In this document: one piece after another, positions 1 through 64,000 of the stretch
How the letters are laid out: each line of letters starts with the position of its first letter
Position numbering within the stretch: the stretch's first letter is position 1
Assembly (NCBI RefSeq): GCF_002355635.1
Contig: NZ_AP017558.1
Span: 992,001 to 1,056,000, forward strand
Source: Halopenitus persicus
GTDB lineage: Archaea > Halobacteriota > Halobacteria > Halobacteriales > Haloferacaceae
Direction of reading: 5' to 3'
DNA length: 64,000 bases
Program-made: the position numbers and the translations under genes
Notes under the pieces: generated by a model
The model's input: the letters and a program-made list of their open reading frames with translations, nothing else
Told to the model about the DNA's origin: nothing
Databases searched by the model: none

Positions 1-948
1 GGCCTCCCGGGCCTCGCCGCGGACCGACGCGGAGAGCAACAGCGTCTCGAACCCGGCCGCCTCGCAGGCCTCGACGGCGGCGGCACAGGCGGTCCGGTTG
101 GTCGCGAGGACGTGTGTGGATACTGCCTCGACCGCCGGATCGGCCGCGGTCGGCGTCTCGGGACGATCCCCCTCGATCCCCGCCCGAAGCTGCCGGCGGA
201 CCGAGTCGGGGACCTCGACGTCGTACTCCGAGAGGACCGCGAGCGCGTCGTCGTACGTGGTCGGATCGCCAGCGAGCGGGCCGCTAGCAACCACCGCCGG
301 GTCGTCGCCAGTCACGTCGCTTAGCAGGAGTCCGACGACCGTCGCGGGCGCGATCTCGCGTGCGAGCCGACCGCCCTTGATCGCCGAGGCGTGTTTCCGG
401 ACCGCGTTGATCCGCTCGATCGGCGCGCCGCTTGCGAGGAGCGCGTCGGTCAGGGACGCCAGTTCGTCAGTCGTGATCCCGTCCGCCGGGGCGGTCAACA
501 GCGCGCTGCCGCCGCCGGTGATCGGCGCCAGCACGAGCGTTCCCTCGTCGCTTCCGCGTGCCCGCTGCAGAAGTTGCCGCGTCCCCGCGGCGTTGGCGTC
601 GCTCGGAACGGGATGGGTCCCCTCGACGACCTCGACCGGCCCCGCCGAAACCGGATCGTCGGTGACGACCACGCCGCCGTCGAGCCGGTTCCCGAGCCGG
701 TCGGCAAGGGCCCGGGCGAGCCGCCCGGCGGCGTTGCCGCCGCCCAGCACGATGACCTCGTCGTAGGCGGCCAGATCGTACCGGTCCGTGCCGATCCGGA
801 GCGAACCGCCCGCGGGGTCGGTGCCCGAGACAGAGATCAGCTCGTCGACGACCGTCTCGGGGCGGGCGGCGTCGATCCCGGCCGCGATCGCCTCGAGCGC
901 CGTCCTGCCGGCGCGTGAGTCGCCGGCCGCCGGCATCGGATCGAACAT
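1..948 (-). CDS. Glycerate 2-kinase (DUF4147/MOFRL family), 3' end outside window
   Basis: Reads on the minus strand from an ATG at 948 and stays open to base 1, so about 316 residues of the N-terminal and central part are visible and the C-terminal MOFRL domain lies outside. Recognised by the glycine-rich stretch VIVLGGGNAAGRLA near residue 70, by PITGGGSALL (the usual SGGGSALL signature of the family) and by VRKHASAIKGGRLA. The family phosphorylates D-glycerate to 2-phosphoglycerate, feeding lower glycolysis/gluconeogenesis in the cytoplasm. This fits the neighbouring PEP carboxykinase, although the 3' end of that gene is 180 bases away across a decayed repeat, so joint transcription is uncertain. 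Family assignment is firm; substrate is inferred from the family. Confidence 0.85.
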   Translation of the reverse strand, partial: MFDPMPAAGDSRAGRTALEAIAAGIDAARPETVVDELISVSGTDPAGGSLRIGTDRYDLAAYDEVIVLGGGNAAGRLARALADRLGNRLDGGVVVTDDPVSAGPVEVVEGTHPVPSDANAAGTRQLLQRARGSDEGTLVLAPITGGGSALLTAPADGITTDELASLTDALLASGAPIERINAVRKHASAIKGGRLAREIAPATVVGLLLSDVTGDDPAVVASGPLAGDPTTYDDALAVLSEYDVEVPDSVRRQLRAGIEGDRPETPTAADPAVEAVSTHVLATNRTACAAAVEACEAAGFETLLLSASVRGEAREA

Positions 949-995
949 ACTGCTGCGTCGCCGTGTCGAGTGAAAAGCGTTGTTCCGAGTCGGTC

Positions 996-1110
996 GATGG
1001 CGGCGAAGCGATAGCGGGTAACCGATGGCGTCGAAACCACAGGAAGGCAGATGATGGCGGCGAAACCGTAGGAAGACAGCTGATGGCGGCAATGCGGGAC
1101 GGCGAATGAC
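996..1110. repeat. Decayed tandem repeat, unit about 29 bp, 4 copies
   Basis: Copies begin at about 996, 1024, 1053 and 1082, each starting gatggcg(g/t)cgaa. It fills the gap between the start of the glycerate kinase gene and the stop of pckA. Copies are imperfect, suggesting an older array. Confidence 0.7.
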
Positions 1111-1127
1111 GGCGAGCCGCCGGCCGT

Positions 1128-2687
1128 TCAGTACAGCGCGTCGGCGATCGAGTCGTCGAGGTCGTCGAACCGCTCGAGGTGCGCCTCCCGCTCCCGGCGG
1201 AGCTCGGCGAGCCGCTCCTCGTGGTTCTCGAGGTTGCTCGCGACGTCGAACCGGCTCACGTCCATTCCGGGCACCGCCGCGGGCACCGTCAGACCCGTCG
1301 CCTCGTCGGGCGTCCACTCGACGGTGCCGCGGGCGATGGACCGCAGCAGGGTGATCGTGTCCTCGACGCCGACGTCGACGTCGCCCACGCTGCCGGTGTT
1401 GAGCACGTAACAGTCGACGTCCAGGTCGGCGATGAGGTCGCGGAACCGGTTGCCCTCCTCGCCCTCCGACCCGACGATGAAGGGGTTGGTTCCGACGACG
1501 CGGATCGACTCGCCGGCCGCGGTCGGGTCGCCCGCGCTGGTCTGGATCGACTCGCCGAGCATGAACGCGACCGCCGCCTCCTCCGGGGTGAGCTTCGCGA
1601 CCGGCGGCATCGCGGGGTTGCGCGTGATGAAGAAGACCTGGTCGACCGTCTCGAGGTCGACGTCGTCGCCGGCCGAGGAGAGCTCCTCGCGCTGGATGAT
1701 GGCGCGGCCGTTCGTCGTGTATCGGTCGCTGTCGAAGTCGACCGTGCCGTCCTCGGCGACGTCGACGTTCTCGAGGATCGCGCTCTCGTCGGTGGTCGCG
1801 TCGTACATCGCGGGCTCGGTCTCCGGATCGAGCCCGTGTGTCTTCACGAACAGGCCCTGTCCCTCGCTGCCCGCCACGGAGCCGTCGGGCAGCAGAGCAC
1901 AGACGTCGTCCTGGAGCATCGTCGCGTCCTCGGGCTCGTCGAGCCAGAGCCCGTGGGCGGTCAGCGTCGACTTGCCGGTTCCGGACAGGCCCAAGAAGAG
2001 CTGGCCGACCGTCTCGAGCCCGTCGGCCGCGTCGGCGTCGATCGCCTCACCGGCGTCATCGACGGGCGACTCGACGCCCTCCTTCAGCAGCCGAACCCGC
2101 TTGCTGCCGGCGTGGAGCCCGAGCCCGCCCTGCCGTTTCGCGTAGTACATGAACAGCCGGAGGAAGGACTTCTTCGCCTCGCCGGTGTAGTCGCTGCCGA
2201 CGACGGCGGTGAACCCCGCCTCGGGCAGGATCCGGACGGCGACCTCGTCCCAGTCGGGGATCTGCACGGTGTAGAAGTCGGGCTCACGGTCGCCGTCGAC
2301 GGGCTCGAAGAGCTTCGCGACCGCGAGCGCGATGCGTCCGTACGCCTTCGGAACGTAGTACCGACAGACGTAGGTGTTGTCCGGATGCCGGCCAACCTGG
2401 CGGTCGAGACAGACCATCTCGGCGTCCGCCGCGAACTCGACGACGTCGGCGACGAGTTTCTGGTCGGTGGCGTCGAACTCGTGGTCGATCGCGTTCGTCG
2501 TCGCGTCGGCGTTTCGCGAGCGTTCCCGGCTCACGTACGAGGGCGACCCGAACTCCGTGGTCGTCTCGAGGTCGCGAGAGAACGATCGCAGTCGTTCCAG
2601 CGACGGGTTGTGGATGACGTTCTCGGCTGTCTCCGGGTCCGGGAGCGCCGAGGATGGGTGCCGAGCCGCCATCAGTGGCTTGGACAT
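1128..2687 (-). CDS. pckA: Phosphoenolpyruvate carboxykinase (ATP)
   Basis: About 519 residues. Converts oxaloacetate and ATP to PEP, CO2 and ADP, the entry step of gluconeogenesis. The P-loop GLSGTGKSTLTAHG lies near residue 235 (Lys about 239), preceded by GSDYTGEAKKSFLRLF, which corresponds to the oxaloacetate/metal-binding region of ATP-type PEPCKs; a further family block, GQGLFVKTHGLDPETEPAMY, follows. The reading frame is open upstream to 2909, but the ATG at 2687 (MSKPLMAARHP) is preferred because a TATA-like agattTATct sits about 30 bases upstream and the extra upstream residues translate a tandem repeat. An ATG at 2672 is the alternative. Transcribed toward the glycerate kinase gene. 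Confidence 0.9.
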   Translation of the reverse strand: MSKPLMAARHPSSALPDPETAENVIHNPSLERLRSFSRDLETTTEFGSPSYVSRERSRNADATTNAIDHEFDATDQKLVADVVEFAADAEMVCLDRQVGRHPDNTYVCRYYVPKAYGRIALAVAKLFEPVDGDREPDFYTVQIPDWDEVAVRILPEAGFTAVVGSDYTGEAKKSFLRLFMYYAKRQGGLGLHAGSKRVRLLKEGVESPVDDAGEAIDADAADGLETVGQLFLGLSGTGKSTLTAHGLWLDEPEDATMLQDDVCALLPDGSVAGSEGQGLFVKTHGLDPETEPAMYDATTDESAILENVDVAEDGTVDFDSDRYTTNGRAIIQREELSSAGDDVDLETVDQVFFITRNPAMPPVAKLTPEEAAVAFMLGESIQTSAGDPTAAGESIRVVGTNPFIVGSEGEEGNRFRDLIADLDVDCYVLNTGSVGDVDVGVEDTITLLRSIARGTVEWTPDEATGLTVPAAVPGMDVSRFDVASNLENHEERLAELRREREAHLERFDDLDDSIADALY

Positions 2688-2713
2688 CGTGTCTATATAC
2701 GGAACAGCAAGGC

Positions 2714-2723
2714 AGATAAATCT
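2714..2723 (-). promoter_or_regulatory. TATA-like element of pckA
   Basis: Minus-strand AGATTTATCT centred about 31 bases before the proposed ATG at 2687, the usual spacing for a leaderless haloarchaeal transcript. Confidence 0.5.
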
Positions 2724-2785
2724 GTATGGATCCCCGCCGTGTTCCGATCGGTATCGACCCGCACGGGTACCTGAGTCACACCGGG

Positions 2786-2840
2786 CGGGTCGTGAATCCC
2801 ACCGGAACGGGTCGTGAATCCCACCGGAACGGGTCGTGAC
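2786..2840. repeat. Tandem repeat, 22 bp unit, about 2.6 copies
   Basis: Unit cgggtcgtgaatcccaccgg plus aa at 2786-2807 and 2808-2829, with a partial third copy from 2830. It lies 100-150 bases upstream of the pckA start, in the 364-base pckA/rdfA gap. The rest of that gap is an AT-rich stretch (about 2930-3030) holding the rdfA promoter; no gene is seen there. Confidence 0.85.
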
Positions 2841-3015
2841 CTCGTTCGATCTCTCCGGAGCGGGTCGTGCCCCCGTCAGCTCACCGCCGGCCGAGAACGC
2901 CGGGGTCACGGCCCGAAGATCGGGGCGTGAAATATGAAACGTATCCGGTCAGTTCCCGAATTAGTAATTATTCAAACAACATATACTAAAATGATTAATC
3001 GATCGGATTTACACC

Positions 3016-3026
3016 GATATATTTGT
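3016..3026 (+). promoter_or_regulatory. TATA-like element of rdfA
   Basis: gatatatttgt centred about 30 bases before the ATG at 3052, in an AT-rich stretch that contrasts with the surrounding GC-rich DNA. Confidence 0.5.
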
Positions 3027-3051
3027 AATCCCCCGTGTCGAACGTGGCCCC

Positions 3052-3657
3052 ATGAGCGAGTCATCGCGGCCGAACACCAAGGTCGCACGCGTGATCGACA
3101 AGTACGACCTCGCCGGCAAGGGGGCGGAACTGGAGGACGACTGGACGGGCGCCACGGGGGACCGGACGAGTCTCCGGGACCTGGCGGACGAATTCAACCG
3201 GTCGGTGCTCGAGGCGGCGCTCAGACAGGCGGGGGAGGCGGTCGCCGAGACGGACATCGACAGCGCCTACCGAACGCTCACCGGGGACGACGTCCCACGA
3301 GCCGACGAGATGCGCAAGCGACGCGAGCTCGAGGGATCGGGCGTGGACGTCGACGACGTCCTCTCCGATTTCGTCACTCATCAGGCCATTTATACGTATC
3401 TGACTGAGTACCGGGAAGCCGAGCTCCCCGACCGGTCGGAGAACCTGCTCGAACGAAAGACCGAGACGCTCGAGCGGCTGCAGGGACGGACGACCGCCGT
3501 GACCGAGTCAACCATCGAAACGCTCGTCTCCGGGGACCAGCTCACCGACCGGGAGTACGAGGTGTTCGTCGACGTCCGGGTCGTCTGCAGCGAGTGCGGG
3601 ACCGACTACACCGCGAGCGAACTCCTCCGACGCGGCGGGTGCGACTGCGGGACGTAG
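3052..3657 (+). CDS. rdfA: RdfA-family protein (rod-determining factor)
   Basis: 201 residues. The N-terminal block SKVARVIDKYDL-type (here NTKVARVIDKYDLAGKG) followed by LEDDWTG and TSLRDLADEFNRSVLEAA matches the haloarchaeal family named after Haloferax volcanii RdfA, a factor needed for rod-shaped cells. The C-terminus carries a CSECG ... CDCG pair that could bind zinc. The central helical part may bind DNA or a partner, but no recognised enzymatic motif is present. The ATG is placed about 30 bases after a TATA element. It lies 116 bases upstream of, and on the same strand as, an SMC-like gene; family knowledge suggests such pairs recur in haloarchaea. Family naming is from recall of conserved N-terminal residues. 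Confidence 0.75.
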   Translation: MSESSRPNTKVARVIDKYDLAGKGAELEDDWTGATGDRTSLRDLADEFNRSVLEAALRQAGEAVAETDIDSAYRTLTGDDVPRADEMRKRRELEGSGVDVDDVLSDFVTHQAIYTYLTEYREAELPDRSENLLERKTETLERLQGRTTAVTESTIETLVSGDQLTDREYEVFVDVRVVCSECGTDYTASELLRRGGCDCGT

Positions 3658-3773
3658 GCTCGCGCCCGACCGCGAGCGCCGCCGGCCGGTCGTGAGGGCG
3701 AGGGACCGATTTTCGGCGTCGCGACCGGGTCGAGAGGTGAACAGTTATCAATGAGGAGTTCGTTACGCCACCA

Positions 3774-5720
3774 ATGAGCAGTCAGGATACACCAGCGCGG
3801 GAAGTCCGCGTGGCAGCCGAGAACATCGGGGGTATCGATTCGGACGAGCTGACGCTTTCGCCTGGAATCACGGTGTTGAGCGGACGGAACGCGACGAACA
3901 GGACGTCGTTCCTCCAGGCGATCATGGCCGGCCTCGGCAGCGAACGCTCCTCGCTGAAGGGCGACGCCGACGAGGGGTTCGTCGATCTGGAGATCGGCGA
4001 GGAAACGTACACGCGAACGCTGACGCGGCACGGCGACCAGGTGTCCTACGGCGGCGACCCGTACCTCGATGACCCGCAGCTGGCCGACCTGTTCGCGTTC
4101 CTGCTCGAGAACAACGAGGCGCGCCGCGCCGTCGAGCGCGGCGACGACCTCCGGGATCTCATCATGCGGCCGGTCGACACCGCCGACATCGAGTCGGAGA
4201 TCACGGAGCTCGAGCGCGAGAAGCAGCGCATCGACTCCCAGATCGACGAGTACGAGCGCCTTCAGAGCGAACTCCCGTCGCTCGAGACGGAACGCAGAGA
4301 GATCGAAACGGAGCTGGAGGAGGCGCGCGCGGAGCGCGAGGAACTCCAGACGGCCATCGAGGAGGCGGACGTCAGCCTCGAGGAGAGCCGGTCCCAGAAG
4401 CGCGAGATCGAGGAGGCGTTCGACCGGCTTCGGGAGGGCCGGTCGGATCTGGAGGACCTCGAGTTCGAGCTGGAGGCCGAGCGGACGACCCTCGAGGACC
4501 TGACGAGCGAGCGCGACGTGCTCGAGTCGCGGCTCGCCGAGGCCGAGGCGGCCGACGAGGACCCGGAGCGGCTCGCCGGGCGCATCGAGGAGCTCCGAAA
4601 CCGTCAGCGTGCGTTGAACGAGACGCTCAGCCAGCTCGGCAGCGTCATCAGCTTCAACGAGGAGATGCTCGAGGGCGACGGCCTCGACCTCGAGGAGGCG
4701 GACGTCGCGGGCGACGGCGGCACCGGCGAGCTGACCGACCAGCTCGTCGCCGCGGAGGACCGAACGGTCTGTTGGACCTGCGGATCGGAGGTAGAGTCCG
4801 ACCGGATCGAGACGACCGTCGATCGACTCCGCGAGCTCCGGACCGAGAAGCTCAGCGAGCGCAACGAGCTCCAGGAGCGGATCAACGATCTCACCTCCGA
4901 GAAGTCGGAGATCGAACGGAAGGAGCGCGAGCTCGACCGCACCCGGCGCCGGCTCTCGGACGTCGAGACCGAGATCGAGACCACCGAGGAGCGCATCGCG
5001 GACCTCGAGGAGCGCATCGAGGACCAGGAGGACCGCGTCGAGGAGCTCGAGGCCGAAACCGAGACCGTGGGCGGGGAGTACGACGAGGTGCTCGAGCTCC
5101 ACCGCGAGGCGAACGAGCTCGACCTCCGCATCGACCGGCTCGAGTCCGATCTGGGGGACATCGACGATCAGATCGAGGAGCGCGAAAGCGCCGAGGAGCA
5201 ACACGAATCCCTCCAAGAGCGGCGCGAGGAGATCGCCGACGAGCTCACCGAGCTCCGGACGCGCGTCGACCGGATCGAGGAGGAGTCGGTCGAGTCGTTC
5301 AACGACCACATGGCCTCCGTCCTCGAGGTCCTCGAGTACGACAACATCGAACGCATCTGGATCGAGCGGAAGACGCGGAACGTCCGCGAGGGACGCCAAA
5401 AGGTGACCAAGAGCACGTTCGACCTCCAGATCGTCCGCGTGGCCGAGGACGGAGCAACCTACCGCGACACGATCGACCACCTCTCCGAGAGCGAGCGGGA
5501 GGTCATCGGCCTGGTGTTCGCGCTCGCCGGCTACCTCGTCCACGAGGTCTACGAGGAGCTGCCGGTGATGCTGCTTGACTCCCTCGAGGCGATCGACTCC
5601 GACCGGATCGCCCGCGTGGTCGACTACTTCGAGGAGTTCGCCGACTACCTCGTCGTCGCGCTGCTGCCCGAGGACGCCGACGCGGTGGTCGACGCCGGGA
5701 CGTCCGTCGCGGAGTTCTGA
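3774..5720 (+). CDS. Archaea-specific SMC-related protein (ASRP/Sph-like coiled-coil ATPase)
   Basis: 648 residues arranged like a small Rad50/SMC. An N-terminal ATPase half has a degenerate Walker A (SGRNATNRTSF, residues 36-46, with Asn-Arg where GK is expected). A long coiled coil runs about 135-330, with a central Cys333-x2-Cys336 zinc hook, then a second coiled coil to about 510. The C-terminal half has signature-like LSESEREVIGL and Walker B VMLLDSLEAID. Proteins of this type dimerise through the hook and probably act on DNA or chromosome organisation; no nuclease domain is visible. The start at 3774 follows gttatca about 28 bases upstream. It is the downstream partner of rdfA. The unusual Walker A appears, from memory, to be typical of this family rather than a mutation. 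Confidence 0.85.
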   Translation: MSSQDTPAREVRVAAENIGGIDSDELTLSPGITVLSGRNATNRTSFLQAIMAGLGSERSSLKGDADEGFVDLEIGEETYTRTLTRHGDQVSYGGDPYLDDPQLADLFAFLLENNEARRAVERGDDLRDLIMRPVDTADIESEITELEREKQRIDSQIDEYERLQSELPSLETERREIETELEEARAEREELQTAIEEADVSLEESRSQKREIEEAFDRLREGRSDLEDLEFELEAERTTLEDLTSERDVLESRLAEAEAADEDPERLAGRIEELRNRQRALNETLSQLGSVISFNEEMLEGDGLDLEEADVAGDGGTGELTDQLVAAEDRTVCWTCGSEVESDRIETTVDRLRELRTEKLSERNELQERINDLTSEKSEIERKERELDRTRRRLSDVETEIETTEERIADLEERIEDQEDRVEELEAETETVGGEYDEVLELHREANELDLRIDRLESDLGDIDDQIEERESAEEQHESLQERREEIADELTELRTRVDRIEEESVESFNDHMASVLEVLEYDNIERIWIERKTRNVREGRQKVTKSTFDLQIVRVAEDGATYRDTIDHLSESEREVIGLVFALAGYLVHEVYEELPVMLLDSLEAIDSDRIARVVDYFEEFADYLVVALLPEDADAVVDAGTSVAEF

Positions 5721-5824
5721 TCCGCGGACCGTGAGGCGGCGGGCGGCCGACGACTGGCTCCGCCGTCGACGCAGTACGGACGCCATTATATAAATAAAAC
5801 ATCAATGACTCGTATCTGATAGAT

Positions 5825-5998
5825 ATGGTCATCAAACGCCTATCCACCGACTTCCCACTCCGGGTGACGATCGTCGAGAGGCGGGACGATCGGTCGACCC
5901 GACGGCGTGTGCAAGGGACCCGATCCGGTCAGGAGAAGTCGGGGCTGCGTCCCTCGAGGAACGCCGAGACGCCCTCCTCGTGGTCCGAAGTCCCGTAG
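5825..5998 (+). CDS. Possible small leaderless ORF, 57 residues
   Basis: An AT-rich element ttatataaataaa at about 5787-5799 lies 30 bases before an ATG at 5825, which opens a 57-codon frame (MVIKRLSTDFPLRVTIVERR...) ending at 5998. The last third overlaps the 3' end of the opposite-strand PaaG-like gene. The product is Arg-rich with no recognisable family. The promoter alone could instead drive an antisense RNA. Weakly supported. Confidence 0.2.
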   Translation: MVIKRLSTDFPLRVTIVERRDDRSTRRRVQGTRSGQEKSGLRPSRNAETPSSWSEVP

Positions 5999-6693
5999 GC
6001 CAGCGACTGGGTCAACAGCTCCTGCTCGAGCGCCTCCCGCCAGTAGGTTCCCAGGTTCTCGTGCATGGCTCGCTTGGCGAGCCCGATCGTTTCGGAGGGC
6101 CGCTTGCCGAGGGTTTCGAGGAGGTCGTCGACGGTCGCGTCCAGCTCGTCCGCCGGGACGGCCTCGTTGATCAGGCCCAGCTCGGCCGCCTCCGCGGCGC
6201 CGAAGAAGTCGGCGGTGAACGCGAGCCGCTTCGCCGCCCGAAGTCCGATGAGCTTCGGGAGCAGGAACGTGCCGCCGGTGTCCGGCACGAGTCCGACGCG
6301 GACGAACGCGCACCCGAAGGTGGCGTCGGCCGCCGCGTACGCGAAGTCGCTGACGGCGGTGACAGCCAATCCGGCGCCGACTGCGTCTCCGTTCACCTTC
6401 GCGACGATGGGAACCGGGCTCGTCATCGCCGCCTCGACGACGCGCCCGAGCGTGTTCTGGACGCGCTCGAAGGACTCGGCGGCCGTCTCCTCGCGGGCGG
6501 CCATGGCCTCGATGTCGCCGCCCGCGCTGAACGCGTCGCCCTCGCCCGTGAGCACGATCGCGTCGTGGTCGGCCGTCGACGCCCCGTCGATCGCCGACGC
6601 GAGGTCCCGTGCAGCCTGTTCGGTGAACGCGTTCTTCGAATCCGGGCGGTCGAAGGTGACCGTCCGAACCCCGTCACCGTCGGTAATACGCAT
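5929..6693 (-). CDS. Enoyl-CoA hydratase/isomerase family, PaaG-like
   Basis: 254 residues, full crotonase fold: oxyanion segment SAGGDIEAMA (about 56-65), VNGDAVGAGLAV (about 100) and VGLVPDTGGTFLLPKLIG (about 140). Both glutamates used by hydratases are absent (GAGLAV in place of GGGCEL; AFV in place of PEI). An Asp is present in GLVPDTGGT, the position of the catalytic aspartate of PaaG, the 1,2-epoxyphenylacetyl-CoA isomerase. That makes isomerisation more likely than hydration and suits the paa operon 13 kb away. A minus-strand CTTTTCACC lies about 28 bases before the ATG. It is monocistronic in this orientation. Exact substrate is inferred. Confidence 0.75.
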   Translation of the reverse strand: MRITDGDGVRTVTFDRPDSKNAFTEQAARDLASAIDGASTADHDAIVLTGEGDAFSAGGDIEAMAAREETAAESFERVQNTLGRVVEAAMTSPVPIVAKVNGDAVGAGLAVTAVSDFAYAAADATFGCAFVRVGLVPDTGGTFLLPKLIGLRAAKRLAFTADFFGAAEAAELGLINEAVPADELDATVDDLLETLGKRPSETIGLAKRAMHENLGTYWREALEQELLTQSLAYGTSDHEEGVSAFLEGRSPDFS

Positions 6694-6768
6694 ATCCGAT
6701 CCCTCGGATCGCTGGGTGAAAAGCGTTCGCAGACGCGGTCGGGTACTCCGTCGCGTTCCCGCCCCGCC

Positions 6769-7637
6769 TCACGTTCTCCCCTCACCTCGAGGCCCCGCCT
6801 CGGTCGTATGGCCGACCAGGCCCAGGTATCGTCGACCGACGGGGTCGGTGAGCGGCAACCAGTCGACGCGTCGTCCGGCCATCGATCCGGTCTCGAGGTC
6901 GTCGAACCGGTCCGTCACGCCGGGGTCGCTCCCGAGGAGGTACGCGACCGGAAGCGGTCCGAACGCCTCGAGTCGCTCGGCGAGCCAGCCATCGTCCCGC
7001 GGGCTGGCCAGCGCGACCGGCGCGTCCCCGAAGACGGCGACGTCGGCGTGAAGCCGCTCGACGGAGCCACGAACCGGCGCGTCGAGATCAAGGGCGGTCC
7101 GCAACCGGTCGACGGCGGCAGCGAGGTCGCGGACGCCGACGATCACGGAATCGACTCCCGACACCGGGGCGGACGCCAGATCGCCGGTCGGCTGGACACG
7201 ACGGGTCCGTGGCGTGCGATCGCTGATGAGAAACGGGAGCAGCGACCCCGGGTCGCCGTCGCCGAGGAACGTGAGGTCCCATTCCACGAGCACGCCGTCC
7301 TCGCGTCGGCGCTCGTACGCCGTGGGACCGTCGACGACGATCCCGCGGTCGCGAAACGTCGACGTTGCGGCCGCGATGTCGTCGACCCCGGCGCCCACGC
7401 ACACGGGCCACCGTTGCGGCGGATCGGCTCGTCCCACCAGGGCGACTCGAGCCCCGGTTCGACAGTCGAAACGAGTTCGAGGTAGCTCCCGTCGCGGAAC
7501 CCGACGATCGACATCTCGGTGACGCCGTTCGAGTGCGTCCCGCCGTATTCGGCCGGAAGCCCGGCCGCGGTGAACGCCGCGGTGAGCTGCTCGAGGTCCC
7601 GTCCCGCGATCGTCACGTGGTCGATCCGGAGGTCCAT
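6769..7637 (-). pseudogene. VOC/glyoxalase-like protein interrupted by a frameshift
   Basis: The N-terminal part (MDLRIDHVTIAGRDLEQL... to GGPCAWAPG) reads in one frame from the ATG at 7637 to about 7395. The C-terminal part (GVDDIAAATSTFRDRG... to the stop at 6769) is in another frame. Near 7390-7400 the minus strand reads gtgtgcgtgggcgccggggtc; adding one base restores CAWA-x-GVDDI as a single VOC protein of about 290 residues resembling the glyoxalase_3-type group. The two frames are each intact, so this is either a recent one-base loss in a GC run or a sequencing error. Family members bind metals and act on diverse small molecules; no function is assigned here. Confidence 0.7.
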
Positions 7638-7823
7638 ACCGGGTGGCCTCGGCGGGCAAGCAAATGCGTTTCGGGGCCATCGAGCCACGACATCAGGCCA
7701 CGACGTCGCGCCACCGGACCACGACCACGGTCCCCGCGTTCGAGCTGGCCGAGGCGAATCGCGTATGAAAAGTAAATTAACCGCTGACGCTCCAGAGGAA
7801 CACGAGAGCACCTCACGCCAACC

Positions 7824-9215
7824 ATGACGGATGAATACGACCTAGCCATCATCGGAGGAGGCATCAGCGGGGCGTCGCTACTGTACACGGTAGCGAAGTT
7901 CACGGACGTCGAGGACGTCGTGCTGATCGAGAAGGAACCGGAGATCGCGGCGATCAACTCCCATCACACGAACAACTCCCAGACGCTCCACTTCGGGGAC
8001 ATCGAGACGAACTACACCCTCGAGAAGGCCGAGGAGGTCAAGGAGGGCGCCGAGCTGCTGGCCGGCTACCTCGAGAACCACGACCCCGACCGGGAGATGC
8101 ACAGCAAGCGCAGCAAAATGGTGCTGGCGGTCGGCGACGAGGAGGTCGAGAAGCTCGAGTCGCGGTACCACGAGGAGGGCTTCGGCGATCTGTATCCCAA
8201 GCTGCGGTCGATCGACCGCGAGGAGATCGCGGACCTCGAGCCGAAGGTCGTGGAGGGCCGCGATCCGGACACGGAGCTGCGCGCGCTCCAGACGCCGGAC
8301 GGCTACGTCGTCGACTACGGCGCGGTCTCGAAGTCGTTCGTCGACCTGGCCGACGAGGAGGACGGCGTCGACGTCTACACCGGCACGACGGTCACCGACA
8401 TCGACGACGACGGCGAGGGGTTCCGGATCACCACCGACAACGGCATCTTCGAGTCGGACGCCACGGTCGTCGCGGCCGGGTCCCACAGCCTCCAGATCGC
8501 CAAGGAGATGGGCTACGGGCAGAACATGTCGCTGCTGCCCGTCGCGGGGAGCTTCTTCCTCGCCGACGACCTGCTGAACGGGAAGGTCTACACCCTCCAG
8601 ATGAAGAAGCTCCCGTTCGCCGCGGTTCACGGCGACGCGGACGTTCACGACGGAGACATCACGCGGTTCGGCCCGACGGCGAAGGTCGTGCCGACCCTCG
8701 AACGCGGCCGGATGTCGACCGTCGGCGACTTCCTCGACGTCTTCGGCTTCTCGCCCGACTCGTTCCTCAGCTACGCGAACATCCTCGCCGACCGGATCCT
8801 GCTGCCGTACGTCCTCCGGAACCTCGTCTACGACGTCCCCGAGGTCGGCAAGCGCGCCTTCCTCCCGAACGTCCGAAAGGTCGTTCCGACCGTCGAACTG
8901 TCCGACATCGACCGGGCGACGGGCTACGGCGGCGTCCGGCCGCAGATCGTCGACACCGAAGCGAAGGACCTCGACATGGGCGAGGCGAAGATCACCGGCG
9001 ACGACGTCCTGTTCAACATCACGCCCTCGCCGGGCGCCTCGACCTGCCTGAAGAACGCGATGGCCGACGCCGAGCAGGTGCTGGCGTTCCTCGACGGGGA
9101 CCACGAGTTCGACGTCGAGGCGTTCCGCGCGGAGACGATCGGCCAGTTCCCGCGGGCGGACGACGATGGCGACGACGCCGCCGCTGACGCCGCCGAGCCG
9201 CCGGCCGCCGACTGA
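7824..9215 (+). CDS. FAD-dependent oxidoreductase, malate:quinone oxidoreductase-like
   Basis: 463 residues. The dinucleotide-binding motif AIIGGGISGASLLY is at residues 8-21, with an acidic end of the second strand at VVLIEKEP. HHTNNSQTLHFGDIETNY follows, reminiscent of Mqo/DAO-family enzymes, and the C-terminus has FAD-contacting GYGGVRPQI and SPGASTCL. The family oxidises malate or other 2-hydroxyacids and passes electrons to quinone at the membrane. The last 20 residues are a low-complexity acidic tail. AT-rich aaagtaaattaacc lies about 45 bases upstream. It is transcribed alone, divergent from the frameshifted VOC gene. Malate as substrate is an inference; an L-2-hydroxyglutarate-type oxidase is the main alternative. 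Confidence 0.7.
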   Translation: MTDEYDLAIIGGGISGASLLYTVAKFTDVEDVVLIEKEPEIAAINSHHTNNSQTLHFGDIETNYTLEKAEEVKEGAELLAGYLENHDPDREMHSKRSKMVLAVGDEEVEKLESRYHEEGFGDLYPKLRSIDREEIADLEPKVVEGRDPDTELRALQTPDGYVVDYGAVSKSFVDLADEEDGVDVYTGTTVTDIDDDGEGFRITTDNGIFESDATVVAAGSHSLQIAKEMGYGQNMSLLPVAGSFFLADDLLNGKVYTLQMKKLPFAAVHGDADVHDGDITRFGPTAKVVPTLERGRMSTVGDFLDVFGFSPDSFLSYANILADRILLPYVLRNLVYDVPEVGKRAFLPNVRKVVPTVELSDIDRATGYGGVRPQIVDTEAKDLDMGEAKITGDDVLFNITPSPGASTCLKNAMADAEQVLAFLDGDHEFDVEAFRAETIGQFPRADDDGDDAAADAAEPPAAD

Positions 9216-9345
9216 CGCGACGACGCGACGACGAACACGCCGATTCTCCAGACCCGATCCCTCCGTGACGGTCGTCACGTCCGCGCCACGACGGTGAGCG
9301 TCCAGCAAGGCTTTATTATCGTCCCCCCATACCACTCGGCAGACG

Positions 9346-9849
9346 ATGCCCGGCACGTACGTGACCTCGGAAACGAACCTGCCCCCGGACCCGGAGGACG
9401 GAGAGATCCGGCTGCAGGTGACCGACCAACACACGAAGGAGATCTTCGACACGCGTGCCCGGGTCAGCCGCGATCCCGACTCGCTCGCGGATCCGGAACC
9501 GCTGACGGTGCTGAAGGGCCCCCACGAGAACGTCGAGGAGCGGTGGTACATCGACGTCATCGAGACCGACGTCGAGGAGCCCGACGTCGACGTCGACCTG
9601 CTCGAGTCGATCATGGACGAGACCGCCGCGGAGAACAACGTGATCAACACGCGGTCGCGCGAGGTGAAGGCGATCCTGCTGTACCTCGAACGGACCGGCG
9701 AGTTCGAGTCGGTCTCGGAGGCGAGCCGGCAGCTGATGCTCGATCACCTCGCCGAGGAGTATCCGGAGCTGCTGGAGGCGTACATCGACCGGAAGGTGGA
9801 ACGGGACCGGGACGGCCTCCGGTCGGCGCTCACGGACGCCGGCGAATGA
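9346..9849 (+). CDS. Conserved haloarchaeal hypothetical protein, 167 residues
   Basis: Not recognised. The first 70 residues look beta-rich (IRLQVTDQHTKEIFDTRARV). A strongly acidic linker DVEEPDVDVDLL follows, then a helical C-terminal half (TRSREVKAILLYLERTG ... ASRQLMLDHLAEEY) that could be a small DNA-binding or dimerisation module. No cysteines, signal peptide or membrane segment. A TATA-like ctttattat at 9310-9318 sits about 30 bases before the ATG. It ends 35 bases before ubiD1 on the same strand, so it may be the first gene of that operon, with no functional link evident. Confidence 0.65.
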   Translation: MPGTYVTSETNLPPDPEDGEIRLQVTDQHTKEIFDTRARVSRDPDSLADPEPLTVLKGPHENVEERWYIDVIETDVEEPDVDVDLLESIMDETAAENNVINTRSREVKAILLYLERTGEFESVSEASRQLMLDHLAEEYPELLEAYIDRKVERDRDGLRSALTDAGE

Positions 9850-9883
9850 CCCGACCCGAACGGCCGCTCGGCGGTGAGCGTCG

Positions 9884-11395
9884 ATGACGATCGACAGCTT
9901 GCGGGAGTATCTCGCCGTCCTCGAGGCCCACGACGACCTGTCCCGGATCGATGAGGCGGTCTCCTGGAACCTCGAGGCCAGCGCGATCACGATGCTCGCG
10001 AACGAGCGGGACGCGCGGATCCCGCTGTTCGAACGCACCGAGGCCGCCAGGCTCGTCGGGGACCCCTATCGCGGGAGCGGAAGCCGTCCCTGGAACCGGA
10101 TCGCGCTCGGGCTCGACCTCCCGAGGGACCTCTCGCGGTACGAGTTCTACGAGGCGGTGATCGACCGGCTCCAGGACCCGATCCCGCCGACGTCGGTCGA
10201 GGCCGCCGACGCGCCGGTCAAGGAGCGAACGGTGACCGGCGCGGACGTCGACCTGCTCCGGTTCCCGTGGCCGTACATCCACGCCGGCGACGGCGGTCGC
10301 TACTCGAACCTCCACACCCTCGTCGCCCCCGATCCCGACTCGGAGTGGGTCGACTGGTCGTACCACCGCGCGATGGTTCACGACGGCGGGACCGCGAGCG
10401 TGCTGTTGCTCGCGGGCGAGCAGACGCCGAACCTCTATTATTACAAGTACGAACGCCGCGGCGAGCCGATGCCCGTGGCGATCGTCGTGGGCGCCGAGCC
10501 GGCCGTCGAGTACACCTCGGTGATGTGGATCCCGACCGACCGGAGCGAGGCCGAGTTCGCCGGCGGGCTCAAGGGCGAGCCGATCGAGCTCGTCGAGTGC
10601 GAGACGAACGACCTGCGGGTCCCCGCGAACGCGGAGCTGGTCATCGAGGGGGAGATCCTCCCGGACGCCCGACGCGACGAGGGGCCGTTCGGCGACTACT
10701 TCGGGTACATGCACGGCCCGCGGCGGTCGATGCCGGTCCTAGAGGTGTCGGCGATCACCCACCGCGAGGACCCGATCATCCCCTTCTGCGTCGAGGGGTC
10801 CGGCGTCGGCTACGCCGAGAACTCCACGAGCTCGATGGAGGCCGGCTGCGTCGGCCCCGACGCGACGCTCGGCCTCCGAACCGCCGGCTTCGACGTCGAG
10901 TGCTGCGTGCCCTGGACCTCGACGCCGCGAACGGTCTACGTGATCGCCACCGACCGCAGCGAGCCGGGCTACCTCCACGAGCTCGCGAACTTCATCTTCA
11001 CCACCTGGGGGATGTTACACGTCGACTTCTTCGTCTTCGTCGACGCCGACGTCGAGCCCACGGACTCCCGTGCGGTCGTGGAGGCGCTGGCGCTGCACGC
11101 GGACCCGGACGCGGACTTCCACCAGTTCGGCGTCGAGACGATGCCGAAGGTGCCGCTCAACATCTACCAGACGCCCAGCGAGAAGGGCGACATTCAGACC
11201 GGCACCTCGAAGGCGAAGACGGCGAAGACCTACATCGACGCGACCCGGTCGGAGCCGGCGCCGGACCGCTCCCCCGAACTGGAACGGCGCGCACGCGAAA
11301 CGCTCCGGGCGGCCGGAGTCGAACTCGACGTCGAGGACGCGCTGTTGGGCGGCCGACCGCCCCGCGAGGAGCCGACGGGAGGCTGGCGCCGATGA
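9884..11395 (+). CDS. UbiD-family decarboxylase (catalytic type)
   Basis: 503 residues. UbiD enzymes use prenylated FMN and a divalent metal to (de)carboxylate aromatic or alpha,beta-unsaturated acids. Here the hallmark EGPFGDYFGYM is intact (Glu266 to Asp271), preceded by AELVIEGEILPDA and by a WSYHRAMVHDGG segment where the prFMN-contacting Arg lies. The C-terminus FVFVDADVEP and MPKVPLNIYQTP are also typical. It overlaps the next gene by four bases (ATGA), so the two UbiD-like proteins are translationally coupled and may form one enzyme. No UbiX prenyltransferase is in the window. Substrate unknown; the surrounding acyl-CoA and aromatic genes make an aromatic or enoic acid plausible. Confidence 0.85.
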   Translation: MTIDSLREYLAVLEAHDDLSRIDEAVSWNLEASAITMLANERDARIPLFERTEAARLVGDPYRGSGSRPWNRIALGLDLPRDLSRYEFYEAVIDRLQDPIPPTSVEAADAPVKERTVTGADVDLLRFPWPYIHAGDGGRYSNLHTLVAPDPDSEWVDWSYHRAMVHDGGTASVLLLAGEQTPNLYYYKYERRGEPMPVAIVVGAEPAVEYTSVMWIPTDRSEAEFAGGLKGEPIELVECETNDLRVPANAELVIEGEILPDARRDEGPFGDYFGYMHGPRRSMPVLEVSAITHREDPIIPFCVEGSGVGYAENSTSSMEAGCVGPDATLGLRTAGFDVECCVPWTSTPRTVYVIATDRSEPGYLHELANFIFTTWGMLHVDFFVFVDADVEPTDSRAVVEALALHADPDADFHQFGVETMPKVPLNIYQTPSEKGDIQTGTSKAKTAKTYIDATRSEPAPDRSPELERRARETLRAAGVELDVEDALLGGRPPREEPTGGWRR

Positions 11396-12948
11396 GCGGG
11401 TTCGGGCTTCGATCCCACCTGGATCGGCTGCGCGAACGCGGGGACCTCGTCGCGATCGACGACCGCGTCCACTGGGACGAGGAGGCGGCCGCGATCGCCA
11501 CGGTCGCCGCACGGGAGGGCGCCCCCGCCCTGGCGTTCGAGCAAACGCCCGGACACGTCCGGTTCGTCGCCGGCGCGTTCGGCGGTCCCGACCAGCTCGC
11601 CGCCCACGACCGGGAGCCGTGGGACCGGATCGGGGACGCGCTGACCGCGGGCGAGGACCTCGCGACCGTACCGCCGACCCACGAGTACGGCGACCTGCTC
11701 GAGCTGTTGGCCGGCGAGCGGACCGAGCCGGCGACGGCGGCCGACGGCGAGCCCGCAGCGACCCCGGACCCGACGCTCGATCTGCACACCCTCGGGCTGC
11801 CGACCCTCTCGGCGAACACGCGCCCGATCGTCTCGCTGGGGATTCTCGCGGTCGATCTCGGCCCGGAATACGGAACCACATGGGTCCCGGTTCGCGGCGG
11901 CGTCCGGGGCAGCTCGCGGCTCCGGCTCGTGGTCCCGCGCGCGTTTCGTGAGCGGCTCGCAGCCGCGACGGAGGACGCCGGGAGCGGTGGCGGCGGAGTG
12001 AAAAACGGGAGGGAACGCGGCGGGATCGACGGCGGACCGCCGACGGATCCGCCGGCGGTCAGCCTGCTGCTCGGCGTCTCCGCACCGGCGTTGGTCGCGG
12101 CGCTCCAGGGGTGGATCGGCGACCGCGTGCGGACGGACGTCCCCGAACTCGCCGCCGGAATCGCCCCGACGGCGACCGCCCGGGTTGACGGCCGGCTCGT
12201 CCCGCGCGACGCCGAGGTCAGGATCGACGGAACCCTCCGGATGGAGGCGCCGGGTGGCAGGGAGCCGACGGTCACCGGTTCGACGCCGGATCCGGCGAGC
12301 ACGACGACCACGACGGAGGAGCGGCGTGCGGCCTGGGAGGCGGCCTGCGAGACGGCGACCGTCGTGTTGGGGGTCGACCGGATCGCGACCCGGGAGGACC
12401 CGGTCGTGGCCGTCTCGCCGCTGGGCGCCCCGCTGTCGGACGACACCCAGCTCGTGAGCCTCGTCGAGGCCGCACGGCTCTACCGGCGCGTCAACGGGTA
12501 CTGGGGCGTCTCCCCGGTTCGGTGGGTCAGGCTCCCGCCGGAGGGCGGGCTCGGGATGTGTCTGGTCGCCAGCGAGATCCTCTATGCCGGCTTCGAGTGG
12601 CAGCTCGCCAACACGCTGTTCTCGTTCTCGCGGCTCTTCGACAAGGTCCTGATCGTCGACGAGGGATCCGACCCGACCGACCTCGCGAAGGCGCTCGACG
12701 ACATGTGGGTGAAGGCGCACCCGGCCAACGACTGGGCGTTCAGCGAGCCGCACGCCCCGAGCGCGACCGCCACGCGCTACCGGCGCGACGGCGAGACCGG
12801 CTCGCGGCTCCACATCGCCGCCACGTGGGACCCGCGCTGGGACGAGGAGTACATCGCGCCGCGGGTCACCTTCGAACAGTCATTTCCGGAGAACGTCCGC
12901 GAGTCGGTGGCGGAGCGCTGGGACGAGTTCGACCTCGAGCGGGAGTGA
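11392..12948 (+). CDS. Divergent UbiD-like protein lacking the EGPFGD motif
   Basis: 518 residues. The N-terminal LRERGDLVAIDDRVHWDEEAA and the C-terminal FDKVLIVDEGSDPTDLAKAL plus WAFSEP are UbiD-like. The middle is altered: after AEVRIDGTLRMEAP, where EGPFGD should follow, the protein reads GGREPTVTGSTPDPAS and contains a low-complexity STTTTTEE run. A Gly/Arg-rich insertion (about residues 197-222) is also present. The catalytic glutamate and aspartate are therefore missing, which suggests a structural or regulatory partner for the upstream UbiD. Start chosen at 11392 because it overlaps the preceding stop (ATGA) and the protein aligns from there; the frame is open far upstream but only as an antisense-like shadow. 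Confidence 0.75.
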   Translation: MSGFGLRSHLDRLRERGDLVAIDDRVHWDEEAAAIATVAAREGAPALAFEQTPGHVRFVAGAFGGPDQLAAHDREPWDRIGDALTAGEDLATVPPTHEYGDLLELLAGERTEPATAADGEPAATPDPTLDLHTLGLPTLSANTRPIVSLGILAVDLGPEYGTTWVPVRGGVRGSSRLRLVVPRAFRERLAAATEDAGSGGGGVKNGRERGGIDGGPPTDPPAVSLLLGVSAPALVAALQGWIGDRVRTDVPELAAGIAPTATARVDGRLVPRDAEVRIDGTLRMEAPGGREPTVTGSTPDPASTTTTTEERRAAWEAACETATVVLGVDRIATREDPVVAVSPLGAPLSDDTQLVSLVEAARLYRRVNGYWGVSPVRWVRLPPEGGLGMCLVASEILYAGFEWQLANTLFSFSRLFDKVLIVDEGSDPTDLAKALDDMWVKAHPANDWAFSEPHAPSATATRYRRDGETGSRLHIAATWDPRWDEEYIAPRVTFEQSFPENVRESVAERWDEFDLERE

Positions 12949-12986
12949 TCGCGACATCCGACCCGGCCGCCGAGGGCGAACCGCCC

Positions 12987-14567
12987 TCACTCGGCGTCCG
13001 CCTCGGGAACGAACTTCACGCCGTACCGCGGGACGCCCTCCTGTTCGTAGATCCGCCGGACCGTCGCCGTGACGGCGTCGCCCACCTCGACGGCGGTCGG
13101 GTCGGCGTCGGTCAGCTGTCCGGGCAGGGTGATCTCGTCGTCGCCCTCCCCGAGGTCGACGATCGCGACCCCGTAGGCGCCGTCGCGCTGCTGGTGGCCG
13201 GCGAACTCCGGCGGCGCGCCGCCCTGGCCGATGACCGTCACGGCACGGACGGTTCCGGTCCGGGGTGCCTCGAACTCCTCGAAGGTGACGCGCTCGTGAC
13301 ACTCCCGACAGGCGCCGGTCGGCGGGAACGTGACGCCGCCGCACTCCGGGCAGCGTCCGGCGACGAGCCGGTAGCGCTGGTCGAGCGAGCCCTGCCAGTT
13401 CGGCAGGCTCACGTGGGCGCCGCCGCCCGCGACCTCGCCGTCGACGATCGTGCCGCGCTTGCGGAGATACTCGTCGTAGGTGATCGACTCGCCGGCGTCC
13501 AGTTCCTCGACGCCGGCGACGGACACCGTCCCGCGGCAGGCCATCGAGACCGCGGTGCCGCCGCCGAAGACGGCCGCGACGCTCCGACGGTCGCCGTCCG
13601 GATCGGCACCGTCCGCCTCGCCGTTCGCGTCGGCGACTGCGGCGAGCAGTCCGATCGGAACCGTCGCGGCGCCCGCGTCGCCGATCCGGTCGGCGACCGT
13701 TCCGGCCTGGACCGCCTCGGGATCGAACGGCAGATCGCCGGTCGCACGGTACGGGAGACTCCCGTTCGGCTGGTGGACCGCGGCGGCATCGACCGCCTCG
13801 AGTCCCGGCCCGGCGAGGGGACCGCCGTCGTCGGCGAGCGCCTCCGTCGCGGCCGTGATCGACTCGCGGATCGCGGTTCGCTGGTAGGTCGTGATGTCGA
13901 GGGTGTCGACCGTCTCGGCGCCGCGCTCGCGGTGGCGGATCCCCGGATACTCCTCGACGTGCCAGGCCGGCTCGCCGACGGAGACCGCGGGATCGCTCGA
14001 CAACACGAACGCGGCCGCGCCGGCGCCCATCGGGTGGTCGGTCTCGGCCGGATCACCCGCCGGGCAGTCGGCGACGACGACCAGCGCAGTCCTCGAGGCG
14101 GCCGCTTCCAGCCCGCGTGCGAGCGCCTCGCCGCCGGCGGCGGTCGAGCCGCCGAGGGTCGCGGTCGCCACGTCCGTCGGCAGCCCGAGCGCGCGAACGA
14201 GCCGCGGCGTGAACTCGCCCTCCTCCATCGGGGGCGTGGTCGTCGCGGTCACCACGAGGTCGACGCGGTCGGGGTCGACCGTATCGGAGCTCGCCGCGCC
14301 GCCGCCGGTCGTCCCGTCGGCGTCACCGGCAAGCACGCGATCGGCGGCGGCGACCGCCATCGTCAGCGCGTCCTCGTCCGCGCCGGCGACGGCCTTTCGC
14401 TCGACGCCGGGTGCGTGGCTCGTCCCCCACGCCTCGGCGATCGCCTCGCTCGAGAGGCGGTACTCGGGCAATCGGATCGCGGCGGTCTCGATGCCGACCG
14501 CGTCGACGTCCGGCGCGGACCCGCCGTCGGCCGCGAGGTCGTTCGCGACGTCACGGTCGGCGCTCAT
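12987..14567 (-). CDS. HMG-CoA synthase-like/DUF35 (zinc ribbon-OB fold) fusion
   Basis: 526 residues in two parts. Residues about 20-350 resemble archaeal HMG-CoA synthase: LSSEAIAEAWG, GVERKAVAGADEDALTMA, and the active-site His segment AAAVHQPNG. The nucleophile position reads TATLGGST, with Thr137 where Cys is expected, so the classical condensation chemistry should be lost. Residues about 395-526 are a DUF35 module with Cys406, Cys409, Cys420 and Cys423, then an OB-fold (TGTVRAVTVIGQGG...). DUF35 proteins normally bridge thiolase and HMG-CoA synthase in archaeal acyl-CoA complexes. It overlaps the thiolase stop by four bases (ATGA), which supports a complex with that thiolase. True mevalonate-pathway HMG-CoA synthase is presumably elsewhere. 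Confidence 0.75.
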   Translation of the reverse strand: MSADRDVANDLAADGGSAPDVDAVGIETAAIRLPEYRLSSEAIAEAWGTSHAPGVERKAVAGADEDALTMAVAAADRVLAGDADGTTGGGAASSDTVDPDRVDLVVTATTTPPMEEGEFTPRLVRALGLPTDVATATLGGSTAAGGEALARGLEAAASRTALVVVADCPAGDPAETDHPMGAGAAAFVLSSDPAVSVGEPAWHVEEYPGIRHRERGAETVDTLDITTYQRTAIRESITAATEALADDGGPLAGPGLEAVDAAAVHQPNGSLPYRATGDLPFDPEAVQAGTVADRIGDAGAATVPIGLLAAVADANGEADGADPDGDRRSVAAVFGGGTAVSMACRGTVSVAGVEELDAGESITYDEYLRKRGTIVDGEVAGGGAHVSLPNWQGSLDQRYRLVAGRCPECGGVTFPPTGACRECHERVTFEEFEAPRTGTVRAVTVIGQGGAPPEFAGHQQRDGAYGVAIVDLGEGDDEITLPGQLTDADPTAVEVGDAVTATVRRIYEQEGVPRYGVKFVPEADAE

Positions 14568-15736
14568 GCGTCCACCTCCGTGCGCTCGAAGACGTGAACC
14601 GTCACGCCGCCGCCGCTGCCGCCGACGTTGTGGGTGAGCCCGTAGGTCGGGTCGTCGACCTGCACGTGGGCCTCCCCGCGGAGCTGGGAGAACGCCTCCA
14701 CGACCTGGCCGGTGCCGGTGGCGCCGATCGGGTGGCCCTTCGATTTGAGGCCGCCGCTGGTGTTCGTCGGCAGCTCGCCGTCGGGGTCGACGACGCCCTC
14801 ACGGAGCAGTCGGCCGGCCTCGCCGCGCTCGCAGAAGCCGAGGTCGTCGTACGCCAGCAGCTCCGCGATCGCGAAGCAGTCGTGGACCTCGGCGAAATCG
14901 AGGTCGTCGGGAGCGACGCCGGCCTCGGCGTAGGCCTGCTCGCCGGCCTGCACGCTCGCGGGGATGCTCGTGAGCGACTCGCGCTGGAAGAGCCCCACGC
15001 GCCCGCTGGCCGCGCCGGCGCCGGCGACTTTGACCGCCGGGCCGTCGAACTCGGCGGCGACCTCCTCGCTCGCCAACAGGGCTGCGCTGGCGCCGTCGGT
15101 GGTCGGACAGCAGTGATAGAGGTTGAGCGGGTCGGCCACGCCCGGCGCGGAGCGCGCGTCCTCCAGCGAACACTCGAACCCGAGGTGCGCCTTTGGGTTC
15201 TTCGCACCGTTGCCGTGGTTCTTCACCGCGACCCGCGAGAGGTCGTCGACGGTCGCGTCGTACGCGTCGAGATAGGCGCTGGCCATCTGGGCGTAGACGC
15301 CGGCGAAGGTCGTCCCGCTCGTGCGTTCCCACTCGGTCTCGCCGCTGACGCCGAGCCACCACTTGGTCTGGTCGGCGCTCGTGTCGGTCATCACCTCATA
15401 GCCGCCCGCCAGCGCGACGTCCGCGGTCCCGGCCCGCACGGCAGTCAGCGCCGAGCGGAACGAGTAGCCGCTGGCGGCACACGCGTTCTCGACGCGGGTC
15501 GTCGGGACGCCGTGCAGTCCCAGGTGTTCAGTGACCGCCGGGCTGCTCAGGCCGATCTGTCGCCCGCCGACGCCGAGCGTTCCCAGGAACGCCTCGTCGA
15601 TCCGGTCCGGATCCAGCTCGCCGCCCACGCTCTCGAGCGCGTTCTCGTAGGCCGTCTCGAACAGCGACAGGTAGGTCTCGTCGGGGAACGAGCCGAACGG
15701 CGACTGGCCAGCCCCGATGACGTACACATCCCTCAT
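14564..15736 (-). CDS. Thiolase family protein (SCP-x type)
   Basis: 390 residues. The nucleophilic Cys is in VENACAASGYSF (about residue 86), the catalytic His in EVHDCFAIAEL and the C-terminal GGLKSKGHPIGATGTGQ signature is intact. SCP-x-type thiolases cleave or form beta-ketoacyl-CoA, or run retro-aldol reactions when paired with DUF35 proteins, as in steroid side-chain degradation. The ATG at 15736 is supported by a minus-strand CGATTTATGTG about 28 bases upstream. First gene of a two-gene operon with the HMGCS-like/DUF35 fusion and divergent from the acyl-CoA dehydrogenase. Likely cytoplasmic acyl-CoA metabolism; direction and substrate not readable from sequence. Confidence 0.88.
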   Translation of the reverse strand: MRDVYVIGAGQSPFGSFPDETYLSLFETAYENALESVGGELDPDRIDEAFLGTLGVGGRQIGLSSPAVTEHLGLHGVPTTRVENACAASGYSFRSALTAVRAGTADVALAGGYEVMTDTSADQTKWWLGVSGETEWERTSGTTFAGVYAQMASAYLDAYDATVDDLSRVAVKNHGNGAKNPKAHLGFECSLEDARSAPGVADPLNLYHCCPTTDGASAALLASEEVAAEFDGPAVKVAGAGAASGRVGLFQRESLTSIPASVQAGEQAYAEAGVAPDDLDFAEVHDCFAIAELLAYDDLGFCERGEAGRLLREGVVDPDGELPTNTSGGLKSKGHPIGATGTGQVVEAFSQLRGEAHVQVDDPTYGLTHNVGGSGGGVTVHVFERTEVDA

Positions 15737-15758
15737 GGTCGCCAGTGGGAGGTCGTCC

Positions 15759-15769
15759 CACATAAATCG
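15759..15769 (-). promoter_or_regulatory. TATA-like element of the thiolase operon
   Basis: Minus-strand CGATTTATGTG, centred about 28 bases before the ATG at 15736. Confidence 0.45.
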
Positions 15770-15887
15770 TCCCCTCCGGACTCGGGAACGAACGGGAGCG
15801 GTCAACCGCCTCGATCGCGCATGAACGGGGATGCGTGCGTCGGCAAACCTCGGGGCACTTATTAGGACGTGTGCCGCTATCACGCCT

Positions 15888-17042
15888 ATGAGCCTCATCG
15901 AGAGCGCGCTCTCCGAGGAGCATCGGGAGTTCCGTGACCGGGCGGACGACTTCGCCACCGAGGTGGTCGCCCCACGGGCCGAGGCGATCGAGGAGACCGA
16001 CGAGTTCCCCCGCGACGTCCTCGCGGAGGCCGGCGACCGTGGGCTACTCGGCGTGCTGCTGCCCGAGGAATACGGCGGCGAGGGGTCGGACTTCCTCTCG
16101 TACTGTCTCGTGATCGAACGGATCGCGCAGGCGAGCGGCGCGGTCGCCGAGAGCATCCAGGGCCACACCTTCGCGGCGCTGCCGATCGCCCGGCACGGCA
16201 CGGACGCCCAGAAGGAGGCGTATCTCGAGCCGATGGCCCGCGGCGAGTCGATCGGCGCGATGCTGCTCACCGAGCCCGACGCGGGCAGCTCACCGACGGA
16301 GCTTGCAACCGTCGCCGAGGAGACCGACGACGGCTACGCGATCACCGGCGAGAAGGCCTTCGGGACGAACGCCGGCGTCGCCGACGTCCACCTCGTCGTC
16401 GCGCGCAAGCGCCCGGCGCCCGACGAGGGCCACGGCGTGAGCGTCTTCCTCGTTCCGAGCCCCGAGGAGGCGCCGGGATTCACCTTCGACCGCGTGGAGT
16501 TCATGGGGATGCGCGGGCACGTCACCGGCGACTCCGCCTTCGATGACGTGGCGGTCCCCGCGGACGCGCTGCTCGGCGAGGTCGGGCAGGGCTTCCGGAT
16601 CGCGATGGGGACGATCGACATGGCGCGGACCGGCCTCGGCGCGATCGCGACCGGCATCGCGACGGCGGCCTTCGAGGAGGCGGTCGACTACGCCGGCGCC
16701 CGCGAGCAGGGCGGCAACCCGGTCGGCCAGTATCAGGCCGTCCAGGTGCTCGTCGCCGAAATGGACGCGAAGCTCGACGGGGCGCGCCACCTCGTCTACG
16801 ACTCGGCCCACGACATCGCCGCCGGCGAGGGCGACACCCGCGCCTCGAGCAAGGCGAAGTACGTCGCCAGCGACGTCGTCGAGTACGTCACCCGCAACGC
16901 GATCCAGATCCACGGCGGGAAGGGGTACCGGACGGACTACCCCCTCGAGCGCTACTTCCGCGACGCGAAGATCCTCAGCCTCATCGGCGGAACGACCGAG
17001 ATCCAGAAGACGACGGTCGCCGAGCACGCGCTCGACTTATAA
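15888..17042 (+). CDS. Acyl-CoA dehydrogenase
   Basis: 384 residues. Flavin-dependent alpha,beta-dehydrogenation of an acyl-CoA, the first oxidative step of beta-oxidation. Typical blocks are seen in order: LLGVLLPEEYGGEGSDFLSY (about 50-69), AMLLTEPDAGSSPTEL (flavin-binding region, about 125), the C-terminal helical domain, and IQIHGGKGYRTDYPLERYFRDAK with IGGTTEIQK at the end. The start at 15888 is chosen over an upstream ATG because cttattag lies about 28 bases before it and the homology starts here. Divergent from the thiolase operon with only 151 bases between, so both may share regulation. Electron acceptor is presumably ETF. Chain-length preference unknown. Confidence 0.92.
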   Translation: MSLIESALSEEHREFRDRADDFATEVVAPRAEAIEETDEFPRDVLAEAGDRGLLGVLLPEEYGGEGSDFLSYCLVIERIAQASGAVAESIQGHTFAALPIARHGTDAQKEAYLEPMARGESIGAMLLTEPDAGSSPTELATVAEETDDGYAITGEKAFGTNAGVADVHLVVARKRPAPDEGHGVSVFLVPSPEEAPGFTFDRVEFMGMRGHVTGDSAFDDVAVPADALLGEVGQGFRIAMGTIDMARTGLGAIATGIATAAFEEAVDYAGAREQGGNPVGQYQAVQVLVAEMDAKLDGARHLVYDSAHDIAAGEGDTRASSKAKYVASDVVEYVTRNAIQIHGGKGYRTDYPLERYFRDAKILSLIGGTTEIQKTTVAEHALDL

Positions 17043-17200
17043 GTCGGCGATCGGCTGAAACGTCGACGATGGGTTGAGACGCCGACGATCGGTCGTCCGC
17101 CGTCACGTCCTCAACCGCCACGTCCTCAACCGCCACCTCCTCGTCCGTCACCTCCGCCACCTCCCTCGACCGAATCGACACGGTCGCTCCCGACGGAAAG

Positions 17201-17295
17201 CGACCGCCCCGAACGGAAAGCGACCGCCCCGAACGGAAAGCGACCGCCCCGAACGGAAAGCGACCGCCCCGAACGGAAAGCGACCGCCCCGAACG
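17201..17295. repeat. Tandem repeat, 20 bp unit, 4.75 copies
   Basis: Unit cgaccgccccgaacggaaag is perfectly repeated at 17201, 17221, 17241 and 17261, with a partial copy at 17281-17295. It occupies the 337-base gap between the convergent acyl-CoA dehydrogenase and enoyl-CoA hydratase genes. The stretch before it (about 17095-17160) also has loosely repeated ctcaaccgccac motifs. No gene is seen in the gap. Confidence 0.95.
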
Positions 17296-17379
17296 GGCGG
17301 GGCGCTGGCGAAGGCGTCGTCGACGGAAAAGGGGAGACCCGAAAGGGGACCGCGCGTCGTGCTGCGGCGTCCGCGGTCG

Positions 17380-18216
17380 TTACTCGGCGTCGCCGGGTTC
17401 CTTCTCGCCCTTCTCGACCGCGAGGAAGTCGGGGTCACGCTTGCCGAGGTAGGCGTCGACGCCCTCCTTGGCGATGTCGGAGCCGAGCAGGCGGTTCTGC
17501 AGCTCGCGCTCGTGGGCCAGCGCGTCCGACAGCGGGAGCTCGAGCCCCTCGTTGACGGCGAGCTTGTTGTTGCCGACCGCGAGGTTCGGCTTCTGGACGA
17601 TCTGGTCGGCGAACTCGCGGGCCGCGTCCTCGACCTCCTCCGGCGAGTGGATCTCGTCGAAGATGCCGCGCTCGGTCGCCTCCTCGGGGGTCAGCGTCTC
17701 GCCCGTGATCATCATCTTCAGGGCGGTCGAACGGTCGATGTACCGCGGCAGGAGCTGCGTGCCGGCCTCGCCGGCGATGAGACCCAGGTGGACCTCCGGC
17801 ATCCCGACGCTGTAGTCGTCGTCGTCGCCGACGTAGCGGAAGTCACACGCGAGCGCGAGCTCGAGGCCGCCGCCCATACAGTGGCCGTTGACCATCGCGA
17901 TGAAGATCGTGTCCGTGGTGCGGATCTTCATGATGACCTCCTTGCTGGTCTGGCTCGCGTAGCCGATCTGCTGGCCGGACTTCTCCTGGAGGACGCCGAT
18001 GTCGAAGCCGGTCGAGAAGATGTCCTCGTTCGCGCTGCCGAACAGTACCACGCGGACGTCGTCGTCGAACCGGATCACTTCGACGGCGCGCTGGAGCTCC
18101 AGCAGGACGTCGATGTGGTGCGCGTTCGCCGGCGGGCGGTTCAGTCGGAGGTAGCCGACGTGGTCGTCCAGGTTCGTCTCGAAGTACTCGAGGTCGAGCT
18201 CGGTGAACGATTGCAT
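17380..18216 (-). CDS. Enoyl-CoA hydratase/isomerase family protein
   Basis: 278 residues. Both hydratase glutamates are present: VNGHCMGGGLELALACD and GMPEVHLGLIAGEAGTQLLPR. The oxyanion segment is FSTGFDIGVLQEK, and NRPPANAHHIDVL near residue 27 is slightly unusual for the family. Hydration of an enoyl-CoA (PaaF-like or beta-oxidation) is the likely job. A strong minus-strand TATA (ctatttatatact) lies just upstream, so it is transcribed separately from the paa operon that precedes it on the same strand; the gap to the zinc-ribbon gene is 181 bases. The C-terminal 15 residues are charged and non-conserved. Confidence 0.85.
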   Translation of the reverse strand: MQSFTELDLEYFETNLDDHVGYLRLNRPPANAHHIDVLLELQRAVEVIRFDDDVRVVLFGSANEDIFSTGFDIGVLQEKSGQQIGYASQTSKEVIMKIRTTDTIFIAMVNGHCMGGGLELALACDFRYVGDDDDYSVGMPEVHLGLIAGEAGTQLLPRYIDRSTALKMMITGETLTPEEATERGIFDEIHSPEEVEDAAREFADQIVQKPNLAVGNNKLAVNEGLELPLSDALAHERELQNRLLGSDIAKEGVDAYLGKRDPDFLAVEKGEKEPGDAE

Positions 18217-18232
18217 GTATCCGTAGGATCGG

Positions 18233-18247
18233 AACCAGTATATAAAT
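18233..18247 (-). promoter_or_regulatory. TATA-like element of the enoyl-CoA hydratase gene
   Basis: Minus-strand gctatttatatactg, 17-31 bases before the ATG at 18216, one of the few AT-rich stretches here. Confidence 0.5.
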
Positions 18248-18397
18248 AGCTTCTCATACCGAACGGCGATGATATCGCCGAAGCAGGGGCTCTCGCCGCG
18301 CTCTACGTCGGTTTCGTGTCAGAGGTGCGCCCCGCAGCGGCGATCGCCGCCGATCCCGGACGGGGACCGGCCGCGATCCGTGGACACGGGAGAGCCC

Positions 18398-18673
18398 TCA
18401 GCTCGTGTCGGGCCGCTTCCCGTCGTACTTGATCCGCTCGAAGACGGTGTGACAGCCGTTGCAGTAGTACTGCGACTTCGAGATCTCGCTGCCGAACTGG
18501 GACTCCTGCTCCACGTCCGTCGACTCGCAGAACGGACACCGGACCGTCGGCTCGTCGTCGCCGCGGTCGGTCCCGTCGGCGGCGTCGGGATCCGCGTCCT
18601 CGGCGTCGGGATCCGCGTCCTCGACGTCGGGGTCCACGTCCCCGCCGGTCCGGCCCTCGGATGCCACCGTCAT
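18398..18673 (-). CDS. Stand-alone PaaD-type zinc-ribbon protein
   Basis: 91 residues. The second half, CPFCESTDVEQESQFGS ... YYCNGCHTVFERIKYDGK, matches the C-terminal zinc ribbon of bacterial PaaD, which helps mature or support the phenylacetyl-CoA epoxidase. Here it is a separate protein, while the N-terminal DUF59 half of PaaD is encoded upstream in the same operon. The first 45 residues are an acidic linker made by a 21-bp in-frame tandem repeat. Its ATG overlaps the paaC stop by one base (TGATG), so it is the last gene of the paa operon. Confidence 0.8.
   Translation of the reverse strand: MTVASEGRTGGDVDPDVEDADPDAEDADPDAADGTDRGDDEPTVRCPFCESTDVEQESQFGSEISKSQYYCNGCHTVFERIKYDGKRPDTS
18581..18643. 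repeat. In-frame tandem repeat, 21 bp unit, 3 copies
   Basis: Unit ggcgtcgggatccgcgtcct plus c at 18581, 18602 and (diverged) 18623. It encodes the repeated DPDAEDA linker of the zinc-ribbon protein. Confidence 0.85.
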
Positions 18674-19437
18674 CAGTCCATCACGTACAGTTCGTTGCTG
18701 TCGCCGCGGATCTGGACGAGATCGGCTTCGGGGATCGATCCGCCGTTCACGCGGCGGCGGGTCTCGTTCCACGCCTCGAGGTCGGGGGCCGAGCGGTCCA
18801 CGTTCTCGAGCGAGACGGGGGTTCCCTCGAAGAGGTCCTCGAAGTGACGGAGGTAGGACTCGCGGATCTCGGCGACGGGACGGTCGGTGAAGCCGGCCGC
18901 GTACAGCGGGTCCGACTCGGCGTCGTGTTCGGCGGGGCCGATGAACGCGAGCGCCTGCGGCAGCGTCTCCTCGAGCGTCGACTGGATGACCTCGGCCTCC
19001 TTCTCGGCGAGGCTCTCGAGGCGGGCGTCGTGGTACTCCAGGTGGAAGTACTCGTCCTCGCCCATCTTCGTCACCATCCCGCCGAAGTCCTCGTGGTCGA
19101 TCGCATCGAGCAGGTACCACGCGGCGCGGTCGGCGGTGGCCATCGTCGCGAGGTATGCGGGCCACTCGCCCTCGATCGAATCGAGGCTGGCGACGTTGTT
19201 GACCGCCTCGGGATCGCGGTGTCCGTCGAGCCAGTCCGAGTCGCGTCCCTGGTCCTCGAGGAGCCGGAAGAGCTGTCGGACGTGTCCGACCTCCTCCTGG
19301 GCGGCGCTGGCGCCGCCGATGTCGTCCTCGAGCGAGGGACCGGTCAGGGACCACTGCGCGTAGCGGTGTCCCAGGACGAGCTTCGTGTCCGTGATCGCCT
19401 GGACGTAGTCCACGGCGGCGTCGGGCCACTCGCTCAT
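18673..19437 (-). CDS. paaC: Phenylacetyl-CoA epoxidase subunit PaaC
   Basis: 254 residues, ferritin-like helical protein. PaaC is the structural partner of the catalytic PaaA in the di-iron oxygenase that epoxidises phenylacetyl-CoA. Visible family blocks are LVLGHRYAQWSLTGPSLEDD, QEEVGHVRQLFRLLED and GEDEYFHLEYHDARL. The start at 19437 overlaps the paaB stop by four bases (ATGA), which fixes it; the longer upstream frame is not homologous. Part of the paaA-DUF59-paaB-paaC-zinc-ribbon operon. Confidence 0.92.
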   Translation of the reverse strand: MSEWPDAAVDYVQAITDTKLVLGHRYAQWSLTGPSLEDDIGGASAAQEEVGHVRQLFRLLEDQGRDSDWLDGHRDPEAVNNVASLDSIEGEWPAYLATMATADRAAWYLLDAIDHEDFGGMVTKMGEDEYFHLEYHDARLESLAEKEAEVIQSTLEETLPQALAFIGPAEHDAESDPLYAAGFTDRPVAEIRESYLRHFEDLFEGTPVSLENVDRSAPDLEAWNETRRRVNGGSIPEADLVQIRGDSNELYVMD

Positions 19438-19640
19438 GCCGGCGAGAGCACCTCCTGATCGACGTCGACCTCGTGAACGTCCTCCCGGCGGACGACCGCG
19501 AGGAAGTCCCAATCCTCCTCGTCGAAGGTGTTGTGCGCGTACAGCTTCGCGAGCCGATCGCTGTCCGCCTGTACGTTTCCGATGTGGAGCGTCTCATCGC
19601 CCTGGTTGATCCGGGCGAAGACTTCGTAATGTCGTGTCAT
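19434..19640 (-). CDS. paaB: Phenylacetyl-CoA epoxidase subunit PaaB
   Basis: 68 residues, shorter than the roughly 95 of E. coli PaaB. Conserved start YEVFARINQGDETLHIGNVQA and NTFDEEDWDFLAVVRREDV. PaaB is a small beta-rich subunit that bridges PaaAC heterodimers and may dock the reductase. It overlaps paaC by four bases and follows the DUF59 gene by 36 bases. Confidence 0.9.
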   Translation of the reverse strand: MTRHYEVFARINQGDETLHIGNVQADSDRLAKLYAHNTFDEEDWDFLAVVRREDVHEVDVDQEVLSPA

Positions 19641-19676
19641 CGTTGTCTGCTGTTTCGGTGTGTCTCGGTGGCTGTG

Positions 19677-20087
19677 TTACAGGCTGATGCCCGATTCGTT
19701 CATCTTCCGGCGGACGTCCGCCGTCAGCATCTCCTTCGACCAGACGGGCTCCCAGACGACGTCCACGTCGACCGAGTCCACCCGGTCGTACACGAGCAGG
19801 CAGCTCTCGATGTCGTTGTGGATCATGTCGTAGGCGGGACAGCCCATACAGGGGAAGGTCATCTCGACGTCGACGTGGCCGTCCGCGTAGTCGACGTCGT
19901 AGATCATCCCCATCTCGACGAGGCTCACCGGGATGTGCGGGTCCGGGATCTCGTCGACGACGTCCCAGACCTCCGCCTCGAAGCCCGTCGCGTCCCGGCG
20001 GCGACGTTCGATGAAGTCGCTGGAGGTCGCGGGAGCCGTGGAGTCGTCCGGCGTCGAGTCGTCCGGCGTCGGGGTGCTACAGGACAT
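19677..20087 (-). CDS. paaD: PaaD DUF59 domain protein (N-terminal half of PaaD)
   Basis: 136 residues. A 25-residue low-complexity start (TPDDSTPDDST from a 15-bp repeat) precedes a complete DUF59/MIP18 domain: VVDEIPDPHIPVSLVEMGMIYDV, then the Cys pair in FPCMGCPAYDMIHNDI and WSKEMLTADVRRKM. In bacterial PaaD this domain is fused to a zinc ribbon; here the ribbon is a separate gene at 18398-18673. DUF59 proteins serve in Fe-S or di-iron centre assembly, and PaaD is needed for an active epoxidase. One base after paaA stop. Confidence 0.88.
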   Translation of the reverse strand: MSCSTPTPDDSTPDDSTAPATSSDFIERRRRDATGFEAEVWDVVDEIPDPHIPVSLVEMGMIYDVDYADGHVDVEMTFPCMGCPAYDMIHNDIESCLLVYDRVDSVDVDVVWEPVWSKEMLTADVRRKMNESGISL

Positions 20088-20088
20088 C

Positions 20089-21009
20089 TTACACCTGCAC
20101 TTCGACGGTCTTCGACTGGATCAGGTCGACGTACTTCTCGTTGGCCGGGCCGCGACCGCGCCAGCGGTCGATGACGTCGTCCCAGGAGATCGGCTCGTCG
20201 AAGCGCCACTCCTTGTTCTCCTCGTCGAAGGCGACCGGGAACTCGTAATCGAGGACGTACTCGTCGGCCTCGTCGTCGTAGTGGGCCGGAACGTCGAGTT
20301 CGAGCTCGTTCATCAGCGGCATCGCGCGCTCGAGCCAGTCCTCGCGCAGCTCGTCGTTCGTCTTGCCCTTGATGCGGTACTCGAGCTGCTCGTCGTGTTT
20401 CTTCTTGTCGTCCGGCAGGCCGAACCACTCGATCGCCATCGGGAACATCCAGTCGATGGCGTCCTGGAGCTTCGCGCGCGTCTTGTCGCTTTTGTTGGCG
20501 AGCCGGCGCATCCAGGTCTCGCCGTGGCGCAGGTGGAACTGCTCCTCCTTGTTCACCTTCGTGAGCGCGCGCTTCCAGGGCGCGTAGGAGGTGTTCTCGT
20601 GAACGTCGCTGAGGAGGACGATCCCCGCGCGGTCGAACATCCCGTGCGCGCTGACGAGCTCCGCGAAGTTGTCGATGTGCTGGTCGAACCCGTACGTGTT
20701 CCGGAACTCGTGCGGTTCCCGCTCGTAGATGAGGTCGTGGCGGTCCTCGCCGAGGTCCTCGAGGAGTCGATAGGCGATGTGGCCGTGGCCGAGCTCGTCC
20801 TGGATGACGCTGATACAGGACGCGCGGGCGTCCATCGACGGCGCGTTGAGCGACTGCTCGTAGTAGGCGGGCGCGCTCATCAACTCGGTGTCGCCCGAGA
20901 CGGTGAGGATCTGCTTGAGCGCCTTCTCGTAGCCCTCAGTCATCTCGTCGCGCGACTCGATCATCTTCCCGTTCTGTACTTGCTCTTTGAGTTTCGCTTC
21001 CGTGGGCAT
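20089..21009 (-). CDS. paaA: Phenylacetyl-CoA epoxidase catalytic subunit PaaA
   Basis: 306 residues. Ferritin-like di-iron oxygenase; ligand motifs ISVIQDELGHGHIAYRLL (ExxH) and NKEEQFHLRHGETWM (ExxH) are intact, with additional acidic ligands in SMDARAS/DVHENT regions expected for the family. Inserts one oxygen atom into the ring of phenylacetyl-CoA to give the 1,2-epoxide. First gene of the operon. A minus-strand GATTATAACC lies 34-43 bases upstream, implying a short leader. Divergent from the GNAT-ferredoxin pair, which could supply electrons. Confidence 0.95.
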   Translation of the reverse strand: MPTEAKLKEQVQNGKMIESRDEMTEGYEKALKQILTVSGDTELMSAPAYYEQSLNAPSMDARASCISVIQDELGHGHIAYRLLEDLGEDRHDLIYEREPHEFRNTYGFDQHIDNFAELVSAHGMFDRAGIVLLSDVHENTSYAPWKRALTKVNKEEQFHLRHGETWMRRLANKSDKTRAKLQDAIDWMFPMAIEWFGLPDDKKKHDEQLEYRIKGKTNDELREDWLERAMPLMNELELDVPAHYDDEADEYVLDYEFPVAFDEENKEWRFDEPISWDDVIDRWRGRGPANEKYVDLIQSKTVEVQV

Positions 21010-21042
21010 AGCTGACTCGCTATGAATGCGTTAGCCACCGAG

Positions 21043-21052
21043 GGTTATAATC
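21043..21052 (-). promoter_or_regulatory. TATA-like element of the paa operon
   Basis: Minus-strand GATTATAACC upstream of the paaA ATG at 21009. A gtatacg sequence adjoins at about 21061, similar to the palindromes found at 22.4-22.6 kb. Confidence 0.45.
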
Positions 21053-21134
21053 CTTTTCTGTATACGAACGGCGTAACTGACCGCCCGAACGCGGCGGTCT
21101 CGGACGGGCGAGCCGACCGTCGCGGAGGGCGACT

Positions 21135-21142
21135 TTTTTAAT
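21135..21142 (+). promoter_or_regulatory. TATA-like element of the GNAT-ferredoxin operon
   Basis: tttttaat about 26 bases before the ATG at 21165, consistent with a leaderless transcript. Confidence 0.45.
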
Positions 21143-21164
21143 CCTCGGCGTCATTCGGGCTCGT

Positions 21165-21662
21165 ATGACCTACGAGGTTCGACACGCCGAGTCCGACGAT
21201 GGCGAAGAACTCCTCGAGCTCTGGCACGGATTCACCGAACACCTCTCGAAGTACGACGAGCGCTACCGGCACAAGGAAAGCGCCAACGATCGGTGGCTGA
21301 AGTACTTCGAGAACCAGCTGCTCAACTCCAAATACGGCACCGTCGTGGTCGCCGAAGACGCCGACTCCGGCGACCTCGTCGGAGTTCTCGAAGCGCGCGT
21401 GCGGGGCAATCACCCGATCTTCCGCCTGAAGAATCACGGCTACATCAACGGACACTACGTTATGGAGGACCACCGCAACGAGGGACTCGGCCGACGGATG
21501 GTCGACGTCGCCCACGAGTGGTTCGCGGAGGATCCCCGCGAGGTTGACTTCTACCGCGTCGACGTGATGCACGGCGACGAGGACTCCGCCGAGTTCTACC
21601 GCAATCAGGGCTTCGAGCCGGTCGAACACGTCTACGAACGGCGCGTCGACGAGGACGCCTAA
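21165..21662 (+). CDS. GNAT-family N-acetyltransferase
   Basis: 165 residues, one GNAT fold. The acetyl-CoA-binding motif A is HYVMEDHRNEGLGRRMVDVA (about 106-125), corresponding to R/Q-x-x-G-x-G/A. C-terminal SAEFYRNQGFEPVEHVYERR is also typical. Transfers an acetyl group to an amine on a protein or metabolite; target unknown. Two bases separate its stop from the ferredoxin ATG, so the two genes are co-transcribed. Their divergent placement next to paaA suggests, but does not show, a link to phenylacetate metabolism. Confidence 0.85.
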   Translation: MTYEVRHAESDDGEELLELWHGFTEHLSKYDERYRHKESANDRWLKYFENQLLNSKYGTVVVAEDADSGDLVGVLEARVRGNHPIFRLKNHGYINGHYVMEDHRNEGLGRRMVDVAHEWFAEDPREVDFYRVDVMHGDEDSAEFYRNQGFEPVEHVYERRVDEDA

Positions 21663-21664
21663 GC

Positions 21665-21958
21665 ATGGTCGAGACCCACACCGTCGAGTTCGTCGACCTC
21701 GACCGGACGATCGAGGTCGCGGAGAACGAACCGATCCTGGAGGCCGCCGAGGCCGCCGGGATCGACATGCCCTACCAGTGCCGGATGGGCGTCTGTGGCG
21801 TCTGTTCGGCCAAGCTCGCCGGCGACAGCGACCCGAGCGACGTCGATCAGACCGAGGGAATGTTCCTCTCCGACTCCGAGAAGGAGGAGGGATACGTGTT
21901 GACATGTATCGCGAAGCCGCGTGCCGACCTCAAGCTCGAGACGGACCGCGGTCCCTGA
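21665..21958 (+). CDS. Plant-type [2Fe-2S] ferredoxin
   Basis: 97 residues. Ligand set Cys-x4-Cys-x2-Cys (YQCRMGVCGVCSAKL) with the fourth Cys in YVLTCIAKPRADL matches the plant-type ferredoxin fold. EAAEAAGIDMPYQC is the usual lead-in. This corresponds to the C-terminal ferredoxin domain of PaaE, the flavoprotein reductase of the epoxidase, which is otherwise absent from the window. It may therefore carry electrons to PaaABC with a reductase encoded elsewhere. Downstream of the GNAT gene in the same operon, followed by an 847-base gene-free stretch. Confidence 0.88.
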   Translation: MVETHTVEFVDLDRTIEVAENEPILEAAEAAGIDMPYQCRMGVCGVCSAKLAGDSDPSDVDQTEGMFLSDSEKEEGYVLTCIAKPRADLKLETDRGP

Positions 21959-22181
21959 ACGGAAATCGACGCACGGCGGTCGGTGGACCGCCTAACAGAC
22001 GCCCGACGTGGGCCGCCGATCCGTCGATGTCGATGCGGTCGACCGTCGGTTCTCAGTCACCGTCCCGCCCGAAAGCGGGGCTTGTCGATGGACACCCGTT
22101 CCGACCGATCCTCCTGGCAGACGAGTAGCCGCCAGTTACGTTCAGCCTCGCTGGCCGTGGGGCGAGGTGACGTGTCGCCCG

Positions 22182-22247
22182 TCCGTGCGGGGCAACGGCC
22201 TTCGTGCGAGGCAACGGCCTCCGTGCGGGGCAACGGCCTCCGAACGG
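22182..22247. repeat. Tandem repeat, 19 bp unit, 3 copies
   Basis: Unit tccgtgcggggcaacggcc at 22182, 22201 (two changes) and 22220, then a partial copy tccgaacgg. Confidence 0.9.
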
Positions 22248-22276
22248 AGGATCCGAAGCCGACGTTCTTCGCCGTC

Positions 22277-22299
22277 GCAAAGTCGCTTAGCGACTTTGC
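22277..22299. terminator. Perfect inverted repeat, possible terminator hairpin
   Basis: gcaaagtcgc, loop tta, gcgactttgc: 10-bp perfect arms with a 3-base loop. It lies between the convergent ferredoxin and acyl-CoA ligase genes, but 320 bases after one and 507 after the other. A second perfect hairpin (gtcggatg/catccgac, 22305-22321) follows directly. Terminator function is only a suggestion. Confidence 0.35.
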
Positions 22300-22431
22300 T
22301 GCCCGTCGGATGTCATCCGACGACCGCGTTGGAGCCAGCTCCGCCGCGATCCACACCATCCGAGTTCCACTGCCGGTTCGCGGAGCACCGAGGCACCGCG
22401 TGTTCCCGACCACCGACGTGTGTCCGTCGTT

Positions 22432-22456
22432 GGTGTATACGTATATCGTATACACC
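22432..22456. promoter_or_regulatory. Perfect palindrome GGTGTATACG-N5-CGTATACACC
   Basis: 10-bp perfect arms around tatat, operator-like. It shares the core CGTATAC with three copies of CGTATACG at 22607-22638. Confidence 0.4.
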
Positions 22457-22606
22457 ACCCGATCGATCGGGATAGTTCGTCGCCCATCCGTTCGTGTCCC
22501 CGGTTCGATCGGGGCGGTCCCCGCGTGACCAGCCTACCTTACAACCGTATAGTTGTGATAATAGGGGCCGGCGTCGCTGAGGGACGGACGATCCGGCGGC
22601 CGTTTC

Positions 22607-22638
22607 CGTATACGCTCTCGTATACGGTTTCGTATACG
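22607..22638. promoter_or_regulatory. Three CGTATACG palindromes at 12-bp spacing
   Basis: The self-palindromic octamer CGTATACG occurs at 22607-22614, 22619-22626 and 22631-22638, separated by 4 bases each. Such phased palindromes resemble clustered regulator sites; no adjacent start codon clearly uses them. Confidence 0.4.
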
Positions 22639-22805
22639 CATAGCGGGAGCGACGTCCCCACACGTACCTCGTGACGGCGGATGGGGGAAGTCGCACGAAA
22701 AACGCGCCGGTGGACGCCGGATCGACGGCCGATCCGACCGCGTTCGGACGGCGTATTTCGAGGGATTACTGCAGTCGAACGGAAGTTACTGCACGACGCA
22801 CGAAG

Positions 22806-24440
22806 TTATTGACGCTCGCGTTCGCGAAGCTCGGTCCGGCGGATCTTGCCCGTCTCGGTCCGCGGGAGGGACTCGACGAACTCGACCGCGCGAGGGTACT
22901 TGTATGGGGCGAGCGTGTCCTTGACGTGGTTCTGGATCGTCTCGACGAGCGCGTCGTCGCCCGTGACGTCCTCTGCGGTGACGACGAACGCCTTCACGAT
23001 CTCGCCGCGCTCCTCGTGCGGGCTGCCCACGACGGCGACCTCCGCGACCTCCGCGACCTCCTCGACGACGGCCTCGACCTCCGGGCCGGGGATGTTGTAT
23101 CCGCTGGAGACGATGAGGTCGTCGTTGCGGGACTTGTACTCGAAACGGCCGTCCTCGCGCTGGACGAAGATGTCGCCCGGCAGCGACCAGCCGTCCTCGA
23201 CGGCGTCCTCCTGTTTTTCCGGTCGATTCCAGTACTCGACGCCGGTCGGGCCGCGAACGGCCAGCAGTCCGGCCTCGCCGCGTTCACACTCCTCGCCCGT
23301 GTCCGGGTCGATGATCTTCGCCTCGTAGCCGGGGACCGCGAACCCGGTCGCGCTCGGGTCGATCTCCTCGTCGTGCCGGTGGCTGATGAAGATGTGGAGC
23401 ATCTCCGTGGTGCCGATCCCGTCGAGGAGCTTGATGCCGTACTCCTCCTTGACGTTCTCGAAGGTGGTCGGCGTGAGCGGCTCGCCGGCGCTGAGCCCGA
23501 GCCGGAGCGAGGAGAGGTCGTACTCCTCGGTGGCGTCCGGGTGCTGGGAGAGCATCTGGTTGTAGCCGGTCGGGATCGAACACATCACGGTGATGCCGTG
23601 ATCCTCGGTGGCCTCGAGGAGGTCCTCCGGCGAGGCGTTCTCGACGAGGCTCACGCTCGCGCCGAAGCGGAGCGGGAACGTGACCAGGTCCCCGTAGCCG
23701 TACGCGAACGGCAGGGGCGGGTTGCCGCCGAAGACGTCGTCGGCGGTCGGCTCGATGCAGTAGCGTGCGTACCCGTCCGCCGTCGCGAGGACGTGCCGGT
23801 GGGTGTGGATCGCACCCTTCGGCCGACCGGTCGTGCCGCTCGTGTACAGCATCAGAGCCAGGTCGTCGCGCTCGGTGGGGTACGCCTCGAGTTCGGGGCT
23901 GGCGTCCGCGAGGAGCTCGTCGTAGTCGTGATGGTCGTGTTCGACGCCGTTGCGCTGGGCCACGATCACGTCCTCGACGGTGTCGAGGTCGGGCAGCGCG
24001 TTATTGACCTCCTCGAGTAGGTCGTCGTAGACGACGACCGTCGACGCCTCGGCGTTGTCGATGATGTACCGCAGTTCCTTGGCGCGCAGTAGCTTCATCG
24101 ACGGGAGCGCGACCGCGCCGATCTTCTGGACCGCCAGACAGGTGACGATGGCTTCGGGACGGTTCGGGAACCGGGCGACGACGCGGTCGCCGGCCTCGAC
24201 GCCGAGGTCGGACAGCGCGTTCCCCATCCGGTTGACACGCTCCTGCAGCTCGGCGTAGGTGATCTCCTCGTCCTCGAAGTGGATCGCCACGGCGTCGCCG
24301 TGACCGTTGCGCACGTGGACGTCGACGAGCTGTTCGGCGGCGTTGATCTCCTGCGTGTAGTGGAGTTCCGGGAGCGGGTGGATGTAATCCGGTCGGTCCG
24401 ACTCGTCCGGAAGGTACTCCTGTGGTACTGATGGCTGCAT
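22806..24440 (-). CDS. AMP-forming acyl/aryl-CoA ligase, benzoate-CoA-ligase-like
   Basis: 544 residues of the ANL superfamily. The ATP-binding P-loop LMLYTSGTTGRPKGAIHTH (about 200-218), then GIGTTEMLHIF, the DIFVQREDGRFEYKSRNDDL hinge region and the C-terminal catalytic lysine in LPRTETGKIRRTEL are all intact. The N-terminal YTQEINAAEQLVD and FANPLPFAYGYGD-like segment (GGNPPLPFAYGYG) resemble benzoate-/2-aminobenzoate-CoA ligases more than acetyl-CoA synthetases. It probably activates an aromatic acid such as phenylacetate or benzoate for the neighbouring pathway. Minus-strand AGTATAACG lies about 30 bases upstream. Confidence 0.8.
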   Translation of the reverse strand: MQPSVPQEYLPDESDRPDYIHPLPELHYTQEINAAEQLVDVHVRNGHGDAVAIHFEDEEITYAELQERVNRMGNALSDLGVEAGDRVVARFPNRPEAIVTCLAVQKIGAVALPSMKLLRAKELRYIIDNAEASTVVVYDDLLEEVNNALPDLDTVEDVIVAQRNGVEHDHHDYDELLADASPELEAYPTERDDLALMLYTSGTTGRPKGAIHTHRHVLATADGYARYCIEPTADDVFGGNPPLPFAYGYGDLVTFPLRFGASVSLVENASPEDLLEATEDHGITVMCSIPTGYNQMLSQHPDATEEYDLSSLRLGLSAGEPLTPTTFENVKEEYGIKLLDGIGTTEMLHIFISHRHDEEIDPSATGFAVPGYEAKIIDPDTGEECERGEAGLLAVRGPTGVEYWNRPEKQEDAVEDGWSLPGDIFVQREDGRFEYKSRNDDLIVSSGYNIPGPEVEAVVEEVAEVAEVAVVGSPHEERGEIVKAFVVTAEDVTGDDALVETIQNHVKDTLAPYKYPRAVEFVESLPRTETGKIRRTELRERERQ

Positions 24441-24587
24441 CTACCCTATCTCATGATAGTTCGTCGCGTTATACTTGTTGGTTTTCCCCAGCCATATTTG
24501 CCGCCTCATCCGGCAACCATTGCTCCCGTTTCGGGCGGCGCGGGGCAACCCACGTCGAGGCGGTCACACCTCCTCGCGATCGGCGGA

Positions 24588-24595
24588 AGGTATAA
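24588..24595 (+). promoter_or_regulatory. TATA-like element upstream of the 24621 leader frame
   Basis: ggtataaa about 29 bases before the ATG at 24621. If it sets the transcript start, that start is near 24621, about 90 bases before the hydratase-family gene. Confidence 0.45.
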
Positions 24596-24620
24596 ACGCC
24601 TCAACGGACCACCGGTCGAT

Positions 24621-24713
24621 ATGGACGTCGTATCGCGACCGCCGAGCGCGTCGAGTGGAGTCGAACCGCCGGTCCCCGTCGGTCGATCCCGGGGATGCGG
24701 ACGACGGCGATGA
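24621..24713 (+). CDS. Possible 30-residue leader peptide
   Basis: ATG at 24621, correctly spaced after a TATA element, opens a 30-codon frame (MDVVSRPPSASSGVEPP...) ending RSRGCGRRR, with its stop overlapping the ATG of the next gene (ATGA). Could be a translated leader that couples to the downstream gene, or a remnant. Weak evidence. Confidence 0.25.
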   Translation: MDVVSRPPSASSGVEPPVPVGRSRGCGRRR

Positions 24714-25573
24714 TGGCCGAGTTCGATACCGAGCGCGTGCACGAGGAAGTCCGCATCGAGCGCCTCGCCGGGCGTGACGGCAGGAGCGGCCGGAACACGG
24801 AGCGCGACGGGGACCGCCGCGGTCGCGTCGCCAGGCTGGTGATGGAGCGAGGCGACCGCCGGCTGAACGTGTTCCGGCCGCCCAAGCTCGAGGCGATGGC
24901 CGCGGCGGTCGAGGCGCTGGCCGACGAGGTCGACTGCCTGGTAGTGTACGGCGAGGGTGAGTTCTCCGCGGGCGCGGACCTGGAGTTCATCCGCGAGGCG
25001 CCGGCGGAGATGCGGCCGGTCACGATCGACACCATCGCGGCGGCCTCGAGCCGGTACATCCGCGCCGTTCGGGAGTTTCCCGGACCGGTGATCTCCGCCG
25101 TGACCGGGGTCGCGGCCGGCGGCGGGCTCGGCTTCATGCTCGCGTCGGACCTCAACTACCTCCACGAGTCGGCGACGCTGGACACCGCCTTCGCTCGGAT
25201 CGGCCTGACGCCGGACAACGCCATCTCCTTCTTCCTCGTCAAGACGGTCGGCCCGTACAAGGCCCGCGAGCTGCTGTTCGATCCCGAACCGATCGACGCA
25301 GCGGAGGCGGTCGACCTCGGCTTCGCGAACGCGGCCTACGGCGGCTCGGCCGAGGCGTTCCTCGAGACCGTCACCGACCGCGCGCGCGAGCTCGCGGCCG
25401 GCCCGACCGACGTTCACGCCGAGACGAAGACGCTCGTCGACGCCTCCTACGAGGGTCGGCTGAGCCAGCATCTCGAGCAGGAACGCACCGCGATCAAGCG
25501 GATGAGCGGGACCGACACCTTCGACGAGGGGCTCGACGCGTTCCTCGAGGGCCGCGACCCCGAGTGGGACTGA
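24710..25573 (+). CDS. Enoyl-CoA hydratase/isomerase family, PaaG/PaaB-like isomerase type
   Basis: 287 residues. Crotonase fold with oxyanion segments GEGEFSAGADLEFIRE (about 80) and VTGVAAGGGLGFMLASD (about 128). Neither hydratase Glu is kept (GGLGF; AFA), while an Asp is present in IGLTPDNAISFFLVK, the PaaG catalytic position. This supports a delta-isomerase or epoxide isomerase rather than a hydratase. The first 40 residues are a charged Arg/Gly-rich extension. Start is ambiguous: ATGs at 24695, 24710 and 24713; 24710 overlaps the leader stop. The stop lies inside a 17-bp direct duplication. Confidence 0.75.
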   Translation: MMAEFDTERVHEEVRIERLAGRDGRSGRNTERDGDRRGRVARLVMERGDRRLNVFRPPKLEAMAAAVEALADEVDCLVVYGEGEFSAGADLEFIREAPAEMRPVTIDTIAAASSRYIRAVREFPGPVISAVTGVAAGGGLGFMLASDLNYLHESATLDTAFARIGLTPDNAISFFLVKTVGPYKARELLFDPEPIDAAEAVDLGFANAAYGGSAEAFLETVTDRARELAAGPTDVHAETKTLVDASYEGRLSQHLEQERTAIKRMSGTDTFDEGLDAFLEGRDPEWD

Positions 25574-25599
25574 ACCGCGTTGGGGACTGAACCGCGTTG
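25566..25599. repeat. 17-bp duplication containing the stop codon
   Basis: gggactgaaccgcgttg at 25566-25582 and 25583-25599; the gene stop TGA (25571-25573) is in the first copy and is repeated in the second. Confidence 0.9.
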
Positions 25600-25698
25600 G
25601 CTCGAGCCGGTTGCCTGCGCACGCAACGGCTACCCCGTACGCGCCGGCGCGCAGGATCGATCGATACAAGTCGACGTCCGTCGAGCGACCACCTATCG

Positions 25699-26493
25699 AT
25701 GACCGACCAGACGCCGACCTTCGACACGCTCGATGTCACCGTTTCCGAGGACGGAATCGCGACCGTCAGACTGGCAAACGACCCGGTGAACGCGATCAGC
25801 CAGCCGATGCGCCACGAACTGGCCGACGCGCTCGACGTCCTCCGGGAGGACCGGGTCCGCGTCGTCGTCTTCGCGGGCACCCCGAAGGTGTTCTCGGTGG
25901 GTGCCGACGTCGGGCTCTTCGAGGAGGCTCAGGAGTGGACCACCGCCGAGTTCCGGCGCAACTCCCGCGTCCTCGGCCGCGTCTTCGACGGGCTCGAGAC
26001 GATCGAAAAGCCCGTGATCGCCGCGATCGAGGGCACCTGCGTCGGCGGCGGCCTCGAGCTCGCGCTCGCGTGCGACGTCCGGATCGTCGCCCCCGACGCG
26101 ACGCTCGGGTTCCCGGAACACAACATCGGCCTCATCCCCGGGCTCGGCGGCTGCTCCCGCTTCGTCCAGCTCGTCGGTCCCGGCGTCGCCAAGGACCTGA
26201 TCTTCTCCGGCGAGCTGATCGACGGCGCGGAGGCGGCCGACGTCGGCCTGGTCGAACGCGTGGAGGACGACCCCGCCGCCGCCGCCGCGGCCTACGCCGA
26301 GGACCTGCTTGAGGGGCCGCCGCAGGCGCTCGGGCTGGCCAAGCGGGCGGTCAACACGGCGCGCGACACTGACACCCGGACCGCCGGGTTCGTCGAGTCG
26401 CTCGCCCAGAGCACGCTGTTGAAGACGGCGGACCACGAGGAGGGCGTCGCGGCGTTCCGTGAGGATCGGGATCCGGAGTTCACCGGGGAGTGA
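25699..26493 (+). CDS. Enoyl-CoA hydratase/isomerase family protein
   Basis: 264 residues, canonical hydratase. Oxyanion segment FSVGADVGLFEEA, then AAIEGTCVGGGLELALACD with the first catalytic Glu and GFPEHNIGLIPGLGGCSRF with the second. C-terminal EGVAAFREDRDPEFTGE. Candidate PaaF-like or beta-oxidation 2,3-enoyl-CoA hydratase. Start at 25699 taken where homology begins; the frame is open upstream. Same strand as the preceding isomerase-like gene, 125 bases after it. The stop codon is in the first unit of a 25-bp tandem array. Confidence 0.88.
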   Translation: MTDQTPTFDTLDVTVSEDGIATVRLANDPVNAISQPMRHELADALDVLREDRVRVVVFAGTPKVFSVGADVGLFEEAQEWTTAEFRRNSRVLGRVFDGLETIEKPVIAAIEGTCVGGGLELALACDVRIVAPDATLGFPEHNIGLIPGLGGCSRFVQLVGPGVAKDLIFSGELIDGAEAADVGLVERVEDDPAAAAAAYAEDLLEGPPQALGLAKRAVNTARDTDTRTAGFVESLAQSTLLKTADHEEGVAAFREDRDPEFTGE

Positions 26494-26547
26494 CTGCCCG
26501 GAGTTCACCGGGGAGTGACTGCCCGGAGTTCACCGGGGTGTGACCGC
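26473..26547. repeat. Tandem repeat, 25 bp unit, 3 copies, spanning a stop codon
   Basis: Unit ccggagttcaccggggagtg plus actgc starts at 26473, 26498 and 26523. The hydratase stop TGA at 26491-26493 is in copy one; copies two and three repeat the last codons and the stop. It fills most of the gap to the convergent hydratase gene. Confidence 0.95.
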
Positions 26548-26561
26548 CTCAGCGTCCCCGG

Positions 26562-27437
26562 TTAGGCGTCGTTCCACTCGGGGTCGCGGTCCTCGAAGAA
26601 CGCCGCGATCCCCTCGTCCTTGTCGGCGGTGGCGAACAGCTGGCTGAACAGCTCGGCCTCGTATTCGATGCCGTCCTCGAGCCCGAGTTGCCCGCTCGCC
26701 CGGACCGCGTCCTTGGCGAACTCGAGCGCCACGAGGCTCTTGTCGGCCATCATTCCCGCCAGCTCGGCGACTCGCTCGTCGAGCTCGTCGGGCTCGTACA
26801 CCTCGTCGACGAGGCCGATCTCGGCCGCCTCCGCGGCGTCGATCAGCTCGCCGGAGAGGATCAACCGCAATGCCTGCCCGGTGCCGACGATCCGGGGGAG
26901 CCGCTGCGTGCCGCCGCCGCCGGGGATGATACCCAGGTTGATCTCGGGCTGGCCGAGCTTCGCGCGCGTGGAGGCGATCCGAACGTCACACGCCTGCGCG
27001 AGCTCGCAGCCACCGCCCAGCGCGTGGCCGTTGATCCGGGCGATCACGGGCTTCGAGAGCTCCGCGACGCGCTCGTAGATCCGGGGGCGCTCGCTGACCT
27101 CGCGCTGGTCGATCGCGTCCCGGTCGCGGAACTCGCCCACGTCCGCGCCCGCGACGAACGCCTTCCCCTCGGGGTCGCCGGTCACCACGACGACCCGGAC
27201 CGAATCGTCGTCGTCGACCGCCGCGAGGACGCTCGAGAACTCCTCGCGGACCGTCGCATCGAGCGCGTTCCGCGCGTCCGGTCGCGAGATCGTGATCGTC
27301 GCGACACCCTCGGCGAGGTCGTCGACCGCCACGTCGACGGTGTCACAGTCGGCTGCGGCTTCGATGACATCGGCATCGTCGGTCGCGGCGGTCGCATCCG
27401 CGGCGGACGCGTCCGCGTCGGCGTCGTTTCCAGTCAT
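26562..27437 (-). CDS. Enoyl-CoA hydratase
   Basis: 291 residues. Best canonical hydratase of the window: FVAGADVGEFRDRD, INGHALGGGCELAQACD (first Glu), GQPEINLGIIPGGGGTQRLPR (second Glu). The first 40 residues are an Asp/Ala-rich extension. Hydrates 2-enoyl-CoA to 3-hydroxyacyl-CoA, directly feeding the dehydrogenase encoded just upstream, with which it overlaps by four bases (ATGA). The pair forms the hydratase/dehydrogenase core of a beta-oxidation-type spiral, split here into two proteins rather than fused as in bacterial FadB. Confidence 0.92.
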   Translation of the reverse strand: MTGNDADADASAADATAATDDADVIEAAADCDTVDVAVDDLAEGVATITISRPDARNALDATVREEFSSVLAAVDDDDSVRVVVVTGDPEGKAFVAGADVGEFRDRDAIDQREVSERPRIYERVAELSKPVIARINGHALGGGCELAQACDVRIASTRAKLGQPEINLGIIPGGGGTQRLPRIVGTGQALRLILSGELIDAAEAAEIGLVDEVYEPDELDERVAELAGMMADKSLVALEFAKDAVRASGQLGLEDGIEYEAELFSQLFATADKDEGIAAFFEDRDPEWNDA

Positions 27438-28315
27438 CGGTCGTCGTCCCCGCTGACGCCGACGACCTCGCCGTCCTCCCAGACGTAGAAGCCCTCGCCG
27501 GACTTCTTCCCGAGCTTGCCCGCGCGGACCTTGCGTTTGAGGGTCTGTGGCGGCTTGAACCGTTCGCCGAGCTCCTCGCGGAGGTACTCGAGGATGTCGA
27601 GGCGGACGTCGAGTCCGACCACGTCGGTCAGCTCGAGGGGGCCCATCGGGTGGTTGTAGCCGAGCTCCATCGCCTGGTCGATGTCCTCGGCGGAGGCGAC
27701 GCCCTCCTCGAGCATCCGGATCGCCTCGACGCCGAGCGCGACCCCGAGTCGTGAGGAGGCGAACCCCGCGGTATCGGTGACCGTCACCGGCTCCTTGTCG
27801 ATCTCCTCGACGAGATCGGTCGCCGCGGCGAGCGTCCCCTCGCTCGTCTGTTCGGCGACGATGATCTCCACGAGCCCCATAATGTGGACGGGATTGAAGA
27901 AGTGGAGCCCGACCGCGCGCTCGGGGCGCTCCAGGGCGTCGGCGATCGCCGTCATCGACAGCGAGGAGGTGTTGCTGGCGATGATCGCGTCGTCGGCGAC
28001 GTGTTCCTCCACGTCCGCGAAGGTGTCGCGTTTGAGGTCGAGGTCCTCGGGGACGGCCTCGATCACGAACGACGCGTCCGCGACCGCGTCCGCGAGGTCG
28101 GTCGTCGTGTCGATACGGTCGAGGGCCGCGTCCGCCTCGGCCTGCGTCAGCTTGTCGCGCTCGACGCCGCCCTGCAGGTTCTTCTCGATCGCGTCGACCC
28201 CGTCATCGAGGATCCCCGTCTCGATGTCGCGGATCGTGACGTCGTGGCCCGCCATCGCGGTCACCTGTGCGATACCGTGTCCCATCGTGCCGGCTCCGAG
28301 TACGGTAACGTTCAT
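27434..28315 (-). CDS. 3-hydroxyacyl-CoA dehydrogenase
   Basis: 293 residues. NAD-binding motif VTVLGAGTMGHGIAQ at the N-terminus, then VIEAVPEDLDLK, SNTSSLSMT, the catalytic HFFNPVHIMGLVE (His-Glu pair) and the C-terminal dimerisation domain NHPMGPLELTDVVGLD ... KLGKKSGEGFYVW. Oxidises 3-hydroxyacyl-CoA to the keto form; PaaH-like in a phenylacetate pathway. It is the first gene of a two-gene operon with the hydratase. A minus-strand CTTAATG lies about 28 bases upstream and a stronger TTTATATACC about 80 bases upstream. Confidence 0.93.
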   Translation of the reverse strand: MNVTVLGAGTMGHGIAQVTAMAGHDVTIRDIETGILDDGVDAIEKNLQGGVERDKLTQAEADAALDRIDTTTDLADAVADASFVIEAVPEDLDLKRDTFADVEEHVADDAIIASNTSSLSMTAIADALERPERAVGLHFFNPVHIMGLVEIIVAEQTSEGTLAAATDLVEEIDKEPVTVTDTAGFASSRLGVALGVEAIRMLEEGVASAEDIDQAMELGYNHPMGPLELTDVVGLDVRLDILEYLREELGERFKPPQTLKRKVRAGKLGKKSGEGFYVWEDGEVVGVSGDDDR

Positions 28316-28937
28316 CAGTCATAGCTTGCCGAACGGACTCATTAAGATTGTCATACCGAGCAACGGCGAGCGTCGTCGAAGCCGAAATTTCCCCGGTATA
28401 TAAATGATGAATTCTATACACGTCTACGAAATATACTAATTCAGATACTTGCGAAGAGGGCGTAAATAGCACACATTTGAGAGGTTTCACTAACGACGAC
28501 GTGAGTTATAAATGGTTGTTGGATACACATACGATCCATAAACCGTACGTAGACGCATCATTGACCGTTTATACGACGCGTTAGTTCCGGGAGACGCATT
28601 TTACGGATGGCGGATCCGACACTGATCGCGCAGTGATATGAGTTAACTCGGGGGAACTACCAGTCATTTTTAAATGATCGGTGTCAGGAACGTCTCGCGT
28701 AACGGGCGACTTCAGACGATGGGACAACGACGTCCCGGGGACGAGCGGGACGCGTGTTCACGCAGCGGGCAGGTGGGTTTCGGAGACGGCCGAATCGGCC
28801 GCCATATCAGGACTGCCCACTCGCATCGAGTGTGGGGAGATGTAAAGTGGACGCGGGGGATTCCCCGTCGACCGGAAGCGACGGTGTTTTTATATAGAGC
28901 GTCGTGGACGTTCGAAGGATCGACCCCTCACGCCGTG
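28316..28937. other. 622-base AT-rich gene-free region
   Basis: Between the divergent dehydrogenase (-) and the 3' end of thiI (-). The part from about 28385 to 28680 is clearly AT-richer than the rest of the window, with several TATA-like strings (tatataaatg, gagttataaatgg, ccgtttatacg). No open frame longer than a few codons from a plausible start was seen in that part. Promoter for the dehydrogenase is at its left end; the rest is unexplained. Confidence 0.6.
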
Positions 28938-30197
28938 CTACAACGGGACGCGCTCGGCTCCGTCGGCCGCCTCGCGGGCGGCGTCGCGCAGCCAGTCGGG
29001 TTCGATGTCGGCGATCTGCTCGCGGCCGGCCCGCGTCTCGACCCGGTCGGGCGCGAACCGGTCGCAGCCGACCGTGATGTCGGCGGTGTCGCGGGTGCCG
29101 ATCCGCTCGGCCCGCTCGACGATCGTCGGCTTGTCGAGCGTGAGCAGCGGCCGGTGGATCGGAAAGTCGGTGACGGAGTCGAGCACGGAGAGGTTCTGTG
29201 TGGTCTGGCTCGACTTCTGGCCGATCACCTCCCCCGTGACGACTCCGGTGGCGCCGCGGTCCGCCGAGATATCCGCGGCGACCCGGTACATGAACCGGCG
29301 GAAGACGAGCATCCGACCCTGCTCGAGCGTCCCTGCGAGCCGCCGACAGACATCGCCGGCGTCGACGACGTGGATCGCGTCGAGATGGTTCGGGGCGTAC
29401 TCCGCCAGGGTTCGAGCCGCCTCCTCGGCCCGGGCGCGGTGGTCCGGACCGCCGAAATCGCCCAGGTCGAGATAGACCGGCGTGACCGGCGCGCCGCGCC
29501 GCATCACCTCGAAGGCGGCCACCGGCGAGTCGATCCCGCCCGAAAGCAGGGCGATCAGGGGCCGCTGGCTCCCCAGCGGGAGCCCGCCCGGCCCCGGATG
29601 CTTCTCGACGAAGACGAACGCCTCCTCGTCGGCGACGTCGGCGCGGAACGTCACGTCCGGGTCCTCCAGGTCCACGGTCGGGTCCCGGTCCGTGACCGCC
29701 TCGAAGACCGCGCTGCCCCCCTCGCGCTCGAGGTCCTCGCTCGTGAACGGATGGTCGCCGACGCGGTTGACCCGGACCGCGAAGCTTCCGCCGTCGAACC
29801 GGTCGGCCGCGACGGTCGCCAGCGCGTCCGTGACCGCCGTCGCCGTGGGAGCGACGGTCACCGCCGGGCTCGCGGAGACCACGCCCGGCGCGTCGGTCGC
29901 GGCGTCGACGGCGGCGGCGACGGTCCCCGGATCCGGATGGTCGTCCGGCGACGACGCCGCGTCGGAACCGGCCCCGGACCCCGTCGGCTCCAGAATCGGC
30001 CGGTTTCGGCGGTGTCGAACCGACGCGTCGATCCCGCGGTCGGCGAGGAGCGCGCGCAGGTTCCGGCCGAGCTGCGACTGCATCTCGTACCGGACGCGCT
30101 CGCTCTTGGTGCCGATGGCGCCGACGCGGACGAGGACGGCGTCGGCTCCCGGCGGCACGCGGGCGGCGCCGATCGGCGGAGCGGGACCGGTCGTCAT
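28938..30197 (-). CDS. thiI: tRNA sulfurtransferase ThiI
   Basis: 419 residues. THUMP-type RNA-binding N-terminal half (about 20-200, with a poorly conserved acidic insert at 75-100), then an adenylation domain with PP-loop ALLSGGIDSPVAAFEVM (about 215) and the conserved GEVIGQKSSQTTQNL. No C-terminal rhodanese domain, as in most archaea. Adenylates U8 of tRNA for 4-thiouridine formation. Start at 30197 has a minus-strand CCATATATCC about 36 bases upstream. Cytoplasmic, transcribed alone. Confidence 0.92.
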   Translation of the reverse strand: MTTGPAPPIGAARVPPGADAVLVRVGAIGTKSERVRYEMQSQLGRNLRALLADRGIDASVRHRRNRPILEPTGSGAGSDAASSPDDHPDPGTVAAAVDAATDAPGVVSASPAVTVAPTATAVTDALATVAADRFDGGSFAVRVNRVGDHPFTSEDLEREGGSAVFEAVTDRDPTVDLEDPDVTFRADVADEEAFVFVEKHPGPGGLPLGSQRPLIALLSGGIDSPVAAFEVMRRGAPVTPVYLDLGDFGGPDHRARAEEAARTLAEYAPNHLDAIHVVDAGDVCRRLAGTLEQGRMLVFRRFMYRVAADISADRGATGVVTGEVIGQKSSQTTQNLSVLDSVTDFPIHRPLLTLDKPTIVERAERIGTRDTADITVGCDRFAPDRVETRAGREQIADIEPDWLRDAAREAADGAERVPL

Positions 30198-30228
30198 CGA
30201 CGATGCTAGACGAGGGGTGGATATATGG

Positions 30229-30238
30229 GCGGCGGAAT
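30229..30238 (-). promoter_or_regulatory. TATA-like element for thiI
   Basis: ggatatatgg in the 53-base gap between the divergent thiI and gamma-glutamyltransferase genes; spacing to thiI (about 36) fits, spacing to the other gene (about 18) is short for a leaderless start. Confidence 0.4.
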
Positions 30239-30250
30239 CGAGCGTCGACT

Positions 30251-31852
30251 ATGGATCCGAACCTGGACCGGTTCACGTCCCGACGCTCGACGGTGTACGG
30301 GCAGCGTGGCGTGGTCGCCACGAGCCAGCCGCTGGCCGCGCAGGCCGGCATCGAGACCCTCCGCGACGGAGGCAACGCCTTCGACGCGGCCGTCGCGACC
30401 GCGGCGGCGCTGAACGTGGTCGAGCCGACCTCGACCGGCCTCGGCGGCGACGTCTTCGCGCTCTACCGCACCGCCGACGACGAGGTGGGCGCGATGCGCG
30501 CCTGCGGCGGCGCGCCGGCCGACGCGACGATCGAGGCGGTCCGCGACCGACTCGGCCCCGACGCCGACGGGATGCCGTTTCGGGGTCCACACACGGTGAC
30601 CGTCCCCGGAACCGCCCGGGGCTGGGAGGCGACCGCGCGGGAGCTGGGTCGCAAGCCGCTCGACGAGCTGCTCCAGCCCGCGATCCGCTACGCGACCGAG
30701 GGGTTCCCCGTCTCCGAGGTCGTCGCCTCCCAGTGGGAACACGGCGAGGAGGTCTTCGAGACCGACCACGCGCGCGCTGCGTTCCTCTTCGGGGACGCCG
30801 CCCCGAAGGCCGGCCAGTTCGTCACGCTGCCGAAGCTCGGCGAGTCGCTCCGCCGGGTCGCCGAGGACGGCGCCGACGTCGTCTACGAGGGCGGGATCGC
30901 CGAGGCGATCGCGACCGCGGTGCAGGAGCAGGGCGGGTTCCTGACCGTCGAGGACCTCGCCGACTTCTCGGTCGAGTGGCCCGACCCTGTTTCGACGACC
31001 TACAACGGGGCGACGGTCCACGAACTGCCGCCGAACAACCAGGGGCTCATCGCGCTCGAGGCGCTGAACGTCGCCGCCGAGCTCGACGCCGGCGAGTGCG
31101 CGTACGGCTCGGTCGACCGGGTCCACCGGCTCGCGGAGGCGATGAAGGTCGCGTTCCACGACGGCCATCGGTACATCACCGATCCCGACTACGAGGACCA
31201 CCCGCCGCTCGGATCGACGGAGTGGGCCCGACGGCGCGCCCAGGAGGTCGGCCCGCGTGCGAATCACGACGTCTCCTTCGGGGTCCCGAACGCGAACGCG
31301 GAGGACGCCGACACCGTCCTGTTGACCGTCGCAGACGACGAGGGGAACGTCGTCTCCTACATCAACTCCCGGTTCGCTGGCTTCGGATCGGGGCTCGTGG
31401 CCGGCGAGACGGGGATCGCCCTGCAGAACCGCGGCGCCTCGTTCTCGCTCGACCCCGACCACCCGAACGCGCTCGAGCCGGAGAAGCGCCCCTTCCACAC
31501 CCTCATTCCGGGGATCGCGCGGCTCGGCGATGCCGACTGGGCGGCTTTCGGCGTGATGGGTGGCTACATGCAGCCCCAGGGCCACCTCCAGGTGATCACG
31601 AACGTCGTCGACTACGGAATGCCGATCCAGCGCGCGCTCGACGAGCCGCGCTGGCGATACCGGGAGTCGGGGGAACTCGCGCTCGAACCGCAGTTCGACG
31701 ACGAGCTCGCCGCCGGACTCGTCCGGCGGGGCCACCGGGTTCGAACCCTCACCGCGAGCGAGTTCGGCGGGGCACAGCTCGTCCGGAACGACGACGGCGT
31801 GCTCTCGGGGGCGACCGACCCGCGAAAGGACGGCAACGCGCAGGGATACTGA
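30251..31852 (+). CDS. Gamma-glutamyltransferase family protein
   Basis: 533 residues, N-terminal nucleophile hydrolase family. Family blocks are GVVATSQPLAAQAGIETL, GGNAFDAAVATAAALNVVEP and STGLGGDVFALY. The likely nucleophilic Thr is in EDADTVLLTVADDEGN (about residue 357), followed by SYINSRFAGFGSGLVAGETG. Self-cleavage gives two subunits that move or hydrolyse gamma-glutamyl groups. No signal peptide is visible, unlike bacterial periplasmic enzymes. Haloarchaea use gamma-glutamylcysteine as thiol, so turnover of that compound is possible, but the related cephalosporin-acylase-like or unknown amidohydrolases cannot be excluded. Start at 30251 follows homology. Confidence 0.85.
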   Translation: MDPNLDRFTSRRSTVYGQRGVVATSQPLAAQAGIETLRDGGNAFDAAVATAAALNVVEPTSTGLGGDVFALYRTADDEVGAMRACGGAPADATIEAVRDRLGPDADGMPFRGPHTVTVPGTARGWEATARELGRKPLDELLQPAIRYATEGFPVSEVVASQWEHGEEVFETDHARAAFLFGDAAPKAGQFVTLPKLGESLRRVAEDGADVVYEGGIAEAIATAVQEQGGFLTVEDLADFSVEWPDPVSTTYNGATVHELPPNNQGLIALEALNVAAELDAGECAYGSVDRVHRLAEAMKVAFHDGHRYITDPDYEDHPPLGSTEWARRRAQEVGPRANHDVSFGVPNANAEDADTVLLTVADDEGNVVSYINSRFAGFGSGLVAGETGIALQNRGASFSLDPDHPNALEPEKRPFHTLIPGIARLGDADWAAFGVMGGYMQPQGHLQVITNVVDYGMPIQRALDEPRWRYRESGELALEPQFDDELAAGLVRRGHRVRTLTASEFGGAQLVRNDDGVLSGATDPRKDGNAQGY

Positions 31853-31952
31853 CCGTCGTCCCCGAGCGCCGCAAGCGATCGTCGCCGGCCGAACCCGGTG
31901 GACGACCGATCGATCCCGTCACGTTTTGGACGCCGGCCGCGAGAGTGCCGGC

Positions 31953-32897
31953 ATGAACGTCAACGAGAGTCCCGAAATGAACGTCATCGTCACCGGCGGC
32001 CGCGGGACCTCCGGTCGCTGGATCGTCGACGCGCTCACGGCCGACCACGACGTCACGTGTCTGGACCGCGAGCTCCCGGCGAACGGCGGCCATCCGGACG
32101 TGGAGTACCGGGCGCTCGACCTCACGGACGCGGGCGGGACCTTCGACGCGATCACCGCGATCGACCCCGACGCGGTGGTGCATTGGGCCGCGATCCCGGT
32201 CGCCGGAACCCATCCCGGCGTCGACCTCTACCGGAACAACACGCTGGCGGCCCACAACGTGCTCACGGCCGCCGGACGCGTCGGCGCGGACGTCGTCCAG
32301 GCGTCCTCGGACGGCGCCTACGGCTTCTTCTTCGCCGCCGAGACGCCGGTTCCGGACGAGCTCCCGATCACGGAGAACCACGCGCTGCGTCCGGAGGACC
32401 CCTACGGGCTCTCGAAGGTCGTGGGCGAGGAGATCGCCGAGACGGTCGCGCGCCGCGACGGCGTCTCGATCGCCTCGATCCGGCCCTCCTGGATCCAGGA
32501 GCCGGGATCGTACCCCTGCCGGGATCCGGACTACGTCACGGACCGGTCCGCCGGCGCCGGCAACTACTGGTCGTACGTGGACGTCCGGGACGTGGCCGAC
32601 CTCGTCGTCGCCGCGCTCGCGGGCGTCACCGCGCCGGCGGGTGATGACGGGGCAACCGACGTCGAAACCGCGATCGAGGGCCACGAGGCGTTCAACTGCG
32701 TCGGCCCCGACAACGCGCTGGGGGAACCGCTTCGGGACCTGATGCGGGATCACTACGGCCGGCTGCCCGAGGACTGCTCGGTCGAGGGGGACGCGTCGGC
32801 CTACTCGACGGCCAAGGCGGAGCGGCTGCTCGGCTGGGAACCGACCCGGCCCTGGCGCGACGCCGCGGACGAGCCGGTCGAGCCGCCCGCGGTCTGA
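31953..32897 (+). CDS. NAD-dependent epimerase/dehydratase family protein
   Basis: 314 residues, extended short-chain dehydrogenase. Rossmann motif VTGGRGTSGRWIVDAL near residue 12, Ser in SSDGAYGFFF and catalytic YGLSK (about residue 150) with ADVVQ strand before it. C-terminal substrate region contains FNCVGPDNALGEPL and STAKAERLLGWEP. Acts on a nucleotide sugar or related carbohydrate; substrate not readable. Two in-frame ATGs (31953 and 31977); the second directly starts the conserved MNVIVTGG and is equally possible. No sugar gene cluster surrounds it. Confidence 0.8.
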   Translation: MNVNESPEMNVIVTGGRGTSGRWIVDALTADHDVTCLDRELPANGGHPDVEYRALDLTDAGGTFDAITAIDPDAVVHWAAIPVAGTHPGVDLYRNNTLAAHNVLTAAGRVGADVVQASSDGAYGFFFAAETPVPDELPITENHALRPEDPYGLSKVVGEEIAETVARRDGVSIASIRPSWIQEPGSYPCRDPDYVTDRSAGAGNYWSYVDVRDVADLVVAALAGVTAPAGDDGATDVETAIEGHEAFNCVGPDNALGEPLRDLMRDHYGRLPEDCSVEGDASAYSTAKAERLLGWEPTRPWRDAADEPVEPPAV

Positions 32898-33004
32898 TCG
32901 ACGTCGCGTAACCGAGGCTACAGCTTCGTATACGGAATCCGTTCCCGACATACACGAAAAATTTTTACTTCGTTGCGCCGACCCTTCAGTAGAGACTCGT
33001 TGTC

Positions 33005-34183
33005 ATGTCACGAAACCTCTTCACCGAATCGGAGTACGAACGGCGCGTCGAACGCACGAGGGAACGCCTGCGCGAGGAAGGGCTCGACGCGATCGTGGTC
33101 GCCGACCCGGCGAACATGAACTACCTCGCCGGCTACGACGGCTGGTCCTTCTACGTTCATCAGGCCGTGATCGTCACCCGGGAGCGCGACGAGCCGGTGT
33201 GGGTCGGCCGGGACATGGACGGCAACGGCGCCCGCGCGACCACGTGGCTCTCCGAGGAGAGCATCCGGGCGTACAGCGACGACCACGTCCACTCGCCGTA
33301 CGACCTTCATCCGATGGACTACGTCGCGGGCGTCCTGGAGGACCTCGGGGTCGCGGACGGCCGGATCGGCCTGGAGATGGACGCCTCCTACTTCACCGCG
33401 AAGTCGTACACGCGGCTACAGTCGAACCTCCCCGACGCCGACTTCGAGGACGCCACGCTGCTGGTCGGGTGGATCCGCATTAAGAAGTCCGAGCAGGAGC
33501 TCGAATACATGCGCGAGGCCGCCCGCATCTCGGAGGAGGCGATGCTGGCCGGCCTGGACGCGATCGATGCCGGCGTCCCCGAGTACGAGGCCGCCGCGGC
33601 GATCTACGAGCGCCTGATCCGCGGAACGGACGAATACGGCGGCGACTACCCCTCGATCGTGCCGCTGATGCCCTCCGGCGACCACACCGGCACGCCCCAT
33701 CTCACCTGGACCGACCGGCCGTTCAGCGACGACGAGCTCGTGCTCATCGAGCTGTCGGGCTGCCGGCACCGGTACCACTCGCCGCTGGCGCGGACCGCCT
33801 ACGTCGGCGACCCGCCCGCGGAAGTGCGGGAGACGGCCGAGGTCGTCATCGAGGGGATCGAGGCCGCCCTCGACGCCGTCGAGCCCGGCGTCACCTGCGA
33901 GGCCGTCGAGAAGGCCTGGCGGGAGACGATCGCCCAGTACGGCCTCGAGAAGGAGGACCGGATCGGCTACTCGATGGGGCTCGGCTACCCGCCGGACTGG
34001 GGCGAGCACACCGCCAGCATCCGACCCGGCGACGAGACCGTCCTCGAGGAGGACATGACGTTCCACATGATCCCGGGCATCTGGGAGGACGACTTCGGCG
34101 TCGAGCTGTCGGAGACGTTCCACGTGACGGCCACCGGCGCCGAGCCCCTCGCCGACTTCCCGCGCGAGCTGTTCACGATCTAG
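33005..34183 (+). CDS. M24-family creatinase/ectoine-hydrolase-like protein
   Basis: 392 residues, N-terminal creatinase domain plus pita-bread fold. Segments PANMNYLAGYDGWSFYVHQ, GRDMDGNGARATTWL and HPMDYVAGVLEDLGV strongly resemble DoeA/EutD ectoine hydrolase. At the metal-ligand region it reads ELSGCRHRYHSPLARTAYVG rather than the D-x-G-...-D-x-T-R-T of M24 metalloproteases, so both Asp ligands are missing; a metal-independent creatinase-like hydrolysis is likely. Would open ectoine or a similar compatible solute, a useful carbon/nitrogen source in brines. No doeB or uptake gene is adjacent. TATA-like aaatttttac lies about 45 bases upstream. Confidence 0.75.
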   Translation: MSRNLFTESEYERRVERTRERLREEGLDAIVVADPANMNYLAGYDGWSFYVHQAVIVTRERDEPVWVGRDMDGNGARATTWLSEESIRAYSDDHVHSPYDLHPMDYVAGVLEDLGVADGRIGLEMDASYFTAKSYTRLQSNLPDADFEDATLLVGWIRIKKSEQELEYMREAARISEEAMLAGLDAIDAGVPEYEAAAAIYERLIRGTDEYGGDYPSIVPLMPSGDHTGTPHLTWTDRPFSDDELVLIELSGCRHRYHSPLARTAYVGDPPAEVRETAEVVIEGIEAALDAVEPGVTCEAVEKAWRETIAQYGLEKEDRIGYSMGLGYPPDWGEHTASIRPGDETVLEEDMTFHMIPGIWEDDFGVELSETFHVTATGAEPLADFPRELFTI

Positions 34184-34269
34184 CGGCGGTCGTCGGATCG
34201 CCAAAGCCAGTCGATCGCGAGTGACGATCGAAACACGGTTCCACGCGGCCCGCCAACGTTCGGCCATCA

Positions 34270-34527
34270 ATGGGCCTCGTGAACGAGCTCGCCGCCGACG
34301 TCAAAGGGGCGATCCGGGATCCGACGGACGAGCAGAAGGCGATCCTGGTGGCGATCCTCGCCATCATCGTCGTCGACCGGTACGCCTGGTATCACGACAT
34401 CCCGTTCGTCGTCCAGACGACCGCCGCGGTCGGCGCCGGGTTCATCGTCTTCATCGCCGTGAGCTTCCTCATCTCCGGACAGTTTCCGCCGGACGACGGG
34501 AGCGACGACCACGACGACGCGGAGTGA
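34270..34527 (+). CDS. Small two-helix membrane protein
   Basis: 85 residues, two hydrophobic segments (AILVAILAIIVVDRYAW, about 24-40, and VVQTTAAVGAGFIVFIAVSFLI, about 47-68) and an acidic C-terminal tail ending GSDDHDDAE. No family recognised. It lies upstream of eif5A on the same strand, 112 bases away with a separate TATA for eif5A. Confidence 0.6.
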   Translation: MGLVNELAADVKGAIRDPTDEQKAILVAILAIIVVDRYAWYHDIPFVVQTTAAVGAGFIVFIAVSFLISGQFPPDDGSDDHDDAE

Positions 34528-34611
34528 CGACGACAGAGAGTGACGACGGGCGTGGTGCGAGATGTCGACCGGATCGGGACGCGACTTCCCGCCGAACACG
34601 TTCCAAACCGT

Positions 34612-34617
34612 TTATAC
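34612..34617 (+). promoter_or_regulatory. TATA element of eif5A
   Basis: gTTTATAcc about 25 bases before the ATG at 34640, a near-consensus archaeal TATA box for a leaderless transcript. Confidence 0.6.
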
Positions 34618-34639
34618 CGGCCGCGAGGGAAGCGGAGGT

Positions 34640-35017
34640 ATGCCTCGTGAGCAAAAGCAGGTTCGCGAACTGCAAGAGGGCAGCTACGTGATGATGGAGG
34701 AGTCGCCGTGCAAGATCAACCACTACAGCACCGCGAAGCCGGGGAAACACGGCAGCGCCAAGGCCCGCATCGAGGGCAAGGGCGTCTTCGACGATAAGAA
34801 GCGGTCCCTCTCCCAGCCCGTCGACGCGAAGGTCTGGGTCCCGATCATCGAGCGTAAGCAGGGCCAGGTCGTCTCCGTCTCCGGCGACGACGCCCAGGTG
34901 ATGGACCTGGACACCTACGAGACGTTCACGATGCGCATCCCCGAGGACGAGAGCCTCGCCTCCGACGACGAGATCGAGTACCTCGAGTACGAGGGACAAC
35001 GGAAGATCGTCGGATAA
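34640..35017 (+). CDS. eif5A: Translation initiation factor 5A (eIF5A)
   Basis: 125 residues. Helps the ribosome through peptide-bond formation at difficult stretches and termination. The N-terminal SH3-like domain carries the modification loop [16 protein letters not shown], with Lys36 the expected deoxyhypusine/hypusine residue; the C-terminal OB fold follows ([15 protein letters not shown]). Start fixed by homology and the TATA spacing. Five bases after its stop begins an agmatinase-family gene on the same strand, a pairing that makes sense because haloarchaeal eIF5A modification depends on polyamine-type precursors such as agmatine. Confidence 0.95.
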
Positions 35018-35022
35018 TCGAG

Positions 35023-35850
35023 ATGTTCCCGGGAGCGACGACCGATCGCGAGGCTGCCTCCTACGTGGTCGTCGGCGCTCCCCTCGATGCCACGACCACC
35101 TTTCAGCCGGGCACCCGGTTCGGACCGGATCGCGTCCGGCAGTTTTCCGAATCCTACGACGATTACGACCATCGGACGGCGAGCCGCTTCACCGACCTGA
35201 GCGTCCACGACGCCGGCGACGTCCACCCGTGGGACGACGTTTCCGCCTACCTCGATCACCTCGCCGCCGAGCTCCGGAGCGTCGTCCTCGACGACGCCGT
35301 CCCGGCGACGATCGGCGGCGAGCACACCGTCACCTACGCCGGCGTCGAGGCCGTCGATCCCGACGTCCTCGTGGTGCTCGACGCCCACCTCGACCTCCGG
35401 GACGACTACGCCGGGAACGACTGGAACCACGCCTGCGTCACCCGCCGGGCGCTCGATACCGTCGACCACGCGTACGTGGTCGGCGCCCGCACCGGCTCGC
35501 CCGCCGAGTGGGAGCGCGCCGAGGCGGACGACGTGACGGTCGTCCCGCCCGAGGACGTCGGCGAGTGGATACGGTCGATGCAAGCGGACGGCGTCCTCGA
35601 CGGCGACTCGGCCTACCTCTCCGTCGACATCGACGCCGCCGACCCCGGATACGCGCCCGGTACCGGCACGATGGAGCCGTTCGGCCTCTCACCGCGGGAA
35701 CTGCGGGACGCGGTTCGGGCGGTCGCGCCACACGCCGGCGGCGTCGACGTCGTCGAGGTGAACGACCGCGACGACGGCCAGACTGCGGCGCTCGCGGGGA
35801 AGCTCCTTCGCGAGTTCGTGTTCACGCACGCGGCCACACGTCGGGACTGA
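35023..35850 (+). CDS. Agmatinase/arginase family ureohydrolase
   Basis: 275 residues. Manganese-ligand motifs are complete: IGGEHTVTYAG (His), VLDAHLDLRDDY (D-x-H-x-D) and SVDIDAADPGYAPGTGTMEP (D-x-D). These enzymes hydrolyse guanidino groups, for example agmatine to putrescine and urea. The position five bases after eif5A, apparently in one operon, points to agmatine/polyamine handling linked to (deoxy)hypusine formation. The C-terminus ends inside a 32-bp duplication that includes the stop codon. Confidence 0.88.
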   Translation: MFPGATTDREAASYVVVGAPLDATTTFQPGTRFGPDRVRQFSESYDDYDHRTASRFTDLSVHDAGDVHPWDDVSAYLDHLAAELRSVVLDDAVPATIGGEHTVTYAGVEAVDPDVLVVLDAHLDLRDDYAGNDWNHACVTRRALDTVDHAYVVGARTGSPAEWERAEADDVTVVPPEDVGEWIRSMQADGVLDGDSAYLSVDIDAADPGYAPGTGTMEPFGLSPRELRDAVRAVAPHAGGVDVVEVNDRDDGQTAALAGKLLREFVFTHAATRRD

Positions 35851-35890
35851 CGGTCATCCACGCGGCCACACGTCGGGACTGACGGGGAAC
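35827..35890. repeat. 32-bp duplication spanning the stop codon
   Basis: cacgcggccacacgtcggga plus ctgacgg at 35827 and 35859, period 32. The agmatinase-family stop (35848-35850) is in copy one and recurs in copy two. Confidence 0.9.
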
Positions 35891-35900
35891 ACCCGGAGCG

Positions 35901-36734
35901 TTATCGGTCCGGCGCGGGGGGCAGGCGACGTTTGTGCGCGCTTGCCGCGTGAAGATCGACGACCGTCTCGACCTGCTCGGGTTCGACGCCGAGCTCACGG
36001 ACCGTGGCGTCCTTCGAAAGGGGACCGTGGACGTGGGTCGCGAGGATCGCGTCCAGGGTGTCGTAATCGACGCCCATCTCCGATTCGTCGGTCTGGCCGG
36101 TCCACATTCCGGCGGTCGGCGTCTGCATCACCAGGTCGCGGGGAACCCCGACGTGGGCGGCCAGCTGGCGCACCTGCATCTTGTAGAGGTTGCCGATCGG
36201 GTTGCAGTCGACCGCCTGGTCGCCGTACTTGGTGAAATAGCCCGTCGCGGCCTCCGACCGGTTGCCGGTCCCGAGAACGATCCGGTTCTCGGCGTTGGCG
36301 ACGAAGTAGTTGAGCACGGCCCGGGTCCGGACGTAGACGTTTCCCTTCGCGGTCGCGTCCTCGGCCGCCGCCGGATAGCGATCGAAGATCGTCTCGGCGA
36401 TGGGGTCGATCTCGACGACGTCGTAGTCGATCCCCAGCTCCTCGGCGACGCGTTCGGCGTCGCTCATCGTCTCCGGGTCGTTGACCGTCGCGGGCATCGT
36501 GATCCCGTGGAGCCCGTCCGCGCCCAGCGCCGTCACAGCGAGGTAGGCGGTGAGCGTCGAGTCGATCCCGCCGGAAAGCCCGAGGACGGCACCCTCGGCG
36601 CCGGCGGCCTCGACCGTCTCCGCGATGAACGAGACGATCCGGTCGCGGGTCGTTTCGAGTTCGGCCTCCGAGAGCCGGAGGTCGAGCGGCGGGTCATCGG
36701 ACAACAGGACGGATCCCTCGGGCGGGTTCGTCAT
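35901..36734 (-). CDS. nadE: NAD(+) synthase (ammonia-type)
   Basis: 277 residues. N-type ATP pyrophosphatase PP-loop VLGLSGGIDSTLTAYLA (about 49), then YVRTRAVLNYFVANAE, LGTGNRSEAATGYFTKYGD and KMQVRQLAAHVGVP. Converts deamido-NAD to NAD using ATP and ammonia; no glutaminase domain is attached. Minus-strand CTATTAG lies about 30 bases before the ATG, and AGTATTTATAACTG about 65-75 bases before. Stands alone, convergent with the agmatinase-family gene. Confidence 0.95.
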   Translation of the reverse strand: MTNPPEGSVLLSDDPPLDLRLSEAELETTRDRIVSFIAETVEAAGAEGAVLGLSGGIDSTLTAYLAVTALGADGLHGITMPATVNDPETMSDAERVAEELGIDYDVVEIDPIAETIFDRYPAAAEDATAKGNVYVRTRAVLNYFVANAENRIVLGTGNRSEAATGYFTKYGDQAVDCNPIGNLYKMQVRQLAAHVGVPRDLVMQTPTAGMWTGQTDESEMGVDYDTLDAILATHVHGPLSKDATVRELGVEPEQVETVVDLHAASAHKRRLPPAPDR

Positions 36735-36829
36735 CGCGTCGGGGTTGCAGCGCCGGCGACTAATAGGCTATCGATGGCGCCCATTTCCGGTAGAACGGTC
36801 AGTTATAAATACTATGGCCGGACGGACGA

Positions 36830-37522
36830 TCACCGATCGTCGAGGTAACCGTCAGCTTTCGCGATCAGCAGCCCCTCGAGGGTCGCGTCGTTACAGCCGG
36901 GGCGTCGGGCGGTTTCGAGCGCCTCGTCGACGCTCACCGCGCGCGGGTCGAGGAACTCGTTCGTGTCCAGGTCCCGTTCGACCGCCTCGAGCCCCCGGGC
37001 GAGCACGTAGCCGCGCCGGTGGCGCAACACGCCGGTGGAACACCACACCTCCTGGAGCAGCGTCGTCTCGGCGGGCGCGAAGCCGGTCTCCTCGGCCAGC
37101 TCGCGCGCGGCGGCGTCCGCGTAGGACTCGCCGCGCTCGACGATCCCGGCCGGCAGCTCGAGCTGCTGCTGGCGGATCGTGGGTCGGTACTGTTCGACGA
37201 ACAGGACCTCGTCGTCGGCGATCGCGACCACGACGGTCGCGGGCGGCAGCTCCGCCCAGTAGTAGTCCTTCGCGGTGCCATCGGGCTGCTCGACCCGGTC
37301 GTAGCCGGCGGTCAACCAGCCCGTCTCGTACTCGACGGCGACCGACTCGACGGGCCAGTCCGGCTCGCCGGGCAGCGAGTGGCTCCGGCCGTCGGAGAAG
37401 GCCGGGAGATCGCGGAGATCGGCGGCCGGTTCGTGCCCGAGCGGCGGGTCGGCGGGCGTCCCGGCTGATGAGGCGGATTCTCCCGCATCCGTCGACTGTC
37501 GGTCGGAGCGATCCTCACTCAT
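36830..37522 (-). CDS. NUDIX hydrolase (ADP-ribose pyrophosphatase-like)
   Basis: 230 residues. A complete Nudix box GIVERGESYADAAARELAEE plus TGF at about residue 128 supplies Mg-binding glutamates. PxxVVVAIADDEVLFVEQYRP before it and the ADP-ribose-pyrophosphatase-like Pro-rich segment after it suggest a nucleoside-diphosphate-sugar hydrolase. The first 45 residues are low-complexity acidic. Its start overlaps the end of the upstream membrane-anchored gene by eight bases, so the two are co-expressed. Confidence 0.85.
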   Translation of the reverse strand: MSEDRSDRQSTDAGESASSAGTPADPPLGHEPAADLRDLPAFSDGRSHSLPGEPDWPVESVAVEYETGWLTAGYDRVEQPDGTAKDYYWAELPPATVVVAIADDEVLFVEQYRPTIRQQQLELPAGIVERGESYADAAARELAEETGFAPAETTLLQEVWCSTGVLRHRRGYVLARGLEAVERDLDTNEFLDPRAVSVDEALETARRPGCNDATLEGLLIAKADGYLDDR

Positions 37523-37928
37523 TGGTTTCGCTCGGGACTCTGGTCACGTCGACGTAATACCGTTCGCCTTCGTGGTCGATCAGGACGCGCCCGTCCTCGC
37601 GGACCGCGTCCCGGTTTCGCCGCTGGAGGGCATCCTGCTCGTCGAACGGCGTGTGCGTGAAGTGCTCCTTGATTCCGAAGGGGCCCTCCTGGTAGCCGTC
37701 CGACCGGCCGTCACCAGCGTCCGCCGCGACGAGCGCGCTCGTCAGATACGGATACCGGCGGTCGGTCGCGGTCGAGACGTCGACCGCGGGGCCGTCGGCG
37801 TCGGTCGGCTCGACGGTGAGGTGGTAGGGGTCGCCCGTGCCGAGATATCCCGGCAGGGCGCCGAGCGCGAGCAGCGCCAGGGCGACGATCGCGATCGCGA
37901 TCAGGAGGTTCCGCGTGACGCGGCGCAT
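37515..37928 (-). CDS. Membrane-anchored protein of unknown function
   Basis: 137 residues. One N-terminal hydrophobic helix (LLIAIAIVALALLALGALPGYL, about 8-29) without a lipobox Cys, then an extracellular-type domain containing GPFGIKEHFTHTPFDEQDALQRR and RYYVDVTRVPSE. No family recognised. Upstream partner of the NUDIX gene (eight-base overlap). Confidence 0.6.
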   Translation of the reverse strand: MRRVTRNLLIAIAIVALALLALGALPGYLGTGDPYHLTVEPTDADGPAVDVSTATDRRYPYLTSALVAADAGDGRSDGYQEGPFGIKEHFTHTPFDEQDALQRRNRDAVREDGRVLIDHEGERYYVDVTRVPSETNE

Positions 37929-38081
37929 ATCGCGCCGATAGGCCGCGGGCGCGAATACGGGTTTCGGGTTCGACGCGGTCGCGGCGAGTCACCCGCAGCG
38001 TCGACCGCCGAACGACGCGGCTGGCGTCCTCGTCGTCAAGCGGCGGAACAGGCTTTTGTCGATCCGGACCGGCCGGTCGGT

Positions 38082-39053
38082 ATGGACGCCAGGGTCGACT
38101 CGGAGTTCCGGTTCGAGCTGGCGCTGTGTGCGGCCCTCGAGGACCCCGACCGCGTCGTGGCCCGCCAGCTCGGCGGCGCGGTCGCGCGGCCGGGCGCCCG
38201 GATCGTCGACGTTTGCGTCCTCGAGCCCGGACCGGCGTTCGCCGACCGGGCGTCGATAACTCCGGCGTCGATCCCCGACGCGGCCCTCGAGGCCGACGTC
38301 GGTCCCGGAACCGCCGTCCCGGTCGCCGACGCGTTCGATCTGCCGCCCGAACGAGCACGAAGCGTGGTCGAGACGGCGGTCGAGATCGGCTACCTCGAAC
38401 GGGAGCGGCGCAGCGGTCGGGACCGCGTTCGCGCGACCGCCCGCTACCCGGACGACTGGGTGGGCGAGCTCGTCGCGATCGAGAACAATCCGGATCTCGG
38501 CCGTCCCGGCGACCTGCGGTCGCAGCTCCGGTTCGACGTCGAGCTCGGCCTCTTCGACCGGGTGTGGCTCGCGACGGCCTCCCACGTCACCCGCGCGCAT
38601 TTAAACCGGATCCCGGAGGCGGTCGGCGTGCAGCGCGTCGACCCCGAGACCGGCGGTCGGGAGGTCGTTCGCGACCCGGAGGTCCTCCCGGTCGAGCGGC
38701 CGGGCATCGAGGTCGTCGCCGAGGAGGGCCTTCGAACCGACGTCGAGGTCGTGAGTCCGGCCGCGAAGGCCCGGAAGCGCCGCCGGATCGCGGAGCGGGC
38801 CTACGGGAAGGGCTGGCGACCTGACCCGCCGGGGTGTGCCCACGCGAGCACGACCGCGGACGGCGGTCCCTACTGCGATCGGTTCGATCGCGTGGTGGAT
38901 CCCGGTCGCGACTGCGGGGAGGGCTGTGCGGCACACGAGCCGGCCGACCCGCCCGAAACGGACCACGAAACGCTGCGGGCGGCCAACTCGGCGTGGGTCG
39001 CGGAGCCCGACGGCGCGCCGCGCAGGCAGGCGGGACTCGACCGGTTCGGGTAG
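38082..39053 (+). CDS. DUF5787-like haloarchaeal protein
   Basis: 323 residues. The start FRFELALCAALEDPDRVVARQLGG and PGPAFADRAS, EADVGPGTAVP resemble, from memory, the haloarchaeal DUF5787 family. The middle looks like a winged-helix or nuclease-like mixed fold with the DRVWLATASHV strand. The C-terminus holds GCAHASTTADGGPYCDRFDR ... CGEGC, cysteines that could bind zinc or an Fe-S cluster. Function unknown. Start placed at 38082 where conservation begins, with ggcttttgtc about 28 bases upstream. Confidence 0.7.
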   Translation: MDARVDSEFRFELALCAALEDPDRVVARQLGGAVARPGARIVDVCVLEPGPAFADRASITPASIPDAALEADVGPGTAVPVADAFDLPPERARSVVETAVEIGYLERERRSGRDRVRATARYPDDWVGELVAIENNPDLGRPGDLRSQLRFDVELGLFDRVWLATASHVTRAHLNRIPEAVGVQRVDPETGGREVVRDPEVLPVERPGIEVVAEEGLRTDVEVVSPAAKARKRRRIAERAYGKGWRPDPPGCAHASTTADGGPYCDRFDRVVDPGRDCGEGCAAHEPADPPETDHETLRAANSAWVAEPDGAPRRQAGLDRFG

Positions 39054-39098
39054 CGTCGGCCACGACCCCTCGAGGCTGCGGCTGCGGGACGTCCGGCT

Positions 39099-39929
39099 TC
39101 AGCTCAACCGGTATCGTTCGCCGTCGACCGCGAGCGGCTCCTCGAAGGCCTCGTCGACCGGGTAGAAGTGCGCGAGGTGGACCAGCCGCGTCTCGGTCGC
39201 GTTCAACTCGTCGGCCAGATCGAGGGCCCCTTCGCGGGTCATGTGCTTCGTGCCGAAGGTGCGCGGCGTGCCGTCCGTGCGCTCGTGACGGCCGCCCATC
39301 GGGTGGTGTTCACACAGCGAGGCGGGGACGATGGCGTCGGCCAGCAGCAGGTCGGGGTCGGCGAGAACCTCCCGCGACTCCGCGGGGACGTCGTAGCTCG
39401 AGTCGCCGGTCAGCGACAGTTTCGCGCCCGTTTCGGGCTCCTCGATCGCGACGCCGTAGCAGACCAGCGGCGGGTGGTCGACCGGGACGAACCGGACCTC
39501 GAACCCGCAGGTCTCGAAGGGCTCGAACGGGTCGTGAGCCGCGACGCCGATCCGGTCCTCGAGGTAATCGTACTTCCGGCGGACGGTGTCGGCGACGCTC
39601 TCGTCGGTGACGGGGTCGACCTCGTCGGGAGCGTGGACGGTGAGCGCGTCGAAGACGCGGTAGGCGTTCCCCAGCCCGTCGAGGTGGTCGAAGTGGATGT
39701 GCGTGACGAGCCCGGCGTCCGGCAGCGGGACGTCGTTGTCGAGGAACTGCTGGCGGAAGTCGGGGCTGAAGTCGACCAGCAGCGACTCGTCGGTTCCCTC
39801 GTGGCGAACGTGGACGGAGAACCGGGAGCGGGAGATCCCCCGGTCGCGGGCGGCCGTACAGGTGTCACAGTCGCAGCCGACGGTCGGCGTCCCGGTGGTG
39901 TCGCCGGTGCCGAGCAGCGTGACCTCCAT
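39099..39929 (-). CDS. MBL-fold metallohydrolase (PhnP/RNase Z-like)
   Basis: 276 residues. Starts MEVTLLGTGDTTGTPTVGC, then CDCDTCTAARDRG (typical of PhnP-like phosphodiesterases), SLLVDFSPDFRQQ and the metal-binding VTHIHFDHLDGLG (HxHxDH). Further ligands are expected in LSLTGDSSYD and in VHLAHFYP. Likely a phosphodiesterase or cyclic-nucleotide/phosphonate-route enzyme; substrate unknown. ATG at 39929 with minus-strand TTTTTATCGG about 28 bases upstream. The frame is open upstream only because it runs through a tandem repeat. Confidence 0.85.
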   Translation of the reverse strand: MEVTLLGTGDTTGTPTVGCDCDTCTAARDRGISRSRFSVHVRHEGTDESLLVDFSPDFRQQFLDNDVPLPDAGLVTHIHFDHLDGLGNAYRVFDALTVHAPDEVDPVTDESVADTVRRKYDYLEDRIGVAAHDPFEPFETCGFEVRFVPVDHPPLVCYGVAIEEPETGAKLSLTGDSSYDVPAESREVLADPDLLLADAIVPASLCEHHPMGGRHERTDGTPRTFGTKHMTREGALDLADELNATETRLVHLAHFYPVDEAFEEPLAVDGERYRLS

Positions 39930-40004
39930 CTCACCGAAAGGTTCGCCGCCACCCGATAAAAACGCGGGGGTGCGCGGTCGCGTCGGGCGGGGGATGGTTC
40001 GTGT

Positions 40005-40084
40005 CCGGCGCAGCGTCCCACCGGCGCAGCGTCCCACCGGCGCAGCGTCCCACCGGCGCAGCGTCCCACCGGCGCAGCGTCCCA
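40005..40084. repeat. Tandem repeat, 16 bp unit, 5 copies
   Basis: Unit ccggcgcagcgtccca, perfect at 40005, 40021, 40037, 40053 and 40069. It lies between the divergent MBL and serS genes, 72 bases before the serS ATG. Confidence 0.97.
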
Positions 40085-40156
40085 CCGCCGGGCGCGAGCG
40101 TCACCTGCGGCGTGGCTCCGATACGGTTTTGGGTGCCCCGGCGAAAGCGTTGCCAA

Positions 40157-41530
40157 ATGCTGTCGCGTCAATTCGTCCGGGAGAACCCGGAGACGGTCCG
40201 CGAGGCCCTGCGGAACAAGGGCGTCGACGTCGACCTCGATCGGATCCTCGAGATCGACGAGGAGTGGCGGGAGCGCAAATCGCACGGGGACGACCTCCGT
40301 CACGAGCGCAACGAGGTCTCCTCGCGGATCGGCGAGTTGAAACAGGCCGGCGACGAGGCGGCGGCCCAGGAAGCGATCGAGCGCTCCCAGGAGCTCAAAA
40401 CCGAGCTACAGGAGATCGAAGAGCGCGCCGACGAGCTGGAGGCCGAACTGGAGGCGGCGCTGCTGGAGCTGCCGCAGATCCCGGACGAGTCGGTGCCGGT
40501 CGGCGACGACGAGTCCGAGAACGTCGAGCGCCGCCGCGAGATGTTCGACGACCTGCGCGAGCTGCCCGCGACGGTGACCCCGCATTACGACCTCGGCGAG
40601 GAGCTCGGGATCCTCGAGTTCGACCGCGCGACGAAGGTCTCCGGCGGCGGCTTCTACTTCGCGATGGGCGAGGGCGCCCGGCTCGAGCACGCGCTCGTGC
40701 AGTTCATGCTCGACGTCCACCGCGAGCAGGGCTACCGCGACGTCTTCCCGCCGCTGCCGGTCGCCAGCCGGTCGATGGAGGGAACCGGCCAGTTCCCGAA
40801 GTTCACCGAGGACGCCTACCGGATCGAGGGCTCGAACGAGGAGCCATACGACGAGGACGACCTGTGGCTGCTCCCGACCGCGGAGGTCCCCGTCACCAAC
40901 CTCCACCGCGAGGAGATCCTCCTCTCGGAGGACCTCCCGCTGAAGTACCAGGCCTACTCGCCGAATTTCCGCCAGGAGGCCGGCGAACACGGCACCGAGA
41001 CGCGCGGGATCGTCCGGGTCCACCAGTTCAACAAGGTCGAGATGGTGAACTTCGTCCGCCCCGAGGAGAGCGCCGAGCGGTTCGAGGGGCTCCTCGACGA
41101 GGCCGAGGAGGTCCTCCGCCGGCTCAAGCTCCCCTACCGGATCCTCGAGATGTGTACCGGCGACCTCGGCTTCACGCAGGCGAAGAAATACGACATCGAG
41201 GTGTGGGCGCCCGCCGACGACATGGCCGAGGGCCCCGACCGCGGCGGACGGTGGCTTGAGGTCTCCAGCGTCTCGAACTTCGAGGACTTCCAGGCGCGCC
41301 GTGCGGACATCAAATATCGCGAGGAGCACCACGAGTCGGCCGAGTACCTCCACACGCTCAACGGGTCCGGCCTCGCCGTGCCCCGCATCGTCGTCGCGAT
41401 CCTGGAGTACTACCAGAACCCCGACGGGACGGTCACGGTCCCCGAGGCGCTCCGGCCGTACATGGGCGGCCAGGAGCGGATCGAGGGCCACGATCCGGTC
41501 GGCGAGTCCGCGCTCGGGTCGGACGACTGA
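40157..41530 (+). CDS. serS: Seryl-tRNA synthetase
   Basis: 457 residues. Class II synthetase of the common (bacterial/eukaryal-like) SerRS type: an N-terminal antiparallel coiled-coil arm (about 30-105) that holds the long variable arm of tRNA-Ser, then motif 2 around FRQEAGEHGTETRGIVRVHQF and motif 3 LNGSGLAVPRIVVAILEYYQ. LPTAEVPVTNLHREEIL (serine/ATP site) is also conserved. Charges tRNA-Ser with serine. Start at 40157 by homology. Flanked on both sides by perfect tandem repeat arrays. Confidence 0.95.
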   Translation: MLSRQFVRENPETVREALRNKGVDVDLDRILEIDEEWRERKSHGDDLRHERNEVSSRIGELKQAGDEAAAQEAIERSQELKTELQEIEERADELEAELEAALLELPQIPDESVPVGDDESENVERRREMFDDLRELPATVTPHYDLGEELGILEFDRATKVSGGGFYFAMGEGARLEHALVQFMLDVHREQGYRDVFPPLPVASRSMEGTGQFPKFTEDAYRIEGSNEEPYDEDDLWLLPTAEVPVTNLHREEILLSEDLPLKYQAYSPNFRQEAGEHGTETRGIVRVHQFNKVEMVNFVRPEESAERFEGLLDEAEEVLRRLKLPYRILEMCTGDLGFTQAKKYDIEVWAPADDMAEGPDRGGRWLEVSSVSNFEDFQARRADIKYREEHHESAEYLHTLNGSGLAVPRIVVAILEYYQNPDGTVTVPEALRPYMGGQERIEGHDPVGESALGSDD

Positions 41531-41544
41531 CCGCGGGCCCGAAG

Positions 41545-41688
41545 CGACGGCCACCCGGCTTGGACGAACGACGGCCACCCGGCTTGGACGAACGACGGCC
41601 ACCCGGCTTGGACGAACGACGGCCACCCGGCTTGGACGAACGACGGCCACCCGGCTTGGACGAACGACGGCCACCCGGCTTGGACGAA
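41545..41688. repeat. Tandem repeat, 24 bp unit, 6 copies
   Basis: Unit cgacggccacccggcttgga plus cgaa, perfect six times (41545-41688). It lies between serS and the YcaO gene. Because 24 is a multiple of three the array keeps frames open (DERRPPGL on the plus strand), which creates artefactual N-terminal extensions. Confidence 0.97.
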
Positions 41689-41775
41689 CGACCGCGGGTC
41701 GGCCGTCGTCCCGAACCACGATCATCGCCCCGAACCGGACCGTGGGTTTTTCTCGAGCGTCCCCATACGCCGGGT

Positions 41776-43620
41776 ATGGATATCGGTCTCGTCGGCGACG
41801 GTCCCGCGATCGAGGCGGTCGAGGCGGCGCTCGGCGACGTCGAAGTGAACGTCCTCCCGATGGACGCCGACCCGGACCTCCTCTCGGGGGTCGACTTCGC
41901 CGTCGTCGCGGCCACGACCGGCGATCCGGCCTTCGCCGCCGCCAGCGAGGCGCTCGACGCCTGGACCGCGGTCGAGGTCGGCGGGGTCGGCGGCCATCCG
42001 ATCGAGGGGATCGACGCCGCGGTGACGGTGCTGGACGCGACGTGTTACGACTGCCTCCGCGCACGCGTCGCCGCGGGCGATCCCGAGACGGCGGATCGGC
42101 CCACCGGCGTCCGGTCGGCGGTCCGGTACGCCGGTGCGGTGGCCGGCCGACGCACGATCGCCTTCCTGTCCGAGGGGTCCGATGGCCCCGGCGACGCCGT
42201 CGTCGAGATCCCCGGCCCGGAGCGAACCCTGCTTCCCGCCCCGGGCTGTGGGTGTGCCGAGGAGACGGCCACCGCCGACTCCCGCTCGACCGCAGTTCCA
42301 CGAACGCACCGCGAGTCGGCGCTCGGCGAGACGCTCGACCGCGCGGAGCGCGCGGTCGACGACCGGGTTGGCCCGATCGCGGAGGTCGGGGAACGCGAAT
42401 CGTTCCCGGTGCCGTACTACATCGCGGGGACGGCCGACACCCGCGGCTTCAGCGACGCGCGGGCGGCGGAGTTCGCGGCCGGCGTCGACGTCGACTGGGA
42501 CGCCGCCTTCATGAAGGCGCTCGGCGAGGGGCTCGAGCGGTACGCGGCCGGCGTGTATCGGTCAGTGGACCACGAACGGGCGCCCGCGAGCGGGGTCGAG
42601 AACCCGGTTCGGCCTGCCGACTTCGTCACGCCGGACCCGGTCGCCCTCGACCCGACGGACCCGATCCCGTGGGTGCCCGGCACCCGCCTGGACGCCGACG
42701 AGCGCGTGCACCTCCCCGCGGAGTTCGTGCGCTTCCCGCCGCCTTCGGACCGATTCCGCCCCGCCATCACCACCGGCCTCGGCCTCGGATCCTCCGGGGT
42801 GGACGCGCTGCTGTCCGGGCTCTACGAGACGATCGAACGCGACGCGACGATGACCGCGTGGTACTCGACGTTCGATCCCCTCGAGCTGTCCGTGGAGGGC
42901 CTCACGAACTGGGTCGACGATGATCGCGGTGGACGGGGCGAGGGGTCACGGTCGGGCGACGACGCAGCCGGATCCGAAGGACCAACCGACGACGCAGTCG
43001 AAACCGAGGGACCGACCGACGACGCGACGGCACTGGTCGAGCTCCGCAAGCGAGCCCGCGCGGAGGATCTGACGATCGAGACCCTGCTCGTGACGACGGA
43101 CGTCGACGTCCCGGTCGTCGCCGCGGGCGTCCACCGCGAGGGCGACTGGCCGCGGTTCGCCGCCGGGTCGGCCGCCGACCTCGATCCCCTCGCGGCGGCC
43201 CGGTCGGCCGTCTCCGAGGCGCTTCAAAACTGGATGGAGCTCCGGTCGATGGGCCCCGACGCGGCCGCCGAGCAGGGCGGGGCGATCGGCCATCACGCCT
43301 CGTTCCCGGACGAGACGCGGGCGTTCTTCGATCCGGCCGTCTCCGTGGACTCGGGAACCGTGGGTGAACCGACCCTTGACGGAACCGCGGAGCTGGACGC
43401 CGTCCTGGACCGGATCGGGGAGGCCGGCCTGACGGCGTACGCGACGCGGCTGACCACCCGCGACCTCGAGGCGCTCGGGTTCGAGGCGACGCGCGTCCTC
43501 GTTCCGGCGGCCCAGCCGCTTTTCACCGGCGAGCCGTTCTTCGGCGACCGGGCCCGGTCGGTCCCGGAGACGATGGGGTTCGAGCCCGACCTCGACCGAG
43601 CGTATCACCCGTTTCCGTAG
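41776..43620 (+). CDS. YcaO-domain protein with fused cysteine-bearing N-terminal domain
   Basis: 614 residues. Residues 1-165 resemble the E1-like partner (C) domain of azoline cyclodehydratases, with Cys90-x2-Cys93 and Cys158-x-Cys160 as a probable structural zinc site. Residues about 190-614 are the YcaO (D) kinase-like domain: FMKALGEGLERYAAG and LLSGLYETIERDATMTAW carry the Glu residues for ATP/Mg, and SAVSEALQNW follows. The protein ends YHPFP, similar to the C-terminal PxPxP tail. YcaO enzymes activate peptide backbone amides to make azolines or thioamides. No precursor peptide, dehydrogenase or TfuA gene is adjacent. Start at 41776 chosen over repeat-encoded extension; gggtttttctc lies about 28 bases upstream. 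A duplicated EGPTDDA linker lies near residue 400. Confidence 0.85.
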   Translation: MDIGLVGDGPAIEAVEAALGDVEVNVLPMDADPDLLSGVDFAVVAATTGDPAFAAASEALDAWTAVEVGGVGGHPIEGIDAAVTVLDATCYDCLRARVAAGDPETADRPTGVRSAVRYAGAVAGRRTIAFLSEGSDGPGDAVVEIPGPERTLLPAPGCGCAEETATADSRSTAVPRTHRESALGETLDRAERAVDDRVGPIAEVGERESFPVPYYIAGTADTRGFSDARAAEFAAGVDVDWDAAFMKALGEGLERYAAGVYRSVDHERAPASGVENPVRPADFVTPDPVALDPTDPIPWVPGTRLDADERVHLPAEFVRFPPPSDRFRPAITTGLGLGSSGVDALLSGLYETIERDATMTAWYSTFDPLELSVEGLTNWVDDDRGGRGEGSRSGDDAAGSEGPTDDAVETEGPTDDATALVELRKRARAEDLTIETLLVTTDVDVPVVAAGVHREGDWPRFAAGSAADLDPLAAARSAVSEALQNWMELRSMGPDAAAEQGGAIGHHASFPDETRAFFDPAVSVDSGTVGEPTLDGTAELDAVLDRIGEAGLTAYATRLTTRDLEALGFEATRVLVPAAQPLFTGEPFFGDRARSVPETMGFEPDLDRAYHPFP

Positions 43621-43642
43621 TCCGGGGCTTTGTGGAAGAGGG

Positions 43643-44701
43643 TCACCGGGAGTCGGCGGGCCCCTCTGAGAATGAAGTCGTGGTGTCCTCCGAGGGTGTG
43701 GGCGTGGTGTCCTCCGAGGGTGTGGGCGTGGTGTCCCCGCCATCGACGACGGCTTCGGGATCGACGGGCCCATCGGGGTCCACGTCCGCGTCGTCGTCGA
43801 TCGGAACGCCGACCCGCGCCACGCCGCTGGTCTCGTCGAAGACGAGGTGGCGGTGCGGGTAGGCGACCTCGACGTCGGCGTCGGCGATCAGCTCCCAGAT
43901 GCGGGAGTTCACCTGCGACTGGAGCTTGTTGATCTTGTACGGCTTCTTCGCCCAGTAGCGGAGCCGCAGAAGGATCCCGTCGTCACCGTACTCGGCGAGC
44001 CGGCAATCGGGGCGAGCGACGTACCGCGCCGTTCCGATCCGGATGTCGGGGCCGCCATCGATGACGCCCTCGCAGTCACGAGCGGCCCGCTCCATCAGCC
44101 GACGCGCCTCGTCGACGTCGCACTCGTAGGTGACGAGCAGCTCGAGCGAGAGCCGCGTCCGTTCGTCCTCCGCCGAGTAGTTCGTGATGTCCCGCCCTCG
44201 CGTGTTCGAGTTCGGGATCACGAGGAAGGTGTTGTCGAGGGTGATCACCTTCGTGTAGCGGATGGTGATGTCCTCAACGAACCCACGGCGGCCGTCGTCG
44301 AGCTCGATCATATCACCGATCTCGAAGGGTTGATCGGCGAGCACGAACAGGCCGTTGATGACGTTCCCGATGAGCGGCGCGAGGACGACGCCCACCACGG
44401 CCGAGAAGACGGTGACCGACAACACCAGGTCGGGCAGGCCGAGACCCGCGACCCAGCCGGCCAGGAACAGCGCCGTGATCACGGTCGTGACGCGGACACC
44501 GCGAAGGATCGTCTGCGCGACGCTCTGGCGATGGAACCGGCGGGCGACCGGACGCCCGAGAAGCCGCACCAACAGCTTCGAGAGCCACACCCCGACGGCG
44601 AGCACTGCCACGGCGAGGAGCAGCTCGACGCCGGGAACCCGCGCCCACTCGGGCACCGTCTCGGTCACCGGCGAGGCGAGCACGATCGCCGTGGAGTCCA
44701 T
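43643..44701 (-). CDS. MscS-family mechanosensitive channel
   Basis: 352 residues. Three hydrophobic segments (about 25-45, 68-88 and 92-118), the last being the pore-lining helix leading into LIGNVINGLFVLADQPFEIG and the cytoplasmic beta domain GDMIELDDGRRGFVEDITIRY and LDNTFLVIPNSN. Opens under membrane tension to release solutes on osmotic downshock. The C-terminal 60 residues are an acidic Ser/Thr/Pro tail built by a 24-bp repeat (TPTPSEDT). Start at 44701 preceded by a minus-strand cgctttttcc at the usual distance. Convergent with the YcaO gene. Confidence 0.9.
   Translation of the reverse strand: MDSTAIVLASPVTETVPEWARVPGVELLLAVAVLAVGVWLSKLLVRLLGRPVARRFHRQSVAQTILRGVRVTTVITALFLAGWVAGLGLPDLVLSVTVFSAVVGVVLAPLIGNVINGLFVLADQPFEIGDMIELDDGRRGFVEDITIRYTKVITLDNTFLVIPNSNTRGRDITNYSAEDERTRLSLELLVTYECDVDEARRLMERAARDCEGVIDGGPDIRIGTARYVARPDCRLAEYGDDGILLRLRYWAKKPYKINKLQSQVNSRIWELIADADVEVAYPHRHLVFDETSGVARVGVPIDDDADVDPDGPVDPEAVVDGGDTTPTPSEDTTPTPSEDTTTSFSEGPADSR
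43680..43740. repeat. In-frame tandem repeat, 24 bp unit, 2.5 copies
   Basis: gtggtgtcctccgagggtgt plus gggc at 43680 and 43704, partial at 43728; encodes TPTPSEDT repeats near the C-terminus of the MscS protein. Confidence 0.9.
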
Positions 44702-44828
44702 GGCGGATGGGGGATGCCCACCGGAAAAAGCGTTTCCTCGTCGGCACGCCTCGGTGGTCGCGTGGACGCCGTCCGTCTCGTCGACCCGACCCGAACCGAT
44801 AAGACGTCGCCGGGAGAACCGGCCGGCT

Positions 44829-45569
44829 ATGTCCGACTCCCGTCGACGCGATCCGAGCTTCGAGATCACACACGAATCCGACCCGAGCGACGTGCTGGTG
44901 GCCGGGTTCTCGAACTACGGACTGGCGGGACTGACGGCGGTCAACTACCTGGTCGACACGCTCGACCTCCACGAGACGGGCCACGTCACCGCCGAAGGGT
45001 TCCCGTCGATCACGCCATTCGAGAACGGCCGACCGCGCCACCCGACGCGGCTGTTCTCCCGTGACGACCTCGAGCTCACCGTGCTGGTCGGGGAGCTGCT
45101 CGTCCCCGTCCAGCTCGGCGAGTCCTTCGCGCGGTCGATCCTCGAATGGACCGGCGCCAACGGGGTCTCTGAGGTCGTCGTGCTCTCGGGGGTGCCGGTA
45201 CCGCACGGGCCGGAGGGACACCGGACCTACTACGTCGCGACCGACGACTACCGCGAGCACCGGCTCGAGGACGCCGGAATCGAGGGGATGGCGTCGGGCT
45301 TTCTGGACGGGACGAACGCGGCGCTGCTCGAGCGCGGGATCGACTCCTCGCTGGAGGTTTGCGTATACGTGACGCCGGTCCACGCACAGGTCCCCGACGT
45401 CGAGGCCGCGATCCGGCTCGTCGAGACGGTCACGACCGTCTACGACGTCGAGATCGATTCGGGGCCGCTGGAGGCGTTCGCCGCCGAGATACAGCAGTAC
45501 TACGCCGATCTGGCCGAACGGATGGAGGAGGAGCAAGCCGACCTCCCGGACGACAGGATGTACATGTAG
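44829..45569 (+). CDS. PAC2 family protein (proteasome assembly chaperone-like)
   Basis: 246 residues. PAC2 fold with DVLVAGFSNYGLAGLTAVNYLVD at the N-terminus, HVTAEGFPSITPFENGRPRHP, and VVVLSGVPVPHGPEGHRTYYV. The family includes proteasome assembly chaperones and archaeal relatives of unsettled function. The C-terminal EIQQYYADLAERMEEEQ is helical. Start at 44829 lies 127 bases from the divergent MscS start. Confidence 0.88.
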   Translation: MSDSRRRDPSFEITHESDPSDVLVAGFSNYGLAGLTAVNYLVDTLDLHETGHVTAEGFPSITPFENGRPRHPTRLFSRDDLELTVLVGELLVPVQLGESFARSILEWTGANGVSEVVVLSGVPVPHGPEGHRTYYVATDDYREHRLEDAGIEGMASGFLDGTNAALLERGIDSSLEVCVYVTPVHAQVPDVEAAIRLVETVTTVYDVEIDSGPLEAFAAEIQQYYADLAERMEEEQADLPDDRMYM

Positions 45570-45599
45570 CGGCCGGCGGACGTTTCGGCGGCGACCCAC

Positions 45600-45714
45600 C
45601 GCCACACCGGTCACGACTGCGTCGCCGCACCGGTCACGACTGCGTCGCCGCACTGGTCACGACTGCGTCGCCGCACTGGTCACGACTGCGTCGCCACACC
45701 GGTCACGACTGCGT
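45600..45714. repeat. Tandem repeat, 23 bp unit, 5 copies
   Basis: Unit cgccgcaccggtcacgactg plus cgt at 45600, 45623, 45646, 45669 and 45692 with few changes. Fills the gap between the convergent PAC2 and transporter genes, ending six bases before the transporter stop. Confidence 0.95.
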
Positions 45715-45720
45715 CGCCGT

Positions 45721-46659
45721 TCACACGCGTGCCGGGAGCCGCGCGTGAACGAGTCGGCGGATCGCGTCGCGCTCGAGGACGAGGAAGCCGACGAGAACCG
45801 CGAGGAACCCGAGCAGCGCGTCGCCGTCGACGAGGTGACCGAGGACCAGCCAGCTGGCCGCCGCGGCGGTGACCGGCTCCGCGTAGCCGATCAGGTGGAG
45901 CTGGGTCGGACCGACGGCGTCCAGCAGGGCGAAGTAGATGAGGAACGCGACCACGCCCGACAGCAACGCGAGGTACGCGAGCGTCCCGATCGCCGTCGGC
46001 GTGAGCGTGACGTCGACGAGCGACTCGCCGGTGAGCGCGGCGCCCACACCGAGGAGTCCCGCCCCGATCACCATCGCCCAGCCCTGGAGGGCGACGATCG
46101 GGAACTCCGTCCGGAGCGGGCGAAGAAGCACCGCCCCGAGCGCGAACGACGCCGCGCTCACGAGCACCAACCCGACGCCGATCAGCTCGGCGGAGACGAG
46201 CCCCTCGGTCGAAGGACTCGCGATCATCGCGACCCCGAGTATCCCGATCAGGAACCCGCCGACCTCGACCGGGCCGACGCGCTCGTTGGGCAGGAGAACG
46301 GCGGCAAAGGCGGCGGTTAACACCGGAGAGAGGCTGACGATCACGGCCGCGATCGCCCCCGGAACGTAGAGCTCGCCGACGTACAGGAACGCGTGATAGA
46401 CCGCGATGACGAGGACGCCGGTGACGGCGATGCTCGACCATTCGGTTCGCGTGCGGGGGATCCAGCGGGTGCCGACAACCACGGCGTACCCCAACACGAT
46501 CGCGCCGGCGATCGCGTAGCGCGCCCCCGCGAACAGCAGCGGGGGGAAATACTCCAGCCCGATCTCGATCGCGACGAACGAGCCGCCCCACAGCACCGCG
46601 AGGAGGGAGAACGCCGCGACGACCGAGATCGGAGACGACAGCAACGAATCTCCGTTCAT
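45721..46659 (-). CDS. EamA/DMT-family transporter
   Basis: 312 residues, about ten hydrophobic helices as two EamA repeats; the first starts LLAVLWGGSFVAIEIGLEYFPPL and the second FALGAVLLRPLRTEFP. Metabolite exporter or importer of the drug/metabolite family; substrate unknown. Divergent from an Lrp-type regulator with a 183-base AT-rich gap, suggesting control by that regulator. Confidence 0.9.
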   Translation of the reverse strand: MNGDSLLSSPISVVAAFSLLAVLWGGSFVAIEIGLEYFPPLLFAGARYAIAGAIVLGYAVVVGTRWIPRTRTEWSSIAVTGVLVIAVYHAFLYVGELYVPGAIAAVIVSLSPVLTAAFAAVLLPNERVGPVEVGGFLIGILGVAMIASPSTEGLVSAELIGVGLVLVSAASFALGAVLLRPLRTEFPIVALQGWAMVIGAGLLGVGAALTGESLVDVTLTPTAIGTLAYLALLSGVVAFLIYFALLDAVGPTQLHLIGYAEPVTAAAASWLVLGHLVDGDALLGFLAVLVGFLVLERDAIRRLVHARLPARV

Positions 46660-46842
46660 TGGATATCAGATCGGAGTATCCCCATATTCTTAAACTCATC
46701 TATAAGATCCTCGGATATAGGTGATGATAGATCAAACAATTGGACCTCGATCGATGTGGTTCCGATTTCGTCCGCCTCGGTTGGAGACGGATCCAAGAAT
46801 ATCGATCGGAATATCAATGGATCCCGAACCGAAACGCCGCCC
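46660..46842. promoter_or_regulatory. Divergent promoter region, EamA transporter / Lrp regulator
   Basis: AT-rich for this window, with cttaaactcatctataag (transporter side) and repeated gatcggatat/gatcgatcgg-like strings that could bind the Lrp protein. No gene inside. Confidence 0.4.
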
Positions 46843-47325
46843 ATGGACGACCGCGACGTACGGCTGTTGAAGGCCATCGCCGACCTCGGCACCGGCAGCC
46901 CGGAACGGCTCCACGAGGAAACGGACATTCCGGTCTCGACCATCCACTACCGGCTGAACAACCTCCGCGACGCGGGGGTCATCCGGAACGACCTCTACGA
47001 CTTCGACCACGAGGAGCTCGGCCTCGGGGTGACGGTGATCGTCGAGATCCTCGCCGACTACGACGGCCCCTACGAGGAGTTCGCCGACGAGCTGCTGACC
47101 GTCGAGGGCGTCACGCAGGCGTACTTCACCATGGGCGAGACCGACTTCATCGTTCTCGCGCGGCTCTCCTCGTCGGACGCCGTCGAGCGGCTGATCGGGG
47201 ACTTCGAGGCGCTCCCGGAGGTCGAGCGGACGAACTCCACGTTCGTCATCTCGACGCTGCGCGACGAGCCACGCGGCCCGGCGACCTACGACCTGGAGTC
47301 GCTGAGCGAGGAACTGACCGACTGA
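46843..47325 (+). CDS. Lrp/AsnC family transcriptional regulator
   Basis: 160 residues. N-terminal winged helix DRDVRLLKAIADLGTGS ... TDIPVSTIHYRLNNLRDAGVI with C-terminal RAM-type ligand domain (VTVIVEILADYDGPYEEFA; GETDFIVLARLSS). Typical one-HTH, one-RAM Lrp length. Likely binds an amino acid or metabolite and controls the divergent transporter. Start at 46843 by homology. Confidence 0.9.
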   Translation: MDDRDVRLLKAIADLGTGSPERLHEETDIPVSTIHYRLNNLRDAGVIRNDLYDFDHEELGLGVTVIVEILADYDGPYEEFADELLTVEGVTQAYFTMGETDFIVLARLSSSDAVERLIGDFEALPEVERTNSTFVISTLRDEPRGPATYDLESLSEELTD

Positions 47326-47376
47326 ACGGGCTCGGCCGGCGGTCCACGACCGCGCGTCTCGTCTGCCGCCGCGCGC

Positions 47377-49245
47377 CTACGTGCGCTTCCCGATCTCCTC
47401 GCGGAGGACCTCCGAGACGACCTCGCCGTCGGCCTTCCCCCGCAATGCGCCCATCGCCTCGCCCATCAGCCCGGAGAAGGCCCCCATGCCCTCGGTCTCC
47501 ACCTGGTCGGCGTTGCGCTCGACGACCTCGCTGACGGCCTCCCGAACGGTCTCGCGGTCGACGCCCGCCAAGCCCGCGGCCTCGACGGCCGCCTCGGCCG
47601 ACAGGGTCGGATCGTCGGCGATCTCCGCGAGGACCTCCCCGACGCCCTCCTTGGCGAGGTCGCCGGACTCGACGAGCGCGAGCACGCCGAGGAACTGCTC
47701 GTCGTCGACGCGCTCGATCGCGACGCCGTTCCGGCGCAGCTCGGTCGTCGTCGACGCCAGCGTCGTGGCCGCAAGCGTCGCGTCGCCGCCGCGGTCGACG
47801 GCGGTCTCGAACAGCGGGAACCGCTGTCCGAACGCGATCTGTTCCGCGAGTCCCGGATCGAGGCCGAACTCCTCGACGTATCGGTCGGCCTTCTCGTCGA
47901 GCAGCTCCGGCGTCTCCACCTCGCTCGGGTCGGGCTCGACCGGCGGGACGTCGGTCTCGGGGTACATTCGAGCGGCGCCGGGCAGCGGACGGAGATATCG
48001 GGTGGTTCCGTCCTCGTTCGCGTCACGGGTCTCCTCGGGAACGCCCTCGATCGCGGCCGCGGCGCGCTCGGCGGCCGCCTCGATCGCCAGATCGGCGGTT
48101 TCGGGACCCGCGGCGACGATCGCCACCGCGTCCTCGGGGTCCGCGTCGACCGCCTCGCGGAGGGAGGCGACCTCGGCCTCGGTGACGCCGTAGGCCGGCA
48201 GCTCGTCGGTGTGGAAGATGCCGCCGGCGCCGTGCCGCTTGGCGTGGTCGGACAGCTCCGTGCCGAGCCGCCGGTCGGGCTGGATCTCCCGGCCGACGAG
48301 GCCGTCGAAGCCGTACAGCGGGACCGCGGTGACGGCGCCGCCGTCCTCGAGCGCGCCGCGAATGACCCCGGAGTCGGTGTCCGCGAACACGTCCGTCACC
48401 TCGCGAGGCTCGCCGACCGCGGCGTCACGGTCCGACAGCTCCTCGGCGATGTCGACGAGTTCGCTCTGTCGGCGGACCTCGCTGCGGACGATGTCCTCGA
48501 TCCCCTGGAGGTCCTGCACGCCCTTGATCTCCACGCGGGCGCCCTCGGCGATGGAGACGTTCACGTCCTGGCGGATCGTGCCGAGACCTCGCTTGACCGA
48601 CCCGGTCGACCGGAGCAGGGTCCCGATCCGCTCGGCGGCCTCCCGCGCCTGGGCCGGGCTGTGAATGTCCGGTCCGGTCCCGATCTCCACGAGCGGGATC
48701 CCGAGCCGGTCCAGCGAGTAGACCACCCCGTCGTCGGTCTCCTCGACGCGCTGGGCCGACTCCTCCTCGAGCAGCAGGTCCACGATCGAGACCGGTCCGT
48801 CGTCGGTCTCGATCTCGCCGTCCTGACCGAGCAGCAACGTGCGCTGGAACCCGGAGGTGTTCGACCCGTCGATGACGAGCTTGCGCATCACGTGGGCCTG
48901 GTCGACGACGGTCACGTCGAGCAGGTCGGCGATCTGGAGGGCCACCGAGAGCGCCTCCTCGTCGAGGCGGTGGGGCGGCTCGTCGTCCTCCTCGACGAGG
49001 CAGGTGGTGTCGTACGCGAGGTAGGTGAACTCGCGGTCGACGCGGCTCTCCTCGAGAGCGGCCTCGTCGAGCTCGCCGAGCTCGCTCTTCGTCGGGTGGA
49101 GGTATCGAGTGAACTCGCGGTCGGCCTCCTCGGGCTCCCGGAGCGTCGTCGGGGAGTCACAGAACAGCTTCGTCGCCGTGTCGAGCTGCTGGTGGATCTC
49201 CAGCCCGGCGACGAGGCCCAGCTCCTCGTAGTCGTACTCGCTCAT
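47377..49245 (-). CDS. gatE: Glutamyl-tRNA(Gln) amidotransferase subunit E
   Basis: 622 residues. Archaeal GatE, which with GatD converts Glu-tRNA(Gln) to Gln-tRNA(Gln). Hallmarks are GLVAGLEIHQQLDTATKLFC, VMRKLVIDGSNTSGFQRT, LGIPLVEIGTGPDI, IRQDVNVSIAEGARVEIKGV, an inserted AspRS-like domain (about 270-400) and a C-terminal YqeY tail ending GAFSGLMGEAMGAL. Start at 49245 has minus-strand TTTTTACT about 27 bases upstream. GatD is not in the window. Confidence 0.96.
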   Translation of the reverse strand: MSEYDYEELGLVAGLEIHQQLDTATKLFCDSPTTLREPEEADREFTRYLHPTKSELGELDEAALEESRVDREFTYLAYDTTCLVEEDDEPPHRLDEEALSVALQIADLLDVTVVDQAHVMRKLVIDGSNTSGFQRTLLLGQDGEIETDDGPVSIVDLLLEEESAQRVEETDDGVVYSLDRLGIPLVEIGTGPDIHSPAQAREAAERIGTLLRSTGSVKRGLGTIRQDVNVSIAEGARVEIKGVQDLQGIEDIVRSEVRRQSELVDIAEELSDRDAAVGEPREVTDVFADTDSGVIRGALEDGGAVTAVPLYGFDGLVGREIQPDRRLGTELSDHAKRHGAGGIFHTDELPAYGVTEAEVASLREAVDADPEDAVAIVAAGPETADLAIEAAAERAAAAIEGVPEETRDANEDGTTRYLRPLPGAARMYPETDVPPVEPDPSEVETPELLDEKADRYVEEFGLDPGLAEQIAFGQRFPLFETAVDRGGDATLAATTLASTTTELRRNGVAIERVDDEQFLGVLALVESGDLAKEGVGEVLAEIADDPTLSAEAAVEAAGLAGVDRETVREAVSEVVERNADQVETEGMGAFSGLMGEAMGALRGKADGEVVSEVLREEIGKRT

Positions 49246-49335
49246 TGGGAGCGTCTCCGGCTCGCCGGAGTAAAAAGGGTGGCAGTTCGACGCGGCGGTC
49301 CTCGAGGCGGGGACGCCGCGCTCACGAGTCAGCAT

Positions 49336-49397
49336 CCGCGGGGGACCACCACGTTCACGTCCGCCTCCGCGGAGGACCACCACGTTCACGTCCGCGG
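49336..49397. repeat. Direct duplication, 31 bp unit, 2 copies
   Basis: ccgcgggggaccaccacgtt plus cacgtccgcct at 49336 and 49367, between the divergent gatE and DUF5817-like genes, ending about 18 bases before the latter's ATG. Confidence 0.9.
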
Positions 49398-49414
49398 GGA
49401 AGCAACGCGAAACC

Positions 49415-49954
49415 ATGTACGCGGTCGTCGGCTGCAACGAGTGTGCGGCGCTGTGGCTGCTGGCGGATCCCGAGACGAGCGAGACCGCCACCTGTCCCCG
49501 CTGTGAGAAACGTCATCAGACCGACCGGCTCAAGCGCTTCTTCGAGTCCGCTGACCGCGAGGCGGCGCGGGAGGCGCGGTCGGCACTCCTCGCGAAGAAG
49601 CACGGCGACTCCGAGGCGTTCGCCGAGGTGGCACACGCGAGCGAACTCGCGGAACGGGCCGAGGAGGCGGGGATCGACGACCGCGAGTACCTCGAGGGCG
49701 TGGGGATCGATCCCGACGCGGTCACCGCGGTCGAGGACCGCCCCTCGTCGGGAGCCGGCGGGAACGCAGGCGGACGCTCCCGGATCGAGGTCGTCCGCGA
49801 GGCGGTCGAGGCGGCCGAGGAGCCGACCGAGGAGGGGATCGTCTCGTACGCGGCGGCGGACGGCGTCCCCGCCGAGGCGGCTCGCGACCTCCTCGAGAAG
49901 CTCCGACGACGCGGCGAGGTCTCCGAATCCCGCGGCCGATATCGGCGCGTCTGA
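49415..49954 (+). CDS. DUF5817-like haloarchaeal zinc-ribbon protein
   Basis: 179 residues. N-terminal zinc ribbon VVGCNECAALWLL ... CPRCEKRHQTDRLK, then helical REAAREARSALLAKKHG and a C-terminal winged-helix-like part (SRIEVVREAVEAAEEP ... RDLLEKLRRRGEV). Resembles, from memory, the haloarchaeal DUF5817 family. May bind nucleic acid; function unknown. Confidence 0.75.
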   Translation: MYAVVGCNECAALWLLADPETSETATCPRCEKRHQTDRLKRFFESADREAAREARSALLAKKHGDSEAFAEVAHASELAERAEEAGIDDREYLEGVGIDPDAVTAVEDRPSSGAGGNAGGRSRIEVVREAVEAAEEPTEEGIVSYAAADGVPAEAARDLLEKLRRRGEVSESRGRYRRV

Positions 49955-50045
49955 ACGGACTCTACCGGCCACCAGTTTCATCCACGAACCCGCCGATGAC
50001 GGGTGTCTGACTGGGGTTTAAAGGCCTGGTGTGTGTATAACTAAC

Positions 50046-50399
50046 ATGATGAACGACCCGGTCCGTGCGGTCGTCGCGGTCGTCGCCGTCCTGGCGGCGG
50101 CGGGCGCCGCTGCGGCGGTGGTGCAGGTGCTCGCGCCGGGAATCGCGAGCGTCGCCGCCGTGCGCCTCGCGCTGGGCGCGTGCGGCGTCGGCTTCGCGGC
50201 GGTTGCGGTCGCGTACGGACGGGAGGGCTACTACGAGCAGATGGCCGGCCACCTGCTCGCGAGCGCCGGCTTCCTCGTCGTCGCCGTCGACGGGGAGGGA
50301 CCGATCGCGTGGCTGGGCATCGCGCTGTTGGGGATCGGCGGCGGACTGTTGTTACAGGACGCCATCCTGCGCGGCGGTCGCGGCGGGACCTCGGTGTGA
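50046..50399 (+). CDS. Small membrane protein, about four helices
   Basis: 117 residues, mostly hydrophobic: helices about 6-30, 36-56, 65-83 and 86-105, with RGGRGGTSV at the end. ggtttaaa lies about 30 bases before the ATG at 50046; a second ATG follows directly. No family recognised. Confidence 0.65.
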   Translation: MMNDPVRAVVAVVAVLAAAGAAAAVVQVLAPGIASVAAVRLALGACGVGFAAVAVAYGREGYYEQMAGHLLASAGFLVVAVDGEGPIAWLGIALLGIGGGLLLQDAILRGGRGGTSV

Positions 50400-50429
50400 C
50401 CGAACGAGGGCTCCGAAACGTCCCCGCGG

Positions 50430-51398
50430 TCACTCCCGCGACGGGAGGTCCGGCTCGTAGCCGACGGCGTCGACGGCCATGTCCAGCACCGCCTCGACGT
50501 TCTCGTCCTCGGTGACGCTCATATAGGCGTCGGCCTCGACGTCGGTCGACCGGTCCCGCTTGTTGCAGACGGTGAGCAGCGGGACGTCCGCGCCGAACAG
50601 CGACGCCAGCTCGTCGCGGAGCGCCAACTGGACGTCGATCGGATACCCGCAGTCGCCCGAGGCGTCGACGACGAAGAGGACGCAGTCGGCGAGGTGTTCG
50701 AGCGCGGAGACGGCCTGCAGCTCGATGTCGTTGCGCTCCTCCAGCGGGCGGTCGAGCAGCCCCGGCGTGTCGACGATCTGATAGCGAACGTGGTCGCGCT
50801 CGAAGTGGCCGATCTGCACGCCGCGGGTGGTGAAGGGGTACTCGGCGATCTCGTTGGAGGCGCGGGTGACCCGGTTGACGAACGAGGACTTGCCGACGTT
50901 CGGGTAGCCGGCCACGACGATCGCGGGTTCGTCGGTCCGGATGTCGGGCAGCGTCTTCAGGTCGTCGCGGGCGTCGCCGATCAAACGGAGGTCGTCCGCG
51001 ACCTCCTCGGCGATGTCGGCCATTCGGGCGAACGCCTGCTTGCGGTGTTTGCGCGCCGTATCGACGTCGCTTCGACGCAGCTTCGTCGTGTACTCGTCGC
51101 GGATCGACTCGATCTGGCGGCTCGCCCACATCACCTCCGAGAGGGACTGGCGGAGCTCGTCGACGTCGACGATCGCGTCCGCGAGCTCGTAGTAGAACGG
51201 GTCGACGTCGTACTCGAAGTCGGGCCAGGACGTCACCACGTTCGAGAGGTTATCGGAGAGCACGTTGCCGGCGGTCCGCAGCATCGACTCCTGGGCCTCG
51301 TGACCGGACTTCGCCCGGCCGGCCCGGGCGGCCCGCGAGAACGCCTTGTCGATGAGTTCCTCCGCGCGCGGGGTCGTCGGGAGGTCCTCGAATATCAT
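50430..51398 (-). CDS. Nog1-family GTP-binding protein
   Basis: 322 residues. Helical N-terminal domain (about 1-150) as in Nog1, then a TRAFAC GTPase domain: G1 VVAGYPNVGKSSFVNRVT (about 158), G2 FTTRGVQIG, G3 VDTPGLLDRPLEERN, G4 VCNKRD. Likely assists large ribosomal subunit assembly. Convergent with the small membrane protein gene and upstream neighbour of the RNase P RNA gene on the same strand. Confidence 0.9.
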   Translation of the reverse strand: MIFEDLPTTPRAEELIDKAFSRAARAGRAKSGHEAQESMLRTAGNVLSDNLSNVVTSWPDFEYDVDPFYYELADAIVDVDELRQSLSEVMWASRQIESIRDEYTTKLRRSDVDTARKHRKQAFARMADIAEEVADDLRLIGDARDDLKTLPDIRTDEPAIVVAGYPNVGKSSFVNRVTRASNEIAEYPFTTRGVQIGHFERDHVRYQIVDTPGLLDRPLEERNDIELQAVSALEHLADCVLFVVDASGDCGYPIDVQLALRDELASLFGADVPLLTVCNKRDRSTDVEADAYMSVTEDENVEAVLDMAVDAVGYEPDLPSRE

Positions 51399-51444
51399 AC
51401 GTCGGGTTGCGCGTGAACGCGTATAAGCGCGTCCGTTCGACCGG

Positions 51445-51488
51445 AACGGCGCCGCCGCTCACGAGGAACGGCGCCGCGGCTCACGAAT
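51445..51488. repeat. 22-bp duplication next to the RNase P RNA gene
   Basis: aacggcgccgccgctcacga plus gg at 51445 and aacggcgccgcggctcacga plus at at 51467, immediately 3' of rnpB on its strand. Confidence 0.85.
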
Positions 51489-51489
51489 G

Positions 51490-51902
51490 CTGGCGGACTG
51501 AGGGGAGTAAGCCCCCTTCCGTTCGACTCGACATTCGGCTGAGCGTCCGCGCCGTGGCCGGACTACCTATCGGCGCGGACTTGCACCGGCGAGGATTCGC
51601 CGTTCCATCCGTTCCTGCCCGTCAGCGGCGCGGGGCGCCGCGTCTCTCACGGCGAGGCCGTTCGAGCGTTCTGCGACGCGAGGCGTCGCATATCCCTCGG
51701 CGGGTTGGCTCCCTTCCCTTGCGGGTCGGTTCGCACGCCTCATCGGTCGGGGCAGGGGGTCTCGTTTCTGTTCCAGCGCCAGCCGTCTCCGGCTCCGGGC
51801 TTGCACCCGGTCGCCCGTCCGGCCGGTGGGGGGACTTTCCTCATGCGTTGGGCGGCGAAACCGCCCGCTGCACGGGGGTCGAGCTCCCTCTGTCCACGCG
51901 AT
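51490..51902 (-). ncRNA. rnpB: RNase P RNA
   Basis: Minus-strand RNA of about 413 bases. The universally conserved P4 strand GAGGAAAGTCC is at 51842-51832. Near the 3' end the matching region reads CGGAAGGGGGCTTACTCCCC (about 51521-51502), the ...GAA...GGCTTA motif. Two GGTGCAAG segments (specificity-domain loop type) and several self-complementary GC helices lie between. The 5' end is placed near gcgtggac, which can pair with gtccgcc at the 3' end as helix P1. A TATA-like TCCTTATC at 51919-51926 is about 25 bases upstream. RNA catalyses 5' maturation of pre-tRNAs with archaeal Rpp proteins. Open reading frames across this stretch are spurious. Ends are accurate to perhaps 10 bases. Confidence 0.92.
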
Positions 51903-51918
51903 GGTAGGCGATCGCTCG

Positions 51919-51926
51919 GGATAAGG
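51919..51926 (-). promoter_or_regulatory. TATA-like element of rnpB
   Basis: Minus-strand TCCTTATC about 25 bases before the predicted RNA 5' end. Confidence 0.45.
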
Positions 51927-51958
51927 ATTCCGTCGCCGCAGACGCAGCCGACGGCGCC

Positions 51959-52462
51959 TCACCGCGTCGGCCCGTCCGCGCTCTGAACTTTCCAGCCCCC
52001 TTCGACGTCGCCCGTACGATCGACGTACTCGATCGCCGTGTTCTCGTCGACGACGGCGACCTCGACGGCGGTCCCGTCCGCGGTTCCACCGCCAACGCCG
52101 TCCGCGGTTCCACCGCCAACGCCGTCCGCGACTCCATCGTCAACGCCGTCCGCGACTCCATCGTCAACGCCGTCCGCGGCTCCGCCGTCCATCCCGCCGC
52201 CGACCTCGATCCGCTCGACGCGAAACGAGATGTCGAGGTTGTTCCCGCAGCAACCGATGTCGACGAACTCCTCGGTCACGTCGCCGACGGCGACCTCGCC
52301 GAGCGTCCGGCGGAAATACCCCCGATAGCGGTCGGTATCGATCTGTGAGCGGACCCAGCCGCTCACGCCCTCCGGCAGCGAGAGGACGACCCGCGTCGCG
52401 GTCGGTCGCGCCGACGTGGCGGTCGCCGTCGAGTCGGTTAGGTCGTTGTGTGACATAGTCAC
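51959..52462 (-). CDS. Haloarchaeal hypothetical protein with internal Gly/Asp repeat
   Basis: 167 residues. Flanks look like a folded domain: VVLSLPEGVSGWVRSQIDTDRYRG ... EEFVDIGCCGNNLDISFRVERIEVG and, after the repeat, AVEVAVVDENTAIEYVDRTG. Between them (about residues 90-128) lies a DGVADGVDDGVADGVGG-type repeat encoded by a 24-bp DNA tandem array, an expansion in a surface loop. Cys-Cys in IGCCGNN is notable. Family not recognised. ATG at 52462 or 52456. Confidence 0.6.
   Translation of the reverse strand: MTMSHNDLTDSTATATSARPTATRVVLSLPEGVSGWVRSQIDTDRYRGYFRRTLGEVAVGDVTEEFVDIGCCGNNLDISFRVERIEVGGGMDGGAADGVDDGVADGVDDGVADGVGGGTADGVGGGTADGTAVEVAVVDENTAIEYVDRTGDVEGGWKVQSADGPTR
52077..52180. 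repeat. In-frame tandem repeat, 24 bp unit, about 4 copies
   Basis: Unit gtccgcggttccaccgccaa plus cgcc, two copies of one variant followed by two of a second (gtccgcgactccatcgtcaa plus cgcc), inside the 51959-52462 gene. Confidence 0.9.
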
Positions 52463-52589
52463 TCATACGAGGTGGCGGGAGTAACGCCTTTCGGCGATCG
52501 ACCGACGTCGTGCGGGCGATGAGGACCGACCGACGTCGTGGCTGGCGATAAGAAAGCTTATTCGGCGCGCAGCCGGACCCCGGAAACAT

Positions 52590-53516
52590 ATGGTAGCGAT
52601 CGAGGTACCGGAGGTCGAGTACACGGACTACACCAACCGTCAGCTGGTCGCGATCCCGCTCGCGGTCCTGGCGGTGGCGCTGCTGATCCTCGGCGGGTGG
52701 TACCTCGCGACGGGTGCCCCGGCGGATCTGGGCGTCGAGTTCACGGGCGGCGCAGAACTGCGACTGTCGGCGTCCGAGACGTCGGATCTCGAGATGGGAA
52801 CCCCCGAGGCACGCGCGCAACTCGAGGACCCGGACACCTTCTCGATCGAACCTTCCTCGATCCAATACGTGCCGGGCGACGAGACGTACATCGTGACGTT
52901 CCGTCAGGAGGACCTTCCGGAGGATAGCGAAAGCGGCGATTTCGACTTCGGTGATATCGCGGGCGAGGCCGAGGACGCCGGCTTCACGGTCACCGGCGAG
53001 GACATCGTCTCCCCGAGCTACGGCAGCGGCGTGCAGATCCAGGCGCTCGGCGGCGTCGTGATCGCGTTCCTCGGGATGAGCGTGCTCGTCTTCGCGATGT
53101 TCCGCACGTTCGTGCCGTCGATCGCGGTGGTCATCTCGGCGTTCTCCGACATCGTCATCCCGGTCGCCGTGATGAACCTCCTCGGGATCGAGATGACGCT
53201 CGGGACGGTCGCGGCGCTTTTGATGATCATCGGGTACTCCGTCGACTCGGACATCCTGTTGAACAACTCCGTGTTGCGCCGGACCGGCGACTTCTACGAG
53301 TCCGTCCAGCGCGCGATGCGCACCGGCGTGACGATGACGATCACGTCCATCGCCGCGATGATCGTGATGGCGATCGTCGCCTGGATCTTCGGGATCGACC
53401 TGCTTCGAAACATCGGCATCATCCTCGCCGTCGGGCTGTGTGCTGACCTGATGAACACGTACCTGCTCAACGTCTCACTGCTTCGCTGGTACTCCTTCGA
53501 GGGGGTGCGTCGATAG
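52590..53516 (+). CDS. secF: Protein-export membrane protein SecF
   Basis: 308 residues, six membrane segments. First helix (about 22-42), then an external domain beginning GVEFTGGAELRLS, then the helical bundle with VFAMFRTFVPSIAVVISAFSDI and the conserved GYSVDSDILLNNSVLRR. With SecD it forms the proton-driven complex that aids SecYE-mediated protein export. The TAG stop is directly followed by the secD ATG, so the genes are translationally coupled. ttattcgg lies about 30 bases upstream of the ATG. Confidence 0.95.
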   Translation: MVAIEVPEVEYTDYTNRQLVAIPLAVLAVALLILGGWYLATGAPADLGVEFTGGAELRLSASETSDLEMGTPEARAQLEDPDTFSIEPSSIQYVPGDETYIVTFRQEDLPEDSESGDFDFGDIAGEAEDAGFTVTGEDIVSPSYGSGVQIQALGGVVIAFLGMSVLVFAMFRTFVPSIAVVISAFSDIVIPVAVMNLLGIEMTLGTVAALLMIIGYSVDSDILLNNSVLRRTGDFYESVQRAMRTGVTMTITSIAAMIVMAIVAWIFGIDLLRNIGIILAVGLCADLMNTYLLNVSLLRWYSFEGVRR

Positions 53517-55136
53517 ATGATCGACTCGATCAAACGCCACTGGCGCGTCGGGCTCCTCGTGGTCGCCGTCCTGGCCGCGACGGTCGTCCTCTTCGCCCCA
53601 CAGTTCGCGCCGACCGCCGGCGCCGAGGGGATCGGCGCGGACGACGGGTCGACCGGCACCGCCGACGGACTGACGAACCTCCAGTTCGGGCTCGACCTCG
53701 ACGGGGGGACACGGATCCGAGCACCGCTCGTCGGCTACACGGCCACCGATGTCGCCTTCCAGGGTGACGATCCAGCGACGGTTGCGAGCAACGTGGCCGC
53801 CGAGCTATCGAACACGACGAGTACGAGCGTCAACGCCGAGTTGGACGAAGCCGCCGAGGGCGGCACCGGTGCCGTCGAGGTGACCGACACGAACGTCTCC
53901 GAGACGGAGTTCACCGCGGCGATCGAGGCCGCCGGCTACACCTACGACGGCGTCAGACCGGGCGTCACCGAGGAGACCCGCGAGGCGACCATCGAGGTCA
54001 TCGAGGGGAAGATCAACGAAGCGGGCCTCTCCGGCGGCAGCGTCCGCGAGATCGTCGACGCGGACGGCCGGTCGTTCATCCTGATCGAGGTGCCCGGCGA
54101 GGACCGCGAGGACGTCGAGGAGCTGATCGCCGAACGCGGGACCGTCCGGATCGACGTCTTCATTCCGAACGGCGGAAACGGGACCCGCAATCGCGCCGTG
54201 GTGACCCAGGACGACTTCGAGAACGTCGGGACAGCCAGTCGCGGGCAAGGCGGCGGTGCATACGTTCCGGTTTCGGTCGTCGACACCGCGCCGGAGGGAG
54301 AGGCGACGCCGGCACAGCAGCTTCAACAGGCGATCAGACAGGCCGACGGCGAGGCGGGAAACCCCGGAACCGACGGCTGGCGGTGTAGCGCGGATTACGC
54401 CGAAAGCGAGGAGCCGTGTCTCCTGCTCGTGGTCGACGGAGAGGTCGTCAATTCCTTCGGAATGGACGGCGACCTGCTCCGCAGCATGACGGGCGGGACC
54501 TGGGCGAACGACCCCAGCTTCCGGCTGACGACCGGGGTCGGAAACGATTCCTTCGAGCGTGCCCAACAGATCTCGATCAACCTCCGTGCCGGCGCTCTGC
54601 CGGCCGAGCTGGGCGAGGGGTCCTCCTCGTACATCTCGCCGACCCAGGGCGAGCAGTTCAAGACCTACTCGCTCGTTATCGGGATCCTCTCCGTGTTCGC
54701 CGTGGCCGGAATGGTGTTCCTACGGTACCGCGAGGCGACGGTCGCGCTGCCGATGATCGTGACGGCGCTGACGGAGGTGTATACGCTGCTCGGGTTCGCC
54801 GCGCTCCTCGGCTATCCCCTCGATCTCGCGGTCATCGCCGGATTCATCGCGGTGGTCGGGACCGGCGTCGACGACCTCGTTATCATCGCCGACGAGGTGA
54901 TGAGCGAGGGCGACGTCAGCTCGAAGAAGGTCTTCGACTCCCGGTTCCGACGGGCCTTCTGGGTGATCGGCGCCGCCGCCGCGACGACGATCATCGCGAT
55001 GTCGCCGCTGATGGTGTTGAGCCTCGGCGACCTCTCCGGGTTCGCCATCTTCACCATCCTCGGCGTCCTCATCGGCGTTCTCGTTACCCGGCCGGCATAC
55101 GGGGACATCCTCCGGATGCTGCTGACCGACCGGTGA
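53517..55136 (+). CDS. secD: Protein-export membrane protein SecD
   Basis: 539 residues, six membrane segments. N-terminal helix (about 9-28), FGLDLDGGTRIRAPLVG (the D1 motif region), a large external domain (about 45-360, with RAGALPAELGEGSSSYISPTQG at its end), then helices with VVGTGVDDLVIIADEVMSEG, the counterpart of the SecF motif. Function as for SecF. Zero-base spacing after secF. Confidence 0.95.
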   Translation: MIDSIKRHWRVGLLVVAVLAATVVLFAPQFAPTAGAEGIGADDGSTGTADGLTNLQFGLDLDGGTRIRAPLVGYTATDVAFQGDDPATVASNVAAELSNTTSTSVNAELDEAAEGGTGAVEVTDTNVSETEFTAAIEAAGYTYDGVRPGVTEETREATIEVIEGKINEAGLSGGSVREIVDADGRSFILIEVPGEDREDVEELIAERGTVRIDVFIPNGGNGTRNRAVVTQDDFENVGTASRGQGGGAYVPVSVVDTAPEGEATPAQQLQQAIRQADGEAGNPGTDGWRCSADYAESEEPCLLLVVDGEVVNSFGMDGDLLRSMTGGTWANDPSFRLTTGVGNDSFERAQQISINLRAGALPAELGEGSSSYISPTQGEQFKTYSLVIGILSVFAVAGMVFLRYREATVALPMIVTALTEVYTLLGFAALLGYPLDLAVIAGFIAVVGTGVDDLVIIADEVMSEGDVSSKKVFDSRFRRAFWVIGAAAATTIIAMSPLMVLSLGDLSGFAIFTILGVLIGVLVTRPAYGDILRMLLTDR

Positions 55137-55155
55137 CGAGTTCCGGACCGCGTTC

Positions 55156-55896
55156 TCAGAACTCCTCGAGTCCCGACTGTTCGTTGGCCACAAGCAGCCG
55201 TTCACACGTCCGCCAGGACCGGCGTGCACACTCGGGAACGTCGCCGGTGTCGGCCACGTACGCCTCCAGAAACGCCGTGGTGGTCGGGTCGCTCGGATAG
55301 CCGCTCCCGACCCCGTCGTACTCGGGAAACCGGTCGTCGATCGCCTCGATCCGGCGGTCGCGCTCGACCTTGGCCACGATCGAGGCGGCGCCCACGAGCG
55401 GCGAGTCGGCGTCGGCGCCGTGGCGGGCGGTGACCGAGACGCCCGGCGGGTCTTCACGGTCCGGATCTCCTGGAAGCGCCTCCTCGAGGGCCTCCCGGAC
55501 GCGCCGCCCGAATCGCTCCTCGGAGACGTCCCCGGCGTCGACGAGCAGGCGGAGCCGCCGCTCGGGATCGGCCGGCGACGCAGCCGTCAACGAATCGGCC
55601 GCCGATCCGGACGACGCCAGGAGATCCAGAACCGCGCGCGCCTGTGCCGAGACGGTGAGCGTGTTCATATCGGTCTCGGGGTCGTCGATCTCGGCGGGCT
55701 CGATCGCCGCGGCCCCGACGTCGACGGCGGGAGCCGCCCGCAGTCGCTCGTCGAGCGTGGCGCGGCGCTCGGACGTGAGTCGTTTCGAGTCGTCGATCCC
55801 GTCCGGGAGGTCCGCGGGGTCAGCCCGGACGGCGGCGGCGACCATCGGTCCGAGCACGGGGCCCTTGCCGGCCTCGTCGACGCCGATGCGTGCCAT
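55156..55896 (-). CDS. rnhB: Ribonuclease HII
   Basis: 246 residues. Active-site start IGVDEAGKGPVLGPMV (DEAGKG), then IDDSKRL, NTLTVSAQARAVLDLL, ASIVAKVERDR and GSGYPSDPTT. Cleaves RNA of RNA/DNA hybrids and single ribonucleotides in DNA. Convergent with secD (20-base gap) and six bases downstream of the nadK stop, so probably an operon with it. Confidence 0.95.
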   Translation of the reverse strand: MARIGVDEAGKGPVLGPMVAAAVRADPADLPDGIDDSKRLTSERRATLDERLRAAPAVDVGAAAIEPAEIDDPETDMNTLTVSAQARAVLDLLASSGSAADSLTAASPADPERRLRLLVDAGDVSEERFGRRVREALEEALPGDPDREDPPGVSVTARHGADADSPLVGAASIVAKVERDRRIEAIDDRFPEYDGVGSGYPSDPTTTAFLEAYVADTGDVPECARRSWRTCERLLVANEQSGLEEF

Positions 55897-55902
55897 CCGG
55901 GA

Positions 55903-56730
55903 TCACTCCAGTTTGCCGAGCGCCGCGAAGAAGTCCGAGCGCGGGCCGGCGATCCGCATCGGGACCGCGGCGCGGGAGACGGTCACGTCGATCGGGGGCT
56001 CGAAGGCGGTCGGCTGGCGACCGTCGCTGATGACGACCGCCGACTCGGTTCCGGCCCCCGTGACCGTCACCGTGATCTCGGCGTCGGAGTCGACCGCGAG
56101 CGGGGCCATCCCCTCGTCGGCACACATCTCGTTGAGGACGACCGCCTCGACGCCCGGATGGAGTATCGGTCCGTCCTCCGAGAGGTTGTACGCCGTCGAA
56201 CCGGTCTGGGTCGCCACGAGCACGCCGTCCGCGTGGGTGCCGGAGTATAACGCCCCGTCGACGCGAACCTCGTAGTCGATCCCGCCGCCGCGGCCCCGTC
56301 GCTCGCCCTGGACCGTGATCTCGTTTGCCGCCGGGGTGGAGCACCACTCGCCGACCCTCGCCACCAGCCGCGGCGCCTCGCGGACGTCCATGTCACCGTC
56401 ACGGAACGCGGCGACCTCCTCGAGGACCGCGTCCTCGGCGTCCTCGGGCGCGACCGCGTTGAGGAACCCGACCTCCCCGAGGTTGACGCCGAGGACGGGC
56501 GTGCCGTCGGCGTTGCGGGCCGCGAACAGGAACGTCCCGTCGCCGCCGATCGCCACGACGAGGTCGCACTCGTCGAACGCCGAGACGGGATTCCCCGCCG
56601 TCTCGATCGCGTCCGCTGTCAGTTCGTCGATCCGGACGGCCACCCCGCGGTCGGTGAGCGCGTCCGCGAGCGAGTCGACGAGCGCTGCCGCACGGGGGTT
56701 CTCCTTCTGCGCGACGATCCCGACGTCCAT
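55903..56730 (-). CDS. nadK: NAD kinase
   Basis: 275 residues. GGDGTFLFAARN (about residue 57) is the GGDGT signature, followed by NLGEVGFLNAV, the NE/D-x-NAD-binding GTHADGVLVATQTGSTAYNLSEDGPI and a C-terminal beta-rich domain. Phosphorylates NAD to NADP. Minus-strand TTTTTTATTC about 25 bases before the ATG. First gene of an apparent nadK-rnhB operon. Confidence 0.95.
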   Translation of the reverse strand: MDVGIVAQKENPRAAALVDSLADALTDRGVAVRIDELTADAIETAGNPVSAFDECDLVVAIGGDGTFLFAARNADGTPVLGVNLGEVGFLNAVAPEDAEDAVLEEVAAFRDGDMDVREAPRLVARVGEWCSTPAANEITVQGERRGRGGGIDYEVRVDGALYSGTHADGVLVATQTGSTAYNLSEDGPILHPGVEAVVLNEMCADEGMAPLAVDSDAEITVTVTGAGTESAVVISDGRQPTAFEPPIDVTVSRAAVPMRIAGPRSDFFAALGKLE

Positions 56731-56803
56731 ACCGCCGGGTTCGGTCCCCGAATAAAAAACCTACACGTAAAGTTTCAAGCCGCGACCCGCCCATCGGTCG
56801 GGT

Positions 56804-56932
56804 ATGGGACGTCGTCGAGGGGGGACGCGACCGAGCCGTCGACCGGACGGCGAGCCCCGACGCCGCCGCGGAACGCCGTCGATCCGCTCCGACGGCTCGA
56901 GCCACGGCGGCCGACCCGGAGGGAATCGATGA
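56804..56932 (+). CDS. Possible 42-residue Arg-rich leader protein
   Basis: ATG at 56804 opens a 42-codon frame (MGRRRGGTRPSRRPDGEPRRRR...) whose TGA overlaps the ATG of the KaiC-like gene (ATGA at 56929). cgtaaagttt about 35 bases upstream is the only TATA-like string before either start, so a transcript would include this frame. Basic composition is unusual for a haloarchaeal protein. Not homologous to anything recognised. Confidence 0.3.
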   Translation: MGRRRGGTRPSRRPDGEPRRRRGTPSIRSDGSSHGGRPGGNR

Positions 56933-58206
56933 CCGAGGACGGCGGATCCGGGGACGGACGCGACCGATCCGAGGACGAGGACGCGGAGGAGGACTGGTTC
57001 GAGCGGGCGCGTCGCGAACTCGCCGAATCGAGATCGGACGCGACCGCCGGGACGACTCCGGCTGAGCAGGCCGAAGCGAACCGGAGGAACGACGACGAAG
57101 CGAACCGGAGGAACGACGACGAAGCAAACCGGAGGAACGACGACGAAGCGAAGCCGGCAGCTGACACGGACGAGACGACAGGAAGGCCTCCGGAAACCGA
57201 CGAGCCGGACGCCGAGGGACCACTCGGCGCCGGCGGCTTCGAGGACGGCACGAGGAACGATGGCGACGAAGGCGGGCCCGGGGACGCCGACGACCCCTTC
57301 AGTGGCGCCGGGATCGGTCCGGCTCGAGACGCCGGCGGTCCAAGTGCCGGCGGTCCAAGTGCCGGCGGTCCAGGGGCCGGCAGTCCAGGGGCTGGCGACG
57401 GTCCGAACGGGGAGTTCGGCTTCGCTGAGTTCGGCGACGTGGGTGCCGGCGAGGGGTCCGCGGTCCCGCCGGGTGAGACGGACTTCGATGACGCGGAGTT
57501 GGACTCCGACATCGAGCGGATGGATCTGGGGATCGAGGGCCTCGACGAGATGATCCTCGGCGGCGTCCCCCGCCGGTCGCTCATCACGACGATCGGCGCC
57601 GCCGGAACCGGGAAGACGACGTTCGCGCTCCAGTTCCTCCACGAGGCACTCACGAACGGCGACCGCGGCGTCTACATCACCCTCGAGGAGAGCCGGGAGG
57701 CGATCCTCTCGACGGCCGAGGAGAAGGGATACGACTTTCGCGGGTACGAGTCGAAGGGGCTGCTCTCGGTCGTCGCGATCGATCCGATCGAGATGGCCAA
57801 CTCGCTGGCCTCGATCGGCAACGAGCTCGGCCGGCTCATCCGCGAGTTCGACGCCGAGCGACTGGTGTTGGACTCGGTGTCGCTGCTCGAGATGATGTAC
57901 GACCACCCGGCCAAGCGCCGGTCGGAGATCTTCGATTTCACCAGGTCGCTCAAGGAGGCCGGCGTGACGACGATGCTCATCTCGGAGGCCAGCGAGTCGA
58001 ACCCCTACGCCTCCAGACACGGGATCGTCGAGTACCTCACCGACGCCGTGTTCATCCTCCAGTACGTCCGCCCCTCCGACTTCCGCGAGACCCGGCTGGC
58101 GATCGAGATCCAGAAGATCCGCAACGCGAACCACTCCCGGGAGACGAAGCCCTACGAGATCACGAGCGAGGGGATCTCCGTGTATCAGCAGGCGAACATC
58201 TTCTAG
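56929..58206 (+). CDS. KaiC-like RecA-fold ATPase with long disordered N-terminus
   Basis: 425 residues. Residues 1-185 are low-complexity and acidic, with two repeat blocks (EANRRNDD three times; GPSAG/GPGAG four times). Residues about 200-425 form one KaiC domain: RMDLGIEGLDEMILGGVPR, P-loop IGAAGTGKTTFALQFLHEAL (Lys229), a Glu pair in YITLEESREAIL and Walker B RLVLDSVSLLEMMY. Single-domain KaiC-like proteins in haloarchaea are thought to be signalling or assembly ATPases; no KaiA/KaiB is nearby. Start overlaps a small upstream frame. Confidence 0.85.
   Translation: MTEDGGSGDGRDRSEDEDAEEDWFERARRELAESRSDATAGTTPAEQAEANRRNDDEANRRNDDEANRRNDDEAKPAADTDETTGRPPETDEPDAEGPLGAGGFEDGTRNDGDEGGPGDADDPFSGAGIGPARDAGGPSAGGPSAGGPGAGSPGAGDGPNGEFGFAEFGDVGAGEGSAVPPGETDFDDAELDSDIERMDLGIEGLDEMILGGVPRRSLITTIGAAGTGKTTFALQFLHEALTNGDRGVYITLEESREAILSTAEEKGYDFRGYESKGLLSVVAIDPIEMANSLASIGNELGRLIREFDAERLVLDSVSLLEMMYDHPAKRRSEIFDFTRSLKEAGVTTMLISEASESNPYASRHGIVEYLTDAVFILQYVRPSDFRETRLAIEIQKIRNANHSRETKPYEITSEGISVYQQANIF
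57076..57147. repeat. In-frame tandem repeat, 24 bp unit, 3 copies
   Basis: gcgaaccggaggaacgacga plus cgaa at 57076, 57100 and 57124 (one change); encodes EANRRNDD. Confidence 0.95.
57337..57396. repeat. In-frame tandem repeat, 15 bp unit, 4 copies
   Basis: ggtccaagtgccggc at 57337 and 57352, variants at 57367 and 57382; encodes GPSAG/GPGAG/SPGAG in the KaiC-like linker. Confidence 0.9.
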
Positions 58207-58268
58207 CGCCGGGAGACGCCGAGTTGCGAACGGACGGACGTTCGCTCCGTCCGGTCACCGAACGACGG

Positions 58269-58688
58269 TCACCGAACGACGGTTACCGGCACGGACGCCT
58301 TCCGAACGACGCCCTCCGCAACGCTGCCGAGCAGGACCCTGGAGACGCCGGTTCGACCGTGGCTTCCGATGACGATGCCGTCGACGTCCTCGGCCTCCGC
58401 GACCTCCCGAATGGTGTTACCCGGCCTGCCGACCTCGGTCAGCGTCTCCACGTCGCGGTCCACGGTCGCGGCGGCGTTCGAGAGGATCGTCTCGGAGAGC
58501 GTCGTCGCGTTCTCGTACCACTGCTCGACCGCTCCCGGCATTCCCAACTCCGAGCCCGACGCCGACCGGGCAGGGTTGATCACGTGTAATAACACCAGCT
58601 CCGCGTCCGGCCATTCAGCGGCGGCGAACGCCAGGGCGTCGGCCGAGCAGTCCGATCCGTCGACGGGGACGAGTAGTCGTTTGGTCAT
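58269..58688 (-). CDS. Universal stress protein (UspA family)
   Basis: 139 residues. Starts KRLLVPVDGSDCSADALAFA; the ATP-binding G-x2-G-x9-G-S/T signature is GSHGRTGVSRVLLGSVAEG near the end. Binds ATP and acts in stress tolerance through unknown partners. Convergent with the KaiC-like gene and upstream-adjacent on the minus strand to the HerA-like gene's 3' end (62 bases). Confidence 0.92.
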   Translation of the reverse strand: MTKRLLVPVDGSDCSADALAFAAAEWPDAELVLLHVINPARSASGSELGMPGAVEQWYENATTLSETILSNAAATVDRDVETLTEVGRPGNTIREVAEAEDVDGIVIGSHGRTGVSRVLLGSVAEGVVRKASVPVTVVR

Positions 58689-58750
58689 CGTCGCGGGATT
58701 CCTCGGGAACCGTCAAAAGCGTCGGGGTCGCTCGTATGGTCGTCGGACGT

Positions 58751-60655
58751 TCAGGATCCGTGGCGGGTGAGACACCGCGGGAGGCCGATCAGCTCGACCG
58801 GCTCGGAGTTGTCGGGCGAGTAGACGACCATCTGTCCCTTCTCCATGTACGGCACCTTCCCGGCGAGTGTGGTCGGGATGTTGACGCTTGCGATCGCGTC
58901 CTCGTCGCCGAGGTTCAACACGACCGTGGTGTTGATCTGTTTGAAGACCGACTCGGCGACGTCCTGGGGGTCCTGCGTGATGAGGAACAGCCCGAGCCGC
59001 TCCTTGCGGCCCTGCTTGGCCGCCTCGGTGAACTTCCCGATCACCTTCCGCGCCTGGACGTTGTCGGCGTCCGCCAGGAAGTTGTGCGCCTCGTCCATCC
59101 CGACCAGCAGCGGCGTCTCCTTGATCCGGTCGCTGGTCGGGTCGTTCGAGAGCTTGTCGTCGATCAGGTACGACGAGACGGCGAGCACGAACATCTCCTT
59201 TTGCCGCGAGGTCGGCAGATGGTACGTCGGGATCACGGTGAGTCCGCCCGGGCGAACCAGCGTGTGGTCGAGGTCGGTGATGGGACGGGCGTCGCCGTCG
59301 AAGACGCCGCCGGGAACGGCGCGGGCACGCCGTTTGACCGCGTCGAAGGTGGCCTCGTGGATCCGCCCCGACTCGTGGAGCTCCTCCTTTAAGACCGGGT
59401 CGTCGAGGAAGGCGAGGAACTGATCGTAGGTTCCGTCGTCGCCGTAGTCGCGGAAGAACCGCTTCAGCAGGGTCACGAGCCCGGCGTACTGGTTGTCGTT
59501 CAGGCTCGAGCCGGCGACGAGCCACGGCCGGTCGCGCACGAGCGAGAAGGGGATGGTGAACGCGACCCGCTCGGCGCGGTGGCCCTCGCCCGGGTACGTC
59601 GCGTTCGGGGTCGTCGGCACCAGTGCCACGGTGTCGTCGTGGCCGCCGTGGGCGATCCCCTCCCGCTCGAGCCGCCGGGCGTAGGCGTCGTCGATCGCCG
59701 GGTTGTCGTCGTGCATCTGGGCGTACTCGTCCTGCGGGTCGAACTGCACGACCGCCATCCGGGCCTCCCGCCCGTCGTCCATCTCGTAGGTGCGGTCGGG
59801 ATCGAGGTACTGCCGGAGGACGTTCTTGGCGGCGTGGGTCTTCCCGGATCCGGTCCCGCCGGCCACGAGGCTGTGCCGGAACACCAGCGGGTCGCCGTCG
59901 GTGTAGTCGTCGTTCAGCCGGTAGTCGACGGTCGGCGGGCTGGCTGCGGTCTCGACCGTCTCGCCGCCGACCGAGAGGTGGCCGAGGAAAACCCCGTCCT
60001 CGGGGATCTTCAGGCCGGTCTTGATCTCCGCGGCGTCGGCGGCCTCCTCGACCACCGCACCCGGCTTCGGGACGCGGTCGGTCATTCGCCGCTTGCGGTC
60101 CCCACCGTCGTCGTAGACGACCGACATCGGCTCCAGGTCGGCGACGAACTTGTAGTCGCGCTCGGAGAACTCCTCGCGGCGCATCTGGCGGCGGGCGTGG
60201 ATCTCGGTCGCGTCGTCCGACCGGAACTCCTGGGCGTACTCGAGGCCGGTGATCCGACAGAAGAGCCGCTCCCCGTCGGGATACGGGACGATCAGGTATT
60301 TCCCGAGTCGGACCGACTCCCGGTTCCCGGTCGTCACGAACGCCCGCAGCGTCGTCTCCTCCGCATCCTCGGCGACCCGAAGCCCCTGGGAGACCGAGAC
60401 GACGCCGAGTCCGTCGTCCTCGCCGGTCGCCTCGACGGCGTATCGCTCGAAAGGACTCGACGCGTCGGCAGTGACGTCGTCGCTCGTCGTTCCGTCGCCG
60501 GTCACCGCCCCATCGCCTGCCGGCGTGCCGCCGGCAGTTCCGTCACCGGCTCCGGCCGGCTCAGCGACGTCGGCGGAATCCGCTGCATCCGAGCGCTCGC
60601 CGTCGATCGCGTCCTCGTCGTCGGCGGAGAACTCGGTGAAGTCCTCGAGAGTCAT
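58751..60655 (-). CDS. HerA-like ATPase (DUF87 family)
   Basis: 634 residues. An N-terminal acidic low-complexity part (about 8-70), a HAS-barrel-like beta domain (SQGLRVAEDAEETTLRAFVTTG ... LIVPYPDGERLFCRITG), then a FtsK/HerA motor: P-loop LVAGGTGSGKTHAAKNVL (Lys272), VVQFDPQDEYAQM and Walker B LLVGMDEAHNFLAD, with ITQDPQDVAESVFKQINT near the C-terminus. HerA hexamers work with NurA in DNA end resection, but neither nurA nor mre11-rad50 is adjacent, so it could be a paralogue with another role. Start at 60655 follows conservation; the longer frame is unconserved. Confidence 0.85.
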   Translation of the reverse strand: MTLEDFTEFSADDEDAIDGERSDAADSADVAEPAGAGDGTAGGTPAGDGAVTGDGTTSDDVTADASSPFERYAVEATGEDDGLGVVSVSQGLRVAEDAEETTLRAFVTTGNRESVRLGKYLIVPYPDGERLFCRITGLEYAQEFRSDDATEIHARRQMRREEFSERDYKFVADLEPMSVVYDDGGDRKRRMTDRVPKPGAVVEEAADAAEIKTGLKIPEDGVFLGHLSVGGETVETAASPPTVDYRLNDDYTDGDPLVFRHSLVAGGTGSGKTHAAKNVLRQYLDPDRTYEMDDGREARMAVVQFDPQDEYAQMHDDNPAIDDAYARRLEREGIAHGGHDDTVALVPTTPNATYPGEGHRAERVAFTIPFSLVRDRPWLVAGSSLNDNQYAGLVTLLKRFFRDYGDDGTYDQFLAFLDDPVLKEELHESGRIHEATFDAVKRRARAVPGGVFDGDARPITDLDHTLVRPGGLTVIPTYHLPTSRQKEMFVLAVSSYLIDDKLSNDPTSDRIKETPLLVGMDEAHNFLADADNVQARKVIGKFTEAAKQGRKERLGLFLITQDPQDVAESVFKQINTTVVLNLGDEDAIASVNIPTTLAGKVPYMEKGQMVVYSPDNSEPVELIGLPRCLTRHGS

Positions 60656-60760
60656 ACCTACCACACGCCGGGGAAGGGGCAAATCGCTTTCCCCCGAGCC
60701 GTCCGGACGTCGCCACGGCGGACCCGGGTGGCTAACCGTCTCGAGCCCGTAGCTCATCGT

Positions 60761-61126
60761 ATGTTGCTCGTGACCGGACGCGGCGGCGGAACGGCGTTGA
60801 CCGGGACCGTCTTCGAGCGAGGCGAGGAACCGCCGAGCTACGCTGGCGCCCCCGAAGAGGACGCGCCGTACGTCTGGGTCTGTGACGCCTTCTATGAAGT
60901 CGACAGCGGCGGCGCCGCCCTGACGGTCGACGGCGAGGAGATCCGGATCGCCTTCGAGGAGCCGGCGCCGCGCGGCTTCGAGTCCCGCGACCGCGCGGTC
61001 GCGGCCGCCGAGGAGCACGTCCGGACGCAGTTCGCCCGGATCGGACTCGACCCGGACGAGATCGAGGTCGAAATCGAGACCATGGACCCGGGTGCCGACG
61101 CCGGAGTCGGACGAAGCCCGGCCTGA
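60761..61126 (+). CDS. Conserved haloarchaeal hypothetical protein, 121 residues
   Basis: Starts MLLVTGRGGGTALTGTVFERG, then DAPYVWVCDAFYEVDSGG, an acidic EEPAPRGFESRDRAVAAAEEHV helix and EIEVEIETM. Single small alpha/beta domain, no membrane segment. Not assigned to a function. Divergent from the HerA-like gene with 105 bases between. Confidence 0.65.
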   Translation: MLLVTGRGGGTALTGTVFERGEEPPSYAGAPEEDAPYVWVCDAFYEVDSGGAALTVDGEEIRIAFEEPAPRGFESRDRAVAAAEEHVRTQFARIGLDPDEIEVEIETMDPGADAGVGRSPA

Positions 61127-61295
61127 GTTCCGTTGAGGGTCGCTCGTCGCTCCCCGATCGCGATGAGTCCGTTCGATCCACGCTCGCGGCTGTGGCATCC
61201 TCCGCGCTCGAGGGGGACATAAGGGGACGCCACCCGGTGGCGACCGTCACGTCGTTCGGGAACCTTTTCCCGGACGCGGATCGCAGTGGCGAACG

Positions 61296-62306
61296 ATGCC
61301 CGCCGAGGACGACATCTCGATCGAGGAGAAACGGGTGTACGCCGGCTCCACCGGCCGGACCGACGTCTACGTCGCCAGCGCAGACGGACTCGTTCGGGTC
61401 GCCGTCTCGGGGGACAAGATCGGGGAGTTCGGGCTGGTCGCCGGCGTCACGGCTCGGGACGTCGCGGTCGCCAGCCGGTCGGGGGGGCCCGACGTGATCG
61501 CCGTCGCGACGGCCGATGATCTCCTGGTGGGCGCGATCGAGGAGGCTGACGACGGGCTCGAACCGATCGGAGTCGGGCCGACGACCGCGGTCGGTCTCCC
61601 GACCCCAAATCGGGATGGAAGCGGCGACGGGACCAATGAGGCGGGCACGTCTGCCCGATTCCTCGCGGCGACGGCCGACGGAGACGTCGTCTCCGTGAGC
61701 GTCGACGAAGCGACCGCGAACCGGCCCGGAACGCTGGACATCGGGAGCGTCGACGAACCGCGGGCGATCGATTCCGGGCTCGTCGCGGCCGCCGACGGCG
61801 TCCATCGGGTGACCGCGGTCGACGGCCCGGCGGCGATGGGCGAAGGTGACGGGATGATCGGTGGCTCGGGCGAGGGACCGATCGACGACGACGGATCGGA
61901 ACGGCGAGCCGGTCTCGAGCACGTCGGGCTGCGTGACGCCCGCGACGTCGCCGGAGCGGGCGTTCCGCTGGCCGCGACCGACGACGGGCTCTACTGGCTC
62001 GCGAACGGTTGGATGGAGTCGATCGAGGCCGCGACGAGCCACGTGGCCGCCGACGGGGATGGACACGCCCTCGCGGCAACCACGGAGGGGCTGTTCGCGC
62101 ACGCGAGCACCGGCTGGGACCGGGACGCCTGGGAGCACCGGTCGCTCCCGATGGCAGGGACCGTGACGGCGCTTGCGTACGGTCCGGGGATCGCGATCGC
62201 GGTAACGGATGCCGGCGCGCTGTGCGTCGACGCCGGGGACGGCTGGCGCCACCAGATCCTGGGCATCCGCGAGATCGGCGGGATCGCGACGCACGCGAGG
62301 GAGTGA
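61296..62306 (+). CDS. HVO_0234-like beta-propeller protein
   Basis: 336 residues. Begins SIEEKRVYAGSTGRTDVYVASADGLVRV and continues with repeated blade-like ARDVAVASR / DVIAVATADDLLVG / PLAATDDGLYWLANGW / HALAATTEGLFAH units, consistent with a beta-propeller; the name HVO_0234 family is from memory. An acidic Gly-rich loop lies around residues 185-205. Function unknown. It directly precedes prs on the same strand (70 bases), an arrangement that may be conserved. Confidence 0.7.
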   Translation: MPAEDDISIEEKRVYAGSTGRTDVYVASADGLVRVAVSGDKIGEFGLVAGVTARDVAVASRSGGPDVIAVATADDLLVGAIEEADDGLEPIGVGPTTAVGLPTPNRDGSGDGTNEAGTSARFLAATADGDVVSVSVDEATANRPGTLDIGSVDEPRAIDSGLVAAADGVHRVTAVDGPAAMGEGDGMIGGSGEGPIDDDGSERRAGLEHVGLRDARDVAGAGVPLAATDDGLYWLANGWMESIEAATSHVAADGDGHALAATTEGLFAHASTGWDRDAWEHRSLPMAGTVTALAYGPGIAIAVTDAGALCVDAGDGWRHQILGIREIGGIATHARE

Positions 62307-62347
62307 CGGGTCTCGAGACCCCGAGCGAGCGTTCGGAACGAAAACCG

Positions 62348-62354
62348 GTTTAAG
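62348..62354 (+). promoter_or_regulatory. TATA-like element of prs
   Basis: gtttaag about 26 bases before the ATG at 62377. Confidence 0.5.
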
Positions 62355-62376
62355 CCGCTTCGAGAAACTGACCGAC

Positions 62377-63225
62377 ATGATCGTACCGAGTTCCGGCACG
62401 CAGACGCTCGCAGCCGCCCTCGCGGACGAGACGGGAACCCCGCTCGCCACCCCGACGTTCGAGCGCTTCGCTGACGGCGAGCAGCTGGCGGCCGTCCCGG
62501 AGTTCGCCGGCGAGGAGGCGACGGTCGTCGCCTCGACGGTGGCCGACGGCGACTGGATCGAGCTCCTCCAGCTGCAGGATGCGGTGCGGGAGGCGGGCGC
62601 GAGCGCGGTGACGACGGTGATCCCCTATCTGGGCTACGCGCGACAGGATCAGTCGTTCAAGCCGGGACAGCCGGTCTCGGCGCGCGCGATGGCGCGGGCG
62701 GTCTCGACCGGAACGGACCGGGTCATCCTCGTCAACCCGCACGAGGAATCGGTCGAGGAGTTCTTCTCGGTCCCCGTCGAGATCGTCGACGCCGCGGGCG
62801 CGCTCGCGGCGCCGCTGCCGAAGCTGCGTGACCCCCTCTTTCTCGCGCCGGATGCGGGCGCGATCGGGATCGCCGAGACGCTTCGTGACGCCTCCGGCTC
62901 GGGGGCGACCGACTACTTCGAGAAGCGCCGCGACCGGGAGGACGGCTCCGTCGAGATCACGCCCTCGGACGCCCCGGTCGCGGACCGGGACGTCGTCGTG
63001 GTCGACGACATCATCGCGACCGGATCGACGATGAGCAAATCGATCGCGGTCCTACAGGAGCGCGGCGCCGACCGGGTCGTCGCGGCCTGCGTGCATCCCG
63101 TCCTCGCCGGCAGCGCCGTGACGAAGCTTCGCGCGGCCGGCGTCGAGCGGATCATCGGCACCGACACGGTCGAGCGGGCCTGCAGCGAGGCCTCGGTCGC
63201 TCCGATGATCGCGGCTCGCCTATAA
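62377..63225 (+). CDS. prs: Ribose-phosphate diphosphokinase (PRPP synthetase)
   Basis: 282 residues. FERFADGEQLAAVPEF, then LLQLQDAVREAGASAVTTVIPYLGYARQDQSFKPGQPVSAR (ATP/flexible-loop region) and the PRPP loop VVVVDDIIATGSTMSKS. Makes PRPP from ribose-5-phosphate and ATP for nucleotides, histidine and (in archaea) pentose pathways. Own TATA suggests leaderless start. The TAA stop is inside the first copy of a 24-bp repeat. Confidence 0.95.
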   Translation: MIVPSSGTQTLAAALADETGTPLATPTFERFADGEQLAAVPEFAGEEATVVASTVADGDWIELLQLQDAVREAGASAVTTVIPYLGYARQDQSFKPGQPVSARAMARAVSTGTDRVILVNPHEESVEEFFSVPVEIVDAAGALAAPLPKLRDPLFLAPDAGAIGIAETLRDASGSGATDYFEKRRDREDGSVEITPSDAPVADRDVVVVDDIIATGSTMSKSIAVLQERGADRVVAACVHPVLAGSAVTKLRAAGVERIIGTDTVERACSEASVAPMIAARL

Positions 63226-63290
63226 CGGACGTGCGCGCCTTATTTATAAAGGAAATACGCGCCTTACTTATAACGGAAATGCGCGGCGCG
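63221..63290. repeat. Tandem repeat, 24 bp unit, 3 copies, spanning the prs stop
   Basis: tataacgg / tataaagg / tataacgg at 63221, 63245 and 63269, each followed by (a/c)...t(g/a)cgcg(c/g)c. The first copy includes the prs stop TAA (63223-63225). The AT-rich core gives TATA-like strings but these point at no clear gene start. Confidence 0.85.
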
Positions 63291-63301
63291 CTGAGAAGCG
63301 G

Positions 63302-63562
63302 TTAGGCCGCGTCGCCGTCCGGCGACGCATCGCCGAACAGGCGCGGGCGAAGGGTCTCGTAGCCGAGCAGGTAAACGCCGACGTACAGCGCGATCAACCC
63401 CATCCCGAGGAACCAGGCGCCCATTTTGAGATTTCCCCCGGTGACGGCCGCGAGCCCGAGGTCCTCGAGGTAGATGCCGACCGAGGAGACCAGGCCGGTT
63501 CCGAGCGTCAACCCGAGAAGTTCGGCGACTTCGATGACCTCGGGCGCGAGGAGTTTCGACAT
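63302..63562 (-). CDS. Small membrane protein, 86 residues
   Basis: Two hydrophobic helices (about 13-34 and 46-67) around the short loop YLEDLGLAAVTGGNLK, with an acidic tail DASPDGDAA. No family recognised. Convergent with prs across the 24-bp repeat. Confidence 0.6.
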   Translation of the reverse strand: MSKLLAPEVIEVAELLGLTLGTGLVSSVGIYLEDLGLAAVTGGNLKMGAWFLGMGLIALYVGVYLLGYETLRPRLFGDASPDGDAA

Positions 63563-63678
63563 ACCGTCGCGTCGGCACCCAACGAACCTGAACCTTTCGC
63601 GTCGGGCGTGGGGCAGGACCGCCTCCGCCGAGGCGGGAACCAAAACGTGTATAGCACCGTCAGCCGGATATGGCCGGT

Positions 63679-63906
63679 ATGGCCGGGCGATACGGCGAGA
63701 TGGATTACGGATCGTTGACGAAGGGCGGCGTCGCCGTCGGCGCGGCGCTGTTCGCGATCGGCGCGATCGCGGAATTGACCGTCGGCGCCGGCGGCGGGAT
63801 CCCCCCGACGCTCGATACCGCGTTCCTCACGATGGAGTTCTTCGGGCCGCTCATCGCGCTCCTGTCGGTGCTCGTGTTCGGCATCGCGATGCCGCTGACC
63901 GAATGA
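63679..63906 (+). CDS. Small two-helix membrane protein, DUF7860-like
   Basis: 75 residues from the ATG at 63679 (an ATG at 63670 is alternative). MAGRYGEMDYGSLTKGGVAV, two hydrophobic helices and the ending VFGIAMPLTE resemble, from memory, a haloarchaeal family of small membrane proteins. gtgtatag lies about 28 bases upstream of 63679, favouring that start. The stop TGA is in the first copy of a 20-bp repeat. Confidence 0.6.
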   Translation: MAGRYGEMDYGSLTKGGVAVGAALFAIGAIAELTVGAGGGIPPTLDTAFLTMEFFGPLIALLSVLVFGIAMPLTE

Positions 63907-63956
63907 GGTGACTGCCGACCGAATGAGGTGACTGCCGACCGAATGAGGTGACCGCG
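63897..63956. repeat. Tandem repeat, 20 bp unit, 3 copies, spanning a stop codon
   Basis: gaccgaatgaggtgactgcc at 63897, 63917 and (diverged) 63937. Copy one contains the last codons and the TGA stop (63904-63906) of the small membrane protein; the stop recurs in the other copies. Confidence 0.95.
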
Positions 63957-64000
63957 GATCGGATGGACGAGCCCGCACCGAAAGGACCGAACGAGGGCCC

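Follow-up and report, generated by a model that had tools for sequence, protein, structure and literature searches.

The minus-strand open reading frame at positions 12987–14567 (ATG start, stop included) of the window, i.e. the whole 64,000-nucleotide stretch of Halopenitus persicus DNA that was analysed, encodes a protein of 526 residues in which a domain resembling HMG-CoA synthase (HMGCS), devoid of the nucleophilic cysteine, is fused to a DUF35 domain (zinc-ribbon/OB adaptor). This fusion protein is probably a non-catalytic partner subunit of the thiolase encoded next to it, serving as the pseudoenzyme scaffold of a two-subunit beta-ketothiolase. A scaffold role had been suggested in the initial annotation of this DNA; the loss of catalytic residues, the strict pairing with a Cys thiolase and the precedent of PhlABC speak in favour of it.

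The domain assignment rests on the reading frame and on profile matches. Residues ~22–375 (13443–14504, minus strand) form a thiolase-fold domain that matches the archaeal HMG-CoA synthase profile NF003274 (E 1.4e-28) with 100 bits, short of the equivalog cut-off of 244, and TIGR00748 with 54 bits against a cut-off of 353. Residues 390–526 (12990–13400, minus strand) constitute the DUF35 domain, with a zinc ribbon (Cys406, Cys409, Cys420 and Cys423) followed by an OB fold; both zf-ChsH2 (PF12172, 36.2 bits) and OB_ChsH2_C (PF01796, 31.5 bits) exceed their Pfam gathering scores. These matches bear out the HMGCS/DUF35 fusion recognised earlier. The best sequence relatives of known structure are subunits of the thiolase/DUF35/HMGCS complex from Methanothermococcus thermolithotrophicus and of PhlABC. 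A single-chain AF2 model calculated from a 29-sequence alignment (mean pLDDT 82, pTM 0.85) superimposes on 6esq_I, the HMGCS chain of the former complex, with a Z-score of 41.0 and an rmsd of 2.3 over 323 aligned residues (VIA-align), and hence the HMGCS fold is kept. The PhlA chains reach Z-scores of ~40, and DUF35-bridged complexes are the nearest structures. In the open-licence literature that we searched, no paper on a haloarchaeal HMGCS-like/DUF35 fusion was found. A fusion of this kind is nevertheless a variant on a known design, since PhlABC already provides an example of an HMGCS-like scaffold without the Cys.

Thr142 (codon 14142–14144, minus strand), the final residue of the motif ATLGGST, aligns with the nucleophilic Cys of 6esq_I (EFACKAG) and of canonical archaeal HMGCS; a Thr in place of the catalytic Cys had been stated in the initial annotation. 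The AF2 model places Thr142 between strand 134–139 and helix 144–156, where the nucleophile elbow is expected. Two further losses had been missed: Thr stands at the position of the catalytic Glu, which is Glu82 in M. thermolithotrophicus HMGCS, and Asp (Asp297) at that of the GN-motif Asn. The active-site His, His265 within HQPNG, is indeed present in the window protein. With Cys, Glu and Asn all replaced, the earlier description of the synthase part as catalytically dead appears apt.

For the family as a whole, 85 fused proteins (including that of the window) and 12 unfused haloarchaeal proteins, drawn from whole genomes and plasmids of haloarchaea, were aligned with the chains of solved structures and with three canonical HMGCS of the archaeal type that other members of the order encode. 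Residue counts depend on this alignment, in which the motifs ATTTPP, GSTxAG and GDxG are unambiguous in most rows, and Cys is absent from the nucleophile position in all 97 haloarchaeal family members. The fused proteins carry Thr (78), Ala (6) or Val (1) there, and the unfused ones Thr (5), Pro (3), Ala (2), Trp (1) or Glu (1). At the Glu position the fused set has Thr (72) or Ser (13), and the GN-motif Asn is Asp in all 85. The active-site His is retained in 31 of the 85, the clade of the window protein among them, and is lost in about two thirds. Canonical HMGCS in the same alignment have Glu, Cys, His and Asn at the four sites. Since no family member has the Cys, a sequencing error or frameshift is ruled out. 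Judged from the aligned sequences, the loss of Cys is an old, family-wide state of haloarchaea and not peculiar to this genome.

The fold and the local motif are kept, and Cys168 occurs in 54% of the fused set, which would be in line with a functional HMG-CoA synthase in which Thr142 or another Cys is the nucleophile. We consider this extremely improbable, since Glu and Asn are lost as well, a normal HMGCS is present, and the only invariant cysteines of the fused proteins are the four zinc ligands (85/85). The latter finding, together with PF12172, also confirms that the zinc ribbon is kept. The comparison with bona fide HMG-CoA synthases that had been proposed with the annotation thus yielded no Cys elsewhere fit for the nucleophile role, and a replacement Cys is ruled out. 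A second, Cys-containing HMG-CoA synthase had also been proposed for a search, and it was found: a PF01154 enzyme with the motif FACVSG is encoded elsewhere on the same contig, which rules out the fusion as the only HMG-CoA synthase of the cell. PF01154 matches above the cut-off were present in all nine fusion-bearing genomes tested. Consequently, mevalonate synthesis does not depend on the fused protein, and a name that assigns such proteins to the mevalonate pathway would be misplaced.

The three canonical archaeal-type enzymes of the alignment (L067, L068 and L069, from genomes G058, G045 and G043) present a mirror image. Here the HMGCS has Cys, Glu and His, and the adjoining thiolase has Asp in place of Cys (VEAADASGG). 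These three genomes have no PF01154 match above the cut-off, and each encodes another Cys thiolase elsewhere.

In a class-wide sample of 292 haloarchaeal genomes, the full-length fusion occurs in about 169 (count taken from the table), unfused versions in seven others and fragments on contig ends in two. A collection-wide contig scan by patterns, which were too specific, returned only two near relatives. A tree built from the synthase domain separates two clades (100/99 each), one of canonical HMGCS, to which the M. thermolithotrophicus enzyme belongs, and one that unites every Cys-less haloarchaeal protein. A recent, genus-specific loss of the Cys is thereby ruled out. The deepest branches of the Cys-less clade are unfused; therefore, as far as the tree can tell, the loss of the Cys probably preceded fusion to DUF35. 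On this tree, the His must have changed state three times or more. With midpoint rooting, canonical HMGCS and not PhlA/MucA stand beside the haloarchaeal clade, although the position of the root is arbitrary and the MucA branch is long. The direction of change consequently depends on the canonical state being older, and the canonical, catalytic state is the older one in the superfamily. Two genomes (G064 and G239; loci L116, L117, L131 and L132) each contain two unfused Cys-less thiolase/HMGCS-like/DUF35 sets a few kb apart, the second of which belongs to the deepest branch of the Cys-less clade.

Within the genus, all three parts of the system are under purifying selection, which is strongest in the thiolase (dN/dS 0.007–0.05), intermediate in DUF35 (0.09–0.14) and weakest in the synthase-like domain (0.20–0.23). 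The synthase domain could be regarded as decaying junk carried along by a useful DUF35 domain, since it is the least constrained part. A dN/dS of ~0.2 rather than 1, the full-length open frame in so many genomes and the intact fold of the AF2 model make such decay very unlikely.

A somewhat better case, yet still an unlikely one, can be made for non-covalent catalysis. The synthase-like domain would then use Thr142, Asp297 and, in the clade of the window protein, the His for an aldol or retro-aldol reaction, an enolisation or the hydrolysis of an acyl-CoA, and pass its product to the thiolase or receive it from there. Thr142 and Asp297 are strongly conserved, this clade keeps the His, and thiolase-fold aldolases with DUF35 partners exist (Ltp2/Sal). 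The conservation of Thr142 in particular exceeds the need of a scaffold position, though Ala and Val occur, and counts against a pure scaffold. On the other hand, the catalytic Glu is lost everywhere and the His in most of the fused proteins, the weakest constraint falls on the synthase domain, and PhlA has the same Asn-to-Asp change and takes no part in acyl transfer. As a further possibility, the initial annotation had named another type of acyl-transfer or aldol reaction; for the synthase domain, with Glu, Asn and mostly His gone and no other conserved Cys, this proposal is not supported by the data.

The partner thiolase (14564–15733, minus strand, 389 residues; profile matches and motifs) retains Cys85 within VENACAASG, along with GHPIGATG and HNVGGSGG, in agreement with the earlier claim that it keeps its Cys. 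Cys is the nucleophile in every copy of the partner thiolase with a readable site; where haloarchaeal PhaA/BktB have a catalytic Ser (Ser-His-His), the window thiolase has Cys85. At each of the 32 loci whose gene order was examined, the fusion gene is immediately preceded by the thiolase gene. Its stop codon overlaps the ATG of the fusion by 4 nt (ATGA) in the window and likewise in most other loci. Elsewhere in the same genome (L108, C1:2490447–2491586) another thiolase is encoded, whose nucleophile site reads TSSSGG and fits the Ser-His-His type of haloarchaeal PhaA/BktB.

According to profile matches and gene order, the conserved neighbours of the pair are a UbiD-family decarboxylase (9884–11395, plus strand), a second UbiD-like protein without a match to the PF01977 core (11392–12948, plus), an acyl-CoA dehydrogenase (15831–17042, plus) and an enoyl-CoA hydratase/isomerase (17380–18216, minus), followed by a PaaC-like oxygenase subunit (18673–19512, minus). 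Further along, all on the minus strand, are a PaaD-like (FeS_assembly_P) protein recognised by profile match (19677–20087), a PaaA-like oxygenase subunit (20089–21009), a benzoate-CoA-ligase-like AMP-forming acyl-CoA ligase (22806–24440; TIGR02262 371 bits, cut-off 375), a PaaF-like enoyl-CoA hydratase (26562–27437) and a PaaH-like 3-hydroxyacyl-CoA dehydrogenase (27434–28315). In the clade of the window protein the conserved gene order is UbiD, UbiD, fusion, thiolase, acyl-CoA dehydrogenase, enoyl-CoA hydratase, PaaC, PaaD, PaaA (and acyl-CoA ligase). Haladaptatus has the same gene set with a benzoate-CoA ligase, and genes for 3-hydroxyacyl-CoA dehydrogenase and enoyl-CoA hydratase come after the pair in other relatives. 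In Haloferax mediterranei the pair, WP_004060772/WP_004060773, is located within ~14 kb of paaC, paaD and paaE and adjoins paaK. A second thiolase gene adjoins the pair in this species, and therefore the pair may not provide the main thiolase of the pathway. Beta-oxidation or paa genes were present at about two thirds of the fetched loci and absent from about one third within the stretch fetched, some of these lying on short contigs. The thiolase/fusion pairs thus usually sit in clusters for the degradation of phenylacetate or other aromatic-CoA compounds.

Several details of this neighbourhood deserve mention on their own. The PaaA-, PaaB-, PaaC- and PaaD-like oxygenase genes (18398–21009) fall well short of the cut-offs for phenylacetyl-CoA epoxidase (133 versus 280 for the PaaA-like gene), and the set, close to a benzoate-CoA-ligase-like gene, is possibly a different aromatic-CoA oxygenase. 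In the same region, the PaaD zinc ribbon appears to be a separate small open reading frame. Of the tandem UbiD pair, the second protein has matches to the N- and C-terminal UbiD domains only and may be another non-catalytic partner. The open reading frames at 9346–9849 and 21138–21905 have no Pfam or NCBIfam match, and relatives conserve both in the same gene clusters.

The aromatic gene context, the three-part architecture with a Cys-less synthase-like subunit and the GD motif common to the family and PhlA could also indicate a PhlABC-like acyltransferase, which would acylate or deacylate phenolic rings at carbon independently of CoA and would not be a CoA thiolase. Against this, PhlA and MucA fall outside the haloarchaeal clade in the tree, and the window thiolase is far closer to 6esq_A, the archaeal acetoacetyl-CoA thiolase (E 1.9e-80), than to PhlC (E 1.8e-29); the thiolase chain of 7pxp gives E 7.6e-48. 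Because of this difference and of the CoA beta-oxidation genes in the vicinity, CoA-dependent cleavage is favoured over CoA-free acyl transfer, and we rate the acyltransferase as improbable, slightly more so than non-covalent catalysis.

For the preferred reading, a non-catalytic partner of the thiolase, the following mechanism can be envisaged. The synthase-like domain would have lost covalent catalysis along with Cys, Glu and Asn, and would act as a scaffold and as a wall of the CoA/substrate site of the thiolase. The fused DUF35 domain would dock this pseudo-synthase onto the thiolase, a role that falls to a free-standing DUF35 protein in PhlABC and in the archaeal thiolase/HMGCS complex. 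The chemistry would be left to the Cys85 thiolase, most likely as a CoA-dependent (retro-)Claisen cleavage of a 3-oxoacyl-CoA that would originate from ring cleavage and beta-oxidation of aromatic acids. PaaJ is the enzyme for the same cleavage step in bacteria. Formation of the complex, the lack of activity, the direction of the thiolase reaction and its substrate are points that we infer; a ring-derived 3-oxoacyl-CoA as the substrate is a guess from context with about even chances of being right.

We further propose, with our confidence evenly balanced, that haloarchaea turned the archaeal mevalonate complex of thiolase, DUF35 and HMG-CoA synthase to degradative use. Once a separate HMGCS supplied mevalonate, the synthase of the complex would have shed its catalytic residues while its fold persisted in the role of a pseudoenzyme subunit; fusion to DUF35 would have come later. 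The result would be a pseudoenzyme-dependent class of thiolases for aromatic-acid degradation, encoded by over half of the sampled haloarchaeal genomes. If this is true, the degradative thiolases of haloarchaea include a whole class that depends on a dead synthase, and the case of PhlA is extended from one enzyme of secondary metabolism to a common archaeal one. Why a thiolase should need an HMGCS-shaped partner thereby becomes a testable question.

Among known systems, the archaeal acetoacetyl-CoA thiolase/DUF35/HMG-CoA synthase complex of M. thermolithotrophicus (PDB 6esq) contains the same three modules; it is the best sequence match for all of them and the best fold match for the synthase domain. 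Its HMGCS is active, with Cys114 and Glu82 (PMC6392133), and makes HMG-CoA. The haloarchaeal system, by contrast, has lost both residues and has DUF35 fused to the synthase part, and mevalonate supply relies on a PF01154 enzyme of its own.

A functional precedent is provided by the two-subunit thiolases PhaA and BktB of Haloferax mediterranei, which combine a catalytic alpha subunit with a beta subunit that carries an OB domain. According to a review of these haloarchaeal beta-ketothiolases, they are alpha/beta enzymes whose beta subunit is indispensable for activity, and the review mentions no HMGCS-like domain for the beta subunits (PMC7137286). In our loci, too, the thiolase gene adjoins an OB-domain gene (32/32). 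PhaA/BktB differ in that their alpha subunits use Ser-His-His, whereas the motifs here indicate Cys-His-His, and in that they serve PHA synthesis rather than aromatic degradation. The benzoylsuccinyl-CoA thiolase BbsAB (PDB 7pxp) is likewise a degradative beta-oxo-acyl-CoA thiolase with a DUF35 partner. To our knowledge, BbsAB has no known HMGCS-like partner.

HMGCS-like subunits without the nucleophilic Cys also occur in two bacterial multicomponent acyltransferases, MucABC of Streptococcus macacae (PDB 9vbo), where MucA has Glu at this position in our alignment, and CsATase PhlABC (9skh), in which C88 of PhlC is essential. Unlike the haloarchaeal fusion, both are unfused.

The closest precedent is the pair PhlA and PhlB of PhlABC, the multicomponent acyltransferase of Pseudomonas protegens (PDB 5m3k and 5mg5). 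PhlA adopts the HMGCS fold and lacks Cys and Glu, and PhlC alone catalyses, yet all three subunits of PhlABC are needed for activity (PMC6392133). PhlA and PhlB are separate chains, whereas the corresponding parts are fused here; the nucleophile position is Gly in PhlA and Thr in the window protein; and PhlA belongs to a clade separate from the haloarchaeal proteins in the synthase-domain tree. PhlABC acts on phloroglucinols without CoA, in contrast to a partner resembling acetoacetyl-CoA thiolase within beta-oxidation gene clusters here. Both systems nevertheless have an HMGCS-fold part lacking Cys and Glu, a DUF35 part and a thiolase-fold Cys protein, which is bound to the other two in PhlABC and is encoded by the adjacent gene here.
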